Source: Beroe forskalii (lineage: Eukaryota > Ctenophora > Nuda > Beroida > Beroidae). From it: a stretch of 64,000 nucleotides of DNA. The stretch is taken from the NCBI GenBank assembly GCA_011033025.1, contig WFMF01000149.1:124001-188000 (forward strand), read 5' to 3'. Below are positions 1 to 64,000 of the stretch, in pieces; the first letter of the stretch is position 1, and every line of letters starts with the position of its first letter. The translations under genes and the position numbers were made by a program. Below the pieces are notes generated by a model that saw nothing but the letters and a program-made list of their open reading frames with translations, made no database searches and was not told where the DNA came from.

Positions 1-1663
1 TTATTAGTAAGTGTCTAAGCGTGTAATAAGTCCTTTTGATTTATTTATTTACAATAAAAAAATTATTTGGAGAACCTACCTATCGATTGGAATTGATTTC
101 GGATTCTACACAAATGATTTAATAAAATTTTTGCTAATTAATAATTCTCAGTAAATAAAATTAGTGTATTTTTGCGCGGCGCAATAAAGCAAACAGGGGG
201 TATATAGGTGTCTGAGCAAGGGCAATAATTTTATTACCAAGTATCTAATATCTTAACATTCAAAAGTTGTACGCAGCGCTTAATGTTCAAGTTTTATTTT
301 CCGGTCTTGTCACGTCTGAACCTTTGCACAAACGAAGCTTCCTAAATCCACATAAGTGTGTGTACGCGCGCAGCGCTTCCCTGAGGTAGCGCACCGCGCA
401 ATGCAAAGTGCAAACAAGGGTATACATTTTTGGCAAAAACAAAGAGCGCGCACCAAAACGGACAACTCCAGAAATTTTGCTAAACACTTATAGTCCTGTT
501 TGTGTTGCGCGCGGCGCGTACACACTTAGGCCTTTGCGGGCTTAAGAACAGACGATCATTTTCGATTAATCGATTGCAAATCAATTACGATCGAATTTTC
601 ATTGATAATGTCATCAAAGTACCCAATTATTTGAAATTTTTGCCCCAAGTTCTCGGTATTTTTGGGCAAAACTTTAAAAAAACTGGCTGAAAAGCAGCAA
701 CTTTCAGCAGAAATTCTTTCAAAATTTCCCAATATTCAAAGATTGAAGATATTTCAGTTCTGTGAACAGTGTTGATGTATTCATCAAAATAATTTATTCT
801 ATAATATTCAAATCGCAAAGAGAAATTTAGTAATTGCTCTTTGATATTTCATATATGTGTGCTCATCAGTCAATAGGATTTCGTAAAAAAGGGTAGTACA
901 ATGGTACAATGGTTGTGAGGTAAACCTTTTCTAACTTCTGGAAAATTGTTTGCCATCTGTTTCGAGTTTTAAACTTAACAACACTACTAATTAAAATCCC
1001 GTTTGAGGAAGGTGCTTATCACCAAATGGAGTTTTCTGAAGATGAGAAATAATACAATCATTTTCAATGTTGTATTCTCGAAACTGACAGTAAATCAGTG
1101 GTGTAAAGTAGATCTGATTTGAATCCATTTTTGCATTATTAGTGTTTCACTATGGGTTCCCCTCAGTCAATGCTATAAGCAATCAAGTTCAACATCTATT
1201 TCGAGTGTTTAGACAACTAAAAATCTAATAGAAGAGTTTTTAATCATAATTTAGGGTTTATTCCCTCTTTAACTCCCTTTTTACCACCATTTTACTACCA
1301 TACCTTGTCAAAAGGGTAGTCAAAAGGGTTGTGAAGCCCAAGTTTAGGAAGTTTTTCATTTCAGGAGACTGTTTTATATCTATCTTGAGTGCCCAGGCCA
1401 CACTTAATCCAAGGAAAGTTTTTTACTGATGAGCACACATAGCAATTTCCCTGTTTGATATTCTGCTGAAATTTGTAACTTCTTATTTTGTTGCTATGGA
1501 TGCTATATTCAAAGCCCTATTCACATACATGTTCAGATTTCAATAATTGAATTGAGTTAACTGAACCAGTTCTTTCTTGTCATTCCAGTAACCACGATTA
1601 TTTCAAAAAGGCACTATTTTAGAATTGGTATATTCTCAGTTAACAAATCTATATGTTGAGCTC
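1..1663. other. 5' flank of Nup98-96
   Basis: Besides the MITE at 856-1439, this stretch has a GC-rich, partly palindromic patch at about 340-530, with GTGTACGCGCGC on one side and GCGCGTACAC on the other. I see no convincing exon, RNA gene or core promoter. Confidence 0.4.
856..1439. mobile_element. MITE with 15-bp terminal inverted repeats
   Basis: TGTGTGCTCATCAGT at 856-870 is matched by its exact inverse ACTGATGAGCACACA at 1425-1439. Both ends are flanked by TA, as in Tc1/mariner-type insertions. No coding sequence is visible in the 584 bp between the ends. It lies upstream of the Nup98-96 start codon, so it may fall in the promoter or 5' UTR region. Confidence 0.6.
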
Positions 1664-4600
1664 ATGTTTGGTAATAGCTCAAGCTCATTTGGTGGCTCAT
1701 CATTTGGGGGATTTGGTCAAACAAACAACAATAATTCTTCTGGTGGTTTGTTTGGGAATAAATCTGCATTTGGCAGCACAAACACACAGGCAAATACTTT
1801 TGGTTCTACTTCAACATTTGGCTCTACAGCAGCACCAAGTGGAGGGTTATTTGGATCCAAACCAAGTAGCACAGGAACTGGGCTTTTTGGTTCCACTAAC
1901 ACAAGTACCTTTGGAGGAAGTACTGGATTTGGTGCTACAAGCAGGTAATTTTAGTTCAATTAAATATGTAACTTTTCAAATTATTTTCTGAAAGATTTTT
2001 TGATTTATTGTTGGCTATATATGTTTATGATGTTCCCCAACCTGATTCATTTCAAATTACAAATTTCCAAAAACACATTTTCTGGGTTAAAATAACTGCT
2101 TCTTCTCCCTTTAGTAACAATGCCATTGGTGGAGGCTCATCCTTGTTTGGAAATAGTTCAGCCAGCACATCCAGTGGGGGTGGACTGTTTGGATCCACCA
2201 ATACATTTGGTAACACAGGCAATGCTTTTGGAACAAACACTGCTAACACTGGCTCCTCAATATTTGGTGGAGGAGCTACCAATACATTTGGAGCTACACA
2301 GCAGAATGGGACTAATATCAAGTACAATCCCCTCACTTCCACTGACACTCAAGTCATTAAAGGACAATCTCAGGTTGATTATAAAGATCACCATCTTTTT
2401 TTAATTATAGACAGCTTCAATCTCGAATAAAAGATTTGATTCTATCAATTCAGTCCTAAAGTATCTAAAGAGATAACATTTGTTACTTAAATTTTGATTT
2501 TGTCAAAGTGTTTGTAGTTCAAATATATGTAGTTATTAATCCTCAATGTGTTCCTCCAGACAGTACAAGTTAAGCTGCAAGTGATCACTGGGATGAAGGA
2601 ATATGAGAACAAGAGTTGTGAAGAGTTGAGGTGTGAGGATTATCTGGCTGGCAGGAAGACTGGTGGGGCTGCTGCCACAACACCAGCAGCTGGGGGCTTG
2701 TTTGGGTCTTCTACACCTGCCAGCACCACCAACACATTTGGTGGATTTGGAGCTGCCAGCAACACAACAAACACTGCAACTGGAGGCTTGTTTGGTAATA
2801 CCACCAATAATGCAACCACTGGGGGGCTGTTTGGCAGTTCAAATACTAATGCTAATAAGGTATGTTGCAGTTCATCAAACATTAGCACATTTTTGGTCCA
2901 GGGGGAATGTAACTTAATCCAATTTTGTTATTCTATTTATTCAAAGGAGTCCTTCAAAAACTCGTAATTGCTTATGAGAACTCAAATGATGTTTCATATC
3001 AATCTCATGTTAAATTTCAGCCTGGTGGTTTGTTTGGTAACACCTCTACTGGAACAACAAGTCTTTTTGGAAATACAAACAACACTACCAACACTCTTGG
3101 CAACACCACCACAAATGCATTTGGGTCAGGAGGAACTAGTTTGTTTGGAAATAATAATGCCAACAAGCCAGCAACTGGGGGACTATTTGGGAAGTTTCTG
3201 CTCACTTGAACAATCTCAATATATTGCTGCAAAGATCAGGTAATTGAGGGACATTTAGTGTCTGGATATTTATTGTTGTTTTCTAAATGCAGCCCTATTC
3301 AAAATAGATTCCAGGTCTGAATACCCTCGGTCCCCAATACCCTCGATGATGAATTCCCTCGGTCACGAATACCCTCGAATGAAATTCGAGGGTATAGAGA
3401 TCGAGGGTATTGCGGCTGTTAGGGTACTCATACTCAGATCATCTCGAATACCCTCAGTCCCGAATACCCTCAGTCCTCAATGCCCTCAGTCCTGAATACC
3501 CTCACTGCTCAGTTCTGAATACCCTCGCCACCAAAGTACCAATTTTCATGAATGATGAATCAACTTCAGTTTTGAGAATGGATGTAGAAAACTGATCTAT
3601 GCCTAAACCTTTATTAATTCTATGAATATCTATCACATCGGTAACTTGAAATCGGTAATTGTAAATCTTGGGAAAAATAGGTAACTAAGAATTTCAAAAG
3701 CTCAAATATAGTAATATTTGATTTTCCTGCAGGGTCAAAACTAACAGTTCACGTATACTTAAATCCAACCCGACGCATAAAGTCTAGTTTTTCCGCTGGA
3801 TTGTAGTTCTCCATGTCCTTCTGAAGCTGCTGTTCTCTTCTCCTCCATTGTAGACGTCTGGGCGCATTCACAACATTTCCTTGAGCGAGTTGTTCCATTT
3901 TTGTCTCCACTTCAGCGTGGAACAGCCTCAAACAATCTATGAACTTCCATATGGTAGGATGAGCACACTTGAAATGTCTCTTCATTGCGTTGTTACCACC
4001 CTCGGAAGCGTTGTTAGTGCGCGGCTCCTCGTAGTTGACAGCTGCATTCACGTTCCACATGTCGAGACTGTAGGAGGATGAAAAAATCCACGTCTCTTCC
4101 GTGTAACTGATGTACTGCACAGTCTGAGGAGTGGGTCGCAGCTTGAAGAGCTCGTTCTTCAATTCAGACCAAGCTGCCAAGACGTCGTCCACTGGAACGA
4201 AAGGAAGCCCAAACACATAAGCACATAGTTCACGTAGGGGTGTATCCTTCATGAATCCTGGGAAAATCTTTTTGCATTTTTTCAGATGACAGTTTGTAAA
4301 ATGCCAAAGACATCCCTGTATCCGAGTTCGAGGATAAAAAGTTAGGAAAGCCTTGTGCTCATTGTGCTCAAAATCAAGGATTACAGTGACAGGATTCAGT
4401 CGAGGACAGCGTGAGTGAAGGAATTCCACAACAGCAAGATATGAAGAGAGTTTCTTGTTCTGGAGGAGAGCATAGAGGATCGGAAGGGGAGTTTCGTGAT
4501 CGAAGAGCCCTCGAATGATCCAGACCTGTTCAAACTGTGGAGGACACACTGAGAAAGTGCCATCAGCATATGTGATAGAAACACTGGCAGCATCTGCAGC

Positions 4601-7600
4601 ATTGAGAGTGATGTCGGAAGCGAATATGAGAATCCTATATCCCTCAGCGGTTGTAAAATCGTGATGTAGGAATGTACGATCGAACGCATCAACAGAATAC
4701 TCATAGGGAATCACGATCTCAGCGGCAGTAAGGGGGTTAGACGGAGCAAGTTGAACCTTTGCGCGATAACGACGATTCTGCTTCTTCAGTTTTTCAGGGT
4801 TCATGGCGAGTTCACCTCTCACGTCAGCTGGTACAGTCAGTAAAACATTCTTAACAACAGATCCAGGTTCCATTGCTGTGGTGTTGTACTTGATGGCACT
4901 GATCGCTGAAGACTTCAGGACTTCCTTGTGAGAAGCTGGATGACAATGTGTCGGCACTGTGATGACCATAGACCCAGGAGAGTTCCCATCCGTGATGAGA
5001 CGAGCAGTACACGACGGTTTGTAGAGCTTCCTATCACGGCACTGCCACCGATGATGACCATTAGCTTTAGGCTTGTCAGCAGTGTAAACGTAGCCATCAT
5101 AGCATGCCTGGTGGCCTCCTTTCCTCCCTTTGATGAAAGTCAGTTCTGGCTCTGATGAAAACGAGTCTGAGTCTGAGTACAGCGAGTGGAGGAACGACGT
5201 GTTTGGAGTATCGATGTCGGGGTCGTTGAGGTGGGCCACGTGGTCGGGAAGTAAGAAGTCGGAGAGGTTAGGAATTGCGGGTGGTGGAGCGATGGACAGA
5301 TCGTGATGCAAGCATGAAGTCAGCGTAGATTCGTCTAAAGAAGGAGGAGGAAGGGGTAGGGAATCGTCGTTCAGGGAAGGACTGGACGGCAGTGGACTAG
5401 GAGGAGGGGGTAAAGGAAGAGTTGCATCCATGTCTTCAATGGTAGGCGTGGAATTCAAAACAGGGAGATCGTCGAAGCAGGTATCTGGGAGTTGCAGGCT
5501 GGGAGAACTTGGCGTTGATAACGCCATATGAAGGAGTTTTGTCGATGTTAACGATGTTGACAGATGAAGTGAACTGTGTTGAAAATGACTCTGACTGATT
5601 GACACACATTGACGGTTTTTATGCTAATTCTAAACATAAGTGATTATTTGGTTTGAATGTATCATGTTTCCTTGTAAGAATTTTGGAATTTGGCACAAAA
5701 ATCCGCCTGCATGATGCGACAGGCAAGTCATACAATTACCTTTACCATTGGGCATTGATACTGCTTGGGCAGTTATATTCCATATAATAATGAGATGATC
5801 TACACGACTGATAAGCTCAATTTGCCGCATCTTTGTTATTGGGTAAGGGGCCTTCATGTATTGAACGAGGTGAAGTAACCTATCACTACTCCCGAATCAC
5901 GCTGATGAGCCTCACTACCGCGTTTTCTCAAAACAAGAGAACGTGACACGTAGGTATGTACAGGCAGTTTCTCTAATCAAATAATTAGGTAACCGCCAAC
6001 CGCTGTGTAATGTATTGCTCTAATGTTGCAAAGGCATGGCTGACCTCTGATTGGTGTATGGGTGATTTTTCGTGAGATGATATTCAAGATCAAGCGCATT
6101 CGAGACCTTGGTCCAAGGGTATTCGAGACCTAGGGCATTCGTGACCTAGGGTATTCGAGACCTAGGGTATTCCGTCCATAGAATTCATCGAGGGCATTCA
6201 TACCAAAATATCCCGAATACCCTCGCTGGCCTCTATACCCTCGATCAGTACCTAGGGCATAGGAGAGCGAGGGCATTCGCAATCGAGGGCATTCCGGAAC
6301 GAGGGTATTCAGACCTGTAACGTTCAAAATAACCATTTCACAGGAAACACTGCCACTAGTACAAGTAACACTGGCAGTCTCTTCGGGAACACCAACACTA
6401 GCAACACAACAGGTTGGTATACCAATCCGTACCAATGCCCCTTATTGTGATAACTTTAACTATTGGAAAGATACTGGCAGTTTCTTATACCAGAGACAGA
6501 TGCACATGTCATGGAATTTTCAGGCACAGGTTTGTTTGGGAACACAAACACTAACACTGGAGGAGGGTTGTTTGGAAATACTGCTACCAACAATAACGCA
6601 ACAACTGGGGGCCTGTTCGGAAACACCAATACCAACAATAAACCTGCGTTTGGGGGATTTGGCACGACTACAAACACAAGTACAGGATTCGGGAATACAG
6701 GTGAACTCTCGTCTTTCTCATTTAGTCAAAATAAATACATCATCAAAGAACTACCTTACTGTGCTGTCCATGAAACAATAATCTTAGATGCAGCTTAGAT
6801 TTTGAAATTCACGTTACGTATTTTACAGGCACTAGTTTGTTTGGAAACAACAACCAGAACAAGACAGGTTTCAGCCTTGGAAACACCACTGGAACTACTT
6901 CCCTGTTCGGGAATAACAACGCCACTAACAGCACATTCGGTGCTGCTAACACAGGTAAAATAGGGAGTTCTGAGATCTTGAGATCTACCCTGTAGAGGCA
7001 ATATATGTAGCGAGGAATTAGAAAGATTTTGTTTAGTTGTTGAGCGATTTATTACACAGAATATCATATTATTATGTTTCGATTCACTCTCTCAAATTAG
7101 CTTCTCTGATTGGTGAAATTGTTCCTTCCAGGAGGCAGTAGTTTGTTCGGTAACACTGCTACTGCAGCTAAACCAGGAGGGTTGTTTGGTAACACAAACA
7201 CTACCACCAACACCTCTCTCTTTGGGAACACTAACAACACTGCTAACAACACTCTACTTTCTGGGAACGCGCAGCAGCCTGTATTAGGTTAGTTACAGGG
7301 GTTTACACCAGGCATATTAGTGTTTTAGGTTTAACTCAAAAGCTGGAAGTTTTCAAGTGAGAAAGTGAAGTTTACTGCCTATGATTTTGAATTTGATTCC
7401 TAAACAGATCGCAATGCTATGAGGTGCATGTAACGTTCGTCGGTCGATCGAATGGAATTGGTCGATCGATCAACTTCTATTGAACGATTGATGTGTTTTT
7501 AATAGAAAATCTTTAAGCTAGTAGGGAAACAACTAAATATTGCTCATTTAAACACGATTCACGTCAACAGGGAGCATTAAAACACATCATTAGTTGAAAT

Positions 7601-10600
7601 GGAGTTGATCGATCGACCAATTCCATTCGATCGACCGACGAACGTTACGGGCGCCTAATCTATGATTCACTGATTCTCCCTTAGGTGCGTCTCTGGACAG
7701 CACGCACATCCACCAAGTGGTTGCCGCCCTCTCCTCCACCCCCTTCGGAGACTCGCCCCTCTTCAGGAATGCTCTGGAGCAGCACAAGAAGCTGAAACCA
7801 GCCACTCCCCCACCTGCTAATGTCAGCAATAACAAGTCTAAGATCAGCACCAAACTATCCACAGTACGTAAGATTAACTTTGTTCTCACGACTTCATGAG
7901 GGTTATCAATGATTCAATCCAAGAGAAACATTTTCATTGTTCGTCAAATCATTAATCCTTTCTTTTCATTCATCACCCCTCAGTGTTTACTGTTTTCCAA
8001 CTGACACCCCCTCCTAGGTTCGACCGAGGCCTCTGAACGGCGGCTACAACCAGCTATTTGAAGGGTTGGAGGATGACATAGCACCCTCCCCAGAAGCCTT
8101 CCTTCCCCGCACAAGTCTTAAGAAACTGGTGCTGCAATCCAACAGATACACAGCTCCTCAGACACCTGAACTCTCTAGACAGACTTCAGACGTTGTGGAG
8201 ACTGGGAAATCAGAGCCTGAGACTGCAGCCGAGCCTCCTGCCAGTGGTAAGGATGAGGGGTTTAGTGTTTGCTGATTGTTCTAAGATCTTGTGTGGTATG
8301 TGTTCAATGAGTAGGTCTTTAGACAGTTCTAAGAATTACCATGTTTGTGTTATCTAATTACAATTCGCTAATTTAACTCGAAATCACTGTCAAAAAGTTC
8401 ATGACAGATCGAATGGCAGTATTTGTAATTGTGTACAACCCACCTATCTAAGTATATACACTTCTTATCTGTCAAGTTTCGAAAAAATGAAGTTTAATCT
8501 AACTTCACGGTTTCAAGATGTCCTCTTGATAAGCAAATCACTTCAGATCCAATAGTTGACACCACGATGAACACCCTGGTTCCGACTCCGGAGTCCACTA
8601 TGGCTACTGACACCCGAGCTAACCTCAACTCCAGCTTCCCTCCCATAAAGATATCTCCTATCAGGTGATTTAATTAAACTTACAGTCTCTGGTGATACAG
8701 CATGTGTATAGGATGTTAGGTAGTTGATAAGATCACTTCTATATTCAAATTCTAGTTAAACTCTGAACTTCAAAGCACCCCGGTCGTCCCCACCCCTCTC
8801 CACTCAAACCCCCTTCCTCCCCCTCAGAAAACTCCCGTTCATGACACTTAACGACACCCACACTGAACTGGAAGCTGAGGACGGGGCCGGTGACGTAACT
8901 CAGGAGACGGTGGCAGACAAAACAGTGACGTCACCGTCTGACATTCTTTGTAAAGGAGCAGAGGAGAACGGGATGTCCTGCAAAACGGAGAAAACATCGC
9001 CCAACAGGAAAGCATGAAGTGGAGAATGATGTTACCATACAGGTTCTGCAGCTTCAGATTAGACATTCCTTTTCTCATTATTTGAATCGTCAGAGCACTG
9101 AGCAGTGAAAATAACACGATCAAGATACTGTAACGCCTATCCAGTACCCACAGCCCATTGCCCAATCATGATTCGTGATTATTACGTTTTTGCATAATTA
9201 ACTGTTCTAACTCAAACTGATGACCTTCCTTGACAGGAAGAGGAAATGGAGGAGCCTGTGTTGGGGCTGGATGGTAAGCCCCTCAAACCACCCCCTCCTA
9301 CACTACCCTTTACTTTAGAGAGACCTGAATACTACACCATACCTGGTCCTGACGCTCTGTTAGGCCTTGTTAAGGAAGAGACTCTCATAGTCAAGGATTT
9401 GGTTGTCGGAAGAACCGGGTTAGTGAAAGAAAAAGGCTGATACGAGAAGTAGTTTCATCAGAAGCTTTCGAAAACTCTAAAATCATGAGATTATCATTAT
9501 AAGCATCTTTTGACTGTTTCTCCGATCTCTACCACCTCAGGTACGGAGAAGTGAAGTTCCTGGGAGAAGTGGACCTGTGGGGAATGGACTTGGACTCCAC
9601 CATCTTCTTTAGAAGAAAGGAGATTACAGTGTACCCTGATGAAAAGAACAAACCTCCTCAGGGGCAGGCTCTTAATAGGAGATCTGGTGGGTGTGATTGG
9701 ATGGTTGCCAAGAATTGGGATTGAATCTGGAATCATGATTTTTAAGTTCTCATAGAAATTGTAAATCTCAGTTCTTTCATTTTCACTAAAACTATAACTT
9801 TCAGAGGTGACTCTGGACTGCGTGTACCCAATTGAGAAAGGGACCCGTGACAATGTCACAGATCCTAAGGAGATCATAAAGAGAGGTTTCCCTGCCTATC
9901 TGGAGAAGAAAACCTTTAAAATGGGAGCTAAGTTCATCGAATACCGGCCTGAGACGGGACACTGGACCTTCATGGTGAAACACTTCAGTCAGTACGGTCT
10001 ACTGGATGACAGCTCAGAAGATGAGGAGGGGAAGGAGGAGAATAAGAGAATGAAAGAAGAGGAGGAGGAGGAGGTGGTGGAGGAGAACTCGTTTGAGGGA
10101 GAAGACGAGGACATGGGCATGATGAGTGACGAGGATAACACTCAGGAAGACATTGGAGAGGAGACTGTGGCATTCCAACCTCGTGCTCTGCCTAAGGAGT
10201 ACCAGGGGTATAAGATAGGGTTGTTTGATGAGTCAGAAGAGGAAGAAATAGAGGAGGAGGAAGAGGAGGGGGATATGTTCGTGCAGGGCTCTCACTTCAA
10301 CTATTCCTCCAGTATGGTGCTGAACAAGAAGGGGGCACTGAACAAAACAGCTCTCAAGATGGAGAAACTTGAAGCTAAGGATGAGGTTACTCAGGAGTCT
10401 AAGGGCGATGTCAAGAAGATGGCTCTGGAAGAACCTAAGTTGGGAGGTGTTTCTGTTGTTCCTGCAGTGCTCTGTCTGCCCCCTCTCTCTAAGTCCATTG
10501 TCAACGGCAGAACGCACCTTAAGATGGACGAGGGTTTGACCCGGCACTTTGCTTATCGAGCTAGCTGGGCAGGACCTAATAAGATTGTGATGAAGTCAGA

Positions 10601-13440
10601 GCAGATACTTGGGAAGACTACGTCCCAGATGAAGATGTTTGAGAGTTCCAGAGGGGGAACCTCCTCTAGACTTGAAGTGAGTGAGCTGGTGTCCCACTCT
10701 AGCCCTAAATACCACAGCGACCTGTTAGAGATACAGCTGCAACACACTGAATTCAATGAGGAGGAGGAGGGGGCGTCTCCCAACTCCGGGGAGGAGTGTT
10801 TGGACCAACTTCTGGAGAAGTTAACAGAAAACAACGATCTCACAGCCCTGCCTCCCTCCCTGAAACTGATGAAGGCTCTGTGGGGTGAAGAACCAGACAA
10901 AGCAGGGGATTATGGAAGAGAACAGTTCAGAAGAGAGCGTCTCAACCAGTGGATCGGAGAGCAGCTGAAAGTGGTAGCACAGAAGGAAACAGTGGAATAC
11001 TCTAAGCTTGGAGGGTGCCATCTGAGGGCGGTAATAGCGTGGCTGTGTGCGGGGGGAGTTGTGGAGGCTTGCCAACTCCTCTCCAAGAGTGGAGACTTCC
11101 AGCTAGCCCTGCTGGTGTCTCAATCCTCCACTCCCATTGTGAGACAGCTGGTGTTGAGGCAGTTGGAGGAGTGGAGGGAGTCAGGGCATGATGCCCTCGT
11201 GTCTCATGATAGACTGAGGGTCTACGTCTTTCTGGCTGGGGAACAGGTGAGAGGAAGGGGTGTTTAGAAGTGCAACTTGTTGAAATTTCCATTTCCCTCG
11301 AAGAACTGTTGCTTATTATAATCTGCCTCTTATCATTGCCTACTATTCGTAATTTATCCATTTCACAACTACCCACGTGACAGGAAGTATGTGGTCGTTG
11401 GATCTTTGGACATTGCACCAAAATAGCAGAAAAAAAACTAACCCCTTCCTCTCAGGTATGGGAGAGTTCTACCCGCAGAGTTGATGTGTGTGAGGGGCTG
11501 GACTGGCTCTCCTCATTCTCCATATTCCTGAGGTCCCAGCCACCCTCCATTCCACTGGACATTGCAGTGCAGGAGTTCCACCAGGCCTTCCAAGCAGGTT
11601 AGCAGGCCTTCCAAGCAGGTTATAGCAGATTACTCTGAAATCTGCCTTCCAAGCAGGTTAGCAGATTAGAAAACTCTGAAATCGCCAAATTAAGACATCG
11701 TACGAGTCAAATCCAAGCATCAATTTTCCATCAACTGTTCACTTTATCTGTGAATTGAAATTCAAGTTAAATCAACGCACACTTTGAACTAATTCTCGTT
11801 CCAAGATCGGCCCTGAATTGTCTTGTATCTCAGGAGAAGTGACCGCCCCCGTTGTGGACAAGGCTGGTAATCTGAGCATCTTCTGGCAGCTGATCATGTT
11901 GTACTGTAACCCAGCACACCCCCTGGCTGAGGTCCTCAGCAACCAAGGTATTCCCATCTCTCAGTCATTGGAAGTTGTCATTCTATTTGATGAAAATCTT
12001 TCGAGCCGTTGAGCGCATGATGGATATTTATCGGCTACTTTGTCCTCCTCTCCCTCTTTAAATTCACAGAATAGACCCTCTCCTTCCACCCCTGAAACCC
12101 CTATCTCAGGTATAACCCCCGACATGTTGGATGAGCGGTCTGTCTGGATCCTCTGGACCGCCCTCACCTCTCTGGGCCTGCCCCGCGCCCCCGCCCCCCT
12201 CGCCACTAAACTAACCTCCTCCTACGCCGCCCAACTGGAGCGGGCTGGACTCTGGGACTGGGCCGTGTTTGTGGCCCAGCACTTGCCCCTCCCTGAGGGC
12301 CGTGATGCGACAATCAGGCAGATCATACAGCGGAACATCACGCTCAACACTACGGACCAGGAAGCTACTTCCGAGCAGGAGAGGATGTGCATTGCGCACC
12401 ATCATGTGCAGCAGGGCGTGTTCCATTGTGCGCGGGCCCTGCACGCGCGGTACGCGCGCGCGTGGGACAAAGTGGTCACGTGGTACACAGCAGCAGGGAT
12501 GTACGATGATGCGCATGAGACTCTGATGCAGCATATGGGTAGGTTCAGTGTATGGCGTATAAAATGTGATATTAGACTGATTAATCGTGGAATGCAGGTC
12601 AGCTATTATTCAGTAGTCAGTTAGCGAAGGGGTTAAATTGTCGAAAAAAATCTTCTGAAATGATTCCTTCTCCTAAAGTCCTAACCCTCCCCTCTTCAGC
12701 CCCTCACAAGATAGTATCTAGAGAAGAGAGCCTCCTCCTCCCCCTCCTCGCCCCACTACACGAGCAAAGGAGGGATATCAGAAACTGGGCGAGTGGGGGA
12801 GCGGTCTACCACGCCTACCTCTCCCTCCCCTCACATCTTCCTAAGGTAAGTGGATACGATAAAAAATAAACTCAAATTCTAGCTAAAATTTCTCACAGTT
12901 TCTTCTTTTTTCAGTTCGCCCTTTCTCAAATCCCCCCGTTGGCCGTTATATTTATCATTCCTTCTCACATTATATCCCCCTTTCACACCCCTTCCCTCCC
13001 CAAAGTCAGAAGAGGAGCTAGAGTCCCTCCGTACAAACATCAGCAACACTGGCTACCTTCTCAACAGTCTCCCCTACAACACCCTTACTGAGATAGCAGC
13101 TGTCAACATGATGGGACTCAGAACTTGTATTCTACTACTAGAGGTAGTCATTTGTATAATGTATGTCTTCATCTTCAAATTTCATTGGGCTTTAAATTTC
13201 CCATATTGTTTCGTGAGACTGCGGTATAATGGTATATATACCCAGTTGGATTGCTCACTGCCTCTCTTATCCCACATATTACACCAGGTTTGGGAGGAAT
13301 TGTTCGGTGACACTGAGAACAGAGAACTGCTTCTGACGATGAAAACCTTCCCTCTTCCCAGTGATTACTTCATCTCAGACGTCATCACCAAACTATCAGC
13401 AGAGATTGTTGCTCAGGACAACTTCGATATGGTTGCTTAG
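1664..13440 (+). CDS. NUP98: Nuclear pore precursor Nup98-Nup96, 21 exons
   Basis: Precursor of two nuclear pore proteins: Nup98 (FG-repeat barrier, RNA export) and Nup96 (Y-complex scaffold). Exons read: 1664-1944, 2115-2373, 2560-2859, 3021-3189, 6344-6412, 6524-6700, 6829-6954, 7132-7287, 7685-7863, 8018-8246, 8547-8664, 8828-about 9014, 9237-9418, 9541-9686, 9805-11246, 11456-11597, 11834-11947, 12110-12538, 12700-12845, 13006-13143, 13288-13440. This gives about 1,710 residues, against roughly 1,800 in vertebrates. Exons 1-8 encode GLFG/FG repeats. A GLEBS-like segment (IKYNPLTSTDTQV, then GMKEYENKS..EELR.EDY) spans exons 2-3. PEYYTIPG, FFRRKEITVYPDE and EYRPETGHW mark the autoproteolytic domain, with its HFS site conserved. 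An acidic stretch and the Nup96 helical domain follow, ending with PLPSDY. Phases agree at every junction except two: the exon 4 donor is GG, and the exon 12 end is not resolved. Confidence 0.95.
3307..6322 (-). mobile_element. MULE (Phantom-like) DNA transposon in Nup98-96 intron 4
   Basis: Inverted ends share AGGTCTGAATACCCTCG: the left copy is near 3313 and its inverse ends near 6316. A 9-bp target duplication TTCAAAATA flanks the element (3298-3306 and 6323-6331), the size typical of MULEs. Subterminal regions (3315-3535 and 6095-6310) are arrays of the short motif GAATACCCTCG, as in many MULE termini. The element carries one long transposase ORF. It was inserted 21 bp upstream of exon 5. 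Confidence 0.85.
3749..5605 (-). CDS. FLYWCH zinc-finger MULE transposase
   Basis: A 618-residue single-exon ORF. The N-terminal 150 residues are Ser/Pro/acidic and low complexity. A FLYWCH-type zinc finger follows (YDGYVYTADK, HHRWQCRDR, C.A.L, THCHP). The MULE transposase domain comes next, with DGTF near the first acidic residue, then VILDFEHNEH, and GCLWHFTNCHLKK. C-terminal NNASEGGNNAMKRHFK resembles the conserved SNN..E..N...K block of metazoan MULEs. There are no internal stops, so the copy may be young or still active. The product should be a nuclear DNA-cutting and strand-transfer enzyme acting on the element's ends. Confidence 0.9.
   Translation of the reverse strand: MSISQSHFQHSSLHLSTSLTSTKLLHMALSTPSSPSLQLPDTCFDDLPVLNSTPTIEDMDATLPLPPPPSPLPSSPSLNDDSLPLPPPSLDESTLTSCLHHDLSIAPPPAIPNLSDFLLPDHVAHLNDPDIDTPNTSFLHSLYSDSDSFSSEPELTFIKGRKGGHQACYDGYVYTADKPKANGHHRWQCRDRKLYKPSCTARLITDGNSPGSMVITVPTHCHPASHKEVLKSSAISAIKYNTTAMEPGSVVKNVLLTVPADVRGELAMNPEKLKKQNRRYRAKVQLAPSNPLTAAEIVIPYEYSVDAFDRTFLHHDFTTAEGYRILIFASDITLNAADAASVSITYADGTFSVCPPQFEQVWIIRGLFDHETPLPILYALLQNKKLSSYLAVVEFLHSRCPRLNPVTVILDFEHNEHKAFLTFYPRTRIQGCLWHFTNCHLKKCKKIFPGFMKDTPLRELCAYVFGLPFVPVDDVLAAWSELKNELFKLRPTPQTVQYISYTEETWIFSSSYSLDMWNVNAAVNYEEPRTNNASEGGNNAMKRHFKCAHPTIWKFIDCLRLFHAEVETKMEQLAQGNVVNAPRRLQWRRREQQLQKDMENYNPAEKLDFMRRVGFKYT
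7422..7656. mobile_element. Palindromic MITE in Nup98-96 intron 8
   Basis: TAACGTTCGTCGGTCGATCG begins at 7431 and its inverse ends at 7647. The arms stay complementary for over 40 bp through GAATGGAATTGGTCGATCGA. Shorter, weaker matches (AGGTGC and GCGCCT) extend the ends to 7422 and 7656. There is no ORF. In the transcript it would fold into a long hairpin inside the intron. Confidence 0.7.
9984..9989 (+). other. NUP98: Nup98/Nup96 autoproteolysis site (F|S)
   Basis: The codons encode F and S of the motif KHFSQYG. In known Nup98 proteins the precursor cuts itself at HF|S, releasing Nup98 and Nup96. The His, Phe and Ser are all present, and the YRPETG.W segment lies just upstream. Self-cleavage is therefore expected but not demonstrated. 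Confidence 0.85.
11580..11665 (+). repeat. Triplicated 5' splice site of Nup98-96 exon 16
   Basis: The exon end and donor, GCCTTCCAAGCAG|GTTAGCAG, recur twice within the next 65 bp of the intron, at about 11606 and 11645. All three carry the same AG|GT. Confidence 0.75.
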
Positions 13441-15188
13441 CAACTAAGTTGCTAAGCAACAAAGGGGTTATTGTTGCTTGCTCGTGATACGCTGATGATT
13501 TAAGACGAGATAACTTGTTTATTTGTTTTTAGATGAAATTTTAAATATGCTGTTGTATTGAGCTGTGGAAATTTATGGGAAATTTCTTCAAATTATTCAT
13601 CGGCACCGCTGATTTGAGCGTTTGAATAGTTTGTACCCATTTAAAATGATTTAACTTATCACTTATCGATTCATATGTCCTCTTTTCATTAGGGCGGATA
13701 TGCCTATTCAAATTTCAATAACTTCAACTGTAATATAGTGCCATCGATAATTTATTGTGTTAAATGCAGGAGAAGATTGAATTTAAATTGATCATACTTT
13801 TGTACATTTTCATGCATTTTATAGACCAGGGGGAACTTTTAACTAAGCCGGACATAAGCGCATATTTAATTTTAATTTAGCTCAGTGTTTTGCTTTCGTG
13901 TAATTAGTTTGTCTAAAATCCTTAACCAAGGCTTCTGTCTGAATTGTCTGTAATTTCATTCATCAAAATATTATATCAACATCAATTAATGTGACAACAA
14001 ACTAATTTGAGCCCTGTGATCTTTGATCTATCGTAATTGGTTTTCAGTAAAACTGTTTTTCGTGAGATAGCCTTGTTTTACTCTTCTAAATTATCATTTC
14101 AGTAATCGACCGCAACCCTGGCCCAAGGCCCATTAGGGCCTGGATCTTTTATATAGTAGAAATGATTCTGAGGAGTTATATCCTGAATCTTTTTGTCCGA
14201 TATTTTATTTGGTGCGACTTGAAATAAATTTAATTTATCTTTTCACACATTTCTGGATACTTGATCATTTGATAACAATTACCAATCAATCTAATCCCCT
14301 TTCTAACTGAGCTAGGAAGGCAGCACTAACGAAGAATAACAACACATCTAATCCTTTCAATGCTATTCTATTGACTATTCTATACTTCATCAGATCCTGC
14401 TTTTAAATTCGCATAATGTCTGAGAATGTGATTACAAAGTGAACTTCCGTGGGAAAGTTTCCAGATAATTGCATACAAGAAGATGTGTTGTTCAAACAAG
14501 TCATACGAATTTAAGATTAAATTTCAATTCTTACTTCAAAACTTCGAACAGAAAATCGTATTAGTCTATGACTGCTCCTGGCGTGAATGATTAAATGAAT
14601 TACATCAATTGACGGGAAATCAAAAGTTAACCAATTGCTTCTAGATCCAGTTTCTAGATTGATAGCCCCACTCTTCAGACTCCCTAGTTACTGATTGCTC
14701 TGAATATTACTTGATAGGACTGATGGGGGTCGTTAGTATAACAAATATAAATGTGAAATATTTCTATCATAACCAGAAGTATTGGAATGGTTGATGAGTC
14801 AAGAAACCGTATATGAGTGGTGATTGTGGCAGCTATGTTTTAGGTGATTCTTGGTTCTTCATGACCTTGGTATCATTTCTGATCTCCGGTTCTATCTGAA
14901 TGTTTGGTTTCAGTTGAGCTGTGTATCATATTCTGTTTGTATCAGCTTGAAGCCACCGTCCTAGTTCAATGTAGTGGAGATTGTGTACAGATTTCTTTGT
15001 TGATATTGCCATTGGTCAGTGGTCAATGGTCATCCATGGTAGGTGTGTTTGTGAATCGATCTGGTTATGCAAGCTCTAAAATGATGTCCCCTTCAAGATG
15101 ATTTACATTCTTGTCACTGCGTTAAACGCATGTATTGCACTTGATTCTCGTACCATGAAACACGCCATTTGTCCTTAACTCGCCCTAG
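13441..15188 (+). other. Nup98-96 3' flank and region upstream of SNF
   Basis: No coding sequence recognised in about 1.7 kb. An AATAAA near 14223 could be a poly(A) signal. ATATCCT at 14178-14184 and TCCTTAACTC at 15172-15181, which lies 7 bp upstream of a CTAG ending at 15188, resemble U12-type intron signals; see the findings. Confidence 0.35.
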
Positions 15189-15321
15189 TAATCACAGAGT
15201 GCTGGAAAACCCCCCATTCCTGATCCCCTGCCTCTCCTAAGCTCCCGTAGTGCCCCCTAGATCCCCTGATTGCAGCCCTAGAGCCCCCTGATTGCAGCCC
15301 TAGAGTCCCCTGATAGCAGCC

Positions 15322-18300
15322 ATGGGCAGAGGAATGTACCCACCCCAACCTACCATCTACGTCAACAACCTCTGTGACAAAGTCAAGAAGGAAGGTCCGT
15401 ATTATAGAACAAGCAATAGAACTGATTGTATGATTTCTTATATCGATGGTAAGTCATTTTGTTCAAGATGGAAGCTGGAGCCTATAACTCGGGTAATAAA
15501 TGGTAGTATTCTTACACTTTCTATCTTTCTTCAATCCATTGCACTACGGACTTTTCAATATGTATCCTGATGTTGTATTCAAGGCCTGGTAAGCCTCAGC
15601 TCTTCAAAGTTTTCCTAACTCTGGCATTTAAACCTGGTAAGTCACTTGCAAAGCTGTGAATTGGTAAGTTCATCTGAGTCAATCTTTTGTTAAAGCATCG
15701 GCAGTTTTATTCCGTGATTTGGCTTGGTAAGTCCCCAGTCGGTTTTTGGTAAGTTTCCACTCGGGCTTTGGTAAGTTTCCACTTGGGTTTTGGTAAGTTT
15801 CCACTCGGGTTTTGGTAAGTTTTTCTTGATATTTGATCACTTTCTTCTTGGCCTTGGTAAGTTTGTGCTCGGATTTCGGTAAATTTCGCTTGGTTCCTGC
15901 TTGGCCTTGGTAAGTTTACGCTCGGATTTTGGTAAGTTTGTGGTTGGTAAGTTCCTCTCTTCCTGCTTGGCCTTGGTAAGTTTTTACTTCGCATCCCGGC
16001 TCTCATTCAGTGGAAGCTACGAAGGTAAAACGGTAATATCAATCTTGAATCGTTCATCCATTGCACAACGGACGTATTTTATGCCTTTTTACTCGCTATT
16101 CCCATTTTCCTTCGCATTGAATTGGCACATATCGTTTGATGGTAAGTATTTGGTATTGGTAAGTTGAATGCTCTAGAACGTGGTAAATTTTCATCCATGG
16201 AATGGTAAGTTTAATATCAATCATCAAACAGCTTCTTCTTGTCCCTTTTGGTAAGTTTTCGTCGGATCCCATTTGGTAAGTTTTCGTCGGAACAGTAAGT
16301 ATCATTGCATGGTAAGTTGAAGCTTTTCTCAGTTTAGCTTTGGTAAGTCTGATCATTGGTAATTACAAGTCAGCATGGTTGTTTGGTAAGTTTGATCTTC
16401 GGGTAAGTTGATGTTCGAGAATCATCTGATGTCTGCACCTCTTTTGGTAGCTACGAATGGTAATACGGGAGTATGACTTAAGAATTAAAAAATTAGCTCA
16501 GCAAGAAAAACCCTACAAAATTTTGTATGCGTTGGGTGTCAAACTGTAATGATCCAAACTCTAGGTCAGCGAATTTAGATATACATCATTCTTAGCGAAA
16601 AACACACATTTTTCTTTCCCCTGAGACGATTTCTCCTTAACAAATTCCATAGAAAATGATGCAGCAACACGCCCAGCCCCCAGTCCCCCCTTCCCAAACC
16701 CTGTACATTAACAATCTCAACGAGAAGGTCAAACTGGAAGGTTCGTTGACTTATATTTGGCAAAATTTGTAATAAATGTTCAGCGTTGCGTTGTAATTAC
16801 AATTACAATTTCACCTGATTTTCTTTTTTCGATTCAGCCTCCGGCTGATAAAAATGTACAAAGAATATCTCGTCTTTACTACCCCTTTTCCCGAATGGAA
16901 AGTAATTTCAAGTTGAAAGGGTTGATCCGTTGATTTCAATTTCAGAACTGAAGAAATCGTTGTACGCCATTTTCTCTCAATTCGGTGAAATTCTCGAGAT
17001 CGTTGCAGCCAAGAACCTGAAGGCCAGAGGACAAGCGTTCGTAGTGTTCAAAGACGTGAACAGTGCGTCAAATGCTCTGAGATCCATGCAGGGCTTCCCT
17101 TTCTATGAGAAACCAATGAGGATAAAACGATTAGGAACAAACTACTGTGCATGTTACAGCGCATCTTGAACTAATTTGAAAATTTACGCATCAAAGTTTT
17201 CAAACGGTGAAACGTTTCACATATTTTTGTGATAAAAATAATTCCCTGCAGAGGATAAACTATGCCAAGAAGAAATCAGACGCAGTAGCTAAGTTAGATG
17301 GTTCCTATGTAGCTAAGGATCATGCAAAGAAAGGAGCTAAAGACAAGAGAAAGGCCCCAGAGCAAGGTAAAGAGATGCTTACTGATATCGGGATGCGATT
17401 CTCTCAGAGATTACATAACTTTGCCTCATATTCCCTACCCATTCTTCTCCAATCACCCAATAGAATCCCTCCTAACCTACCTCAGTACATCCCTTCTTAT
17501 CCACCATTCTCCCCAGGCGGTGATGCTAAGAGAGTGGCTGAGCAGGTGCCACCCATGATGGGTATGATGATGGGGATGCCACCCCCGGGCATGGCACCTC
17601 CAGCCGCCGTGGTGCCACCTCCCAGACCCGGCCCTCCGGCACCACCCCAGAGAGACGGCAGCGAGGTGCCACACAAGATCCTATTCCTTCAGAACCTGCC
17701 TCAGGAAACCACCAAGATGATGCTCAACATGCTATTCGAACAGTGAGTATTTCAAGTGTTCTGCTGTTAATTGTGGTATTCTTCCTATCCTTAACTTGGC
17801 TATAAAGAATTTGATTGTCTGAGTCGGTGCTTGCAACGCCCATAAAACTTGTCATTTCGCTCGGATTTTCATCCTGACACGTATCCGTATTTCCTACACT
17901 TTGTATGACGTGATCCTAATCAGCAGTGTCAAGTCATGTGACTTTTGCCGCCTTTGTACATTCAAATGCGCGGCTCAAAATTCACGTTTGCGTAACGCGC
18001 GGCGACATTTCGATTCACAGATGCCCTTTGACTCAACATTCCAAAAAGCACACAATCTGTGCGCGTTGGGTGCACTGGAATGTCCAAAAGCGCGCGACGG
18101 ATGTTTGAAATATTTGCTCAAAATTCGTATCAAAAATGCCCCACAAACCTAACCGACCGTTTTTCAGGTTCCCTGGTTTCAAAGAAACGCGTCCAGTGCC
18201 CGGAAGACACGACATCGCATTCGTGGAATTCACAACAGACAATCTGGCGTCCCAAGCAAAACAAGCCCTCAACCACTTCAAAATAACCCCAACAAACGAC

Positions 18301-18327
18301 ATGCAGATATCATTCGCCAACAAATAG
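15322..18327 (+). CDS. SNRPA: SNF-type U1A/U2B'' snRNP protein, two alternative first exons
   Basis: RNA-binding protein of U1 snRNP (and of U2 in animals with one SNF gene); it binds snRNA hairpin loops in the nucleus. Exons: 1A 15322-15394 ([20 protein letters not shown]) or 1B 16656-16740 (..[17 protein letters not shown]); then 16946-17118/17120, 17252/17254-17366, 17517-17742 and 18168-18327. Both first exons carry the RNP2 strand and end in phase 1, so each joins [20 protein letters not shown]1 reads RGQAFVVF. A Met/Pro-rich linker follows, then RRM2 ([21 protein letters not shown]). Length is 248 or 252 residues, near the family norm. The junction inside RRM1 lacks a GT/GC donor. Choice between 1A and 1B is inference; 1A could also be a decaying duplicate. 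Confidence 0.93.
15445..16412 (+). repeat. Array of about 22 consensus 5' splice-site motifs (GGTAAGT)
   Basis: Between SNF exons 1A and 1B the sense strand carries GGTAAGT about 22 times by eye (for example 15449, 15724, 15747, 15769, 15791, 15813, 15908, 16202, 16249, 16274, 16384). Spacing is partly regular at 22 bp (GGTAAGTTTCCACT.GGGTTT) and elsewhere irregular. Several diverged copies (GGTAAAT, GGTAATT) are also present. The motif pairs with the 5' end of U1 snRNA. No coding sequence is seen here. Confidence 0.85.
15538..15544 (+). promoter_or_regulatory. ATTGCAC, candidate U1A/SNF binding heptamer
   Basis: AUUGCAC is the loop heptamer bound by U1A in U1 hairpin II. In vertebrates U1A also binds related boxes in its own transcript. 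Here it lies in the SNF intron. Other sense copies are at 15134-15140 and 16060-16066; this one and the 16060 copy share flanks and look duplicated. Binding is inferred from the motif only. Confidence 0.35.
17119..17253 (+). other. SNRPA: Non-canonical intron in SNF RRM1 (GA-AG or AG-AG)
   Basis: The conserved protein PMRI-NYAK requires joining ..CCAATG.. to AGGATAAACTATGCC. The sequence AGGATAAA occurs on both sides (17119-17126 and 17252-17259), so the exact junction is ambiguous. None of the possible junctions gives GT-AG, GC-AG or AT-AC; the best are AG|GATAAA..AG and ATG|AGGATA..CAG. Retention leads to a stop at 17169, leaving RRM1 alone. Confidence 0.6.
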
Positions 18328-18699
18328 GACACTGGTGTCCGGACATTTACTTTTACTGTGTCGCGTGTATAATTGGAAGAGGACATTATATTTGACTAGA
18401 AGGCTGCAATGTCATGAAGCGAGTTAAAACGATCAGATAATTTTATTTCTTATTTTGGAAGGCTGTTATAACACACATGTTTTAATATTTGAATTTCTTA
18501 AACGGTTGTTTCATGTTTCCATATGCTTGAATGAAAATAACTCAAATTCTGACCAAAGAATCACTGAATTAGAAACTTGAACTATGATAGACTTAGCAAA
18601 TAAACATAAAACTGAAGCAATATTTACAGAAACCTACGGCACGATTAAAAAACGCACGGCCTAAATTTCACCTAACGCCCAAATTCCACCTAAGGTTGG

Positions 18700-18906
18700 C
18701 GGCAAATGAAAATACACTTGACTGGAAAAATGTGGATCTTCCATGGGCAAAATAAAAAGAATTGATCATTCAGGCCGGCTGAGGGTCGTCCAGCATATCA
18801 TTTTATGATAAGTTCAACCGTTCTCAGCTGGCTCAGATAAATAATTCTTTTTATTTTGTGGATAGAAGACACTCAAATTTTCAGTCAAGTGTATTTTCAT
18901 TTGCCG
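18700..18906. repeat. Inverted-repeat element between convergent SNF and SNRNP25
   Basis: GGCAAATGAAAATACACTTG at 18701-18720 is inverted at 18886-18905. A second inverted pair, AAAATAAAAAGAATT, lies inside each arm. Each arm therefore supplies AATAAA: at 18751 on the + strand and at 18850-18855 on the - strand. The right arm ends 6 bp from the SNRNP25 stop codon, so the hairpin makes up its 3' UTR. Likely a MITE; no target duplication was resolved. Confidence 0.75.
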
Positions 18907-18912
18907 TCGAGA

Positions 18913-20038
18913 TTAAGGAGTGAAGTTTTTGTGTCTCTTTTTGGCCGGTCTCTGAGAGACCCTGACCCGTTTAGTCAGGTGAATACTGTCGTTATTCTTC
19001 ACTGCGTAGTGAACCAGTAGTCTGTTAGGATCAGAGAGTCGGATGCTTCCTCCAATACTCAGGCAGTACCTTCGCCAAAGGGACCTGTGAAATAATAGGG
19101 AACCTTGGGTCACATTCTGCCAAATTGAACGATGGCGTTTGTGTCAGGGTCTAGGGATGTCCCTATGGATGTCCCTGGGTTAGGGCCATGGTTACTATAA
19201 GGGTTTGTGTCGGCGTTTGTCCAGAAGGGGGGGGGGTATCAGGGAATCATTTTAGGGTAGTTAACAGAACTTAAATAAAACACGATACCTCCAGGAGTAA
19301 GCTCTGGGTAGGTCGGGGGTTGCTCGTTTTATGGCTTTAGTCACCACTCTCTGCAGATCTGAGACTCGGGCGTTATGCAACACACATACACGAATCTGAG
19401 AAGATTCAAGTGTTTTATGGACCCCTGGTCATCTTGTAGAACTACTGCTATCATTTCAGAGTTTTGGGGCTTATTTTAATATGGCAACTATTGCAGTATT
19501 GCCATGACAACATTCAACAAGTTGTCAAGGCAACATTGCAACCCTCACCTTGTTACTGCACCATGACAACCTCGCATTATTGTCACTGCACTATGACGAC
19601 ACTCATTTTGTTGTCACCATGACAACACTCACCTTGTTGTCACCATGACAACCCTCACCATGGCAACACTCACCTTGTTGTCACCATGACAACTCTCACC
19701 TTGTTGTCAGGAGGTCGGACGAGCGTCAGGTCTATCACGTGACCCTTAGCACGTGCTATTTGGCACCTCACGTCCTCACTGTCAATGTCTTCAGGGAGAT
19801 CAGCTAACAGGGGGTCTCCTAACAAGTCCTGGAGGAGGGGGTATTTCGAAATTAATGCGTATGAGAGTCGCTTTAAGCAGAGTTAAATTTATCGGATTTC
19901 TTCACTTTCCTGTCGCTAAGGCTACAAAACTGTGGAGAAATCTGATAAAATAGGTCACTTTAAAATTCGTAATTCGGAATCAGGAATGTTTGTTCATGTG
20001 ACAGGCACCTGAATGAGATCGTGTATTTCCTCTAGCAT
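18913..20038 (-). CDS. SNRNP25: U11/U12 snRNP 25 kDa protein
   Basis: Minor-spliceosome protein that helps U11 recognise U12-type 5' splice sites. Exons (minus strand): 20038-20009 (start uncertain; the frame stays open upstream to about 20140), 19828-19700, 19395-19289 and 19084-18913. The protein reads MLEEIHDLIQ-DLLGDPLLADLPEDI, matching the family signature QDPLLCDLP. Then comes the ubiquitin-like region: VSDLQRVVTKAIKRA, SWR, RRYCLSIGGSIRL and HYAVKNNDSIHLTKRVR. Phases 0, 0 and 2 agree at all three junctions. At about 145 residues it is close to the human protein (132). It lies downstream of ZCRB1, another U11/U12 protein gene, on the same strand, about 0.6 kb apart. Confidence 0.88.
19480..19705 (-). 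repeat. Minisatellite built from an SNRNP25 5' splice site
   Basis: Read on the minus strand, the exon end and donor GACAACAAG|GTGAG is followed in the intron by about six diverging copies of a 26-bp unit of the form GACAACAAGGTGAGTGTTGT. The first copy contains the real junction at 19700. Confidence 0.8.
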
Positions 20039-20641
20039 GACAAGGATCTGATGTAGTGTATCATGAGGTGTCTGATAACAGGGAGTTAGGGGGAGGTAGT
20101 TGAGCTGATGTGTAGTACGTTCGTGTTCCAGAGTCTACACTGTTCCAGTCAAATCATTCTCTGTATGCCATTGCTAGTGGGAATGATGAAGATTAATTCC
20201 TTAATAATGGGAATTGGGTAGAAACGAATGTTTACTGTCAAGAATTAGAATCAAGAATTGATATTGACTTTCTAATACACAATCAATCGCTTTCTATTTC
20301 TGCCTTAAAGCTGAACAATAAAACTTAAAATGTAATAAATGTATAGTTATACTGAAAACAAAATATCAAGTTGCAAAACCATCAAAAGAAAAAAATGTAA
20401 AATTTGAACTCTGCAGCATCATTCATCAAACAAAAAATTGGCAAAGGATGAAATTAAGCGAAATATAACCGTAATTTTTATTGCTCCACTATCCAGATTT
20501 TCAAACCCAACTTGAATAACAAAGTCCTCAGCAGCACTTAGCAGCACTACCAGTACCATTTAGGGTCGTGAATCGTGATTCATCATAGCTTCTATGAAAA
20601 TGAACAAGGCACCACCTCGTTCATTCCTCCCCTCCCCTTCT

Positions 20642-23600
20642 TCACCTCCCCTCCTCCTCTTCCTCCAATGTTTCCTCATCACTGAAGTATGAGTCTCTCT
20701 GATACCTCTTTCTTCCAGCCGTCTTCCTAGATCTGACAGCGCGCCTCAGACTTGTCTCCAATTTGTCTGGGAGTGTCTGAGCAATGGCTTGCTGAGAGTC
20801 TGGTGGGAGGAGTGTTGAGTCTTCACTCTGAGTTGTGATGGATTGAGAGGGAAGGGGCTGCTTTGGGGCACTCTCAGAGTTACTTAGATCGGCAGTGTTC
20901 TCATTTGTTAGACCTGGCATCTCAGTTTGGGCAGCGTTTTTTGATGTCTCTCCAACTGACAAAGTGTCCTTTCTACCAATGTCTGATGTGGAAGCCATGC
21001 CTGATAAGGATTCCATGGCACCTTGCTCTGATAACGTTTCCATGGCACCTTGATCAGATAGCGTTGCCATGGCACCCTGGCCCGATAGCGTTGCCATGAC
21101 ATCTTGGTCTGATAACGTTGCCATGGCACCTTGCTCTGATAGCGTTGCCATGGCAGTGTCCGCATCCTCCGCAATAGCTTCAGCTAGACTAATATCCGGG
21201 TTATAGTACTCATCCTCCTCCTCCTTCTCCACTTTCCTCTTCTTCTTCTTCTTCCTGGGTCGTCTCCTCTCTCCCAACACGTTCTTACTGCACTTGTAGC
21301 TCAGATGACCGAACTCACCGCACTCGAAACAACGGCTTTTGTCAGGGTAATCCTTGCGACGGATGAATTCCCGCGCGCGGCCGTTATCTTTTGCAATGCA
21401 GCATACCAGGGTGCGACCGAACAACTGAAATAGACGAGCTTTATTACTATAATCGCTTACATCGCTACTACGCGGCCAATGATTGACTGTTTTCAAAATA
21501 CCAGGTTCTAAAAGCTGTAACGAACGAAAAGTGAGTTATTGATCGTTTGAAAATGAAATTCCTTCTTCTTCCCTGGCCCACTAAATAAGACAGAGAGAGA
21601 TGAATATTTATCGTTATTTGCACCTGTTTGCCGTTGAAAGCGTTGATCACCCTGATACAGGGTTCGCGCTCCAGAAACAGGGCAAACGCGATGCCTTTGC
21701 TCCTGTGGTCCTTGTCACGTGGTATGGACACCCTGCGGTGATTGGTCAATGTTTTCGACGCATTGCTTTCGAACTATGAAGACGCATTTGCGTTAAAAAT
21801 TAAAACCATCATTTTATTGTCTTTTGTAATCCTTATCAAGTTACCCAAGAAAATATGTTCATCTGTTGGGTAAAAGGTTAAGAGACACAAACAGATTAAT
21901 CGAAGTCTTTTCCCTATCGTGCTGAACTACGGCGTGTCAATCATCAAAATTGAACTATATTTGGAAGATACGCCAGTGTTGAAGCACCCTCACCAATGTA
22001 CAGGAAAAACGCGACAGATTTCCTGGGACTCTTCAAACGCAAGGAAATATTTTAACCAGGCTGATTTATTCAATACAGGCTTCCCTCTGCTATCGATTTC
22101 TCGTGTCAAAAATAACCATATTTTGACCTATTTATGAAGGGTGTTCAATGGTTTGGACACCATTACGAATTACAGACAAGACATTCATCCCTGCTTCCTA
22201 GGCCAGCTGATATAAAAAGTACTATAATATGCATTGTAGTGCATGGTACATGCAATTCTATGTGGCTGATCTCCGATTAAAGAGGGCTCATATTGCTCAT
22301 AACAGGGGCGTGTCTAACTCATATGTGCGCGGCTCCTCCATGCGCGGCGCAGTCGTGCGCGGCTCGCTGCCTGTTAATTACAGGCAGCAAGCCGCGCACT
22401 ACCGCGCCGCGCACTGAAAAGCCGCGCATATATGAGTTCGACACGCCACCTAAAAAGTGTTGCCAAAGGACCGCCCACTTTTAGAATGATAACTTTTAAA
22501 ATGTAAAGAGGTGTTCGGTTGGAACACCGCCCAAAGAGTGGATTTAACCTTCCGAAACTATGTCCGGTGTGTGGGGAGGTGAAGCAAGCGTTATTTGAAT
22601 ATCCGCGATATATTGACATTTTCTTGGGTTTGAAAAACGAAGAATTTCACTGAGAATTATGGTCTGCTCGCTTTATCCAAACGTTCAATACTTCGCTTCA
22701 GAACTATTTTTAATGCTTATATTAAGTTACTTTAAAACTGGAATATTCAAAGATCGAATTTCTACGATCTTGGAAAGTACAAGTAATTAAAATTCAGATT
22801 TACAGTGAACTGAAAGTTTTTTTGATGACGCGAAGTGAATCATCGAAATTATAAGAGGCTGCAATTTCGAACACAAGAAAATCTTTTACTTCAGACAATA
22901 TTTTTAAGGTTGCCTATGAAGCTCATCAATACATATTTTCCTTGTTCCAATTGTTCCAAACAAAAAGACTCTTTTGGCGGTGTTCACCAAACACCTCTTT
23001 AACAAATGCAGATCTTTTCAACAGTAATTGTTCAAACAGTTATAGTGTAAGTCGAATTAGTTAGAAGTTCCAGTCAAGTTCTAGTCAAGTCACGAAAATC
23101 CAATGTCTTATCTATAGAGGTGTATGGGTATACTAAAATCATAACGAAATACTGCATGATCGATTTTCTAATTCAAGGATTGGCATGAGAGGCGGAAGAG
23201 ACTAAACTGTGAATCATCAGCGGTTACCCTACAGTTGTAAGCTTTCCCTGCCATCTGCGATGTAGATGTCCCATCAGCAGGTGACAAAGGGAAATGGAGG
23301 GGTTTCGGCCCACGTACCCCTCACAGCTTACAACTGCAAGGCTGGGCCACCCAGCACTCCGGATTCCTGAGCAACACAGTTTAGAGGGAAGGGGGAGGAA
23401 AGAGAAAGAGTTCAGTAGAGGTAAAAGATCCGGATTCCTGAGCAACACAGTTTAGAGGGAAGGGGGAGGAAAGAGAAAGAGTTCAGTAGAGGTAAAAGAT
23501 CATTGAGTGCTAAAATCGAGGTGAATATCTAAGTATCTAAATATAAAGTTATTAAAACCTGAATGTGAATGTTAAAATGAAAGGGAGTTTCCCTCGAAGA

Positions 23601-26600
23601 AGTTTCCCTCGAAGACTTGTTATTTGTACTTTTGAAAAAATAATTCAGAGTGATTAATCAATATTTTAGGGCACTCTGAAAAATTAGTTGCGTTAATATT
23701 TGGACGATCATTTCAACCGTCCCCAGACGCTAGAAACAGCAGCTTTCCAGAGAAAAAAATCAAAATTTGGAGGAGCTGTTGATCGTTAAGGTAAAATGCG
23801 AGAAGAAAGAAACATGTGATTAGATGTGTTCGTAATAGGAATACTCACTTTATGCACCGTCCAAATCTTTCTAGAATCTGAAATAACATATTGTTAAAAA
23901 GTAGTACAGAATCAATGATTTTATTTATTTAAAAGTTAAATGCTTAATTACGAAGCAGTCATCAGAAATTGTCAAGCAATTTCATAAACTTTCATTACTT
24001 TCACTATTCAAATTGTTCATGGTTGCTTTGGAAGGTTATATCTATGCTTACATCAATGAAGGCCGAAATCACTGAAATTTAAAATATACAATATTTACAA
24101 AACAATTAATTTAATTTCAACAAACAGTTTATGAAATGTTTTATCAGCTTTAGTCCAAATTTTATGAGATAAATAGTCTAACAATATATCTTTGACATTA
24201 TTATAAACAAACATATACAAAATTCAGAAAACTAAACGAGAATAGAAAACTAAACGCATCACTGATTAAATATTTTCAGTCCTTCTTGAGTGCCTTCATT
24301 TTCTTGTCTGACCTTCCCTGAAGCATTTTAATCCGCTCACCCACCCACTTCTCTTCCTTCATCATACCCAAGTCCTTGTACCTATCCTTCAGAACCTCAT
24401 ACCTCTGATCCATATCGAACTTAGTCAGCAAATACATCTTCTTTAGGCACACAGGACACAGCGCCATCGGCTGACTGAAGTCCTCTGCCAAATGCCCTGA
24501 CCCATTCATTACACACGCAAAGTAAATACAGTGATCTAGCCCCAGGAGATGCATTGTCTCATGTACCAGTAGTTTAAGACACCTCTCAACCACCAGTCTC
24601 CTTGTCTCATGTGGAGACAGGGGACTGGAGACAGTAGAGACCTCATGCCAGGTCTCACTAGAGAATACTAAGTTAGGGTCGTATCTCAGCACACTGAACA
24701 CCCCGACTCTCTGATTCCCACTCGCCATACCAGCTACAAACAGGTCGGATTTAGTCTCATAAAGCTCGTATTTAGTAAGTGCCACTACACAGAGACTGTC
24801 TGGCAGGTTGTCTAGTTGGTATCTGACTTCTTGTAACGCACTCACTACATTCAACTGCAGTCTGCCGTTGTCTGCTACTCTGGCAGACAGGTTGTGTCTG
24901 TCCCCAGCACGTCTTTCTACCCACACCTTCTTACCACGGACACCTGTCTTCAGTGCTGGTAGAGGGGACATTTCTATGCCAAGGTAGGTAGAAGCGAAGC
25001 TACATAGCACCTCTACATCCATGTCAAGCTCACCTATGGGAAGCAAGTACAGCTTGCCATTTGGGTACTTTTCTTTAATACTCTCCCCGCTTCCAACGAA
25101 CTCCTGTTTGACATACTTCCTCTTCCGTTTAGAAAACCAGGGGTTTTCCTGTAGAAACTGAGCCACAGTCTGTCCTTCCTCCTTATACTGAGCAAGCCAG
25201 TCATCTACACTCGTACACCGCGGTATGGACTGGTGTCCAGTGAAGTTGTAGTGATTGGTGTTGTCACGTGACCCTAATGCGGACTTCTTATTGGCTAGCG
25301 TGGGAGGAGTGAAGCCGCGCACATAGGGGACTGTAGAGGGGTGGGAAGACTGCTTTCTCTTAGCCATGATCTAGTGTGAGGGTTAGAGTTAGTGTATGCA
25401 ATGTATACAGTGTGTAGGCAGTGGGCAATGTACACAAAACAATTGCGTGTATTCGCAGCACTTGGTCATCACAAGTGTATTAACAATTCCACAAAATAAG
25501 CATAAAAACGCGCGTGCGCGCGAAGTCCATCACATCCCAAGTTGAAAAACTAGCGATTGGAGGGTTTGAAAACAGCAGTTCGCCAAACGCCCCAATTCTG
25601 TCGTGTAAGTTAAACAACGTACAAGACTGCGCGTTAGATGATATGAAACACCACTAATTACTAGTTTTAAAGCATAGAATGGTGAAAATTTTCGAAGATC
25701 CGAAATTTGTATTCGATTCCGTGCCAATCAAATTAATAAAAAGAAACCGAACGCGGTAGTAAAGTCTGAAGCATTAAATTGAATGCGCGATTGGAGGTAC
25801 CTCTGCACGTTTTACCAGTGATCGGCGTCAGTAAAACTTAAACCCTTGCCTGATCAGTGATCGGGTCCATATTTAACCTCGGGTTGCGGGTCTTAACCAG
25901 ATACATCCCTCGCGCTGCGCCTTCAAAAATAAGGCCGATTGGTGTGGGCCTATCAATATTTAACTATTCTTTGACTTCGTATCCTAAACATACACAAACT
26001 CAGATGAAACGTACCTTGTGAAGGTCGTTGTTAGTGAGGGAGAAGGGGAGGTTGGCAATGTAGATTGTACTTTTACTGGGGGCCAGACCACCACTACCTG
26101 AGGTTATAAGGCAGGGTTAGAAAACTTTTAGTTTTAGTAAGGAAACAAGGGTTAGAATACTTGTAGTTTCAGGATAGTAAGGAAACAAGGCGTTACTTTG
26201 CTGTCTCTTGCCCATTGGTGTTGAGTGAGAAAGATGAATAAAACACTGATTTGAAGGATGGACCTTAAATCATCACATCACATTTAACAATGTGTTGGTG
26301 TGGTGTGTTTCACTACAACAGACACCGCCCCTTTTGCGTAGTAAAGACTAAAGCGACTGATGCTTGCTTATGATGCAATAGTACAATAGTACATACTCGA
26401 TAAGTTGACAAAAGACTCTGTGTGAAATGCTTTAAATCAACAATGTGTGCCAATGCTCTGCATTATCATGCATGGTCTTAGGGAGTTTTGGATGTTTCCA
26501 CAATATTCTAAAACCTGAAACATTTTGTGAATACGAAACTCACCCCTTTTGTTGGCCCACTTTCTGTCGAAGTGAATGTGTTCCACCACATGCTTCTTCA

Positions 26601-26808
26601 CAGCACCAGAAGGAATAGAAGGAATGGAAGGAATGTTAGGAGCAGCAATAGGAGCAGCAATAGGAACAGCAATAGGAACAGTAATAGGATTATTGGGTGA
26701 TGCAGTAAAGCCTAAAGAGGTGTCTGAAGTAATGTGCATCGCTAGATCTGGTGTGTTAACTTCTGATGTACGGAGTGAAGCCGCTGATAAAGGGTAATTT
26801 CCTGACAT
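20642..26808 (-). CDS. ZCRB1: ZCRB1 / U11-U12 snRNP 31 kDa, RRM plus CCHC knuckle
   Basis: Minor-spliceosome RNA-binding protein. Exons (minus): 26808-26544 (putative), 26097-26015, 23877-23849 (29-nt micro-exon), 21732-21624 and 21424-20642. All phases match. The second exon reads [19 protein letters not shown], close to the human N-terminus. The micro-exon encodes [10 protein letters not shown] inside the RRM. RNP1 is [10 protein letters not shown], and the zinc knuckle is [15 protein letters not shown] lysine/glutamate-rich tail has [14 protein letters not shown] and ends near YFSDEE. The tail holds a six-copy nine-residue repeat. The first exon adds 88 low-complexity residues ending [12 protein letters not shown], which I do not recognise; it may instead belong to another transcript. 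Total about 422 residues. Confidence 0.9.
21000..21165 (-). repeat. ZCRB1: In-frame 27-bp coding minisatellite in ZCRB1
   Basis: Six tandem copies encode MATLSDQGA variants ([45 protein letters not shown]). All are in frame, so copy number can change without breaking the protein. I know of no such repeat in other ZCRB1 proteins. Confidence 0.85.
22307..22447. repeat. 141-bp near-perfect palindrome (hairpin MITE)
   Basis: GGCGTGTCTAACTCATATGT on the left pairs with ATATGAGTTCGACACGCC on the right. The arms meet at GCTGCCTGTTAATTACAGGC. The arms are GC-rich and full of TGCGCGGC, unlike the AT-rich surroundings. It lies in a ZCRB1 intron. Confidence 0.8.
23360..23501. repeat. 71-bp perfect tandem duplication
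   Basis: The segment beginning CCGGATTCCTGAGCAACACA (about 23360) is repeated immediately at about 23431 with no visible differences. It is a recent duplication in a ZCRB1 intron, just downstream of the micro-exon in transcript order. The rest of 21733-23848 shows only the hairpin at 22307. Confidence 0.85.
24276..25367 (-). CDS. Archaemetzincin-type zinc metallopeptidase, intronless
   Basis: A 363-residue single-exon ORF. The catalytic signature is [12 protein letters not shown]: HExxHxxGxxxC instead of the usual third His or Asp, followed by YFACVMNGS and CPVCLKKM. That HExxHxxGxxHC..CxxxxC..CxxC pattern defines archaemetzincins (AMZ1/AMZ2). An aminopeptidase-like role is known for the human proteins; here it is inferred. 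The N-terminus has the [17 protein letters not shown] block. It lies in an intron of ZCRB1, on the same strand, between exons ending at 26015 and starting at 23877. The lack of introns suggests an inserted retrocopy or an ancient single-exon gene. Confidence 0.9.
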   Translation of the reverse strand: MAKRKQSSHPSTVPYVRGFTPPTLANKKSALGSRDNTNHYNFTGHQSIPRCTSVDDWLAQYKEEGQTVAQFLQENPWFSKRKRKYVKQEFVGSGESIKEKYPNGKLYLLPIGELDMDVEVLCSFASTYLGIEMSPLPALKTGVRGKKVWVERRAGDRHNLSARVADNGRLQLNVVSALQEVRYQLDNLPDSLCVVALTKYELYETKSDLFVAGMASGNQRVGVFSVLRYDPNLVFSSETWHEVSTVSSPLSPHETRRLVVERCLKLLVHETMHLLGLDHCIYFACVMNGSGHLAEDFSQPMALCPVCLKKMYLLTKFDMDQRYEVLKDRYKDLGMMKEEKWVGERIKMLQGRSDKKMKALKKD

Positions 26809-28006
26809 GTTCTAACTAGGGAAGTTGTAAATGGTGAGGAATGGTAATGTTACATTGTTATTGGTATAATAAAGTAATGAAATTGATTATTATGATTCGG
26901 GATTACAAAAACCATGTAAGATTAAAAGCGATAAGTGAAATTAGATTGTGATGAATTGAATTTAAATGAAAGCTAATTCTTCATTAAACCAAGAAAGCAA
27001 TGAAACACACAAATTTTAACATTTAATAACAATTTAATCGATTCAAATAAACCATCAACGCACCTTCAGTAATATACAATAGTGCTAACGGGAAAACAAA
27101 TAAATTATTGGCTGGGTGCCAGACCCAACGGATTAGTAGTTCCTTTCAATCCAAGTTTTAACAAGAGTATCACTCGTAATTTTACACCCTTTTTACATTG
27201 TCTTAAAGCGTTACACTTTACATACTACGCATGCAACAGAACAGAAGTGGTCGCATTAGAACTCATTAACTAGAATTGCCCTTATATTGAATTCAATCTT
27301 GAAACTGTGATGTGAGAGTAATAAATGCTAAAGTGATGTGTTTCTTTCCGCCCTTTTAAAGACTACAAACCGTTATTCTCTTAGTTTAAGAGCTGACCTC
27401 CTAAGCATTAATTAACATGCACCTCAAAAAGCAAAACGACAAAGGATCTGATATATGGTTAATATGAAGAGTCTATTAATAAGTGATATATAACCCATGT
27501 TTAATAAAACAAATAGTGAGGGGTGAAAGATTAGTTCATCTGATAAAGTGATCTAACCAGGGCTTAGTACTCAAACATTCAAATAAAATGCGTCTACTGG
27601 CTTTAATCCATCAAAGTCAATGCCCGCAAATTACTTATTAAGGTATTGGGCTATCGCACAGTGTGCATAATCGTGAGTTTCATTCTATCAATTATCAAGT
27701 TAAATCGCAATGAATTCGTCAAAGTTGAAGTTAATCCCAAACCTCATCTATCAAACGTATTTATAATACAACACAGATCTTTCCATTACATCATGGACAA
27801 TGTTAGTCGTTACCATGCCATCTTCTCTGTGATTATAAGAATGTATGCTATTCAAGTTCAGCTACCCTTATTCCAGACATTACCCAGGCAGTAACTATCA
27901 TGTAACCATGGTAACTATTATGATATGACTACAGTCTGCATGTGAGTGATAACCATGGTAACATTGTCAAGACTTGTGGTTACCATGGTAACTGACATTC
28001 CCTATG
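26809..28006. other. Intergenic stretch between ZCRB1 and the kelch gene
   Basis: About 1.2 kb of AT-rich sequence with no convincing exon. GGTAACCATGG-type palindromes (GTTACCATGGTAAC) recur at about 27904, 27949 and 27980. An 82-codon ORF at 27646 has no recognisable features and is not called. Confidence 0.4.
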
Positions 28007-31000
28007 CTATCCAAGCGTAGCCACCCCCAAACTGCTGCACCTAGACTTCATTATGGCTACTTCCGACCAAGTGTCCTCTTTAGGATCGTATTTCTCTACT
28101 GACATCTGGTTTGTCTTGCCGTCACACCTGAAAAAATCATGTGTCTGTAAAAACTGCAAACTTTTCAAAAGGGCATGAAACTAACTAAACTTTCAGTATC
28201 TGATGCAACTTTTTCAGAACATGACGCCACTCGACACCAGTTCACCCTGACACCACTTAACACTACAAAACTTGGCACCACTACACTTGACAGTTGAAAC
28301 CGCTGCACTTCACTTCACCCTGGTTTACACACCCTCCACGCTGACACCACTACATGACACCCCACGAATCCTCTCCTGGTGTTCACTGTTCACTTCCACC
28401 GCAGTCCTGGTCTATACTTCGTATCTCCACTTGAAATACTGCGCTCCATTCCGTCTCCTGGAGGAGGAAACCACTTCAGGTTAAACCACTTTAAAATAGC
28501 CAATTCCTCTGGGGAGGAAAATAGTCACTGTCAGGGGTTAAATCAGGGTTAAAATAGCAAATTCCTCCTGGGGGAGGGAAATAGTCACTGTCAGGGTTAA
28601 ATCAGGGTTAAAATAGCAAATTCCTCCTGGGGGAGGGAAATAGTCACTGTCAGGGTTAAATCAGGGTTAAAATAGCCAATTCCTCCTGGAGGAGGGAAAT
28701 AGTCACTGTCAGGGTTAAATCAGGCTTAAAGTAGCCAATTCCCCCTGGAGAGGAAATAGTCACTGTCAGCGTTTAATCAGGGTTAAAATAGCCAATTCCC
28801 CCTGTGGGAGGGAAATAGTGGCTGGAAGCTCATTGTCAGCGTTAAATCAGGGCTAAAAACTGTTTGGCAGGGGTTATTACTGAGGTGTCGCCACCTCTGA
28901 GATCGGTGTCTAAAATTTCCACAAAACCACAATTTGTACGCGTGTGATACTGATTTAACATTATATTCACCTACGTACATGGCGCTGCGCGATCGGAAAT
29001 TTCAGAAGAATTCTCATTTCTCGAGGTGGCGACACCTGCCTTAGCAGATTTATGTAATAAGCGGAGTTAAATGGTGAGGTGAGACAACGCTCACGTTATT
29101 GGGTAACATCACAGAAATACCGCGTTCTGATTGGCTCCACAAACCAAGCTCTATGCTGTGGTGGGGGTTGTTGAGACTATAATTGACACGAGGTTGGTTA
29201 GTTGGTAGCTTTCAAATAGAATGTGCTAATCGTCTTCGATGGGTAACGTGACAGAAATGTTCTGATTGGTCCGTACCCTCCGACTGCGTAGAGGAAGTTG
29301 TCGACCACGCCCACTCCCAGGTAACTCCGCAAGCAGTTCATAGGAGCGCACCTTGTCCAGACCTCCAACTCTGGGTTGTACGACTCCACTGTGTTAGTGC
29401 AGGAGGAACAGGTCAACTCGTACCTGATAACGAGGGTACTGAGTGAGATGCTAGGAGGGGATACTCAGGGGGGATACTGAGGGAGGGGGATACTAGGGAG
29501 GAATACTCAGAGAGGGATACTAAGGGAGGGGGGTACTCAGGGAGGGGGGTACTCAGAGAGGGGATACTGAGGGAGGGGGATACTAAGGGAGGGGGGTACT
29601 CAGGGAGGGGGATACTCAGGGAGGGGTTGTAGGACTCCACTATGTTAGTGCAGGAGGAACAGGTCAACTCGTACCTGGGTAGATAAAATTACTGAGTGAG
29701 GGGGATACTGAGGGGAGAGGGGGGATACTAAGGGGGATACTAAGGGGGGATACTAAGGGAGGGGTACTCAGAGGGGGATACTAAGGGAGGATACTAAGGG
29801 GGGATACTAAGGGAGGGGGGATACTCAGAGAGGGGACTACTGAGGGAGGGGTTGTAAGACTCCACTGTGTTAGTGCAGGAGGAACAGGTCAACTCGTACC
29901 TGGTAACGAGGGTACTGAGTGAGGGGGGGAGGGGAGATACCTTATGAGGGGATTCTAAAGGGAGGGGATACTGAGGAGGATACTGGGAGGGGTTGTACGA
30001 CTCCACTGTGTTAGTACAGGAGGAACAGGTCAACTCATTGCCTGGTAACGGGGTGAGTGAGGGGAGGGGATACTAAGGGAGGGGGATACTCAGAAGGGAC
30101 TACTGAGGGAGGGGGGATACTCAGAGAGGGGATACTAAGGGAGGGGGATACTCAGAGAGGGGACTACTCAGAGAGGGGACTACTGAGGGAGGGGGGATAC
30201 TCAGAGAGGGGATACTAAGGGGGATACTAAGGGAGGGGTACTCAGGGAGGGGTACTCAGAGGGGACTGAGGGAGGGGATACTAAGGGAGGGGGGATACTC
30301 AGGGAGGGGGATACTGAGGGAGGGGTTGTACGACTCCACTGTGTTAGTGCAGGAGGAACATGTCAACTCGTACCTGGGTAGATAAAGGGGGTACTCAGTG
30401 TATTAACCTTATCTTCTTCAATTTCTAGTCTGGTTTTCCGTCCCCATCGACCCCTTTAGACTCTGAAACCCAGCCTTCAGCCCATTTAAAAGCTAAAGAC
30501 TCCTTGTTTCCCTTCCTCCTCCCAGTTAAGAACTTAGAAGAAAACAAGAATTTGATAAGAAAACACAACTCACCCTCCCACGGCGTAGAGAAGATCCCCG
30601 ATAACAGCCACTGCCACACCCCCTCTCTTCATCGTCATGGAAGCTATGGGAGACCACTTCCCAGTGTCAGGGTCATAGCACTCTGCTGTGGAGAGGCAAC
30701 TAGTCCCATCCCTACCTCCTACTGCGTACAGCTTACCTGACAACAGGTGTCATGGTTACCAGATGTTGCCTGGCAACAGGTGTCATGGTTACAAGAGGTT
30801 ACCTGGCAACAGGTGTCATGGTTACTAGAGCTTACCTGGTAACAGTTACCAGGGGTACCAGAGCTTACCTGACAACAGGTGTCATGGTTACCAAAGTGAA
30901 AGCTTACCTCCGATGACCCCGACGCCAGTAGTACTCCTGCACACTGACATGGGAGCAACCAGCGTCCATTCGTTCTTCTCAGGATCATATCTCTCCACTG

Positions 31001-31404
31001 AACTCAGCCGGGAAGTAACACTGAAACCACCTGCGGAATTATCTATAAGTGGGGGATCGATTGGAAATATCCTGCCATATGGGAGATGGCCCAAAACTGA
31101 AAGCCTAAAATAAGAATACAATATAACTGTCCCAAAAGGGGATGGTAATTCCGAACATTAGCATATATTACTGCGTAAGGGTCCCACCTCTCTTTGGTAA
31201 CCACGGTATATCGCACCCTGGCAATGAGTAACTGTCACCCTGGTAACCAACTAACCACTCACCCACTGCATAGAGATACCCATTAAGGAAGGCTACCCCC
31301 ACAGAACTTCGCTTCACAGTAAGTTTAGCAAGGGGTCGCCAGGAGTTGTTATTTGCAGAGTAACTCTCCACTGTGTCCCGGACTGTGGGGTTCTTGCCAC
31401 CCAC
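28007..31404 (-). CDS. Kelch-repeat protein, C-terminal exons (5' end not found)
   Basis: Five exons on the minus strand: 31404-31263, 31030-30908, 30736-30574, 29423-29277 and 28127-28007 (TAG stop). Phases agree throughout. Each exon carries one kelch blade: [90 protein letters not shown] and [17 protein letters not shown]. Together they form 231 residues of a five- or six-bladed propeller, as in KLHL substrate adaptors for cullin-3 ligases. No BTB or BACK exons are seen upstream; a 1.5 kb repeat array starts right at the first exon's 3' splice site. Truncation or unrecognised distant exons are both possible. The last blade is cut short after GVATLG. Confidence 0.85.
28482..28857. repeat. 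63-bp minisatellite, about six copies
   Basis: The unit includes AAATAGTCACTGTCAGGGTT, AAATCAGGGTTAAAATAGC and AATTCCTCCTGGGGGAGGG. It lies in the kelch intron between the last two exons. The copies differ by a few bases. Confidence 0.85.
29424..30400 (-). repeat. Purine-rich array with four extra copies of a kelch exon start
   Basis: Arrays of GGGATACTCAGGGAGGGG-like 15-20-bp units are interspersed with copies of the start of the exon at 29423. Each copy has the acceptor plus about 50 bp (minus strand: CAGGTACGAGTTGACCTGTT.. to ..GTCGTACAACCC). Copies lie at about 29624-29677, 29848-29902, 29989-30043 and 30322-30373. Only the 29277-29423 copy continues into the full blade. Confidence 0.85.
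30737..30907 (-). repeat. 171-bp intron made of repeated CAG|GTAAG junctions
   Basis: On the minus strand the intron runs from one GTAAGCT donor to a CAG acceptor followed by GTAAGCT in the next exon. In between, units of about 34 bp (TAACCATGACACCTGTTGCC..) each end in CAG followed by GTAAGCT, GTAACCT or GCAACAT. I count four internal junction-like copies. Confidence 0.8.
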
Positions 31405-31409
31405 CTGAG

Positions 31410-32945
31410 GGTGAAATGTGGGGTACGAGTATTTGGGATACCTGGGGCATATGGGGTGAAATGTGGGGCACGAGTATGTGGGATACCTGGGGCACATGGG
31501 GTGAAATGTGGGTACGAGTATGTGGGGTACCTGGGGCACATGGGGTGAAATGTGGGGTACGAGTATTTGGGATACCTGGGGCATATGGGGTGAAATGTGG
31601 GGCACGAGTATGTGGGATACCTGGGGCACATGGGGTGAAATGTGGGTACGAGTATGTGGGATACCTGGGGCACATGGGGTGAAATGTGGGGTACGAGTAT
31701 TTGGGGTACCTGGGGCACATGGGGGAAATTTGGGGTACGAGTATGTGGGATACCTGGGGCACATGGGGGTGAAATGTGGGGTACGAGTATGTGGGGTACC
31801 TGGGGCACATGGGGTGAAATGTGGGGTACGAGTATGTGGGATACCTGGGGCACATGGGGTGAAATGTGGGTACGAGTATGTGGGATACCTGGGGCACATG
31901 GGGTGAAATGTGGGGTACGAGTATGTGGGGTACCTGGGGCACATGGGGTGAAATGTGGGTACAGTATGTTAGGTACCTGGGCACATGGGGCGAAATGTGG
32001 GAGTACAGTATGTGGGGTACCTGGGGCACATGGGGTGAAATGTGGGTACAGTATGTGGGATACCTGGGGCACATGGGGAGAAATGTGGGGTATGTGGAGT
32101 ATGTGGGTACCTGGGGGTGAAATGGGGTGAAAATGGTATGTAGGACACCTGGGGCATATGGGAAATGTGGGGTACAGTATGTGGGTACCTGGGGCACATG
32201 GGGTGAAATGTAAATTTACAGGTATGTGGGATACCTGGGGCACATGGGGTGAAATGTGGGTACGAGTATGTGGGGTACCTGGGGCACATGGGGTGAAATG
32301 TGGGGTACGAGTATGTGGGGTACCTGGGGCACATGGGGTGAAATGTGGGTACGAGTATGTGGGATACCTGGGGCACATGGGGTGAAATGTGGGTACGAGT
32401 ATGTGGGATACCTGGGGCACATGGGGTGAAATGTGGGTACGAGTATGTGGGGTACCTGGGGCATGGGGTGAAATGTGGGGTACAGTATGCAGGGCACATG
32501 GGGTGAAATGTGGGTGCAGTATGTGGGATACCTGGGGCACATGGGGTGAAATGGTACGAGGTGTGGGGTACCTGGGGCACATGGGGTGAAATGTGGGTAC
32601 GAGTATTTGGGGTACCTGGGGCACATGGGGGAAATGTGGGGTACGAGTATGTGGGATACCTGGGGCACATGGGGTGAAATGTGGGTACGAGTATTTGGGG
32701 TACCTGGGGCACATGGGGTGAAATGTGGGTACGAGTATGTGGGATACCTGGGGCACATGGGGTGAAATGTGGGTACGAGTATGTGGGGTACCTGGGGCAC
32801 ATGGGGTGAAATGTGGGCACGAGTATGTGGGATACCTGGGGCACATGGGGTGAAATGTGGGTGAGCGGGATACCTGGGGCACATGGGGTGAAATGTGGGG
32901 TACGAGTATTTGGGGTACCTGGGCCCTGGGGCATATGGGGTGAAA
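31410..32945. repeat. 43-bp minisatellite, about 36 copies
   Basis: The unit is roughly GGTACGAGTATGTGGGGTAC plus CTGGGGCACATGGGGTGAAATGTG, written here in two pieces. Copies vary by small indels. The array abuts the 3' splice site of the first kelch exon (31404), whose polypyrimidine tract CACATTTCACCCTCAG resembles the unit. All frames across it are open because the unit lacks stops in most frames, so the long ORFs are not evidence of a gene. Confidence 0.9.
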
Positions 32946-34935
32946 TGCGGGGTGCCAGCATGTATGAGGAATCAGCCAACAATCGTCAATCAGCACTACC
33001 AACAGGAGTGTTGTTGGAGGCAGAATTGATCAAATGAACAAAGGAATAAAGATGTCAAGAGGGAATAACTACTGCAAGCTAGAATTGGGAAAACCGTTTA
33101 CCCCTAGAATTTTGTTGATCATAAGGCAGGAACTCACTGAGGAATTTAGGATATAATACACTAATATGCATTATCAAGGATGCATTCCATAGGGTGTACC
33201 TCCATAGTGATAGTAAGATTGGGTTAAGTTTTTGGGAAAGTATCTTGAATATAACATTTATCAATTTCTATCATTGGGATATTTCTGTCATATCTGCTAG
33301 AATGTCACAATCATTATCTTTACTTCCCATTACACTATAACAATGGTTCATTGTCAAGTTATCAAAAGTTCCCCAATGGCAAAGGCACCGACCTATTGGC
33401 AGCCCTCACAAGGAAACTGTTCAATGTATTGATATCCTACAAAACCCTAAGCGCTACATTACCATAAGCAAGGTACAGTAGGTACAAACATATTTTCACT
33501 TTCTTCTTTTTTTATAAGGCTCTCCAAAACCGGGACGGTTGTCGTAGTAACCCCCTGCTGATTTGGTGACGTCAGTCCATTTCTTTCGGTTGGAACCAAC
33601 GTAACTAAACCTCACGCATTCCGAAACAACGTTATTCTAACTTGGAATTACTAGAATTGACCAACTTCCTAATTTCTACAAATCGTCCACGTGAACTCAC
33701 GTGCTGAAATGTAGCACTTAGATCTAATTTCGCGTGCATTAGTCGTATTTCATTTTATTTCAACGTAATCAAGTCGAAAATCGCGTGTAAATATCATTTT
33801 CTTGAAATCCCCTAATTTCTACAAAACGTCCACGTGAACTCACGTGATTCACTATTTAATCGTATATTTCCCACATTTAGTCACTGAGAGACATGAGGAA
33901 ACCATTATTAGTTCGTCATCCGATCACAGAATAAGGCTAAAGTACAATTTTTCATCATTAACGTAATTTCAACCATTTTGCGGCTCAATTTTTAGAGGCT
34001 TCGCATGACGACATATTTCGACCGATCACCTTGAAACTCGTTTTATAGCTAAATCTCGAGGTCTAAAGCAAAATATCGAAGAAAAACATATTCCGGTGAA
34101 AACTCTCTGAGTTAGAGATGTTCAAAGTAGCTCAAAATAGCGTTTTATCGCAAAATACGCTATTTTAGTGGTTTTTCGCGATTTTGATGACGTCATCACA
34201 GCACCCAAATAGGCTCAAACCAACTTCCCATATAGCCTATAAGACAATTCCGCCTTAGTACAACATAATTTGACCGGTCTCATCTCAAGGTAAGTCGCAG
34301 TTCTTGACATACCACTCGTTTAAGTTTTGCCCTAAATTTTCGACATCGATTGTTTACCGCACCTTAGAAAATCGTATATCTCGATGAAAAATCGAGATAG
34401 CCCAATGATCCGTATAATTTTCTGAAAGCTCTTTAAATTTCCTACTAACGATTTTTCAAAATTTTTGAGCTATCTCCACTCCTTCTTGGTGAAAAATGCG
34501 CTCGAAAACGACCTATTTTCGCTAAAAAAAGCAGTAAAATTTCGCTAAGTTGATGACGTCATAATGACGTCATAATGACGTCACCAGAACTTCTCTTATA
34601 GCCTATTACATTTTCCCATCTTATATCTACAAAACCTGACCTTGATCATGTCTCTACCATTTGTGGAACTTGAGATCTCATCGATTTAAATTGGGTCCCA
34701 AATTATCTTCATATTATTATTATTATCTCTTATTAAACTCCTGTGACACCGAATTCTCTCATATATAGCCCAGGGGGTCTTCCATGAACGCATTTTGACA
34801 CACTTACGAACACTGTCACGTGACATTTACGAATACTCTACAAGAATTTTGTCCATGAAACTCGGACCCTTCTTCTTAAGTGAAGCGATTTGCGATTACT
34901 CTTGGACATTTACGAGTACTCCCTAAAATCCTTCT
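32946..34935. other. Non-coding stretch between head-to-head kelch and WD40 genes
   Basis: No exon recognised. CCACGTGAACTCACGTG occurs twice in similar context (about 33689 and 33829). The octamer TGACGTCA occurs singly near 33566 and 34187 and three times in tandem at 34554-34583. The region looks like degenerate repeat sequence. Confidence 0.4.
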
Positions 34936-34950
34936 TAAGTGTGCGTGATT

Positions 34951-36355
34951 GCCACTCGTGCATTGTTCCTTTTCACAACCAATGCACCCTCGTACACAGG
35001 AACACTGTTCTCCTGTGTACGTTGTACACTGTGTAGCTGGTTGCCATAGTCTGGTCACATCCGTAAGACCCAGTGCCCCATACTGTTCTCGCACCCTTGA
35101 AGCTGCGGCTGCACCCTGGTCTCATCACCCAGTGAAGATGGTGAGTCCGAGACAGTATGGGTCCCTCCCCGTGGTGAGTGGCGGTAACTGCCATTCATTT
35201 GTTGTCGAGGCAGGCTAATACACAGTGATTACCTGGCAGAGCACCCCCAGGTAGACCCTCCTGATCAGGTTCTGAGCAGGGGGTCAACACGTTTCTTTCC
35301 TGGCTTTTTCATTTCACTCACTCATCTCACTTTAGGGCGCCAGCTTGACTGGCCAAAAACGTTAGAATAAACGCCAACACACATCTCCTCTCCAACTTTC
35401 ACAAACTCCCTCCACACCGATTACTAGACAGGGCAAATAACCATTGTAAAGTGACACTTGATATTTATCTAACTAAGCTACACAATAATAAAACTAACAA
35501 CAGAAATCTATGCATCCTTCTCAAAATAATTACTGGACACAATAACCTCAATAGTCACCTACACAGATTGAATATGGCACTTGATCCTCTTTGTGATTAC
35601 TGTGACTTACAAAACTGTGGAATTGACCCCGTTTTCTGCCCGGATGAGACAGCAATGCACATTCTAGAAGAATGTCCAGCCTTCTCCCTACAGAGAATTT
35701 ACCACTTCCAAGACCACAATATTAAACTATAAGACATAATTAACTCTAAGCAGCCACTATCATCAACCCTGCACAAAATAACAAAATTCTTCACAAAATC
35801 TGCCTGCTTCAATAAAATCCCACAATTTACAGAGCCCATATCTCCAAGAAAGCAAGAAGATGAAATCCTGATAAATAAAACCAAATACAACATCCCAAAA
35901 TACACACTTCTACCTACTTTATTTGGTCTCCAAAGAGCCACTAACTCTTTGGGCTGGGTTTATGCCCTTTTGTACCTGGCTGAAGCTGCATCTTTGTGCT
36001 GTCAAAACAGAAGGACTCTATGTTTTCAGACTACTGATGCAGACCATCTCGTGCGTCATTAGTTGGAGGGAGGTGGTACATAGCCACCTTCAGCTGATAG
36101 CTGACCTAATCTGCAGGCACGCCCTGACTTGCTTTGCAGTCTGTTTGAAGCCACGGGCGTTGGTAGAATTCCAGACCTGTGTGGTCCAGGACTGGGTTCT
36201 GCTCTCAGCTCAGGATATAACCCGGCAGTCGGGTGGCCTAAAAACCACCTAGGAGTTCACACCCTTGGCCTAGTGTATAGGGAAGTCTCTATGCTCTGCA
36301 TGGCTGCCACCGGCCTGGTTGATTAAACCGACCTTGGCCATTTTACTAAGACTAC
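34951..36355 (+). mobile_element. 5'-truncated LINE insertion with 15-bp target duplication
   Basis: TAAGTGTGCGTGATT flanks both sides (34936-34950 and 36356-36370). Inside, about 35370-35732 encodes the C-terminal end of a non-LTR retrotransposon polyprotein: IITGHNNLNSHLHRL, then CDYC.., then ETAMHILEECPAF, the histidine/cysteine block after the reverse transcriptase or RNase H. The 3' end carries short ACTAAG repeats. A long target duplication, 5' truncation and a simple-repeat tail fit target-primed insertion. Confidence 0.7.
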
Positions 36356-36370
36356 TAAGTGTGCGTGATT

Positions 36371-36846
36371 CACTGCGTGAGGGTGCGTGACCCTAATAAG
36401 AGTGTGCGTAAGTCAAAAATTACTCCTAAGTCAGTTCGTAAATTGTGCCAAGTTACGAAAAATCCTACGACCACTCTGGAGGGGTCTTACGAATACTCTT
36501 GACACATTTCTCCTTAATAAGTTGATGGTAGAGTTACGTTACTGTAGCGTGCGATTTAAGTATACGCGTATCTATAAGAACGGTTGTTCTAGACCCAAAA
36601 TTTTACGACAAATCGTTCTAGATAGGTTTCGACTCTCTATTTCTTTTTATTTTTCTGATATGCAGGGGGTTACCGCCCTGGCCAGGGCGGGAATAAAAGC
36701 TTTGAAACACAATTGTAAGTGTTTGTAATGAACACAATGGTTATAACTTGGGTAATAGGTAGGTACCTACATCTAACACATACGAATTTCTATTCTATTT
36801 TACAAGAACTACTTTAAAATCATTTCTTCATTGCTCTTATTCCCAG
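36371..36846. other. Stretch upstream of the first visible WD40 exon
   Basis: No exon found that joins in phase to the exon at 36847. The left part continues the sequence interrupted by the LINE at 34951-36355. A perfect CCGCCCTGGCCAGGGCGG palindrome lies at about 36674. Confidence 0.35.
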
Positions 36847-39800
36847 GAAGGAATGATTGGGATTTGGGACATGAAGATGAAGATGACGAATATGCTCAAA
36901 GTGGAGAGTGGTCTTGTCAAATCAAGGAACCTTTGGATCACAAGCATGGCTGTTCTCCATAACTTATCCCACAAGATTGCTGTTGCTAGCACGAGCAAGG
37001 AAATAAGTGAGTACTGAGTCATTGTTGATAGAAATTGCCCATTGTTCAAATGAATTTTGTTCACTTAAATTTCATAATTTAAGAGAATTGTACAGTTTTT
37101 GAGAATCATAACATAGACCTAAATCAGGCTAGGAAATTTTTTATTCTTTAAATGAAATGATTCATTAGTATTGAGTTTATATTGATCATCCTATCACCCA
37201 ATTAACTTGATCAAATTGATGTCATTATCTCATAATGATGTACAATTGCAGTGATTTACGATCTACAGTCGAAGAAAGGAACGTCTTGCACGTGCAGAAT
37301 ACAAGGTCTCCCTTATGCACCACTTTCCCTCCATTACTGGTAAGTTCCGAAAGTTTTGCTGTTGCAAGTATTGGTATTCTTTGCTAGAGAATCAAAGCAA
37401 ATTATTGTTAGAAATTTGTATACTATCTAGTGGATCTATGACTTCTGCTCACAGCATTACAAATCACTGAAAGGAGGGATTTTGTTCTCATGACAAAATA
37501 AGCACAATTCACCGCATTGCTGCACTGCTTTTTATACTGCTTTACCACATTGCTAGGCCTCCAACTGGCTCAGAAACGATTGGGTACATCAGTACATGCT
37601 ACCGATTTTTTTTCAGACCGAACTAGTACGTGTTTAGATTTGAATTTTTCTAAAATAGTAAAATATGTATCCTCCAGGAGTAGCTCAAAGGAGTCTATTC
37701 TGTGTTACGGTGATGTCCATGGCAATGTAACTGCTTTCCTTTTCTCAAAGACAGACTCCACTAACCTCTTCGAGCCTACGTCTCGACAATCTTCAGATAA
37801 AGATGCACAAGGTATCGGTCCTTTCTAATAACCCTTCCCGCCTTGAACCTAACTCCACTCAAAAGCTTCATTTTCACTCACCACGATCTTTTCAATATCG
37901 GTGGTGTGTTAGCTTAACTATTCAGCACGTGTGTTTACCACTAGACCTAACACTGTCACACTGTGACTAAACTCCTCTAGACCTAACACTATGACACAGT
38001 GACAAACTCCTCAGGACCTAACGGCTAGCACTGTGACACACTTCTCTACACCTAGGATTGTTTCACACTGTGACACCCTCAGACGTGACTGACGTGCAGT
38101 ACGAGAAGATCTTGGCGGGTCAGTACGAGCATGTGAAGGTGGTGACACACCGGGGTCACTCTGGGTGGACGAGGAAGGTGATGTACGCCCCCCACCTAGA
38201 CCTCATCATCAGCTGCTCAACCACCAGTACCAACTCTCTGGTGCTGGGAATGAAGGAGAAAAACAAGACTCAGATGAGAACGTGAGTTGTACGAACTCCT
38301 TCCTTCCAAGGAGGTGGGGCATTGGATAAAGGGAGGGTAAAATGTGAGAGAACAGCCGTTGATTTTCAAAGATGATGTGTGTTTTCAATGGGAAGTCTGA
38401 GCAAAAATCGTTTACATCTTGAAGCCTTTCAGTACTTTTAGCATGGCTCCGGATTATTGCATTATTAACAATCTGTGTTTATAGGACAGCATTCAACGTG
38501 CCGCAAGGTGTCAACTGTTTCGACTACAATCCCAACATGAACATAATAGCAACTGGAGATGTCGACCTCATGGTTCGCTTGTGGAACCCTTATGTCAAGA
38601 AGCCTGTCGGGGTCAGTTGAAATGCGATTTTTCTTATATATTTATGTTGAGGCAAAATACAGAATCATCGATAGTCTCCCAATTTTGCTTTTTCAATTCA
38701 TTTCACAACCTATTCCCTTCAATGTGAACTTGACGCTAAAAACTCACTGCAAATCCCTTGTATCAGGTGTTAGGTGGTCACATGACATCGGTGACTCACG
38801 TGATCCTAAACGGTAGTAGAGGTCAGCTCATCAGTCTCAGCATGGACAAGACATTCAGAATTTGGGACGTTCAGAGGCAAGCCTGTTTACAGAGGCTCAC
38901 GGGCATTCTTGCAAAGGGACCTGATGGTAATATCATAGCTCTTTTATTGATCTTTTTCATACCTGAGACTCTTGTATACCCGAGAGTTATCCTCATTGTA
39001 ATTTCCTTGATGATACTCTCAAATATTGCTCATCTCGTCCAGGTAAGTAGGAAGTTCACACTTTCTTATGATCTGTATCAATTAATTTTGACCACCCTCC
39101 CTCAACTCAGTCCTCTATTCGCCTGTTCCTGTGACGCTGCTGTTTGATGAGCCTCGTAACAGGCTCATCATGAGCTCTAACAACCTCCTGTCCATTATGG
39201 ACATGAAGCCTGAGATGAAGGACAGAGTTCTGAGTCATGAGAAACCCATCACATGTACCAAGTACATCGGCAGAACCAACATGGTATGTAGCTTGTACCT
39301 GAGCGTTGTAAATAAATCATACTTTAATATGGAGAACGTTAGTGTTGGAATTTTGTTCAGATATTTTACCGAAATTCTGCATTGTGCCATTCTACTGTTG
39401 GAAACCTATCTCCTTACTGATCATTAGATCATGATTATAAAATCGAGATTTTGATATCCTCACAGAATACTGCTAGAATCATAGTATCTGGGTATCTGCT
39501 ATATAAACTAGAATCTGAACATCCAGTGACCAGTAATAACTAAGTATTAAATACGTCATGTTGTCAAAATGGTTTCTTACCGCTCCATATGTTTATATTG
39601 ACATATGACATGCTTATATCTCATATCTGTATCGTGACATGTAGCTTGATTTCGTGGAATGTAAAATGTCCCTTGAATAAAACATCTGATAAGCATCATC
39701 TGTCGCCTGGATGTTGTAACACGTAATAATTCTCAGAATCGTCATGTCAGATGATCAGGAGCTGCTTCACCAGTCTCCCAAATGTAACGATATAAAAGCC

Positions 39801-42800
39801 TTATCCCCGCTAGATCATGTACCTAAACACTTTGTCTTGTCCACCACTCCTAATATTTGAAGTATCATGTAGGTATCCTGTCAGCTCTGCTAAGCCACTG
39901 GTGTCTCCTAGGTCACGTAGTCGTGCACTACGTCATGTTACACGGGAGGTAGGAGGCTAGCTCACTAAGTAGCTATGTGTCCTCCATGCTGATTGCTATA
40001 AGCTAGTACCTTGCAAATATATCAGAAGATTATCTTATGTCTTAGGTGCCAACCAAAATGGGCTTATGGGCCTGCTAATTGTACAGTCATGTTTCGTGGC
40101 CGATAGATTGCTGATTGCTAGAAAGCATAATTGTCAATTGTCACATCCTTTCAATTTATATTGAATTATTAGAATGTTTTAGTCGAGTGAACCGATTTCG
40201 AGGTGTAACAATCCACTGAAAAATAATACACCCAGTACTCTGGTATCAGTGTAGCTACAAAAGTACAAAGCTTCTAGCATCTCTTCTACAACACCAGTGC
40301 TACTCTGGAACACTAGAAAATGTTACATAGCATGAGTTTTAACATTGCTTGACGATAGAATATTGATCTGTGATATATTTGTACTTGCTACAATCAAAAG
40401 CAATCGTGATGCAGTATGCAGGGCAGCCACGTAATGAATTGGCTTATAAAATCCATCTAGAAACATGACACAGAGTGCCTTGTTAATTGATCTTCTTGTG
40501 CTATATCATTAGCGGGGAGGAAATTAGTCGAAATGGAACATAGAGATTACAGACCACCATGCTATTGTTAGTGAATGCAATATAATGGTCCTGTGCAAAA
40601 TGATGGCTGGATTACGTATTATAACTATCATCGAAATTAATTACAATAGCTAATGTACTTTTGTAAAATATAATCGGCTGTGTCTCATGTCTAGACTTCC
40701 CCTCCAGATACCATTCTACCAGGTTGCTTCAGCTTGTCAGGGTTCCACCATCACCCTCTGGAACATCGACACCGGACAAAAACTCAAGCAGGTTGATATT
40801 CTTAATGAGGAGTGGTATTAATTGGTGTAATTACAGAGACTGCTGAGTTAGTTGGTTTAATTCTATGACTTGTCGTTGATTCCACGCAAGATTATTGTTC
40901 ATTGATTAGTTAACTTCTGTTCGGGTTTTTGATGTAAGATTTGTGCAGATCCAGAACGCACACGGAGAGTCTGAAATCACAGCCATGGTGATAGACCTGC
41001 CCAGCAAGCTGCTGACTGGGAGCAGTGATGGCACTGTCAAGATCTGGGATATCAACACCACCGCCTGCCATAGAGTCCTCCAAGCAGGAAGTGAAGGTCC
41101 AGTCGACATTCTACAGGTACTGTAACCGACATTCTACAGGTACAGTAACCGACATTTTACAGGTACTGTAACCGACATTCTACAGGTACTATAACCGACA
41201 TTTTACTGGTACAGTAACCAACATTCTACAGGTACTGTAACCGACATTTTACTGGTACTGTAACCGACATTTTACTGGTACTGTAACCAACATTTTACTG
41301 GTACAGTAACCGACATTCTACAGGTACTGTAACCGACATTTTACTGTTACAGTAACCGACATTTACCGGTATTGTAACCAACATTTCACTGGTACAGTAA
41401 CCGAAATTTTACTGGTACAGTAACCGACATTCTACAGGTATTGTAACCGACATTCTACTGGTACTGTAACCGACATTCTACAGGTATTGTAACCAACATT
41501 TCACTGGTACAGTAACCGACATTTTGCAGGTACAGTAACCGACATTTTACTGCTACAGTAACCGACATTTTACTGGTACAGTAACCGACATTCTACAGGT
41601 ACAGTAACCGACATTCTACAGGTACAGTAACCGACATTCTACTGTTACAGTAACCGACATTTTACTGGTATAGTAACCGGCATTTTACTGGTACAGTAAC
41701 CAACATTTTACTGGTACAGTAACCGACATTTTACTGGTACAGTAACGGACATTTTACTGGTACAGTAACCAACGTTTTACTGGTACTGTAACCGACATTT
41801 TACTGTTACAGTAACCGACATTTTACTGGTATAGTAACCGGCATTTTACTGGTACAGTAACCAACATTTTACTGGTACAGTAACCGACATTTTACTGGTA
41901 CAGTAACCAACGTTTTACTAGTACAGTAATCGACATTTTACTGGTACAGTAACCGACATTCTACAGGTACTGTAACCGACATTTTACTGTTACAGTAACG
42001 GACATTTTACTGGTACAGTAACCGAAATTTTACTGGTATAGTAACCGACATTTTAATGGTACAGTAACCGACATTTTACTGGTACAGTAACCAACATTTT
42101 ACTGGTACAGTAACCGACATTTTACTGGTACAGTAACCGACATTTTACTGGTACAGTAACCGACATTTTACTGGTACAGTAACCGACATTTTACTGGTAC
42201 AGTAACGGACATTTTACTGCCTTACTGGTACAGTAACCGACATTTGACTGGTAAAGTCGACATTTTGATACTTACAGGCACAGACCACAATTTCAACATT
42301 TCACCGTTAAATTGTCGAGAGATATCTTCGTACAAAGTTGAAACTCATTTATCACGGATTCTAGATGATATATGACAAAAAATCTCTACAAGTGTTCTTT
42401 ATCCCAAAATAATATTCTCATTGAAATGGAACTCAGTTTAAAGAAGACCAAAATCGGCTCAAAAAGAACGCAGATCACAGTTTAAAAGTCTCTATGTGAC
42501 CTTCTAACTCCCAAATACCTCCATATCAAGAGTGTTGCATCCATCCTTATTACACTTTTGTTCGTTACAGGCGACGAAGATTACATTTACTGATTCTCCG
42601 GACTTTTCAGCACTGCTCCTCATGTTATTCTCAGCCGTCTTACAATCCGTCCTCGCTTCTCCCGCCGTCACACACGTTCTTTCCACACGTGTCCTCACCA
42701 GTGTCTTTTCACCGGCCAGAATTGCTACCAACCTGACACTTTGGGCCAAACAGGTGTCCCCAGAACAGGTCTGCAGGTGTGAGTCGTTACAACCCTGTTC

Positions 42801-45800
42801 CTCCTTCACCACCCCCGTTTCTACGTAACTGTTCTGGAAGTTCAAACACGTGTAACATTTCAGAGCTTCGGCGCTCATCAGAAGGCTGCATGTTACCATG
42901 GTAATCAGGATCATATTATTCATTGCTGGAGTTTATAATGTGGTGAGATCAGCCACAAAATTGGCAGAACATAGGCGAAGTTTAGAATATTTGAATCGTC
43001 AAAGAATTGCTTACATTATTGCTACCGCTAACATTGCTGTTACCACTAACAGAACATCATGATAAGACGGCTATGAGGATTTTGCATGCCGAAATTTTAC
43101 AGGTATAGTCGACATGTCACAGGTAATTTCGACAAAATGCCGTCTACGCGACTACGCACAAATTTGTAACTTTCAATAACTGATTCTAGATCTGATACAA
43201 GACAAACAAAAATATGAAGTTTCAATTCTAAAAGTTTTTACATCTCAAAATAACTTATATTCTCATTAAAACGTAATTCTTTAAATTGTACTGTTTTTGA
43301 AGAATGCCAAAATGTGCTCAAAAATTGGAATTATTCAATGCAGTCCTAAACTATCGGGTAAGAGGAACGCAGATTACAATTTAAGGGGGTCAGAGGTCGA
43401 TTTCCTGTTTTTTTGTAGTTTTTAACCCATGAAAAAGCATTTTTCCCAGCTGCAGTTATAAATTTTTCAAATTGCGTGTTCGCCTTTAATTAAAGATCGC
43501 GCGCAAACTTCTAACGCGATTTGCCGAAAATCAACTTTAAAATTTATCTTCTACAAATTTTGTAGAAAACCCTTGATATGAATATTTGTAGTTATGTTTA
43601 GGGCATAAAACTAGACTTTCCATCGAGCCGATTTTTTAGGCCTCAGAAGTGAAAATATGAATTTACAAAGTTGGCTAATGTCACAAAAATCGTCAAAAAT
43701 GGTGATTTTCAAAATTCAAAAGTCGATATTATGATAATCTAGGTAATTTAAGCAATATAAAGATGAAATTGGCCGGGATCTTCATCAGTACCAGAAGGCC
43801 AAAATACCATAAATGGGGAAAGATTGGAATAAGGCGGTGTTGAAAATTCAGTGAGGCTTCAAGAACCATGATGATTGGTGAAAATCATGTCTCGGATGCC
43901 ACCAGAGAAAGAAATAAAGAAATTCTGGAAAGTCGCGGCATTATGAACCTAATATTCACTAAAGGAATAAAAAGGTGACATTACGTTATTACAAAGGTAC
44001 ACACTACGTGGCAAACAGATGTGTTTATAAAGCTCTCAAATCGTCCAGGAGGCACCTTTTTGTTTTTGCTTACAATTGAATTATAATGACTAATTGTTAA
44101 GGGAGACTAAGCTTCTAAGGAGTCATGGGGCAATTCTTTGCTTTTTCGCGACAACAAAGGTAAACATTATGTCGCGATTGTTTCGGAAAAAACGTTGGTA
44201 CACATTACATTTTCCAAAGCCCTCTGCGGGGCCCTCCGTGGGTTTACAAACAATCAAACAACAATGCTCCAACTGGTACCAACTTAGTAACTTGGCATTA
44301 TAACATCCATTTATTCTTTAAGTCTTTTATTCTTTTAGTCGATATTTTCACTCCTAAGGCCCAAATCAAAAATCCGGCTCCATGGAAAGTTGAGTTTTAT
44401 GCCCTAGAACATAACTGCCAAGTTTCAAGTGTTTTCCCCAAAATTTGTGGGAGAAGGTTGATTTTAAAGTTGATTACTGTAACTACAGGCGAACTGGCAA
44501 TTTTTATACCTCGGCTAGGAACAATATTATTTCATGGGGTGGAAACAAAAAAACAAAAAATCGACCTTAGACCCCCGCCCCCTTAAAAATCTCTTTGCGA
44601 CCGTCTAACTCTAAAAGCGGTCCATATGAAGAGTGTTGCATCCATCCTCCTTACAAGTTTCTTCCTCACAGTTAAACTTGATGACTGTCACTCCGGATTC
44701 CCCAAAACCGTTCCTCAAGTTGGTCTCAGTCGTTGCACAGTCCGACCTCGCTTCTCCCGCTTTCACACACGTCCTTTCCACACTTTCTGTCACCTGTTCC
44801 CCTCCGTCTGCCAGGGTTCCGACAATCGAGACACTCTGAGATAGGCAATAGTCCCCAGAACAAACTGCAGGTCTGTGTCGTCACAACCCCTTCCCTTCGC
44901 TACCTCCCCCGTATCTGTGTAGATGTTCTTAAATTCCAGGCACTTGTAACAGACCAGAGCTTGGGTGCTCATCAAGAGGCCGCATGTTACCATGGTAATC
45001 AGAATCATCTTATTCATTGCTGGAGTTAACTGGAAATACTGTGGTGAGATCAGCCTCAAAGTTGGCAGAATTCATGTGGTCATTTTGATAGGTTAAGTTT
45101 TAAACATTTGAATCATCAAATGTTCGTATGAAAGTATACCAATGACCTCCCACCTTACCCCCTGCTGACCCCCTACTGAACCCCTACTGACCCCCTGGTG
45201 AACCGCTACTGACCACTTTCTGATCATTGTTTCAACTCCCATCATGAGTGATTTTGAACATCTAAAAGAACTTTAAATTTCACTTTGCCTTATCATGACG
45301 CTTCACATGTCAATGACCAGTCGACCGATGCACCCTCAACGCACCAAAATACCATAAAACTCCCTATTATGTATGTTATGTTAGTTATGTTAGTCTTGTA
45401 GCTATGTTAGTAAGTTAGTTGTATTATGTTTGTCATAAATAACATGTGAAGCGTCATGATGAGGCAAAGTGAAATTTTAAGTGCTTTTAGATGTTCAAAA
45501 TCACTCATGATAAGAGTTGAAACAATGGTCACAAAGTAGTCAGTAGGGGACAGGGGTCGCCAGGGATAATTAGGGGTTCAGCAGGGGGTCAGTAGGGGCT
45601 CAGCAGGAGGTCACCAAGGGGTCAGTAGAGGTTCAACAGAAGGTCAGTAGGGGATCAGCAGGGGGTCAATAGAGGTTCACCAGGGGTTCAGTAGAGGGTC
45701 AGCAGGAGGTCAACAGGGGTCAGTAGGGGTTCACTGATTCTAGATTATAAACGACAAACACAAATATCAAGTTTAAATATCAAGTTTTTTCCATACCAAA

Positions 45801-48800
45801 AAAGCCAATATTCTTATTAAAACTTAACTCTTCAATTTTAAAGAATGCCAAAATCTGCTCAAAAATTTTAAAGAACGCCAAAATCTGCTCAAAAATTGGA
45901 ATTGTTCATTGCAGTCCTAAACTATCGGGTAAGAGGAACGCAGATTATGATTTAAGGGAGCCGGGGGTTCGAGGTCAATTTCCTGTTTTTTGTTGTTTCT
46001 GATAGAGGAGAACTCCAGCTGCTACCAGTAGGTTTTCAACCCATGAAAAAATAATTTTCCTAGCCGAAGTTATAAATTTTTCAAATTTGGGTTTACAAAC
46101 GATCAAATCAACAATACTCCAACTGGTACTAATCTGGCGTTATAACACCCCCTTTATACTTTTATTCTTTTAGTCGGTATTGTCACTTCTAAGGCCCAAA
46201 TAAAAACTTAGCTAGATGGAAAGTTGAGTTTTATGCCCTAGAACATAACTACCAAGTTTCAAGGGCTTTCTAGAAAATTTATAGAAGATTTTATAGTTGA
46301 TTTTCGGCGAATCGCATAAGAAGTTCGCGCGCATACTGTAACTACAGGCGAACTCACGTTTTGAAAATTTTTTAACTTCGGCTAGGAACAATATTTTTCA
46401 TGAGGTAAAAACCCACTGGCAGCTGGCATTCTCCTCCATGAGAAACAACAAAAACCAGAAAATCGATCTTAGCCCCCGCCCCCTTAAAAATCTCTATGCG
46501 ACCGTCTAACTCTAAAAGTGGTCCATATGAAGAGTGTTGCATCCATCCTCCTTACAAACTTGTTCCAAACAGTCAAACAAGATGACTGTCCCTCCAGATT
46601 CATCAGAACCGTTCCTCAAGTTGGTCTCAGTCGCCTCACAGTCCGCCCTAACGTCGTCCGCACTCACACACGTCCTTTCCACACTTTCTGTCACCTGTTC
46701 CCCTCCGTCTGCCAGCTTTACGACCATCGAGACACTCTGAGCTACGCAATAGTGCCCAGAACAGAACTGCAGGTCTGAGTCGTCACAACCCCTTCCCTTC
46801 GCCACCTCCCCCGTATCTGTGTAGCTGTTCTTAAAGTCCAGGCACTTGTAACAGTCCAGAGCTTGGGTGCTCATCAAGAGGCCGCATGTTAACATGGTAA
46901 TCAGAATCATCTTATTCATTGCTGGAGTTTACTGGAAATACTGTGGTGAGATCAGCCTCAAAGTTGGCAGAATTCATGTGGTCAATTTGATAGGTTAAGT
47001 TTTAAACATTTGAATCATCAAATGTTCGTATGAAAGTATACCAATGACCCTCCACCTGACCCCCTGCTGACCCCCTGCTGACCCCCTACTGACCCCCTGG
47101 TGAACCCCTGCTGACCCCTGGTGAAACCTTGTTGACCCCCTGCTGCCCCCTGGTGAACGCCTACTGAACAGTGAACCCCTGCTGACCCCCTACTGACCCC
47201 CTGGTAAACCCCTGCTGACCCCCTGGTGAAACTATGGTGATATTTTGGTAAACTCCTACTGACCACTATCTGATCATTGTTTCAACTCTTATCATGAATG
47301 ATTAAGATTTTGAACATCTAAAAGCACTTTGCCTTATCATGACGCTTCACATGTCAATGACCAGTCGACCGATGCACCAAAATACCATAAAAACACCCTA
47401 TGAGTTATATATGTTATGTTAGTCATGTTAGTCTTTTAGCTATGTAAGTTGTGTTAGTTATGTTTGTCATAACTAACATAAATAACACGTGAAGCGTCAT
47501 GATAAGGCAAAGTGAAATTTAAAGTGCTTTTAGATGTTCAAAATCACTAATGAATTGAAACAATGGTCAGAAAATGGTCAGTAGGGTAAAACGGGGTGGA
47601 GTGGGACAGGAGGTAAAGAGGGACAAATTGGGGTGAAATGGAACACCTGGGGGGAAAGTGGGACACTTAACGAAATTTCAAAAAACCTTCACCTATGCAA
47701 AGCTATGGTGAAGACTACACTTTGGGTAAAGAGGAACACTGTCAAAATGATGCATAATACCGATGTGGGGTAAAGTGGGACAAATTTTCGAAAATTTTCC
47801 AAAGCAACACCCCAACAGTATTTCATGCAATAAAAGCCACTGGGTAAAGTGGGACAGTCATATTTTATATATTTTACCCATTGTGGGGTAAAGTGGTACA
47901 GCAATAACAATTGATTTTTATAATGATCTAGACATTTATTTGTTATAATTTAGATGGAATTCTATTGCCCACAAGACTTTAGAAGTGAGTGGGGAAAGTG
48001 GAACAGGAATTTAATCTTGATTATGGGATTGGTGGGGTAATGTGGGACAATTGATAAAAAGTATGGAACTAATCGAAAATCGCCCTGTTTTTGTGACTTA
48101 TGTATGTGAGAGTATCAATAATGTCTATTGAAACTTTTAATAGCATCACGAATTAAAATTATTGATTTTTATTGAATTTTTGACAATTTTTGCGCAACTG
48201 TCCCACTTCCCCCCAAAATTATTATACCATATCATTTAGTGCTATTTTCAAGAAAAAATAAAGTACACTACAACCAAAGTAAAAATCTTGATGAAAAACA
48301 ACCTCCACAGCATAATTGTTTCCTTAGGAATACATGATTTCATTTGATCTGACTTGACTGTCCCACTTTCCCCATTAACATGATTTTCAATGAAAATAAA
48401 ATTTCATGCCTGAGAAACTTATAAGGGATGTTTTAATAAACAAATTATGAATTGCAAATGCTTTTATTGCCGTATATTGTGATAATTATCCTTGTTAACT
48501 ATCAGTGTCCCTCTTTCCCCCACAACGTGTTAATTATAGGTAATTACATTTTCTCATTAAATTTCGTCATTAATTGGGCTTCACTCAGATGACAACTGAA
48601 CCGTTGGAATGGAGAAAAATCGATAAATGGTTCCCATACAACAAATTTACGAAGTTTTTAGGTGGCCTTGGGTAAAGTGGGACATTTTAAAAGGCTGTAA
48701 AATGACCAAAAACCAAAATTCTTGCCAAAGAGGTACTTATTTTCCATGTTTGGCCATATATGAACCTCTTTATGAAATTTGAAAGTTTAAATCTAAAAGA

Positions 48801-51512
48801 ATAATTTTTGGGGTAAAGTGGACCAATTCATTCCATTCTCCAATTTGCCCAATTAGACTCAATCTTTCTCTGTTCCAAAGTGGTTTATTCGACTTATTCT
48901 AAAGAACTGTACATGTCCAATGAAGAATAAACTTCTCAAATGGTTATCTCAGGGCTACAGAGACTGTCCCTCTTTACCTCCACATGAGGGGTGAAGTGGA
49001 ACATGCTGCGGGGAAAGATGGACAGCTTTTTTCTATATGAAAACCATTGGTTGAGATTTTTTCGACCAATTCTATGGAAAGAGGATTGGTTCATTGCTAA
49101 AATCATCAACCAAAAATTAATTTTTCGTTAAAAGTGTGACTGTGGCACCTGAATATGTCTCAAATTGTCCCACTTCACCCCGCTTTACCCTAGGGGTTCA
49201 CCAGGGGGTCAATAGGGGTTCACCAGGGGTCAGTATGGGTTCTCCAGAGGGTCAGTAGGTGGTCAGCGGGAGGTCAGCAGGGGGTCAGTAGGAGTTCACC
49301 AGGTGGTCAGCAGGTGACCAGGGATCAGAAACTTGGGTCAACAGGAGGTCAGCAGGGTTCAGCAGGGGGTCAGTAGGAGTTCACCAGGGGTCAGCAGAGG
49401 TTCACCAGGGGTCAGTAGAGGTTCACCAGGGGTCAATAGGGGGTCAGCAAGGGTTCACCAGAGGTCAGAAGGGGTTCAGTAAGGGGTCATTGGTATAATT
49501 TCATAAGACCCATCAAAGCAAAGGATTGTTTACATGTTTACATTACTGTTACCGCTAACAGATCATGATTAGACTGATATGAGGGTGATAATATGAGGAT
49601 GATAGTTAAGTTTTAGATTAGTCGACTATTCGACTAATAACGGGGCATAGTTCGACAGAACACTGGTTAAACGAGCATAGAGCCGGCTTCGTCAGCCGTA
49701 ATGATTAGCCTTTAGTTAAAATACCACTTTTAACTTGAGGCAATAACAATGGCTTTAAACCTAGCTTTATTATTTAAGAGCTAATTATTGATTACAAAGA
49801 AACAAATTATATTGACAAACATATGTCAATTCAAGCAGCAAAGAGTCCTCTTTGCACAGTTATTATAATTTGCCTTTTCTCGTCTATCCTAATTAGAAGT
49901 TAATCATAAAATCAAGACACTCAATGAAAGTTTTTAACGGGTCATAATAAGCTAATAAGAAGACTCGTTAACACAGGTCTGTTGGTCCCATTTGAACTTT
50001 TTTCTTAATTAAAGAAGTGATCGTAATAAAAAATATGTTTGTTAGGCTAGGCCAAATGACGTCTTGTTAAGAAATTCTCAGAAGAAGTTGTTATGATCTT
50101 TATTTTGTAAAGTCTGTTTTGTTAGCTGACTTCAAAGTTGTTACATTGTTGTTTTCAAATTCTCATTACGTTCACAATGCCGTATAATTATTAAGAAAAC
50201 AATTTGATGGAGCTTTTTCTAATTTGAACTCAGCAGAAAGCTTAACCAACACTTAATAAACAGGCTTTCAAAACCTTAGCCCCGAAATTTATACTTTTAC
50301 AAGCTATGCCCGCTTTGCTTAAACGTAGGCATGAATCATATCAGATTCAGCTTTTCCAAATTCTAGAAGATTCAATTTGTAGAAAGATCCATGAAAGCAT
50401 GAAGTGAGATTTTGGTAGGAATATTCAATTTTGAAATGGATTATTGGATCGTACCACGATTCATTCTAACTATAATATTATCAATGTTGGATTTATTCAC
50501 GGCAATCAAGTATAATAAAGTAATAAAGATCATGAACAGAACCTTTCGGCAATATAGCTCTGATAGAAGGATGAATCTACTTCAAAGAGATACAACTCTT
50601 CAAATATAGTTGTAATTCCAGCAAAGTGACTCCCCCAGGTGCTGTGCATCAAGAGACGGGTGATAGCGATGGGTTGTAATTCCAGCAAAGTGACTCCCCC
50701 AGGTGCTGTGCATCAAGAGACGGGTGATAGCGGTGGGTTGTAATTCCAACAAAGTGACCAGGACTCCCCCAGGTGCTATGCATAATATAGAGACGGGTGA
50801 TAGTGGTGGGTTATAATTCCAGCAAAGTGACTCCCCCAGGTGCTGTGCATCAAGAGACGGGTGATAGCGGTGGGTTGTAATTCCAGCAAAGTGACTCCCC
50901 CAGGTGCTATGCATCAAGAGACGGGTGAAAGCGGTGGGTTGTAATTCCAGCAAAGTGACTCCCCCAGGTGCTATGCATCAAGAGACGGGTGATAGCAGTG
51001 GGTTGTAATTCCAGCAAAGTGACCCCCCATGCTATGCATCAAGAGACGGGTGATAGCGGTGGGTTGTAATTCCAGCAAAGTGACTCCCCCAGGTGCCATG
51101 CATCAAGAGACGGGTGATAGCAGTGGGTTGTAATTCCAGCAAAGTGACCCCCCAGGTGCTATGCATCAAGAGACGGGTGATAGCGGTGGGTTGTAATTCC
51201 AGCAAAGTGACTCCCCCAGGTGCCATGCATCAAGAGACGGGTGATAGCAGTGGGTTGTAATTCCAGCAAAGTGACCCCCCAGGTGCTATGCATCAAGAGA
51301 CGGGTGATAGCGGTGGGTTGTAATTCCAGCAAAGTGACTCCCCCAGGTGCTATGCATCAAGAGACGGGTGATAGCGGTGGGTTGGTCGCACGACATCTGT
51401 GTTTTCCGGGACAAGCAGCTGATGAGCAGCGATTTCAACATCATGCCGGACGAGTGGAGCGGCCGGCGCGAGCACACCGAGGACATCATGTGCGCGGTGT
51501 ACCACGCCCCTG
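36847..51512 (+). CDS. WDR49/WDR64-like WD40 protein, partial (10 exons)
   Basis: Exons: 36847-37006, 37252-37339, 37678-37811, 38083-38281, 38485-38611, 38767-38926, 39111-39283, 40708-40791, 40949-41116 and 51347-51512. All phases match, giving 486 residues of WD40 blades. Signatures include IYDLQSKK, GLPYAPLSLHYW, ILCYGDVHGNV, FNVPQGVNCFDYNPN, NIIATGDVDLMVRLWNP, MDKTFRIWDVQRQACLQRL, STITLWNIDTGQ, GSSDGTVKIWDI and RRVIAVGWSHDICVF. The order resembles the poorly studied WDR49/WDR64 family, which has a scaffold or ciliary-type expression pattern; no enzymatic role is implied. Neither the start nor the C-terminus is in view. The last intron is 10.2 kb and carries three genes on the opposite strand. 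Confidence 0.85.
39284..40707 (+). other. WD40 gene intron, 1.4 kb
   Basis: AT-rich sequence with no ORF, repeat array or inverted repeat that I can recognise. Confidence 0.5.
41102..42260 (+). repeat. 23-bp minisatellite seeded by the WD40 5' splice site (about 50 copies)
   Basis: The exon ends CGACATTCTACAG|GTACTGTAAC. The same string then repeats about 50 times as GTAACCGACATTTTACTGGT plus ACA variants, written here in pieces. Early copies keep CTACAG|GTACTG; later ones drift to TACTG|GTACAG. Confidence 0.9.
42504..42923 (-). CDS. Secreted Ly6/uPAR three-finger-domain protein, copy 1
   Basis: A 139-residue single-exon ORF. The N-terminal signal peptide (MNNMILITMVTCSLLMSAEA) is followed by LKCYTC, the classic start of a Ly6/uPAR domain. 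It ends with CNEQKCNKDGCN, the terminal CN motif. About ten cysteines suit a five-disulphide three-finger fold. There is no hydrophobic GPI-anchor tail, so the protein is probably secreted. Ligand unknown; the family includes receptor modulators and venom proteins, and nothing here says which. It is antisense inside the WD40 gene's 10 kb intron. It is the most diverged of three tandem copies. Confidence 0.85.
   Translation of the reverse strand: MNNMILITMVTCSLLMSAEALKCYTCLNFQNSYVETGVVKEEQGCNDSHLQTCSGDTCLAQSVRLVAILAGEKTLVRTRVERTCVTAGEARTDCKTAENNMRSSAEKSGESVNVIFVACNEQKCNKDGCNTLDMEVFGS
43384..44586. mobile_element. 1.2-kb foldback element with about 250-bp inverted arms
   Basis: Left end AAGGGGGTCAGAGGTCGATT; the right end is its diverged inverse (TCGACCTTAGACCCCCGCCC..). 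The arms share GGGCATAAAACT..ACTTTCCAT and the TAGTTACAG region in inverted order. A related, shorter copy lies at about 45950-46492 in the same position relative to the next three-finger gene, so the two were duplicated with the genes. Confidence 0.65.
44611..45059 (-). pseudogene. Three-finger protein gene copy 2, frameshifted
   Basis: It is closely similar to copy 3 (46512-46919). It has the same signal-peptide start (MNKMILITMVTCGLLMSTQA) and the same end (KEDGCNTLHMDRF). Relative to copy 3, one base is missing just after the codons for DLQF. The frame shifts there and hits a stop after EGNR. The 3' part remains open in the original frame (44611-44793). The break could also be a sequencing error. 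Confidence 0.8.
45122..45745. mobile_element. Truncated copy of the GTCGTATG foldback family
   Basis: It begins GTTCGTATGAAAGTATACCA, followed by GACCCC-type repeats. In the middle is an inverted pair (TTTCACTTTGCCTTATCATG near 45277; CATGATGAGGCAAAGTGAAA near 45455). Then come mirrored GGGGTCAGTAGG repeats. The right terminal repeat is missing. It sits at the same place relative to gene copy 2 as the full element does to copy 3, so it was inherited through the gene duplication. Confidence 0.7.
46512..46919 (-). CDS. Secreted Ly6/uPAR three-finger-domain protein, copy 3
   Basis: A 135-residue single-exon ORF with signal peptide MNKMILITMLTCGLLMSTQA. The mature start is LDCYKC. Internal cysteines include GRGCDD, FCSGHYC and RTCVS, and the terminal block is CKEDGCN. 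It is intact, unlike copy 2. No GPI tail, so probably secreted. The start ATG lies in a block (GCTGGAGTT..GTGGTGAGATCAGCC) conserved upstream of all three copies, which may hold the shared promoter. Confidence 0.87.
   Translation of the reverse strand: MNKMILITMLTCGLLMSTQALDCYKCLDFKNSYTDTGEVAKGRGCDDSDLQFCSGHYCVAQSVSMVVKLADGGEQVTESVERTCVSADDVRADCEATETNLRNGSDESGGTVILFDCLEQVCKEDGCNTLHMDHF
47024..49510. mobile_element. GTCGTATG-family element with target duplication and nested insertion
   Basis: The inverted ends are GTTCGTATGAAAGTATACCA and, at the right, TGGTATAATTTCATAAGACC. CATCAAA flanks both sides (47016-47022 and 49511-49517). Subterminal arrays of TGACCCCC(T)GC on the left mirror GGGGTCAGCA on the right. 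An unrelated 1.6-kb element is inserted at 47584. No transposase ORF. I cannot assign a superfamily; a 7-8-bp duplication limits the choice. Confidence 0.8.
47584..49190. mobile_element. GGGTAAA..GTGGGACA-type non-autonomous DNA transposon
   Basis: The left end GGGTAAAACGGGGTGGAGTG pairs with the right end CACTTCACCCCGCTTTACCC (three mismatches). Both are flanked by TA. Inside, GGGGTAAAGTGGGACA-like motifs recur about ten times in both orientations. TA duplications and this terminal pattern are what I recall of ISL2EU/IS4EU-type elements, an uncertain assignment. No ORF longer than about 70 codons. Confidence 0.7.
49519..50608. other. WD40 intron segment without recognised features
   Basis: AT-rich; no repeat, ORF or exon that I can support. 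Confidence 0.5.
50609..51346 (+). repeat. 64-bp minisatellite made of a WD40 3' splice site and exon start (12 copies)
   Basis: Each unit reads GTAATTCCAGCAAAGTGACT, then CCCCCAG|GTGCTATGCATC, then AAGAGACGGGTGATAGCGGTGGGTT (given in pieces). The last unit runs directly into the exon at 51347, whose first 37 bp are the same sequence and encode VLCIKRRVIAVG. Every unit therefore carries a complete acceptor, 37 bp of coding sequence and a following GTAATT. Confidence 0.9.
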
Positions 51513-51529
51513 GTAACCAAACGAGTTAT

Positions 51530-53035
51530 GAAATACTAGCTACTTTTCTTACACATAAATACTAGCTACTTCTGCTTTCTTACACATAAATACTAGCTAC
51601 TTCTGCTTTTCTTACACATAAATACTATAGCTACTTCTGCATTCCTTACACATAAATACTAGCTACTTAATTACACATAAATACTAGCTACTTTTATTAC
51701 ACATAAATACTAGCTACTTTTCTTACACTTAAATACTAGCTACTTCTGCATTCCTTACACATAAATACTAGCTACTACTGCATTTGTTACACACAAATAC
51801 TAGCTACTTTTCTTACACATAAATACTAGCCACTTTTCTTACACATAAATACTAGCTACTTCTGCATTTCTTACACATAAATACTAGCTACTTCTGCTTT
51901 TCTTACACATAAATACTAGCTACTTCTGCTTTTCTTACACATAAATACTAGCTACTTCTGCATTTCTTGCACATAAATACTAGCTACTTCTGCATTTCTT
52001 ACACATAAATACTAGCTACTTCTACATTTCTTACGCATAAATACTAGCTACTTCTGCATTTCTTACACATAAATACTAGCTACTTCTACATTTCTTACAC
52101 ATAAATAATTGCTACTTCTGCTTTCTTACACATAAATACTAGCTACTTCTGCTTTTCTTACACATAAATACTAGCTACTTCTGCTTTTCTTACACATAAA
52201 TACTAGCTACTTCTGCTTTTCTTACACATAAATACTAGCTACTTCTGCATTTCTTACACATAAATATTAGCTACTTCTGCATTTCTTGCACATAAATACT
52301 AGCTACTTCTGCATTTCTTACACATAAATACTAGCTCTACTTCTGCATTTCTTACACATAAATAATAGCTACTTCTGCATTTCTTACACATAAATACTAG
52401 CTACTTCTGCTTTTCTTACACATGAATACTAGCTACTTCTGCATTTCTTGCACATAAATACTAGCTACTTCTGCATTTCTTACACGCATAAATACTAGCT
52501 ACTTCTGCTTTTCTTACACATAAATACTAGCTACTTCTGCTTTTCTTACACATGAATACTAGCTACTTCTGCTTTTCTTACACATAAATACTAGCTACTT
52601 CTGCATTTCTTACACATAAATACTAGCTACTTCTGCATTTCTTGCACATAAATACTAGCTACTTCTGCATTTCTTACACATAAATACTAGCTCTACTTCT
52701 GCATTTCTTACACATAAATACTAGCTACTTCTGCATTTCTTACACATAAATACTAGCTACTTCTGCATTTCTTACACATAAATAATAGCTACTTCTGCAT
52801 TTCTTACACATAAATAATAGCTACTTCTGCATTTCTTACACATAAATACTAGCTACTTCTGCATTTCTTACACATAAATACTAGCTACTTCTGCTTTTCT
52901 TACACATAAATACTAGCTACTTCTGCTTTTCTTACACATGAATACTAGCTACTTCTGCTTTTCTTACACATAAATACTAGCTACTTCTGCATTTCTTACA
53001 CATAAATACTAGCTACTTCTGCATTTCTTACACAT
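51530..53035. repeat. 31-bp minisatellite, about 48 copies
   Basis: The unit is TTCTTACACATAAATACTAG followed by CTACTTCTGCA. It starts about 20 bp after the donor of the last visible WD40 exon (51512) and runs 1.5 kb with small variation. Confidence 0.92.
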
Positions 53036-53280
53036 CAAACCTGAAAGTTCTGAATTGTTTTTAATGAGCGTAATTCCCTACACAGTTTATCGACTGGCAT
53101 TAATCAATACTTCAATAGATACACAGCTTGCACCTGCAGTTGACCTGTTGCACTGGGAAAATGTATTACAAAATTTGAGTTCATAGTTATTCCTGCTTTT
53201 CTGGCAGAATGTTTGACGATTATACTCAATACATGATAAGGAAATCTGCACTAGGATTGTGACTGGTAAAAAATGAGTGG

Positions 53281-55069
53281 GGGGGCCAACCCCCATAAAC
53301 CCCCGGTGGATATCGAAAAATGGCAAATGGGGGTTTAATTTTTGGGGGTTTATGGGGGTTTATGGGGGCTTAATTTAGTTAAATTTTGCTGTATTATGAC
53401 TTTTTTGTTGGCTTTTTTACGGAATGGTACCATTTTTGTTGAGGATTTTCGACCCTTTTTTAAAATGGTACCATTTTTTGTTGGCGATTTTCAACCCTTT
53501 TCTGAAATGGTACCATTTTGGTCGTATGAAAGTATACCAATGACCCCCTGCTGACCCCCTACTGACCCCCAGCTGACCCCCTACTGACCCCCTGCTGACC
53601 CCCTACTGACCCCTACTGACATGACTGACATGACTGACATGACTGACATGACTGACATGACTGACATGACTGACATGACTGACATGACTGACATGACTGA
53701 CATGACTGACATGACTAACATGACTGACATGACTGACATGACTGTCATGACTGACATGACATGACTTGATCAAAGTAACTTGACTTGTGTGGCTTGACTA
53801 ATTTGGCTTGACTAACTTGACCAACTTGACCGACCTGACTGACAGAACTGACTTGAATGACTTGAATAACTTGACTAACGTGACTGTCCTGAATTATTTG
53901 ACTGACTTGAATAACAGAATAACATAACGAACATGAAAAATATAACTGACTCGTTTATGTTTTGAGCGTGCGTTTAGGTGCCTTGATCGAGTGGCAATTG
54001 ACCAATAAAGCGTCATTATAAGGCTGAGTGCTATTTTAAATGCTTTTAAAACATTCATGATATATATGTTAGAATTATGATCAGGAAGTGGTCAGTAGGG
54101 GGTCAGTAGGGGGTCAGTAGGGGTTCACCAGGGGGTCACCAGGGGGTCAGTAGGGGTCAGCAGGGGGGGTCAATAGGGGTCAGTAGGGGGTCAGTAGGGG
54201 TTCACCAGGGGTCACCAGGGGGGTCAGTAGGGGTTCACCAGGGGGGTCAGTAAGGGGTCAGTAGGGGGGTCAGCTGGGGTCAGTAGGGGGTCAGCAGGGG
54301 GTCATTGGTATACTTTCATACGACCACCATTTTTTGTTGCGTATTTTCGAACCTTTTCTGAAATGGTATCATTTTTGGCCCTCTTCCGAAATGGTACCAT
54401 TTTTCGTTGATGATTTTCGACCCTTTTCTGAAATGGTACCATTTTTTGTTGCGTATTTTCGAACCTTATCTGAAATGGTGCCATTCTTGGCCCTCTTCCG
54501 AAATGGTACCATTTTTCGTTGATGATTTTCGACCCTTTTCTGAAATGGTACCATTTTTAATTAAGGATTTTTCGCCCTTTTCTGAAATGGACAATGGTAC
54601 CAATTCTTGTTGACGATTTTCGGCCCCTCTTTGAAATGGTACCATTTTTCGTTGATGATTTTCGACCCTTTTCTGAAATGGTACCATTTTTTTGTTGACG
54701 ATTTGTGACCCTTTTCTGAAATGGTACCAATTTTTGTTGATGATTTTTGACCCTTTTCTGAAATAGTACCATTTTTCGTTGACAATTTTCAACCCTTTTC
54801 TGAAATGGTACCATTTTTTAGAGATTTTTGGCTTAACTTTTCTTCCTTTCTTTGCTTCTTAGTTTAACACCATCTTTAAAATTGAGCAAGGATCGCTAGA
54901 ATTAAACATTTTCACCGAAATTGAGGCATTTTTGTTTGAAATTTTGACCATTTTGGAAATGGTACCGGAAAATTAAACCCCCATAAACCCCCAAGTGGAT
55001 ATCGAAAAAGGCAAATGGGGGTTAAATTTTTGGGGGTGTACGGGGGTTTATGGGGGTTGCCCCCCCCTC
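53281..55069. mobile_element. 1.8-kb non-autonomous element with 9-bp target duplication
   Basis: Left end GGGGGCCAACCCCCATAAAC; right end is its inverse (GGTTTATGGGGGTTGCCCCC). AATGAGTGG flanks it (53272-53280, 55070-55078). Inside are 42-bp tandem repeats containing GAAATGGTACCATTTTT (53410-53520 and 54330-54825). The array is split by another transposon at 53520. No transposase. Confidence 0.75.
53520..54325. mobile_element. Intact-ended GTCGTATG foldback element, nested
   Basis: Identical inverted ends over at least 28 bp (GGTCGTATGAAAGTATACCA..). The target duplication is ACCATTTT (53512-53519, 54326-54333). It contains a (CATGACTGA)n microsatellite at 53625-53760 and subterminal GACCCCCTACTG arrays. 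It is inserted in the 42-bp repeats of the 53281-55069 element, so it is the younger of the two. Confidence 0.85.
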
Positions 55070-55392
55070 AATGAGTGGTAAACAATGAGTGGCAAGAAAT
55101 TTTCTGCATTCGAATTGTTAAACCGATGAACGTCAATTTCTTGCGGAGGAGCTTGCGCGCGCTTTCAAGGATACCGGTAATTATACCCCATTTGTGGAAA
55201 TTTCTCCACCATTTGTGGAAATGTTTCACCCATTTGTAGAAATTTCTCCCCCACCCGGGCACTTTTCAGAATCAACACTGATCATTATATTGTAAAACCG
55301 GACCTCATATTATATTATGCAGTATGCAGTATGCACATATTCATTGCGAACCACGATCTCTGCTAACAATTTAAAACAATTTTTTAAACAAC

Positions 55393-55745
55393 TAGCGGGC
55401 CCGTTGGGCCTGCATACACAGAGCTCACTCGGCGCTGCTACGCAGCACTTCGTTCGCAAATTTCAAACCCCACAACTCAAATCAACTAAAGTATTTTTAC
55501 CGCATCAAAAAATTCTAATCACACCAAAAGTTATAAAGCTCCGAAATCAAAACAGCATTAAACCGTAAAGAACACGCGCGCGATTACTCTGCACGTGCAG
55601 AATATCTGTATCCATAGCAACGGCGCGACTAAGCCCGGCTTAGCCTTTCTTTCTCTTGATATTTCCTTGGCAAGCTCTAATTTAATGGTGTGCGCCCGCA
55701 CAAACATTATTCACGTGTGAATTTACTTTATTATTAAGATTGTAA
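55393..55745. repeat. Dispersed repeat, copy A (about 350 bp)
   Basis: It starts ACTAGCGGGCCCGTTGGGCC and ends near TTTACTTTATTATTAAGAT. It includes GCACGTGCAGAATATCTGTA and TCCATAGCAACGGCGCGACT. Copy B at 60567-62614 has the same ends in the same order but is interrupted by a Tc1 element. Class unknown. Confidence 0.65.
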
Positions 55746-56302
55746 TTTTGTTCATATTGTACATTGGCAATGTAATCAAAGATATTATTTCTCTTAACAA
55801 GCACTCTGAAATGTTGAAATTAGGATTTGATGGGGATTGGGTTAAAAATTTCACTAACAAAATTTGGGATTAAAATAGGCTAATATTTGAGTTATATGTA
55901 CAACTAGTCTCTAGTAGTGCACGCCAGGTGGGTTCCAGCAGAGCTCTCTGCTATAATGGAGAGCTGCCACCTCTCCACACGTGGCGGGGGACGTGGTCAG
56001 TGAACATTGCACCAAAAAAGGTATAAACGGATTCATAATATTTTTTGCTGTTTACCGGTTTCACTACAAGTTATTTAAAGCTATAAAGCTATAAGAATTA
56101 AGAATATCACGCCTGAAAATTAAACAAATAAAAATAGTTAGCTGAATAACGGGTGATGACTAATTATCTGGAATTGAAACATATGCCTTAAAATCTTATC
56201 AAAACTGAAGTGAGATAAAATCTTTTATCTGAACATGATCCATGGATGTATTTTCAATAATTAACTCCCATCCAATCGTTTAAAAATTGTATTTCTCTTG
56301 CC

Positions 56303-57063
56303 ATGATGAAGGATTTTCAGATTGATGTACGAAAAAAAGTTGCACAATTTGTGATGATGTATAAATCCAGTCGTGAGGATTGGAAGGTCTTTACTGTTAG
56401 TCATTTTATGGCCCAAGGGCACTCTCGATCTACAATCTATAGTATAATCGACAATTTTGTTCAACGTAGGTCGATAGAGCACAAGAAAGGGGGTGGACGT
56501 CCAGCTAGGATAATGACACCATACAACAAGCAGAGATTGCGTAGTGCAATTAACCACAAGACAGGGGTATCTCAGCGGCAACTGGCAAAAAGATTTAAGT
56601 GCCATCAAAGCTTTATATCAAGAACTCTCAAAAGTGGGTATAGAAATCCAATCAAATGCCGAAAAAGAGTGAAAGTGCCCCTCTATAAGTCAGTTGATGT
56701 TATTAGAAGAACAAAACAGAAATGTCGAAAGCTTTATGATTTGACCTCACAGAAGACAATTGTGATGGATGATGAAAAATATTTTGGATTAACAGGGTAC
56801 CAGATGTCCGGAAATGTTCATTGTTATTCATCAGATGTAAGTCGGACCCCCCACAATGTTAAAACAAGAGCGAAATCTAAGTTTGAACCAAAGGTGCTTT
56901 TATGGATTGCGATTTCAGAGGATGGAATTTCCCGACCAACTGTGCTCACCAGCGAGACGGGGATGAGTATTAATCAGGATACATACATCACTAAGTGTCT
57001 AGAGCCAAAGTTACTGCCATTTCTAGATGGTAAAAGTGACTACATCTTCTGGCCAGACCTCGC
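56303..57063 (+). pseudogene. Interrupted Tc1/mariner-superfamily transposase
   Basis: About 254 residues remain. N-terminal helix-turn-helix (HSRSTIYSIIDNFVQR), GGGRPARI linker, second helix-turn-helix (VSQRQLAKRFKCHQSFISRT). The DDE domain starts at VMDDEKYF (first Asp), then FEPKVLLWIAIS. It stops at YIFWPDLA, around the second catalytic Asp, where a 3-kb foldback element is inserted. No continuation is recognised after 60120, so the third catalytic residue is missing. Confidence 0.8.
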
Positions 57064-60000
57064 CTGTAACCCCTGTGAACTAAATAGTTAAGTAGGTCTG
57101 AGAACGTTTTCGGTAGTTCATAGTCCCCAGATTCACCAAAAAAAAAGATCACCGGATTCCGAGTTGGGGAAACCCCTTTTTGGACCCCTTTTCTCCCGAA
57201 TTGGGGCAAAAACTTGGACTGCCAATATCTCAGCTTCTGATTGAGATACAGGCCACTTCGTTATACCAAACTATGCAGGATGAGCACATCATAGGCGGCG
57301 GAGCATAGTTTCAAAGTCGTAAACCCCTTACTTTTGGAGTTATGGACGAAAAACCTCTTTTAGCCCTACGCGTAACCCCAAAATTGCCCCTTTTTAATAA
57401 ATAGAATCTGAAGGACCTAAAGAACTCAACGAGGACACTAATCTATGCAGAATCATCACATTATGGGGGGTAGAACATGTTTTTAAAGTCCTAACCCCTT
57501 TCATTTCAGAGTTATGGACGAAAAACCCCTTTTTAGCCCTACGTGTAGAACCACAATTGCCCCTATTAAATAAATAAAATCTGAAGGACGTAGAGAACTG
57601 AACGAGGACTCTAGCCTATGCAGAATCATCACATTATGGGGGGTAGAACATGGTTTCAAAGTCCTAACCCCTTTCGTTTCAGAGTTATGGACGAAAAACC
57701 CCTTTTAGCCCTACGTGTAACCCCAAAATTGCCCCTATTAAATAAATAAAATCTGAAGGTCGCTACAGAGAACTGAACGAGGACTCTAGCCTATGCAGAA
57801 TCATCACATTATGGGGGGTAGAACATGGTTTCAAAGTCCTACACCCTTTTGTTCTTGAGTGATGGACAAAAACCCCATTTTCAGCCCAATGGGTAACTAC
57901 AAAATAGTCCTTTTTCTGTGAACGTCATTAAGCCGAACGATGAAAGAAGTTAATATAATTACAAATTTTTTATAGATTGAAAATTTGAAATCGAAAGCAT
58001 TTGAAAAACTGGACGTTGATGCTCGGTGGTATATGACTCTAGGTCGGGGGACTCTAGGTCAGGGGACTCTGGGTTTGAGGAGCCAGGATCAGGCAGTTGG
58101 AAGCAATAATGGTGGTAGAAGCCATCTACTTGATCTAGAAGCGGGCCTCAGCACCATTGGAGTCAGCAGCATCAGCAGGGTGGCAGTGAGGTTTGGCAAA
58201 GGAGTGAAAGATTGATGGTGTAGAATCGTCCAGTTCACTTGCAGCTCCACTTGATACACCTCCAAGCTTGTCTTCCACCTTTTAAGGGCTTGCTATCTCT
58301 AGAGTAGCCTTGAGCTCAAGAGGAGGGATTTGAAAGTGAAGGTTCTTCCTTGGATGATCTTGATTATGGAAATGTCTGAGTGTCTGCAGAGGAGGGGAGG
58401 GTTGGGAGGAGGGACGGTTGGCTGGGGGATCAGAGTGGTCGTGGAGAGGGGGAGGGTCTGCGTTGAGGACAGCGTTGGCAGCGACAAGATTTCCAAAAGT
58501 AGAGACGTAGGCATAGTGTCTGCATATTCATATGCATGCAGTCGTGCCCGCATGACCCTCTCGGATAATGAATCCGCTCTGATGACATCCGGGATATGAG
58601 TCCAACAAGCGGTATGGGATAGTGTCAGCAATGATCCATTGGGTCACATCCGGGGTCCATTATCAGGGTTAACCGAGAGAGTCACCTTATAAGTGAAGAG
58701 CTTTAGATAGTGTATATATAAAGTAAAGATGCTCCCGACCCAGAGTCCACCCTGGTTTGCCGCCCCTGACCCAGAGTCCCCCAACCTAGAGTCCCTCAAC
58801 CTAGAGTCTCCCGACCTTGAGTCCCTGACCTAGAGTTTATTAATTCTCTGTGAGTATGACACTGAGTATTGAAATTCCTTGGGCTCATATAAAATAAACA
58901 CTATTCCGGCCTATGCTGTACATCAGATTGGGTTCATCCCAAATAATGTTGGGCATGCCTGAAATTAGATCTGCCAAAATCTCTCGCTTATAAAATTGAT
59001 CTTTTCATGATGCCGCTTGCCTTTCAGGCCCTTCAATCAAAATATGATACATGAAGGGACACACTTAACAATCTGGATTTTGATAGGTTTTGTACTTGTC
59101 TTGGTTGCAATAGCTGTAGTCGTAATCTACTGCAAGAAGAAAAAGAGACAGGTTTACATTCTAGCAATAGGTGAAATGTTAAAATAGGGTTTTCGTCCAT
59201 AACTCTGAAACGAAAGGGGTTACCTTACAAGACAAAATAACATGGGACAATAATTCCGGGGATCGAAATTTTGGGGGAACGAAAATATGGGGATTTTTTC
59301 GTAAAATCCCCAAATTTTGTACCTTTTAAATATGTCTTGTAAGGTAGGACTTTATAACCATGTTCTACCCCCATAATGTGATGATTCTGCATAGGCTAGA
59401 GTCCTTGTTCAGTTCTCTACGACCTTCAGATATCATTTATTAAATAGGGGCAATTTTGGGGTCACACGTAGGGCTAAAAAGGGGTTTTTCGTCCATAACT
59501 CTGAAACGAAAGGGGTTAGGACTTTGAAACCATGTTCTACCCCCCATAATGTGATGATTCTGCATAGGCTAGAGTCCTCGTTCAGTTCTCTACGACTTTC
59601 AGATTTTATATATTAAATAGGGGCAATTTTGGGGCTATGCATAGGGCTAAAAAGGGGTTTTTCGTCCATAACTCTGAAACGAAAGGGATTAGGACTTTAA
59701 AACCATGTTCTACCCCCCATAATGTGATGATTCTGCATAGATTAGTGTCCTCGTTGAGTTCTCTAGGTCCTTCAGATTCTATTTATTAAAAAGGGGCAAT
59801 TTTGGGGTTACGCATGGGGCTAAAAAGAGGTTTTTCGTCCATAACTCCAAAAGTAAGGGGTTTGCGACTTTGAAACTATGCTCCGCCGCCTATGATGTGC
59901 TCATCCTGCATAGTTTGGTAAACGAAGTGGCCTGTATCTCAATCAGAAGCTGAGATATTGGCAGTCCAAGTTTTTGCCCCAATTCGGGAGCAAAGGGGTC

Positions 60001-60120
60001 CAAAAAAGGGGTTTCCCCAACTCTGAATCCGGTGATCTTTTTTTTGGTGAATCTGGGGACTATGAACTACCGAAAAACGTTCTCAGACCTACTTAACTAT
60101 TTAGTTCACAGGGGTTACAG
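57064..60120. mobile_element. 3-kb foldback element with about 900-bp inverted arms and captured sequence
   Basis: The left end CTGTAACCCCTGTGAACTAA is exactly inverted at the right end (60101-60120). The arms (about 57064-57950 and 59180-60120) contain three to four tandem units of about 175 bp with CATTATGGGGGGTAGAACAT, GAGTTATGGACGAAAAACCC and related blocks, mirrored in the other arm. The central 1.2 kb is unrelated and includes exon-like sequence. It lies inside a Tc1 transposase gene. There is no transposase of its own. Confidence 0.85.
59028..59151 (+). pseudogene. Captured exon encoding a transmembrane segment
   Basis: It is bounded by CCTTTCAG acceptor and CAG|GTTTAC donor. In one frame the 124 bp read PFNQNMIHEGTHLTIW followed by ILIGFVLVLVAIAVVVIYC and KKKKRQ. 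That is an extracellular juxtamembrane stretch, one 20-residue transmembrane helix and a basic stop-transfer tail. It looks like one exon of a type I membrane protein carried inside the foldback element. The parent gene is not identified. Confidence 0.6.
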
Positions 60121-60688
60121 TCCAGAGCACATAATTGGCAGCCCACTATTCATTCTTGAACGATTTGCAGCCCCAACATAAATACTTCATTTCCGCTTTG
60201 AAACGCATTTTTGTGAACTCCTTCTAGCAAATCCTTCTAGCAACCGGTTCATAACCACTGAACGGCGGCTTATAGTTAGAAAATTTAATTGCCAACAAGG
60301 AAATAAGTTATGAGAATTGTTATTAAAATCTAAGTTACCACAAATCTTTTATGCATCCTAGACAGTCATTAGCTTTTTTGAATATTTGTCTATTTACTAA
60401 TTTACAAGCTATAGACTGTGCCAGTAAGTAAGTAGGAAATGACGAACAACACTATAATGTTATTCTCAGGAAGTATTCACAGTTTAAGTAGTTGAAGGAC
60501 CTTTGGTCCAACAAAATTGTCCAACACGTTTGAAACATGGTTTCTTTTATGCTTAGTACTAGAAATGCCCGTTGGGCCTGCAAGATAATACAAAACCAAA
60601 TAATAAGCTCACAAAAGTTTATAAAGGAGCAAAATTGAACATTATTCTTTGATTAATTTTGATTATTATAATTTCATATGCTCTTGTA

Positions 60689-62068
60689 CAGTAGGGTGCC
60701 ATATGTTTTCGTCGTTTTGATTTAATTTCATTTTACACAATTTTTTTGCCAATTTTGAAAGTGGTTTAACAAAGAGTAATACACAATTTGGCTGGAAAAG
60801 TTTCTATTATCGGAAAGATGTATATCATGACTAACTTTTAGAATATGAATCAATATTTGGTCCGGTGACCTTTCAGTATAGTAACCATTCGCATCCTGGT
60901 CGGTAGGGACCTGTAAAGTGTTCTGATATAATTCCTGTCAATTCTGGCCCAGCACTCTTCCACTACGTCACGCAAATCTTGAGTGTTCTTCAGCAAATGA
61001 CACTTCTTCCTCACTTCGAACTTTAGAATAGCCCAAAGATTCTCGATGATGTTTAGATCTGGACTTTTAGCGGGCCAAGTCATGGTCTTCAGATTATTTT
61101 CCGTTTTATACTTTCTGATCAGATGGGCGGTGTGAATTGAGGCACCATCGTCTTGGAAAATATAATCTCCATTTGGAAACTCTTTAGCAATGACACCCCA
61201 AAGATTTTCATCAAGAATTTTAAGATATCCCTCAGCATTTAACGTCCCATCGATAACACAAATGGTACCAACGCCATTCCATGTTATGCATCCCCAAATC
61301 ATTATTTGCATCTTGGGGGAAGTATTGTCTCCATACAGGTCTGGGCGATAATATCCCTCATCACTCATCTTCCAAACGTAAACACGATCATTCTGGCCAA
61401 TTTTGATACAACATTCATCGGAAAAGATCACTTTTAGCCACTGTTGAACCAACCAGAACCTATGAGACCGTACCCATCCTAGTCTCTGCGTCCGATGTCT
61501 TATTGAGAGGGTCTCTTTCTTAGCATTGGGCGCCCTGTACGCACCAATGCGTTTGGTATACCTCCGGTAAGTTGTAAAGCTCATTTCCGTACCATACTGG
61601 TCGCAAAACATGTTGTAGAGACGTCTCCGAGATGAAAATCTACTGAGCAAAATCAAAAGTCTCAGGCGTCTGACAGTCCTTCCAGAGAACTTCAAATTCC
61701 GGCCTGTTCTTTTCCCCCGAGACAATTTGCGTGTTTTCCGCCAATACGACACTATCGACGAGACAGTTGTGCGTGATTTCTCAAGCTTTCTAGCTATTTC
61801 AACCATTTTGAGGCCTGATAAGTAAAGCTTAACGATCAGAGTCCGTGATTCAATCGAGTTATCTTTCGACTTCTGTCTCGGCATCACGGATAGACTTTGA
61901 GACGAACGAATGGCGTGATAAGAATGAAGAAAGATGCATCTCCCAGCAACAATCAAGATTTTGGCTGTTTCTGTCACGGTCGCTGCTGAAACGCGCTTTA
62001 TATGTGCGCGCATGCGCGCGCGCCACGTAAAAATAAGCAAAACGACGAAAACATATGGCACCCTACTG
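60689..62068 (-). mobile_element. Complete Tc1-family transposon
   Basis: Perfect inverted ends of about 30 bp (CAGTAGGGTGCCATATGTTT.. at the left; ..AAACATATGGCACCCTACTG at the right). TA target duplication at 60687-60688 and 62069-62070. Length 1,380 bp, with one intact transposase ORF. Identical ends and no stops point to a recent insertion. Confidence 0.95.
60850..61884 (-). CDS. Tc1 transposase (DD34E), intact
   Basis: 344 residues from MPRQKSKDNSIESRT; the open frame continues upstream through the inverted repeat, so this internal Met is the likely start. Paired-like helix-turn-helix (LSGLKMVEIARKLEKSRTTV), GRKR-like linker (GKRTGRNLKFSGRT), second helix-turn-helix. Catalytic DDE: FSDECC, then QDDGASIHTA, then SPDLNIIENLW, with 34 residues between the second Asp and Glu. 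All key residues are present. It should bind the terminal repeats and cut and paste the element into TA sites. Confidence 0.95.
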   Translation of the reverse strand: MPRQKSKDNSIESRTLIVKLYLSGLKMVEIARKLEKSRTTVSSIVSYWRKTRKLSRGKRTGRNLKFSGRTVRRLRLLILLSRFSSRRRLYNMFCDQYGTEMSFTTYRRYTKRIGAYRAPNAKKETLSIRHRTQRLGWVRSHRFWLVQQWLKVIFSDECCIKIGQNDRVYVWKMSDEGYYRPDLYGDNTSPKMQIMIWGCITWNGVGTICVIDGTLNAEGYLKILDENLWGVIAKEFPNGDYIFQDDGASIHTAHLIRKYKTENNLKTMTWPAKSPDLNIIENLWAILKFEVRKKCHLLKNTQDLRDVVEECWARIDRNYIRTLYRSLPTRMRMVTILKGHRTKY

Positions 62069-62614
62069 TATGATGAAGTCAAATCTGAAAATTAAAACCG
62101 AGTATCGTACTCATACTGAACGTTGAATTAAGCATTGATTCACGCCAAGAGCAGTCTTCCAAATTCGCAATGTGCTATGCCCAGATTAGATTCAATTAGA
62201 TTTTGCTTTTGGTCAATCTTAAATAGCTCTTACATTCACATTTTCCGTTATCATTAACTCAGCATTGATTTAAATCTACCGACGTCTGCCACAGATTTAT
62301 GAAAAGATGCTATCGGAAATAGTCTCCTCGATGCTAGCCATACCCGTCAGATCTCGAATTTCAAATGAAAACAGTAAACACTTCGTTCGTTCAAACGCTA
62401 AAACGCAGCAATCAAAAACGTATCAGAAAGTACTCGCATAGAACTGATCATAATCTGCACGTGCAGAATATCTGTATCCATAGCAACGGCGCAACTAAGC
62501 CCAGCTTAGCCTTCGTTTCTCTTGATATTTTCTTGGCAAGCTCAAATTTAATTGTGGACGGCGGCACATACAAACATTATTCACGTGCGACTTTACTTTA
62601 TATATAAGATATTT

Positions 62615-62980
62615 GGTGATACGCCAAACAGCTAGGAAAAACGAGAGATTGCGGGTATAAAAGAGAGCTGTCAGAAGCTTCTATCACCTGAGTGGTAAAA
62701 TGCCTTGTGTAGCAATAAAATTTGTATTTAAACTAAGCAAAAAAAACTTTAATAAGTCACAAACACACGGCACACGGCTTGTAGCTCAGTCCATGGGCAC
62801 AGTGATGATATGAGAATTATTGTGGGCTAAGGCTGTTGATAATGGCCGAATCCTAAACTATTCAAATTGCTAATCAAAGTAGAGAAAATATGATCATGAT
62901 ATATAGTATGTTTTATGATATAGTATGTTTTATGTTTTATGCCTAATAATAATTTGTTAATTAATAATGGCTGATTGTTC
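62615..62980. other. AT-rich spacer
   Basis: Nothing recognised except runs of ATGATATAGTATGTTTTATG repeats near 62900. Confidence 0.4.
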
Positions 62981-63662
62981 TTAATCGGTAAATAAAATTG
63001 ATGTTACGGTTGAAAGAGCTGTGTTACGCATATTTTCGATAAAGTATGGATCATGTTTAATTTTAACTAAATACTTATCAACATTGAAATTGGAGCTAAT
63101 CCAGTTATCGTCAGAGTCGTCGGATTGCATTCTTAACAAAAATTTTTTATATCTAGTTTTGTACTGTTCAATAGTTGAGGGAAGATTATAAGCTTTGTCT
63201 TTAATAAATGGCAGTAATAAATTCCAAAGCTTTGGACCATGGTACAGAAAATTACTCATGTAGTGATTAGTGGATAAAATTGGAACATAGATTCTTTGCT
63301 TGGCATGATCAATATGTAGTAGGTTGAACAGATACGAGGGTGTTTCTGTTAGGCGGAGGTTTGCTATACAAGTTAACGTGAAATAATTACATAGGTTATG
63401 GATGGTCAAAATACCATTTTCATTAAAAATTCGTTTAGTATGGCCTTTTATATGCTTGTAAATTTTTTTAAATGTTAAATAAGTTACGGAGACACTTCTT
63501 TTGCAGTACAAATAGTTTGTGTAGTTTTGTTTCACTAGCAGCAGTGCCCCAAACTGAGATACCATAGGATAAGTGCGAATTAACTAATGCATTATAAACA
63601 GAGGTACGAATTTTGTCATTAATTATGCGTCTCATATCCCTCAATACCTTTTGATAAAACAA
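62981..63662 (-). pseudogene. LINE reverse transcriptase C-terminal remnant, frameshifted
   Basis: Two overlapping frames form one remnant. 63662-63468 encodes RTSVYNALVNSHLSYGISVWG and LFVLQKKCLRN, the post-palm motif common to CR1/Jockey-like reverse transcriptases. 63565-62981 continues with KIYKHIKGHTKRIF, NFLYHGPKLWNLLLP and IEQYKTRYKKFLL, the usual C-terminal end. A frameshift separates them. A CAAAT simple repeat lies at 63687-63712, on the 5' side of the remnant. Confidence 0.8.
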
Positions 63663-64000
63663 AAATTCGATTTGGGAGGGATAATAATATCAAATCAAAT
63701 CAAATCAAATATATTATGACAATAATCATCTAAAATACTCTCCTCCTTTAGTCTTACGAAAAATCAACTTATCTCAATTAATAATGTCCAAATTATTTCC
63801 TTTCTTACTATTCAGTATAAAGCCCTGTTGGATATAAATTTATGAACTTTTTCTTTGCAGCGAAAGGATTATCCATTAGATACTTATTCTGTCGGGCTTT
63901 ATTTTCTAAATAGCTTGGACCCTCTATTTTTGACAATACTTCATCGGATACTTCCCAAAAATTTCCACTTAATTAATGGGTCGTATGAAAGTATACCAAT
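63663..64000. other. Window end: short ORF and start of another GTCGTATG element
   Basis: Minus-strand 63950-63789 is open (NFWEVSDEVLSKIEGPSYLE..LYPTGLYTE, then stop) but not recognised. GGTCGTATGAAAGTATACCA at about 63979 is the terminal repeat seen at 53520, so another copy probably starts here and runs out of the window. Confidence 0.5.

What the first reader, a model, noticed from the sequence alone, without database searches (positions are those of the whole stretch)
15445..16412. Decoy-like array of about 22 U1 target sites inside a U1 snRNP protein gene
Seen: GGTAAGT about 22 times on the sense strand in under 1 kb (chance expectation below 0.1), between two alternative first coding exons of SNF/U1A. 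Known: GTAAGT pairs with U1 snRNA, and vertebrate U1A represses its own mRNA. Inference: the array could titrate or sense U1 snRNP, favour splicing from exon 1A or 1B, or suppress premature polyadenylation. A U1-protein gene carrying a U1-binding array is, to my knowledge, undescribed. It may also be only a minisatellite that drifted from a splice site.
Basis: partly seen in the sequence, partly recalled or inferred. Interest (0 to 1): 0.9.

Follow-up and report, generated by a model that had tools for sequence, protein, structure and literature searches.

The report
U1-protein gene intron with U1 sites
In a comb-jelly-like animal genome, one intron of the gene for the splicing protein SNF/U1A carries 22 copies of the sequence that the U1 splicing particle recognises plus two copies of the RNA motif that the protein itself binds, which looks like a self-regulation switch but is untested and may in part be an eroded minisatellite.

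Summary
In detail: 22 GGTAAGT on the sense strand at 15448-16408, in the intron between two alternative first coding exons of the one SNF (U1A/U2B'') gene detected in this genome; relatives point to a ctenophore. GGTAAGT minisatellites also occur elsewhere in this genome (five met). Three things set this array apart. (1) Its flanks are random (flank majority 0.49, against 0.81-0.89 in the five others) while exact cores outnumber one-mismatch cores 22 to 5. (3) The first exons swap RNA-contact residue 19: Asp (1A, as human U2B'') or Glu (1B, as U1A), in all 12 ctenophore-like relatives seen. Best reading: an autoregulatory intron tuning two weak first-exon donors. No RNA evidence or second species was available. 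Main rival: an eroded minisatellite without function.

The parts
15322..15394 (+). SNF exon 1A (coding, [25 protein letters not shown]; Asp at U1A position 19); donor GAAG|gtccgt, weak
   Evidence: joins in frame to exon 2; same N-terminal type in 9 relatives; human U2B'' has NNMNDKIKKEEL
15448..16408 (+). array of 22 GGTAAGT (core TGGTAAGT) plus 5 one-mismatch forms; spacing of exact copies 15-188
15724..15822 (+). regular part of the array: 22-bp unit, 4.5 copies, 89% matches
15534..15551 (+). U1 SLII-like site 1, ATCC-ATTGCACTAC-GGAC (U1A recognition heptamer with closing C-G)
   Evidence: recognition rule from PMC2203988
16056..16073 (+). U1 SLII-like site 2, ATCC-ATTGCACAAC-GGAC; 17 of 18 identical to site 1, flanks no more alike than shuffles
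15495..15500 (+). intronic AATAAA, about 35 bases upstream of SLII-like site 1 (frequency not above background)
   Evidence: one in the intron, 57 on this strand of the window
16653..16740 (+). SNF exon 1B (ATG at 16656, [29 protein letters not shown]; Glu at position 19); acceptor-like tract ending CCATAG; donor GAAG|gttcgt, weak
   Evidence: same type in P0003, P0009, P0123
16946..17118 (+). SNF exon 2 (rest of RRM1)
17252..17366 (+). SNF exon 3
17517..17742 (+). SNF exon 4
18168..18327 (+). SNF exon 5 with stop (end of RRM2)

Best explanation
The intron between first exons 1A and 1B is an autoregulatory RNA region of the SNF gene. SNF protein not taken up by U1 snRNA binds the two AUUGCAC (stem-loop-II-like) sites; U1 snRNP, of which SNF is expected to be a part, docks by base pairing on the GGTAAGT array. 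Crowded U1 on strong but unproductive sites competes with the weak donors of exons 1A and 1B, or activates a nonproductive acceptor, as described for U1-70K. The transcript is then diverted to retained or frameshifted RNA, or the 1A/1B ratio changes, so SNF output follows U1/SNF supply. SHOWN by sequence: the sites, their number and strand, the match to this genome's U1 5' end, the weak donors, the AUUGCAC sites, intact cores with random flanks, and the two first exons with residue 19 switched. INFERRED: occupancy, the direction of the feedback, which first exon is affected, and that the array was kept for this role. It probably began as a minisatellite.
For: Array and statistics. Random flanks: of 26 copies aligned to the 22-bp unit, 20 have flanks of <=5/11 (mean 2.75, background 2.70), mean core 6.8/7, 16 of 20 exact; flank majority 0.49 against 0.81-0.89 in five other GGTAAGT arrays. 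Copies were recognised by their cores, which favours intact ones; what does not depend on that is 22 exact against 5 one-mismatch forms. SLII-like sites: TCCATTGCACNNNGGA 12 times in 216 Mb, reversed control 0, two of them here; the other ten are 1 U1 gene, 4 copies of one repeat, 1 in a palindromic repeat, 4 singletons; of 20,000 intron shuffles 15 have one relaxed hairpin and none has two. The two sites are 17/18 identical, differ only in the loop outside AUUGCAC, and have flanks no more alike than shuffles (P 0.115 and 0.923). U1A contacts AUUGCAC and the closing C-G (PMC2203988). U1 5' end ACTTACC; donors weaker than array sites. Array donors 2-22 spliced from exon 1A to exon 2 would end the protein at 82 aa; 1A+1B inclusion would stop after 43 aa. 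Precedents.
Against: No RNA, CLIP or second species. GGTAAGT arrays occur elsewhere in this genome without a U1-gene link known to me. T at -2 is as conserved as the U1-pairing bases (26/28), which points to shared descent or to another reader of the motif. The SLII-like sites were noticed by eye and the search pattern was then written from them; by the loosest count, ATTGCA[CG] in the intron is 2 against 0.21 expected, P 0.02, and the two may be one duplication. Their stems are weak: the three-pair stem is -0.8 kcal/mol at site 1, the best fold at site 2 is another stem (-2.7), and with the outer A.C and pair the SLII form is +1.7 and +0.5. The sites lie 522 bases apart, not side by side as in PIE. 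Exon 1A must still splice correctly in spite of 22 stronger sites downstream. The other two U1-specific protein genes show no GGTAAGT array in the 3 kb held around the matched domain, and each has three sense-strand ATTGCA[CG] there, so that heptamer is not special to SNF.
Confidence: 0.36

Rival explanations
1. The array is an old minisatellite in a minisatellite-rich genome. A unit containing TGGTAAGT spread locally by slippage or template switching and then eroded; its match to the U1 site, and its place in a U1-protein gene, are coincidence. It is spliced out and does nothing.
For: 90 tandem-repeat rows (some overlapping) in the 64-kb window; a regular 22-bp core block at 15724-15822; five other GGTAAGT arrays met in fetched DNA, with different units; at the one spacing asked, the reversed-word control pair is commoner genome-wide than the GGTAAGT pair (123 against 24); T at -2 shared as by descent.
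Against: Neutral erosion should hit core and flanks alike; here flanks are at background while exact cores outnumber one-mismatch cores 22 to 5. It does not explain the two AUUGCAC sites.
Confidence: 0.4
2. Only the AUUGCAC sites are functional (SNF autoregulation); the GGTAAGT array is a passenger minisatellite.
For: The SLII-like sites are improbable in this intron, whereas GGTAAGT arrays are met elsewhere.
Against: The array shows the same pattern of kept core and lost flanks as the AUUGCAC sites; in human U1A a U1 site and PIE are reported to act together (Guan 2007, title seen as a citation).
Confidence: 0.13
3. The array suppresses premature cleavage and polyadenylation (telescripting) at the intronic AATAAA at 15495, 101 bases after exon 1A, with the nearby AUUGCAC site acting as a PIE-like element.
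For: AATAAA lies about 35 bases upstream of SLII-like site 1; U1 and U1A are both described as inhibitors of polyadenylation (passages).
Against: One AATAAA in 1.26 kb is the background rate (57 on this strand of 64 kb); suppression of an intronic site by SNF would give positive, not negative, feedback (inference).
Confidence: 0.06
4. TGGTAAGT is a DNA element, a homotypic cluster for a transcription factor at an exon 1B promoter.
For: Position upstream of a possible alternative first exon; conserved T at -2 and T-rich flanks beyond the U1 match.
Against: All 22 copies have one orientation, which a DNA cluster would not need; exon 1B has an acceptor-like tract just upstream, so it may not be a transcription start; no factor named.
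Confidence: 0.05

Closest known systems
[quoted passage not shown] start of abstract and passages seen)
   Same: Intron of a U1 snRNP protein gene holding clustered cryptic 5' splice sites that bind intact U1 snRNP and steer the transcript to a nonproductive form.
   Different: Three sites downstream of a defined alternative 3' splice site and sensitive to U1C; here 22 sites with AUUGCAC sites among them, and no shown acceptor or decay.
Vertebrate U1A PIE with a 'bipartite U1 site' (review PMC9977717, passages seen; Guan 2007 seen as a citation only)
   Same: U1A/SNF gene whose own RNA carries AUUGCAC-type sites for the protein and a U1 snRNP site.
   Different: There in the 3' UTR, duplicated sites in one element controlling polyadenylation; here in a 5' intron, sites 522 bases apart among 22 U1 sites.
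USSE of U11-48K and U11/U12-65K (PMC5473595 and PMC8329584, passages seen)
   Same: snRNP-protein genes carrying tandem copies of that snRNP's own 5' splice site target, not used for splicing.
   Different: U12-type sites in a tandem repeat, evolutionarily conserved; here U2-type GGTAAGT, 22 copies, conservation between species unknown.
IFI6 (6-16) minisatellite giving multiple splice donor sites (1995 paper; title seen as a citation, content recalled)
   Same: A tandem repeat whose unit is a 5' splice site.
   Different: Not a splicing-factor gene; here most copies share only the core and no use as donors is shown.
SNF/U1A/U2B'' protein family
   Same: Two RRMs, close to human U1A and U2B''.
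   Different: One gene with duplicated first exons that switch residue 19 (Asp/Glu), where vertebrates use two genes (recalled).

Membership tests
SNF/U1A/U2B'' proteins | two RRMs of this family, best solved matches U1A and U2B'' | tested here: met
U1A PIE-type autoregulatory element | AUUGCAC (or AUUGUAC) sites in the protein's own transcript | tested here: met
   15538 and 16060 on the sense strand, with closing C-G
U1A PIE-type autoregulatory element | two sites side by side in one structure | tested here: not met
   sites start 522 bases apart
U1A PIE-type autoregulatory element | located in the 3' UTR | tested here: not met
   no + strand ATTGCAC between 16060 and 56006, so none in the 3' UTR after 18327
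U1A PIE-type autoregulatory element | bound by the protein and lowers its expression | not testable with these tools
   needs binding assay and knockdown
U1-70K-type regulatory 5' splice site cluster | several 5' splice site matches in an intron of a U1 protein gene | tested here: met
   22 GGTAAGT complementary to the local U1 5' end
U1-70K-type regulatory 5' splice site cluster | nearby regulated acceptor giving a premature stop | tested here: inconclusive
   1A+1B inclusion would frameshift to a stop after 43 aa; use of any acceptor not shown
USSE | tandem U12-type 5' splice sites | tested here: not met
   sites are U2-type GGTAAGT; the U12-type consensus is recalled
minisatellite | head-to-tail copies of one conserved unit | tested here: inconclusive
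   met at 15724-15822, 16242-16291 and 16385-16417, with a looser 131-column repeat 15746-15983; elsewhere only the core is shared
U1 snRNA pseudogene | U1 similarity beyond the SLII loop | tested here: not met
   6 Rfam matches at E<=10 in 14800-18800, none of them U1

The most novel reading that the evidence does not exclude
Ctenophores make a U1A-like and a U2B''-like protein from one gene by choosing between duplicated first exons that exchange the RNA-contact residue 19 (Glu or Asp). The intron between the exons is a two-part sensor: AUUGCAC mimics of U1 stem-loop II read free SNF, and 22 mimics of the 5' splice site read U1 snRNP. AUUGCAG copies, the heptamer of U2 stem-loop IV, just upstream of the U2B''-like exon 1A would add a U2-side arm. 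Together they would balance U1A-type against U2B''-type protein.
Probability: 0.15. Interest if true: 0.86.

Novelty: new variant of a known kind. Interest (0 to 1): 0.6.

Why it matters
If true, control of snRNP-protein genes by the snRNP's own target sites, which the papers seen here describe mainly for human genes, would reach to ctenophores, in a 5' intron rather than a 3' UTR, and with both the protein's and the particle's target in one place. The 1A/1B exons would show a U1A/U2B'' split made by exon duplication instead of gene duplication. Both are directly testable with ctenophore RNA and genomes.

Tried and rejected
Other copies or haplotypes of the intron in the genome: none found (the tool skips very common words). 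U1 pseudogene: rejected. Other 'core-only' motif clusters in 200 kb of the same genome plus the window: 39 clusters of >=8 copies of a 7-mer per kb; besides this one, three have a mean flank majority of 0.49: two are TCCATTG/CAATGGA-rich palindromic stretches that look like copies of one repeat, one is a weak 8-copy cluster. Intron 17119-17251 as a repeated insertion: single copy. Genes for the other two U1-specific proteins: no GGTAAGT array in 3-kb loci of U1-70K and U1C; the wider stretch was not given. One search used a 1B acceptor off by two, so its first line and its '1B acc' rows are wrong and are not used; one search has the corrected join. Comparison with other ctenophore introns was not possible: the tool states that this genome has no relatives held, and the metagenome cap is 0; I did not scan viral contigs or genome contigs, which hold viral and prokaryotic DNA.

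Full report
What was checked. GGTAAGT occurs 22 times on the + strand from 15448 to 16408 and five times in the rest of the 64-kb window. Shuffles of the intron give 0 to 3.

Where it lies. A predicted protein of 252 aa (exon 1B) or 248 aa (exon 1A) has RRMs at both ends. Its best relatives include Bolinopsis microptera 'U2 small nuclear ribonucleoprotein B''-like isoform X2' and Mnemiopsis leidyi, 79% each, with unnamed sequences up to 81%; hence a ctenophore, by inference. The nearest solved proteins are human U1A and U2B''. The whole-genome protein search matches this gene exon by exon and one other place at 31.7 bits and 38% identity. The intron was found once.

Two first exons. Exon 1A (15322-15394) and exon 1B (coding from 16656) each continue in frame into exon 2 and are themselves similar (71% over 49 bases). 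Among close relatives nine sequences have the 1A type (P0001, P0002, P0004-P0008, P0010, P0011) and three the 1B type (P0003, P0009, P0123). Only P0003 (Bolinopsis) and P0007 (Mnemiopsis) carry organism names; the others are called ctenophore-like from their similarity. All nine 1A types have Asp at U1A position 19 and Lys at 23; all three 1B types have Glu at 19 and Leu, Ile or Met at 23. Of 258 proteins held, 208 matched the motif; outside these nine none had Asp 19, and two further sequences had Glu 19 with Leu 23. The lists are the best 120 of each of three searches, so this is not an even sample. Human U1A reads NNLNEKIKKDEL and human U2B'' NNMNDKIKKEEL. Glu19 of U1A contacts G4 of AUUGCAC (PMC2203988, passages). 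That both exons belong to one gene is shown here for this genome only; for Bolinopsis it rests on the label 'isoform X2'.

The array itself. With a looser 11-base model, 28 places with at least 8 matches were found on this strand and 1 on the other; conservation is T 0.71, T 0.93, G 0.96, G 0.93, T 1.00, A 0.93, A 1.00, G 0.86, T 0.96, T 0.75, T 0.68, then mostly background. The T at -2 is as constant as the U1-pairing bases although U1 would pair with A there: this speaks against pure selection for U1 pairing. A regular 22-bp block exists (15724-15822). Of 26 copies aligned to that unit, 20 have flanks at background (2.75 of 11; background 2.70) with cores 6.8 of 7, 16 of 20 exact. These copies were picked by their cores, so core identity is partly built in; the fairer figure is 22 exact against 5 one-mismatch forms in the array. 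In 200 kb of the same genome plus the window, 39 clusters of at least 8 copies of a 7-mer per kb were seen; four have a mean flank majority of 0.49: this one, two stretches of what looks like one palindromic repeat, and one 8-copy cluster.

Evidence against uniqueness. GGTAAGT arrays were met in other places: L003 (86 copies), L004 (11), L008 (18) and two in L027 (10 and 6). L003, L004 and L008 are 3 of the 8 loci cut from 24 places holding a GGTAAGT pair, so they are not a random sample. L027 is 1 of 20 ten-kb stretches taken at set places on eight contigs, all known from earlier hits. All five have conserved flanks (0.81-0.89) against 0.49 here. So the array is exceptional in its lost flanks, not in being an array. 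The genome-wide count could not be obtained: the search was unanswered twelve times.

U1 side. Ten U1 snRNA loci pass the Rfam cut-off, 41 of 3781 candidates having been scored; eight begin ATACTTACCTG and two ATACTAACC. Computed pairing with the U1 5' end is -9.1 for 20 array sites, -11.0 and -11.5 for two, against -6.4 for the exon 1A donor and -5.1 for the exon 1B donor, -6.8 and -7.6 for donors of exons 3 and 4 (no modified bases considered).

The missed feature. At 15534-15551 and 16056-16073 lie ATCCATTGCACTACGGAC and ATCCATTGCACAACGGAC. I noticed them by eye as the U1A heptamer; the searches came after. AUUGCAC plus the closing C-G is what U1A contacts in U1 stem-loop II, and AUUGCAC was also selected in linear RNA (PMC2203988, passages). 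Nine of the ten U1 loci carry ATTGCACACC and one ATTGCACTCC, so these are not copies of the gene; Rfam finds no U1 remnant here. TCCATTGCACNNNGGA, a pattern written from the two sites, occurs 12 times in the genome, reversed control 0: two here, one U1 gene, four copies of one repeat, one in a palindromic repeat, four singletons. In 20,000 intron shuffles, 15 had one relaxed hairpin and none had two; C-ATTGYAC-NNN-G was seen 3 times in 400 kb of strand elsewhere. By the loosest count, ATTGCA[CG] in the intron is 2 against 0.21 expected, P 0.02. The two sites may be one duplication; their flanks are not alike beyond shuffles. The stems are weak, and the best fold at site 2 is another stem, so binding could be to near-single-stranded RNA. 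In the 3-kb loci of U1-70K and U1C no GGTAAGT array is present (one sense copy in the first, none in the second), and each has three sense-strand ATTGCA[CG].

Consequences for the transcript. Joining exon 1A to exon 1B through the acceptor-like CCATAG would stop after 43 aa. From exon 1A, the first array donor (15448) to exon 2 would add 18 aa in frame inside RRM1; each of the other 21 would end the protein at 82 aa. None of these uses is shown.

Known kinds. A cluster of three regulatory 5' splice sites in U1-70K binds intact U1 snRNP and drives a nonproductive isoform (PMC3798272, start of abstract and passages). Tandem U12-type sites act in U11-48K and U11/U12-65K (PMC5473595, passages; PMC8329584, passages). 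U1A binds PIE in its own 3' UTR (PMC9977717, passages), and a 'bipartite U1 site' is reported to act with PIE (Guan 2007: title only, in reference lists). A 5' splice site motif left in an RNA promotes nuclear retention in human cells (PMC4380460, start of abstract and passages). CstF-77 shows a weak donor with an intronic poly(A) site under U1 control (PMC3708835, start of abstract and passages). A minisatellite giving multiple splice donors is on record (title only). For a ctenophore case or for U1A/U2B'' alternative first exons, searches listed nothing relevant; the library holds open-licence papers only.

Verdict. Observation right; novelty claim too strong; function plausible and better motivated by the AUUGCAC pair and the exon switch. 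I give autoregulation through both parts 0.36, AUUGCAC sites alone 0.13, eroded minisatellite without function 0.40, poly(A) suppression 0.06, a DNA element 0.05.

Noticed in passing
17119-17251 (intron between exons 2 and 3): No GT donor fits the conserved protein: AGGATAAA stands at both edges, so the intron would be AG-AG or GA-AG, or the assembly has a small error. Found once in the genome.
   Followed up: partly
15269-15275 and 15291-15297: ATTGCAG, the start of the U2 stem-loop IV loop (ATTGCAGTACC in this genome's U2), occurs twice in a 22-bp repeat just upstream of the U2B''-like exon 1A. With ATTGCAC at 15134, 15538 and 16060 this makes five sense-strand ATTGCA[CG] in 15100-16655 against 0.26 expected (region chosen after the fact, copies partly duplicates). 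It may also be an acceptor-like repeat.
   Followed up: partly
exons 1A and 1B: Both duplicated first exons have weak donors mismatched to U1 at +3 and +4 (gtccgt, gttcgt).
   Followed up: no
L057 and L058 (U1-70K and U1C loci): Three sense-strand ATTGCA[CG] in each of these 3-kb loci, about 0.5 expected at the background rate of 0.17 per kb; one upstream of the U1-70K frame has the form C-ATTGCAC-NNN-G.
   Followed up: partly
L010 and L018 (U1 snRNA loci): Two of ten U1 loci begin ATACTAACC instead of ATACTTACC: possible variant U1 with another 5' splice site preference.
   Followed up: no
L035:8937-9365, L037:7097-7706, L052: Interspersed repeat dense in TCCAATGGATCCATTGGA-like palindromic motifs.
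   Followed up: no
window 28491-54962: Dense minisatellites of many different units, e.g. 44-bp x 35 at 31409-32923, 32-bp x 47 at 51545-53035.
   Followed up: no
L027 (C110:50001-60000): Two unrelated TGGTAAGT-containing minisatellites on opposite strands within one 10-kb stretch.
   Followed up: partly
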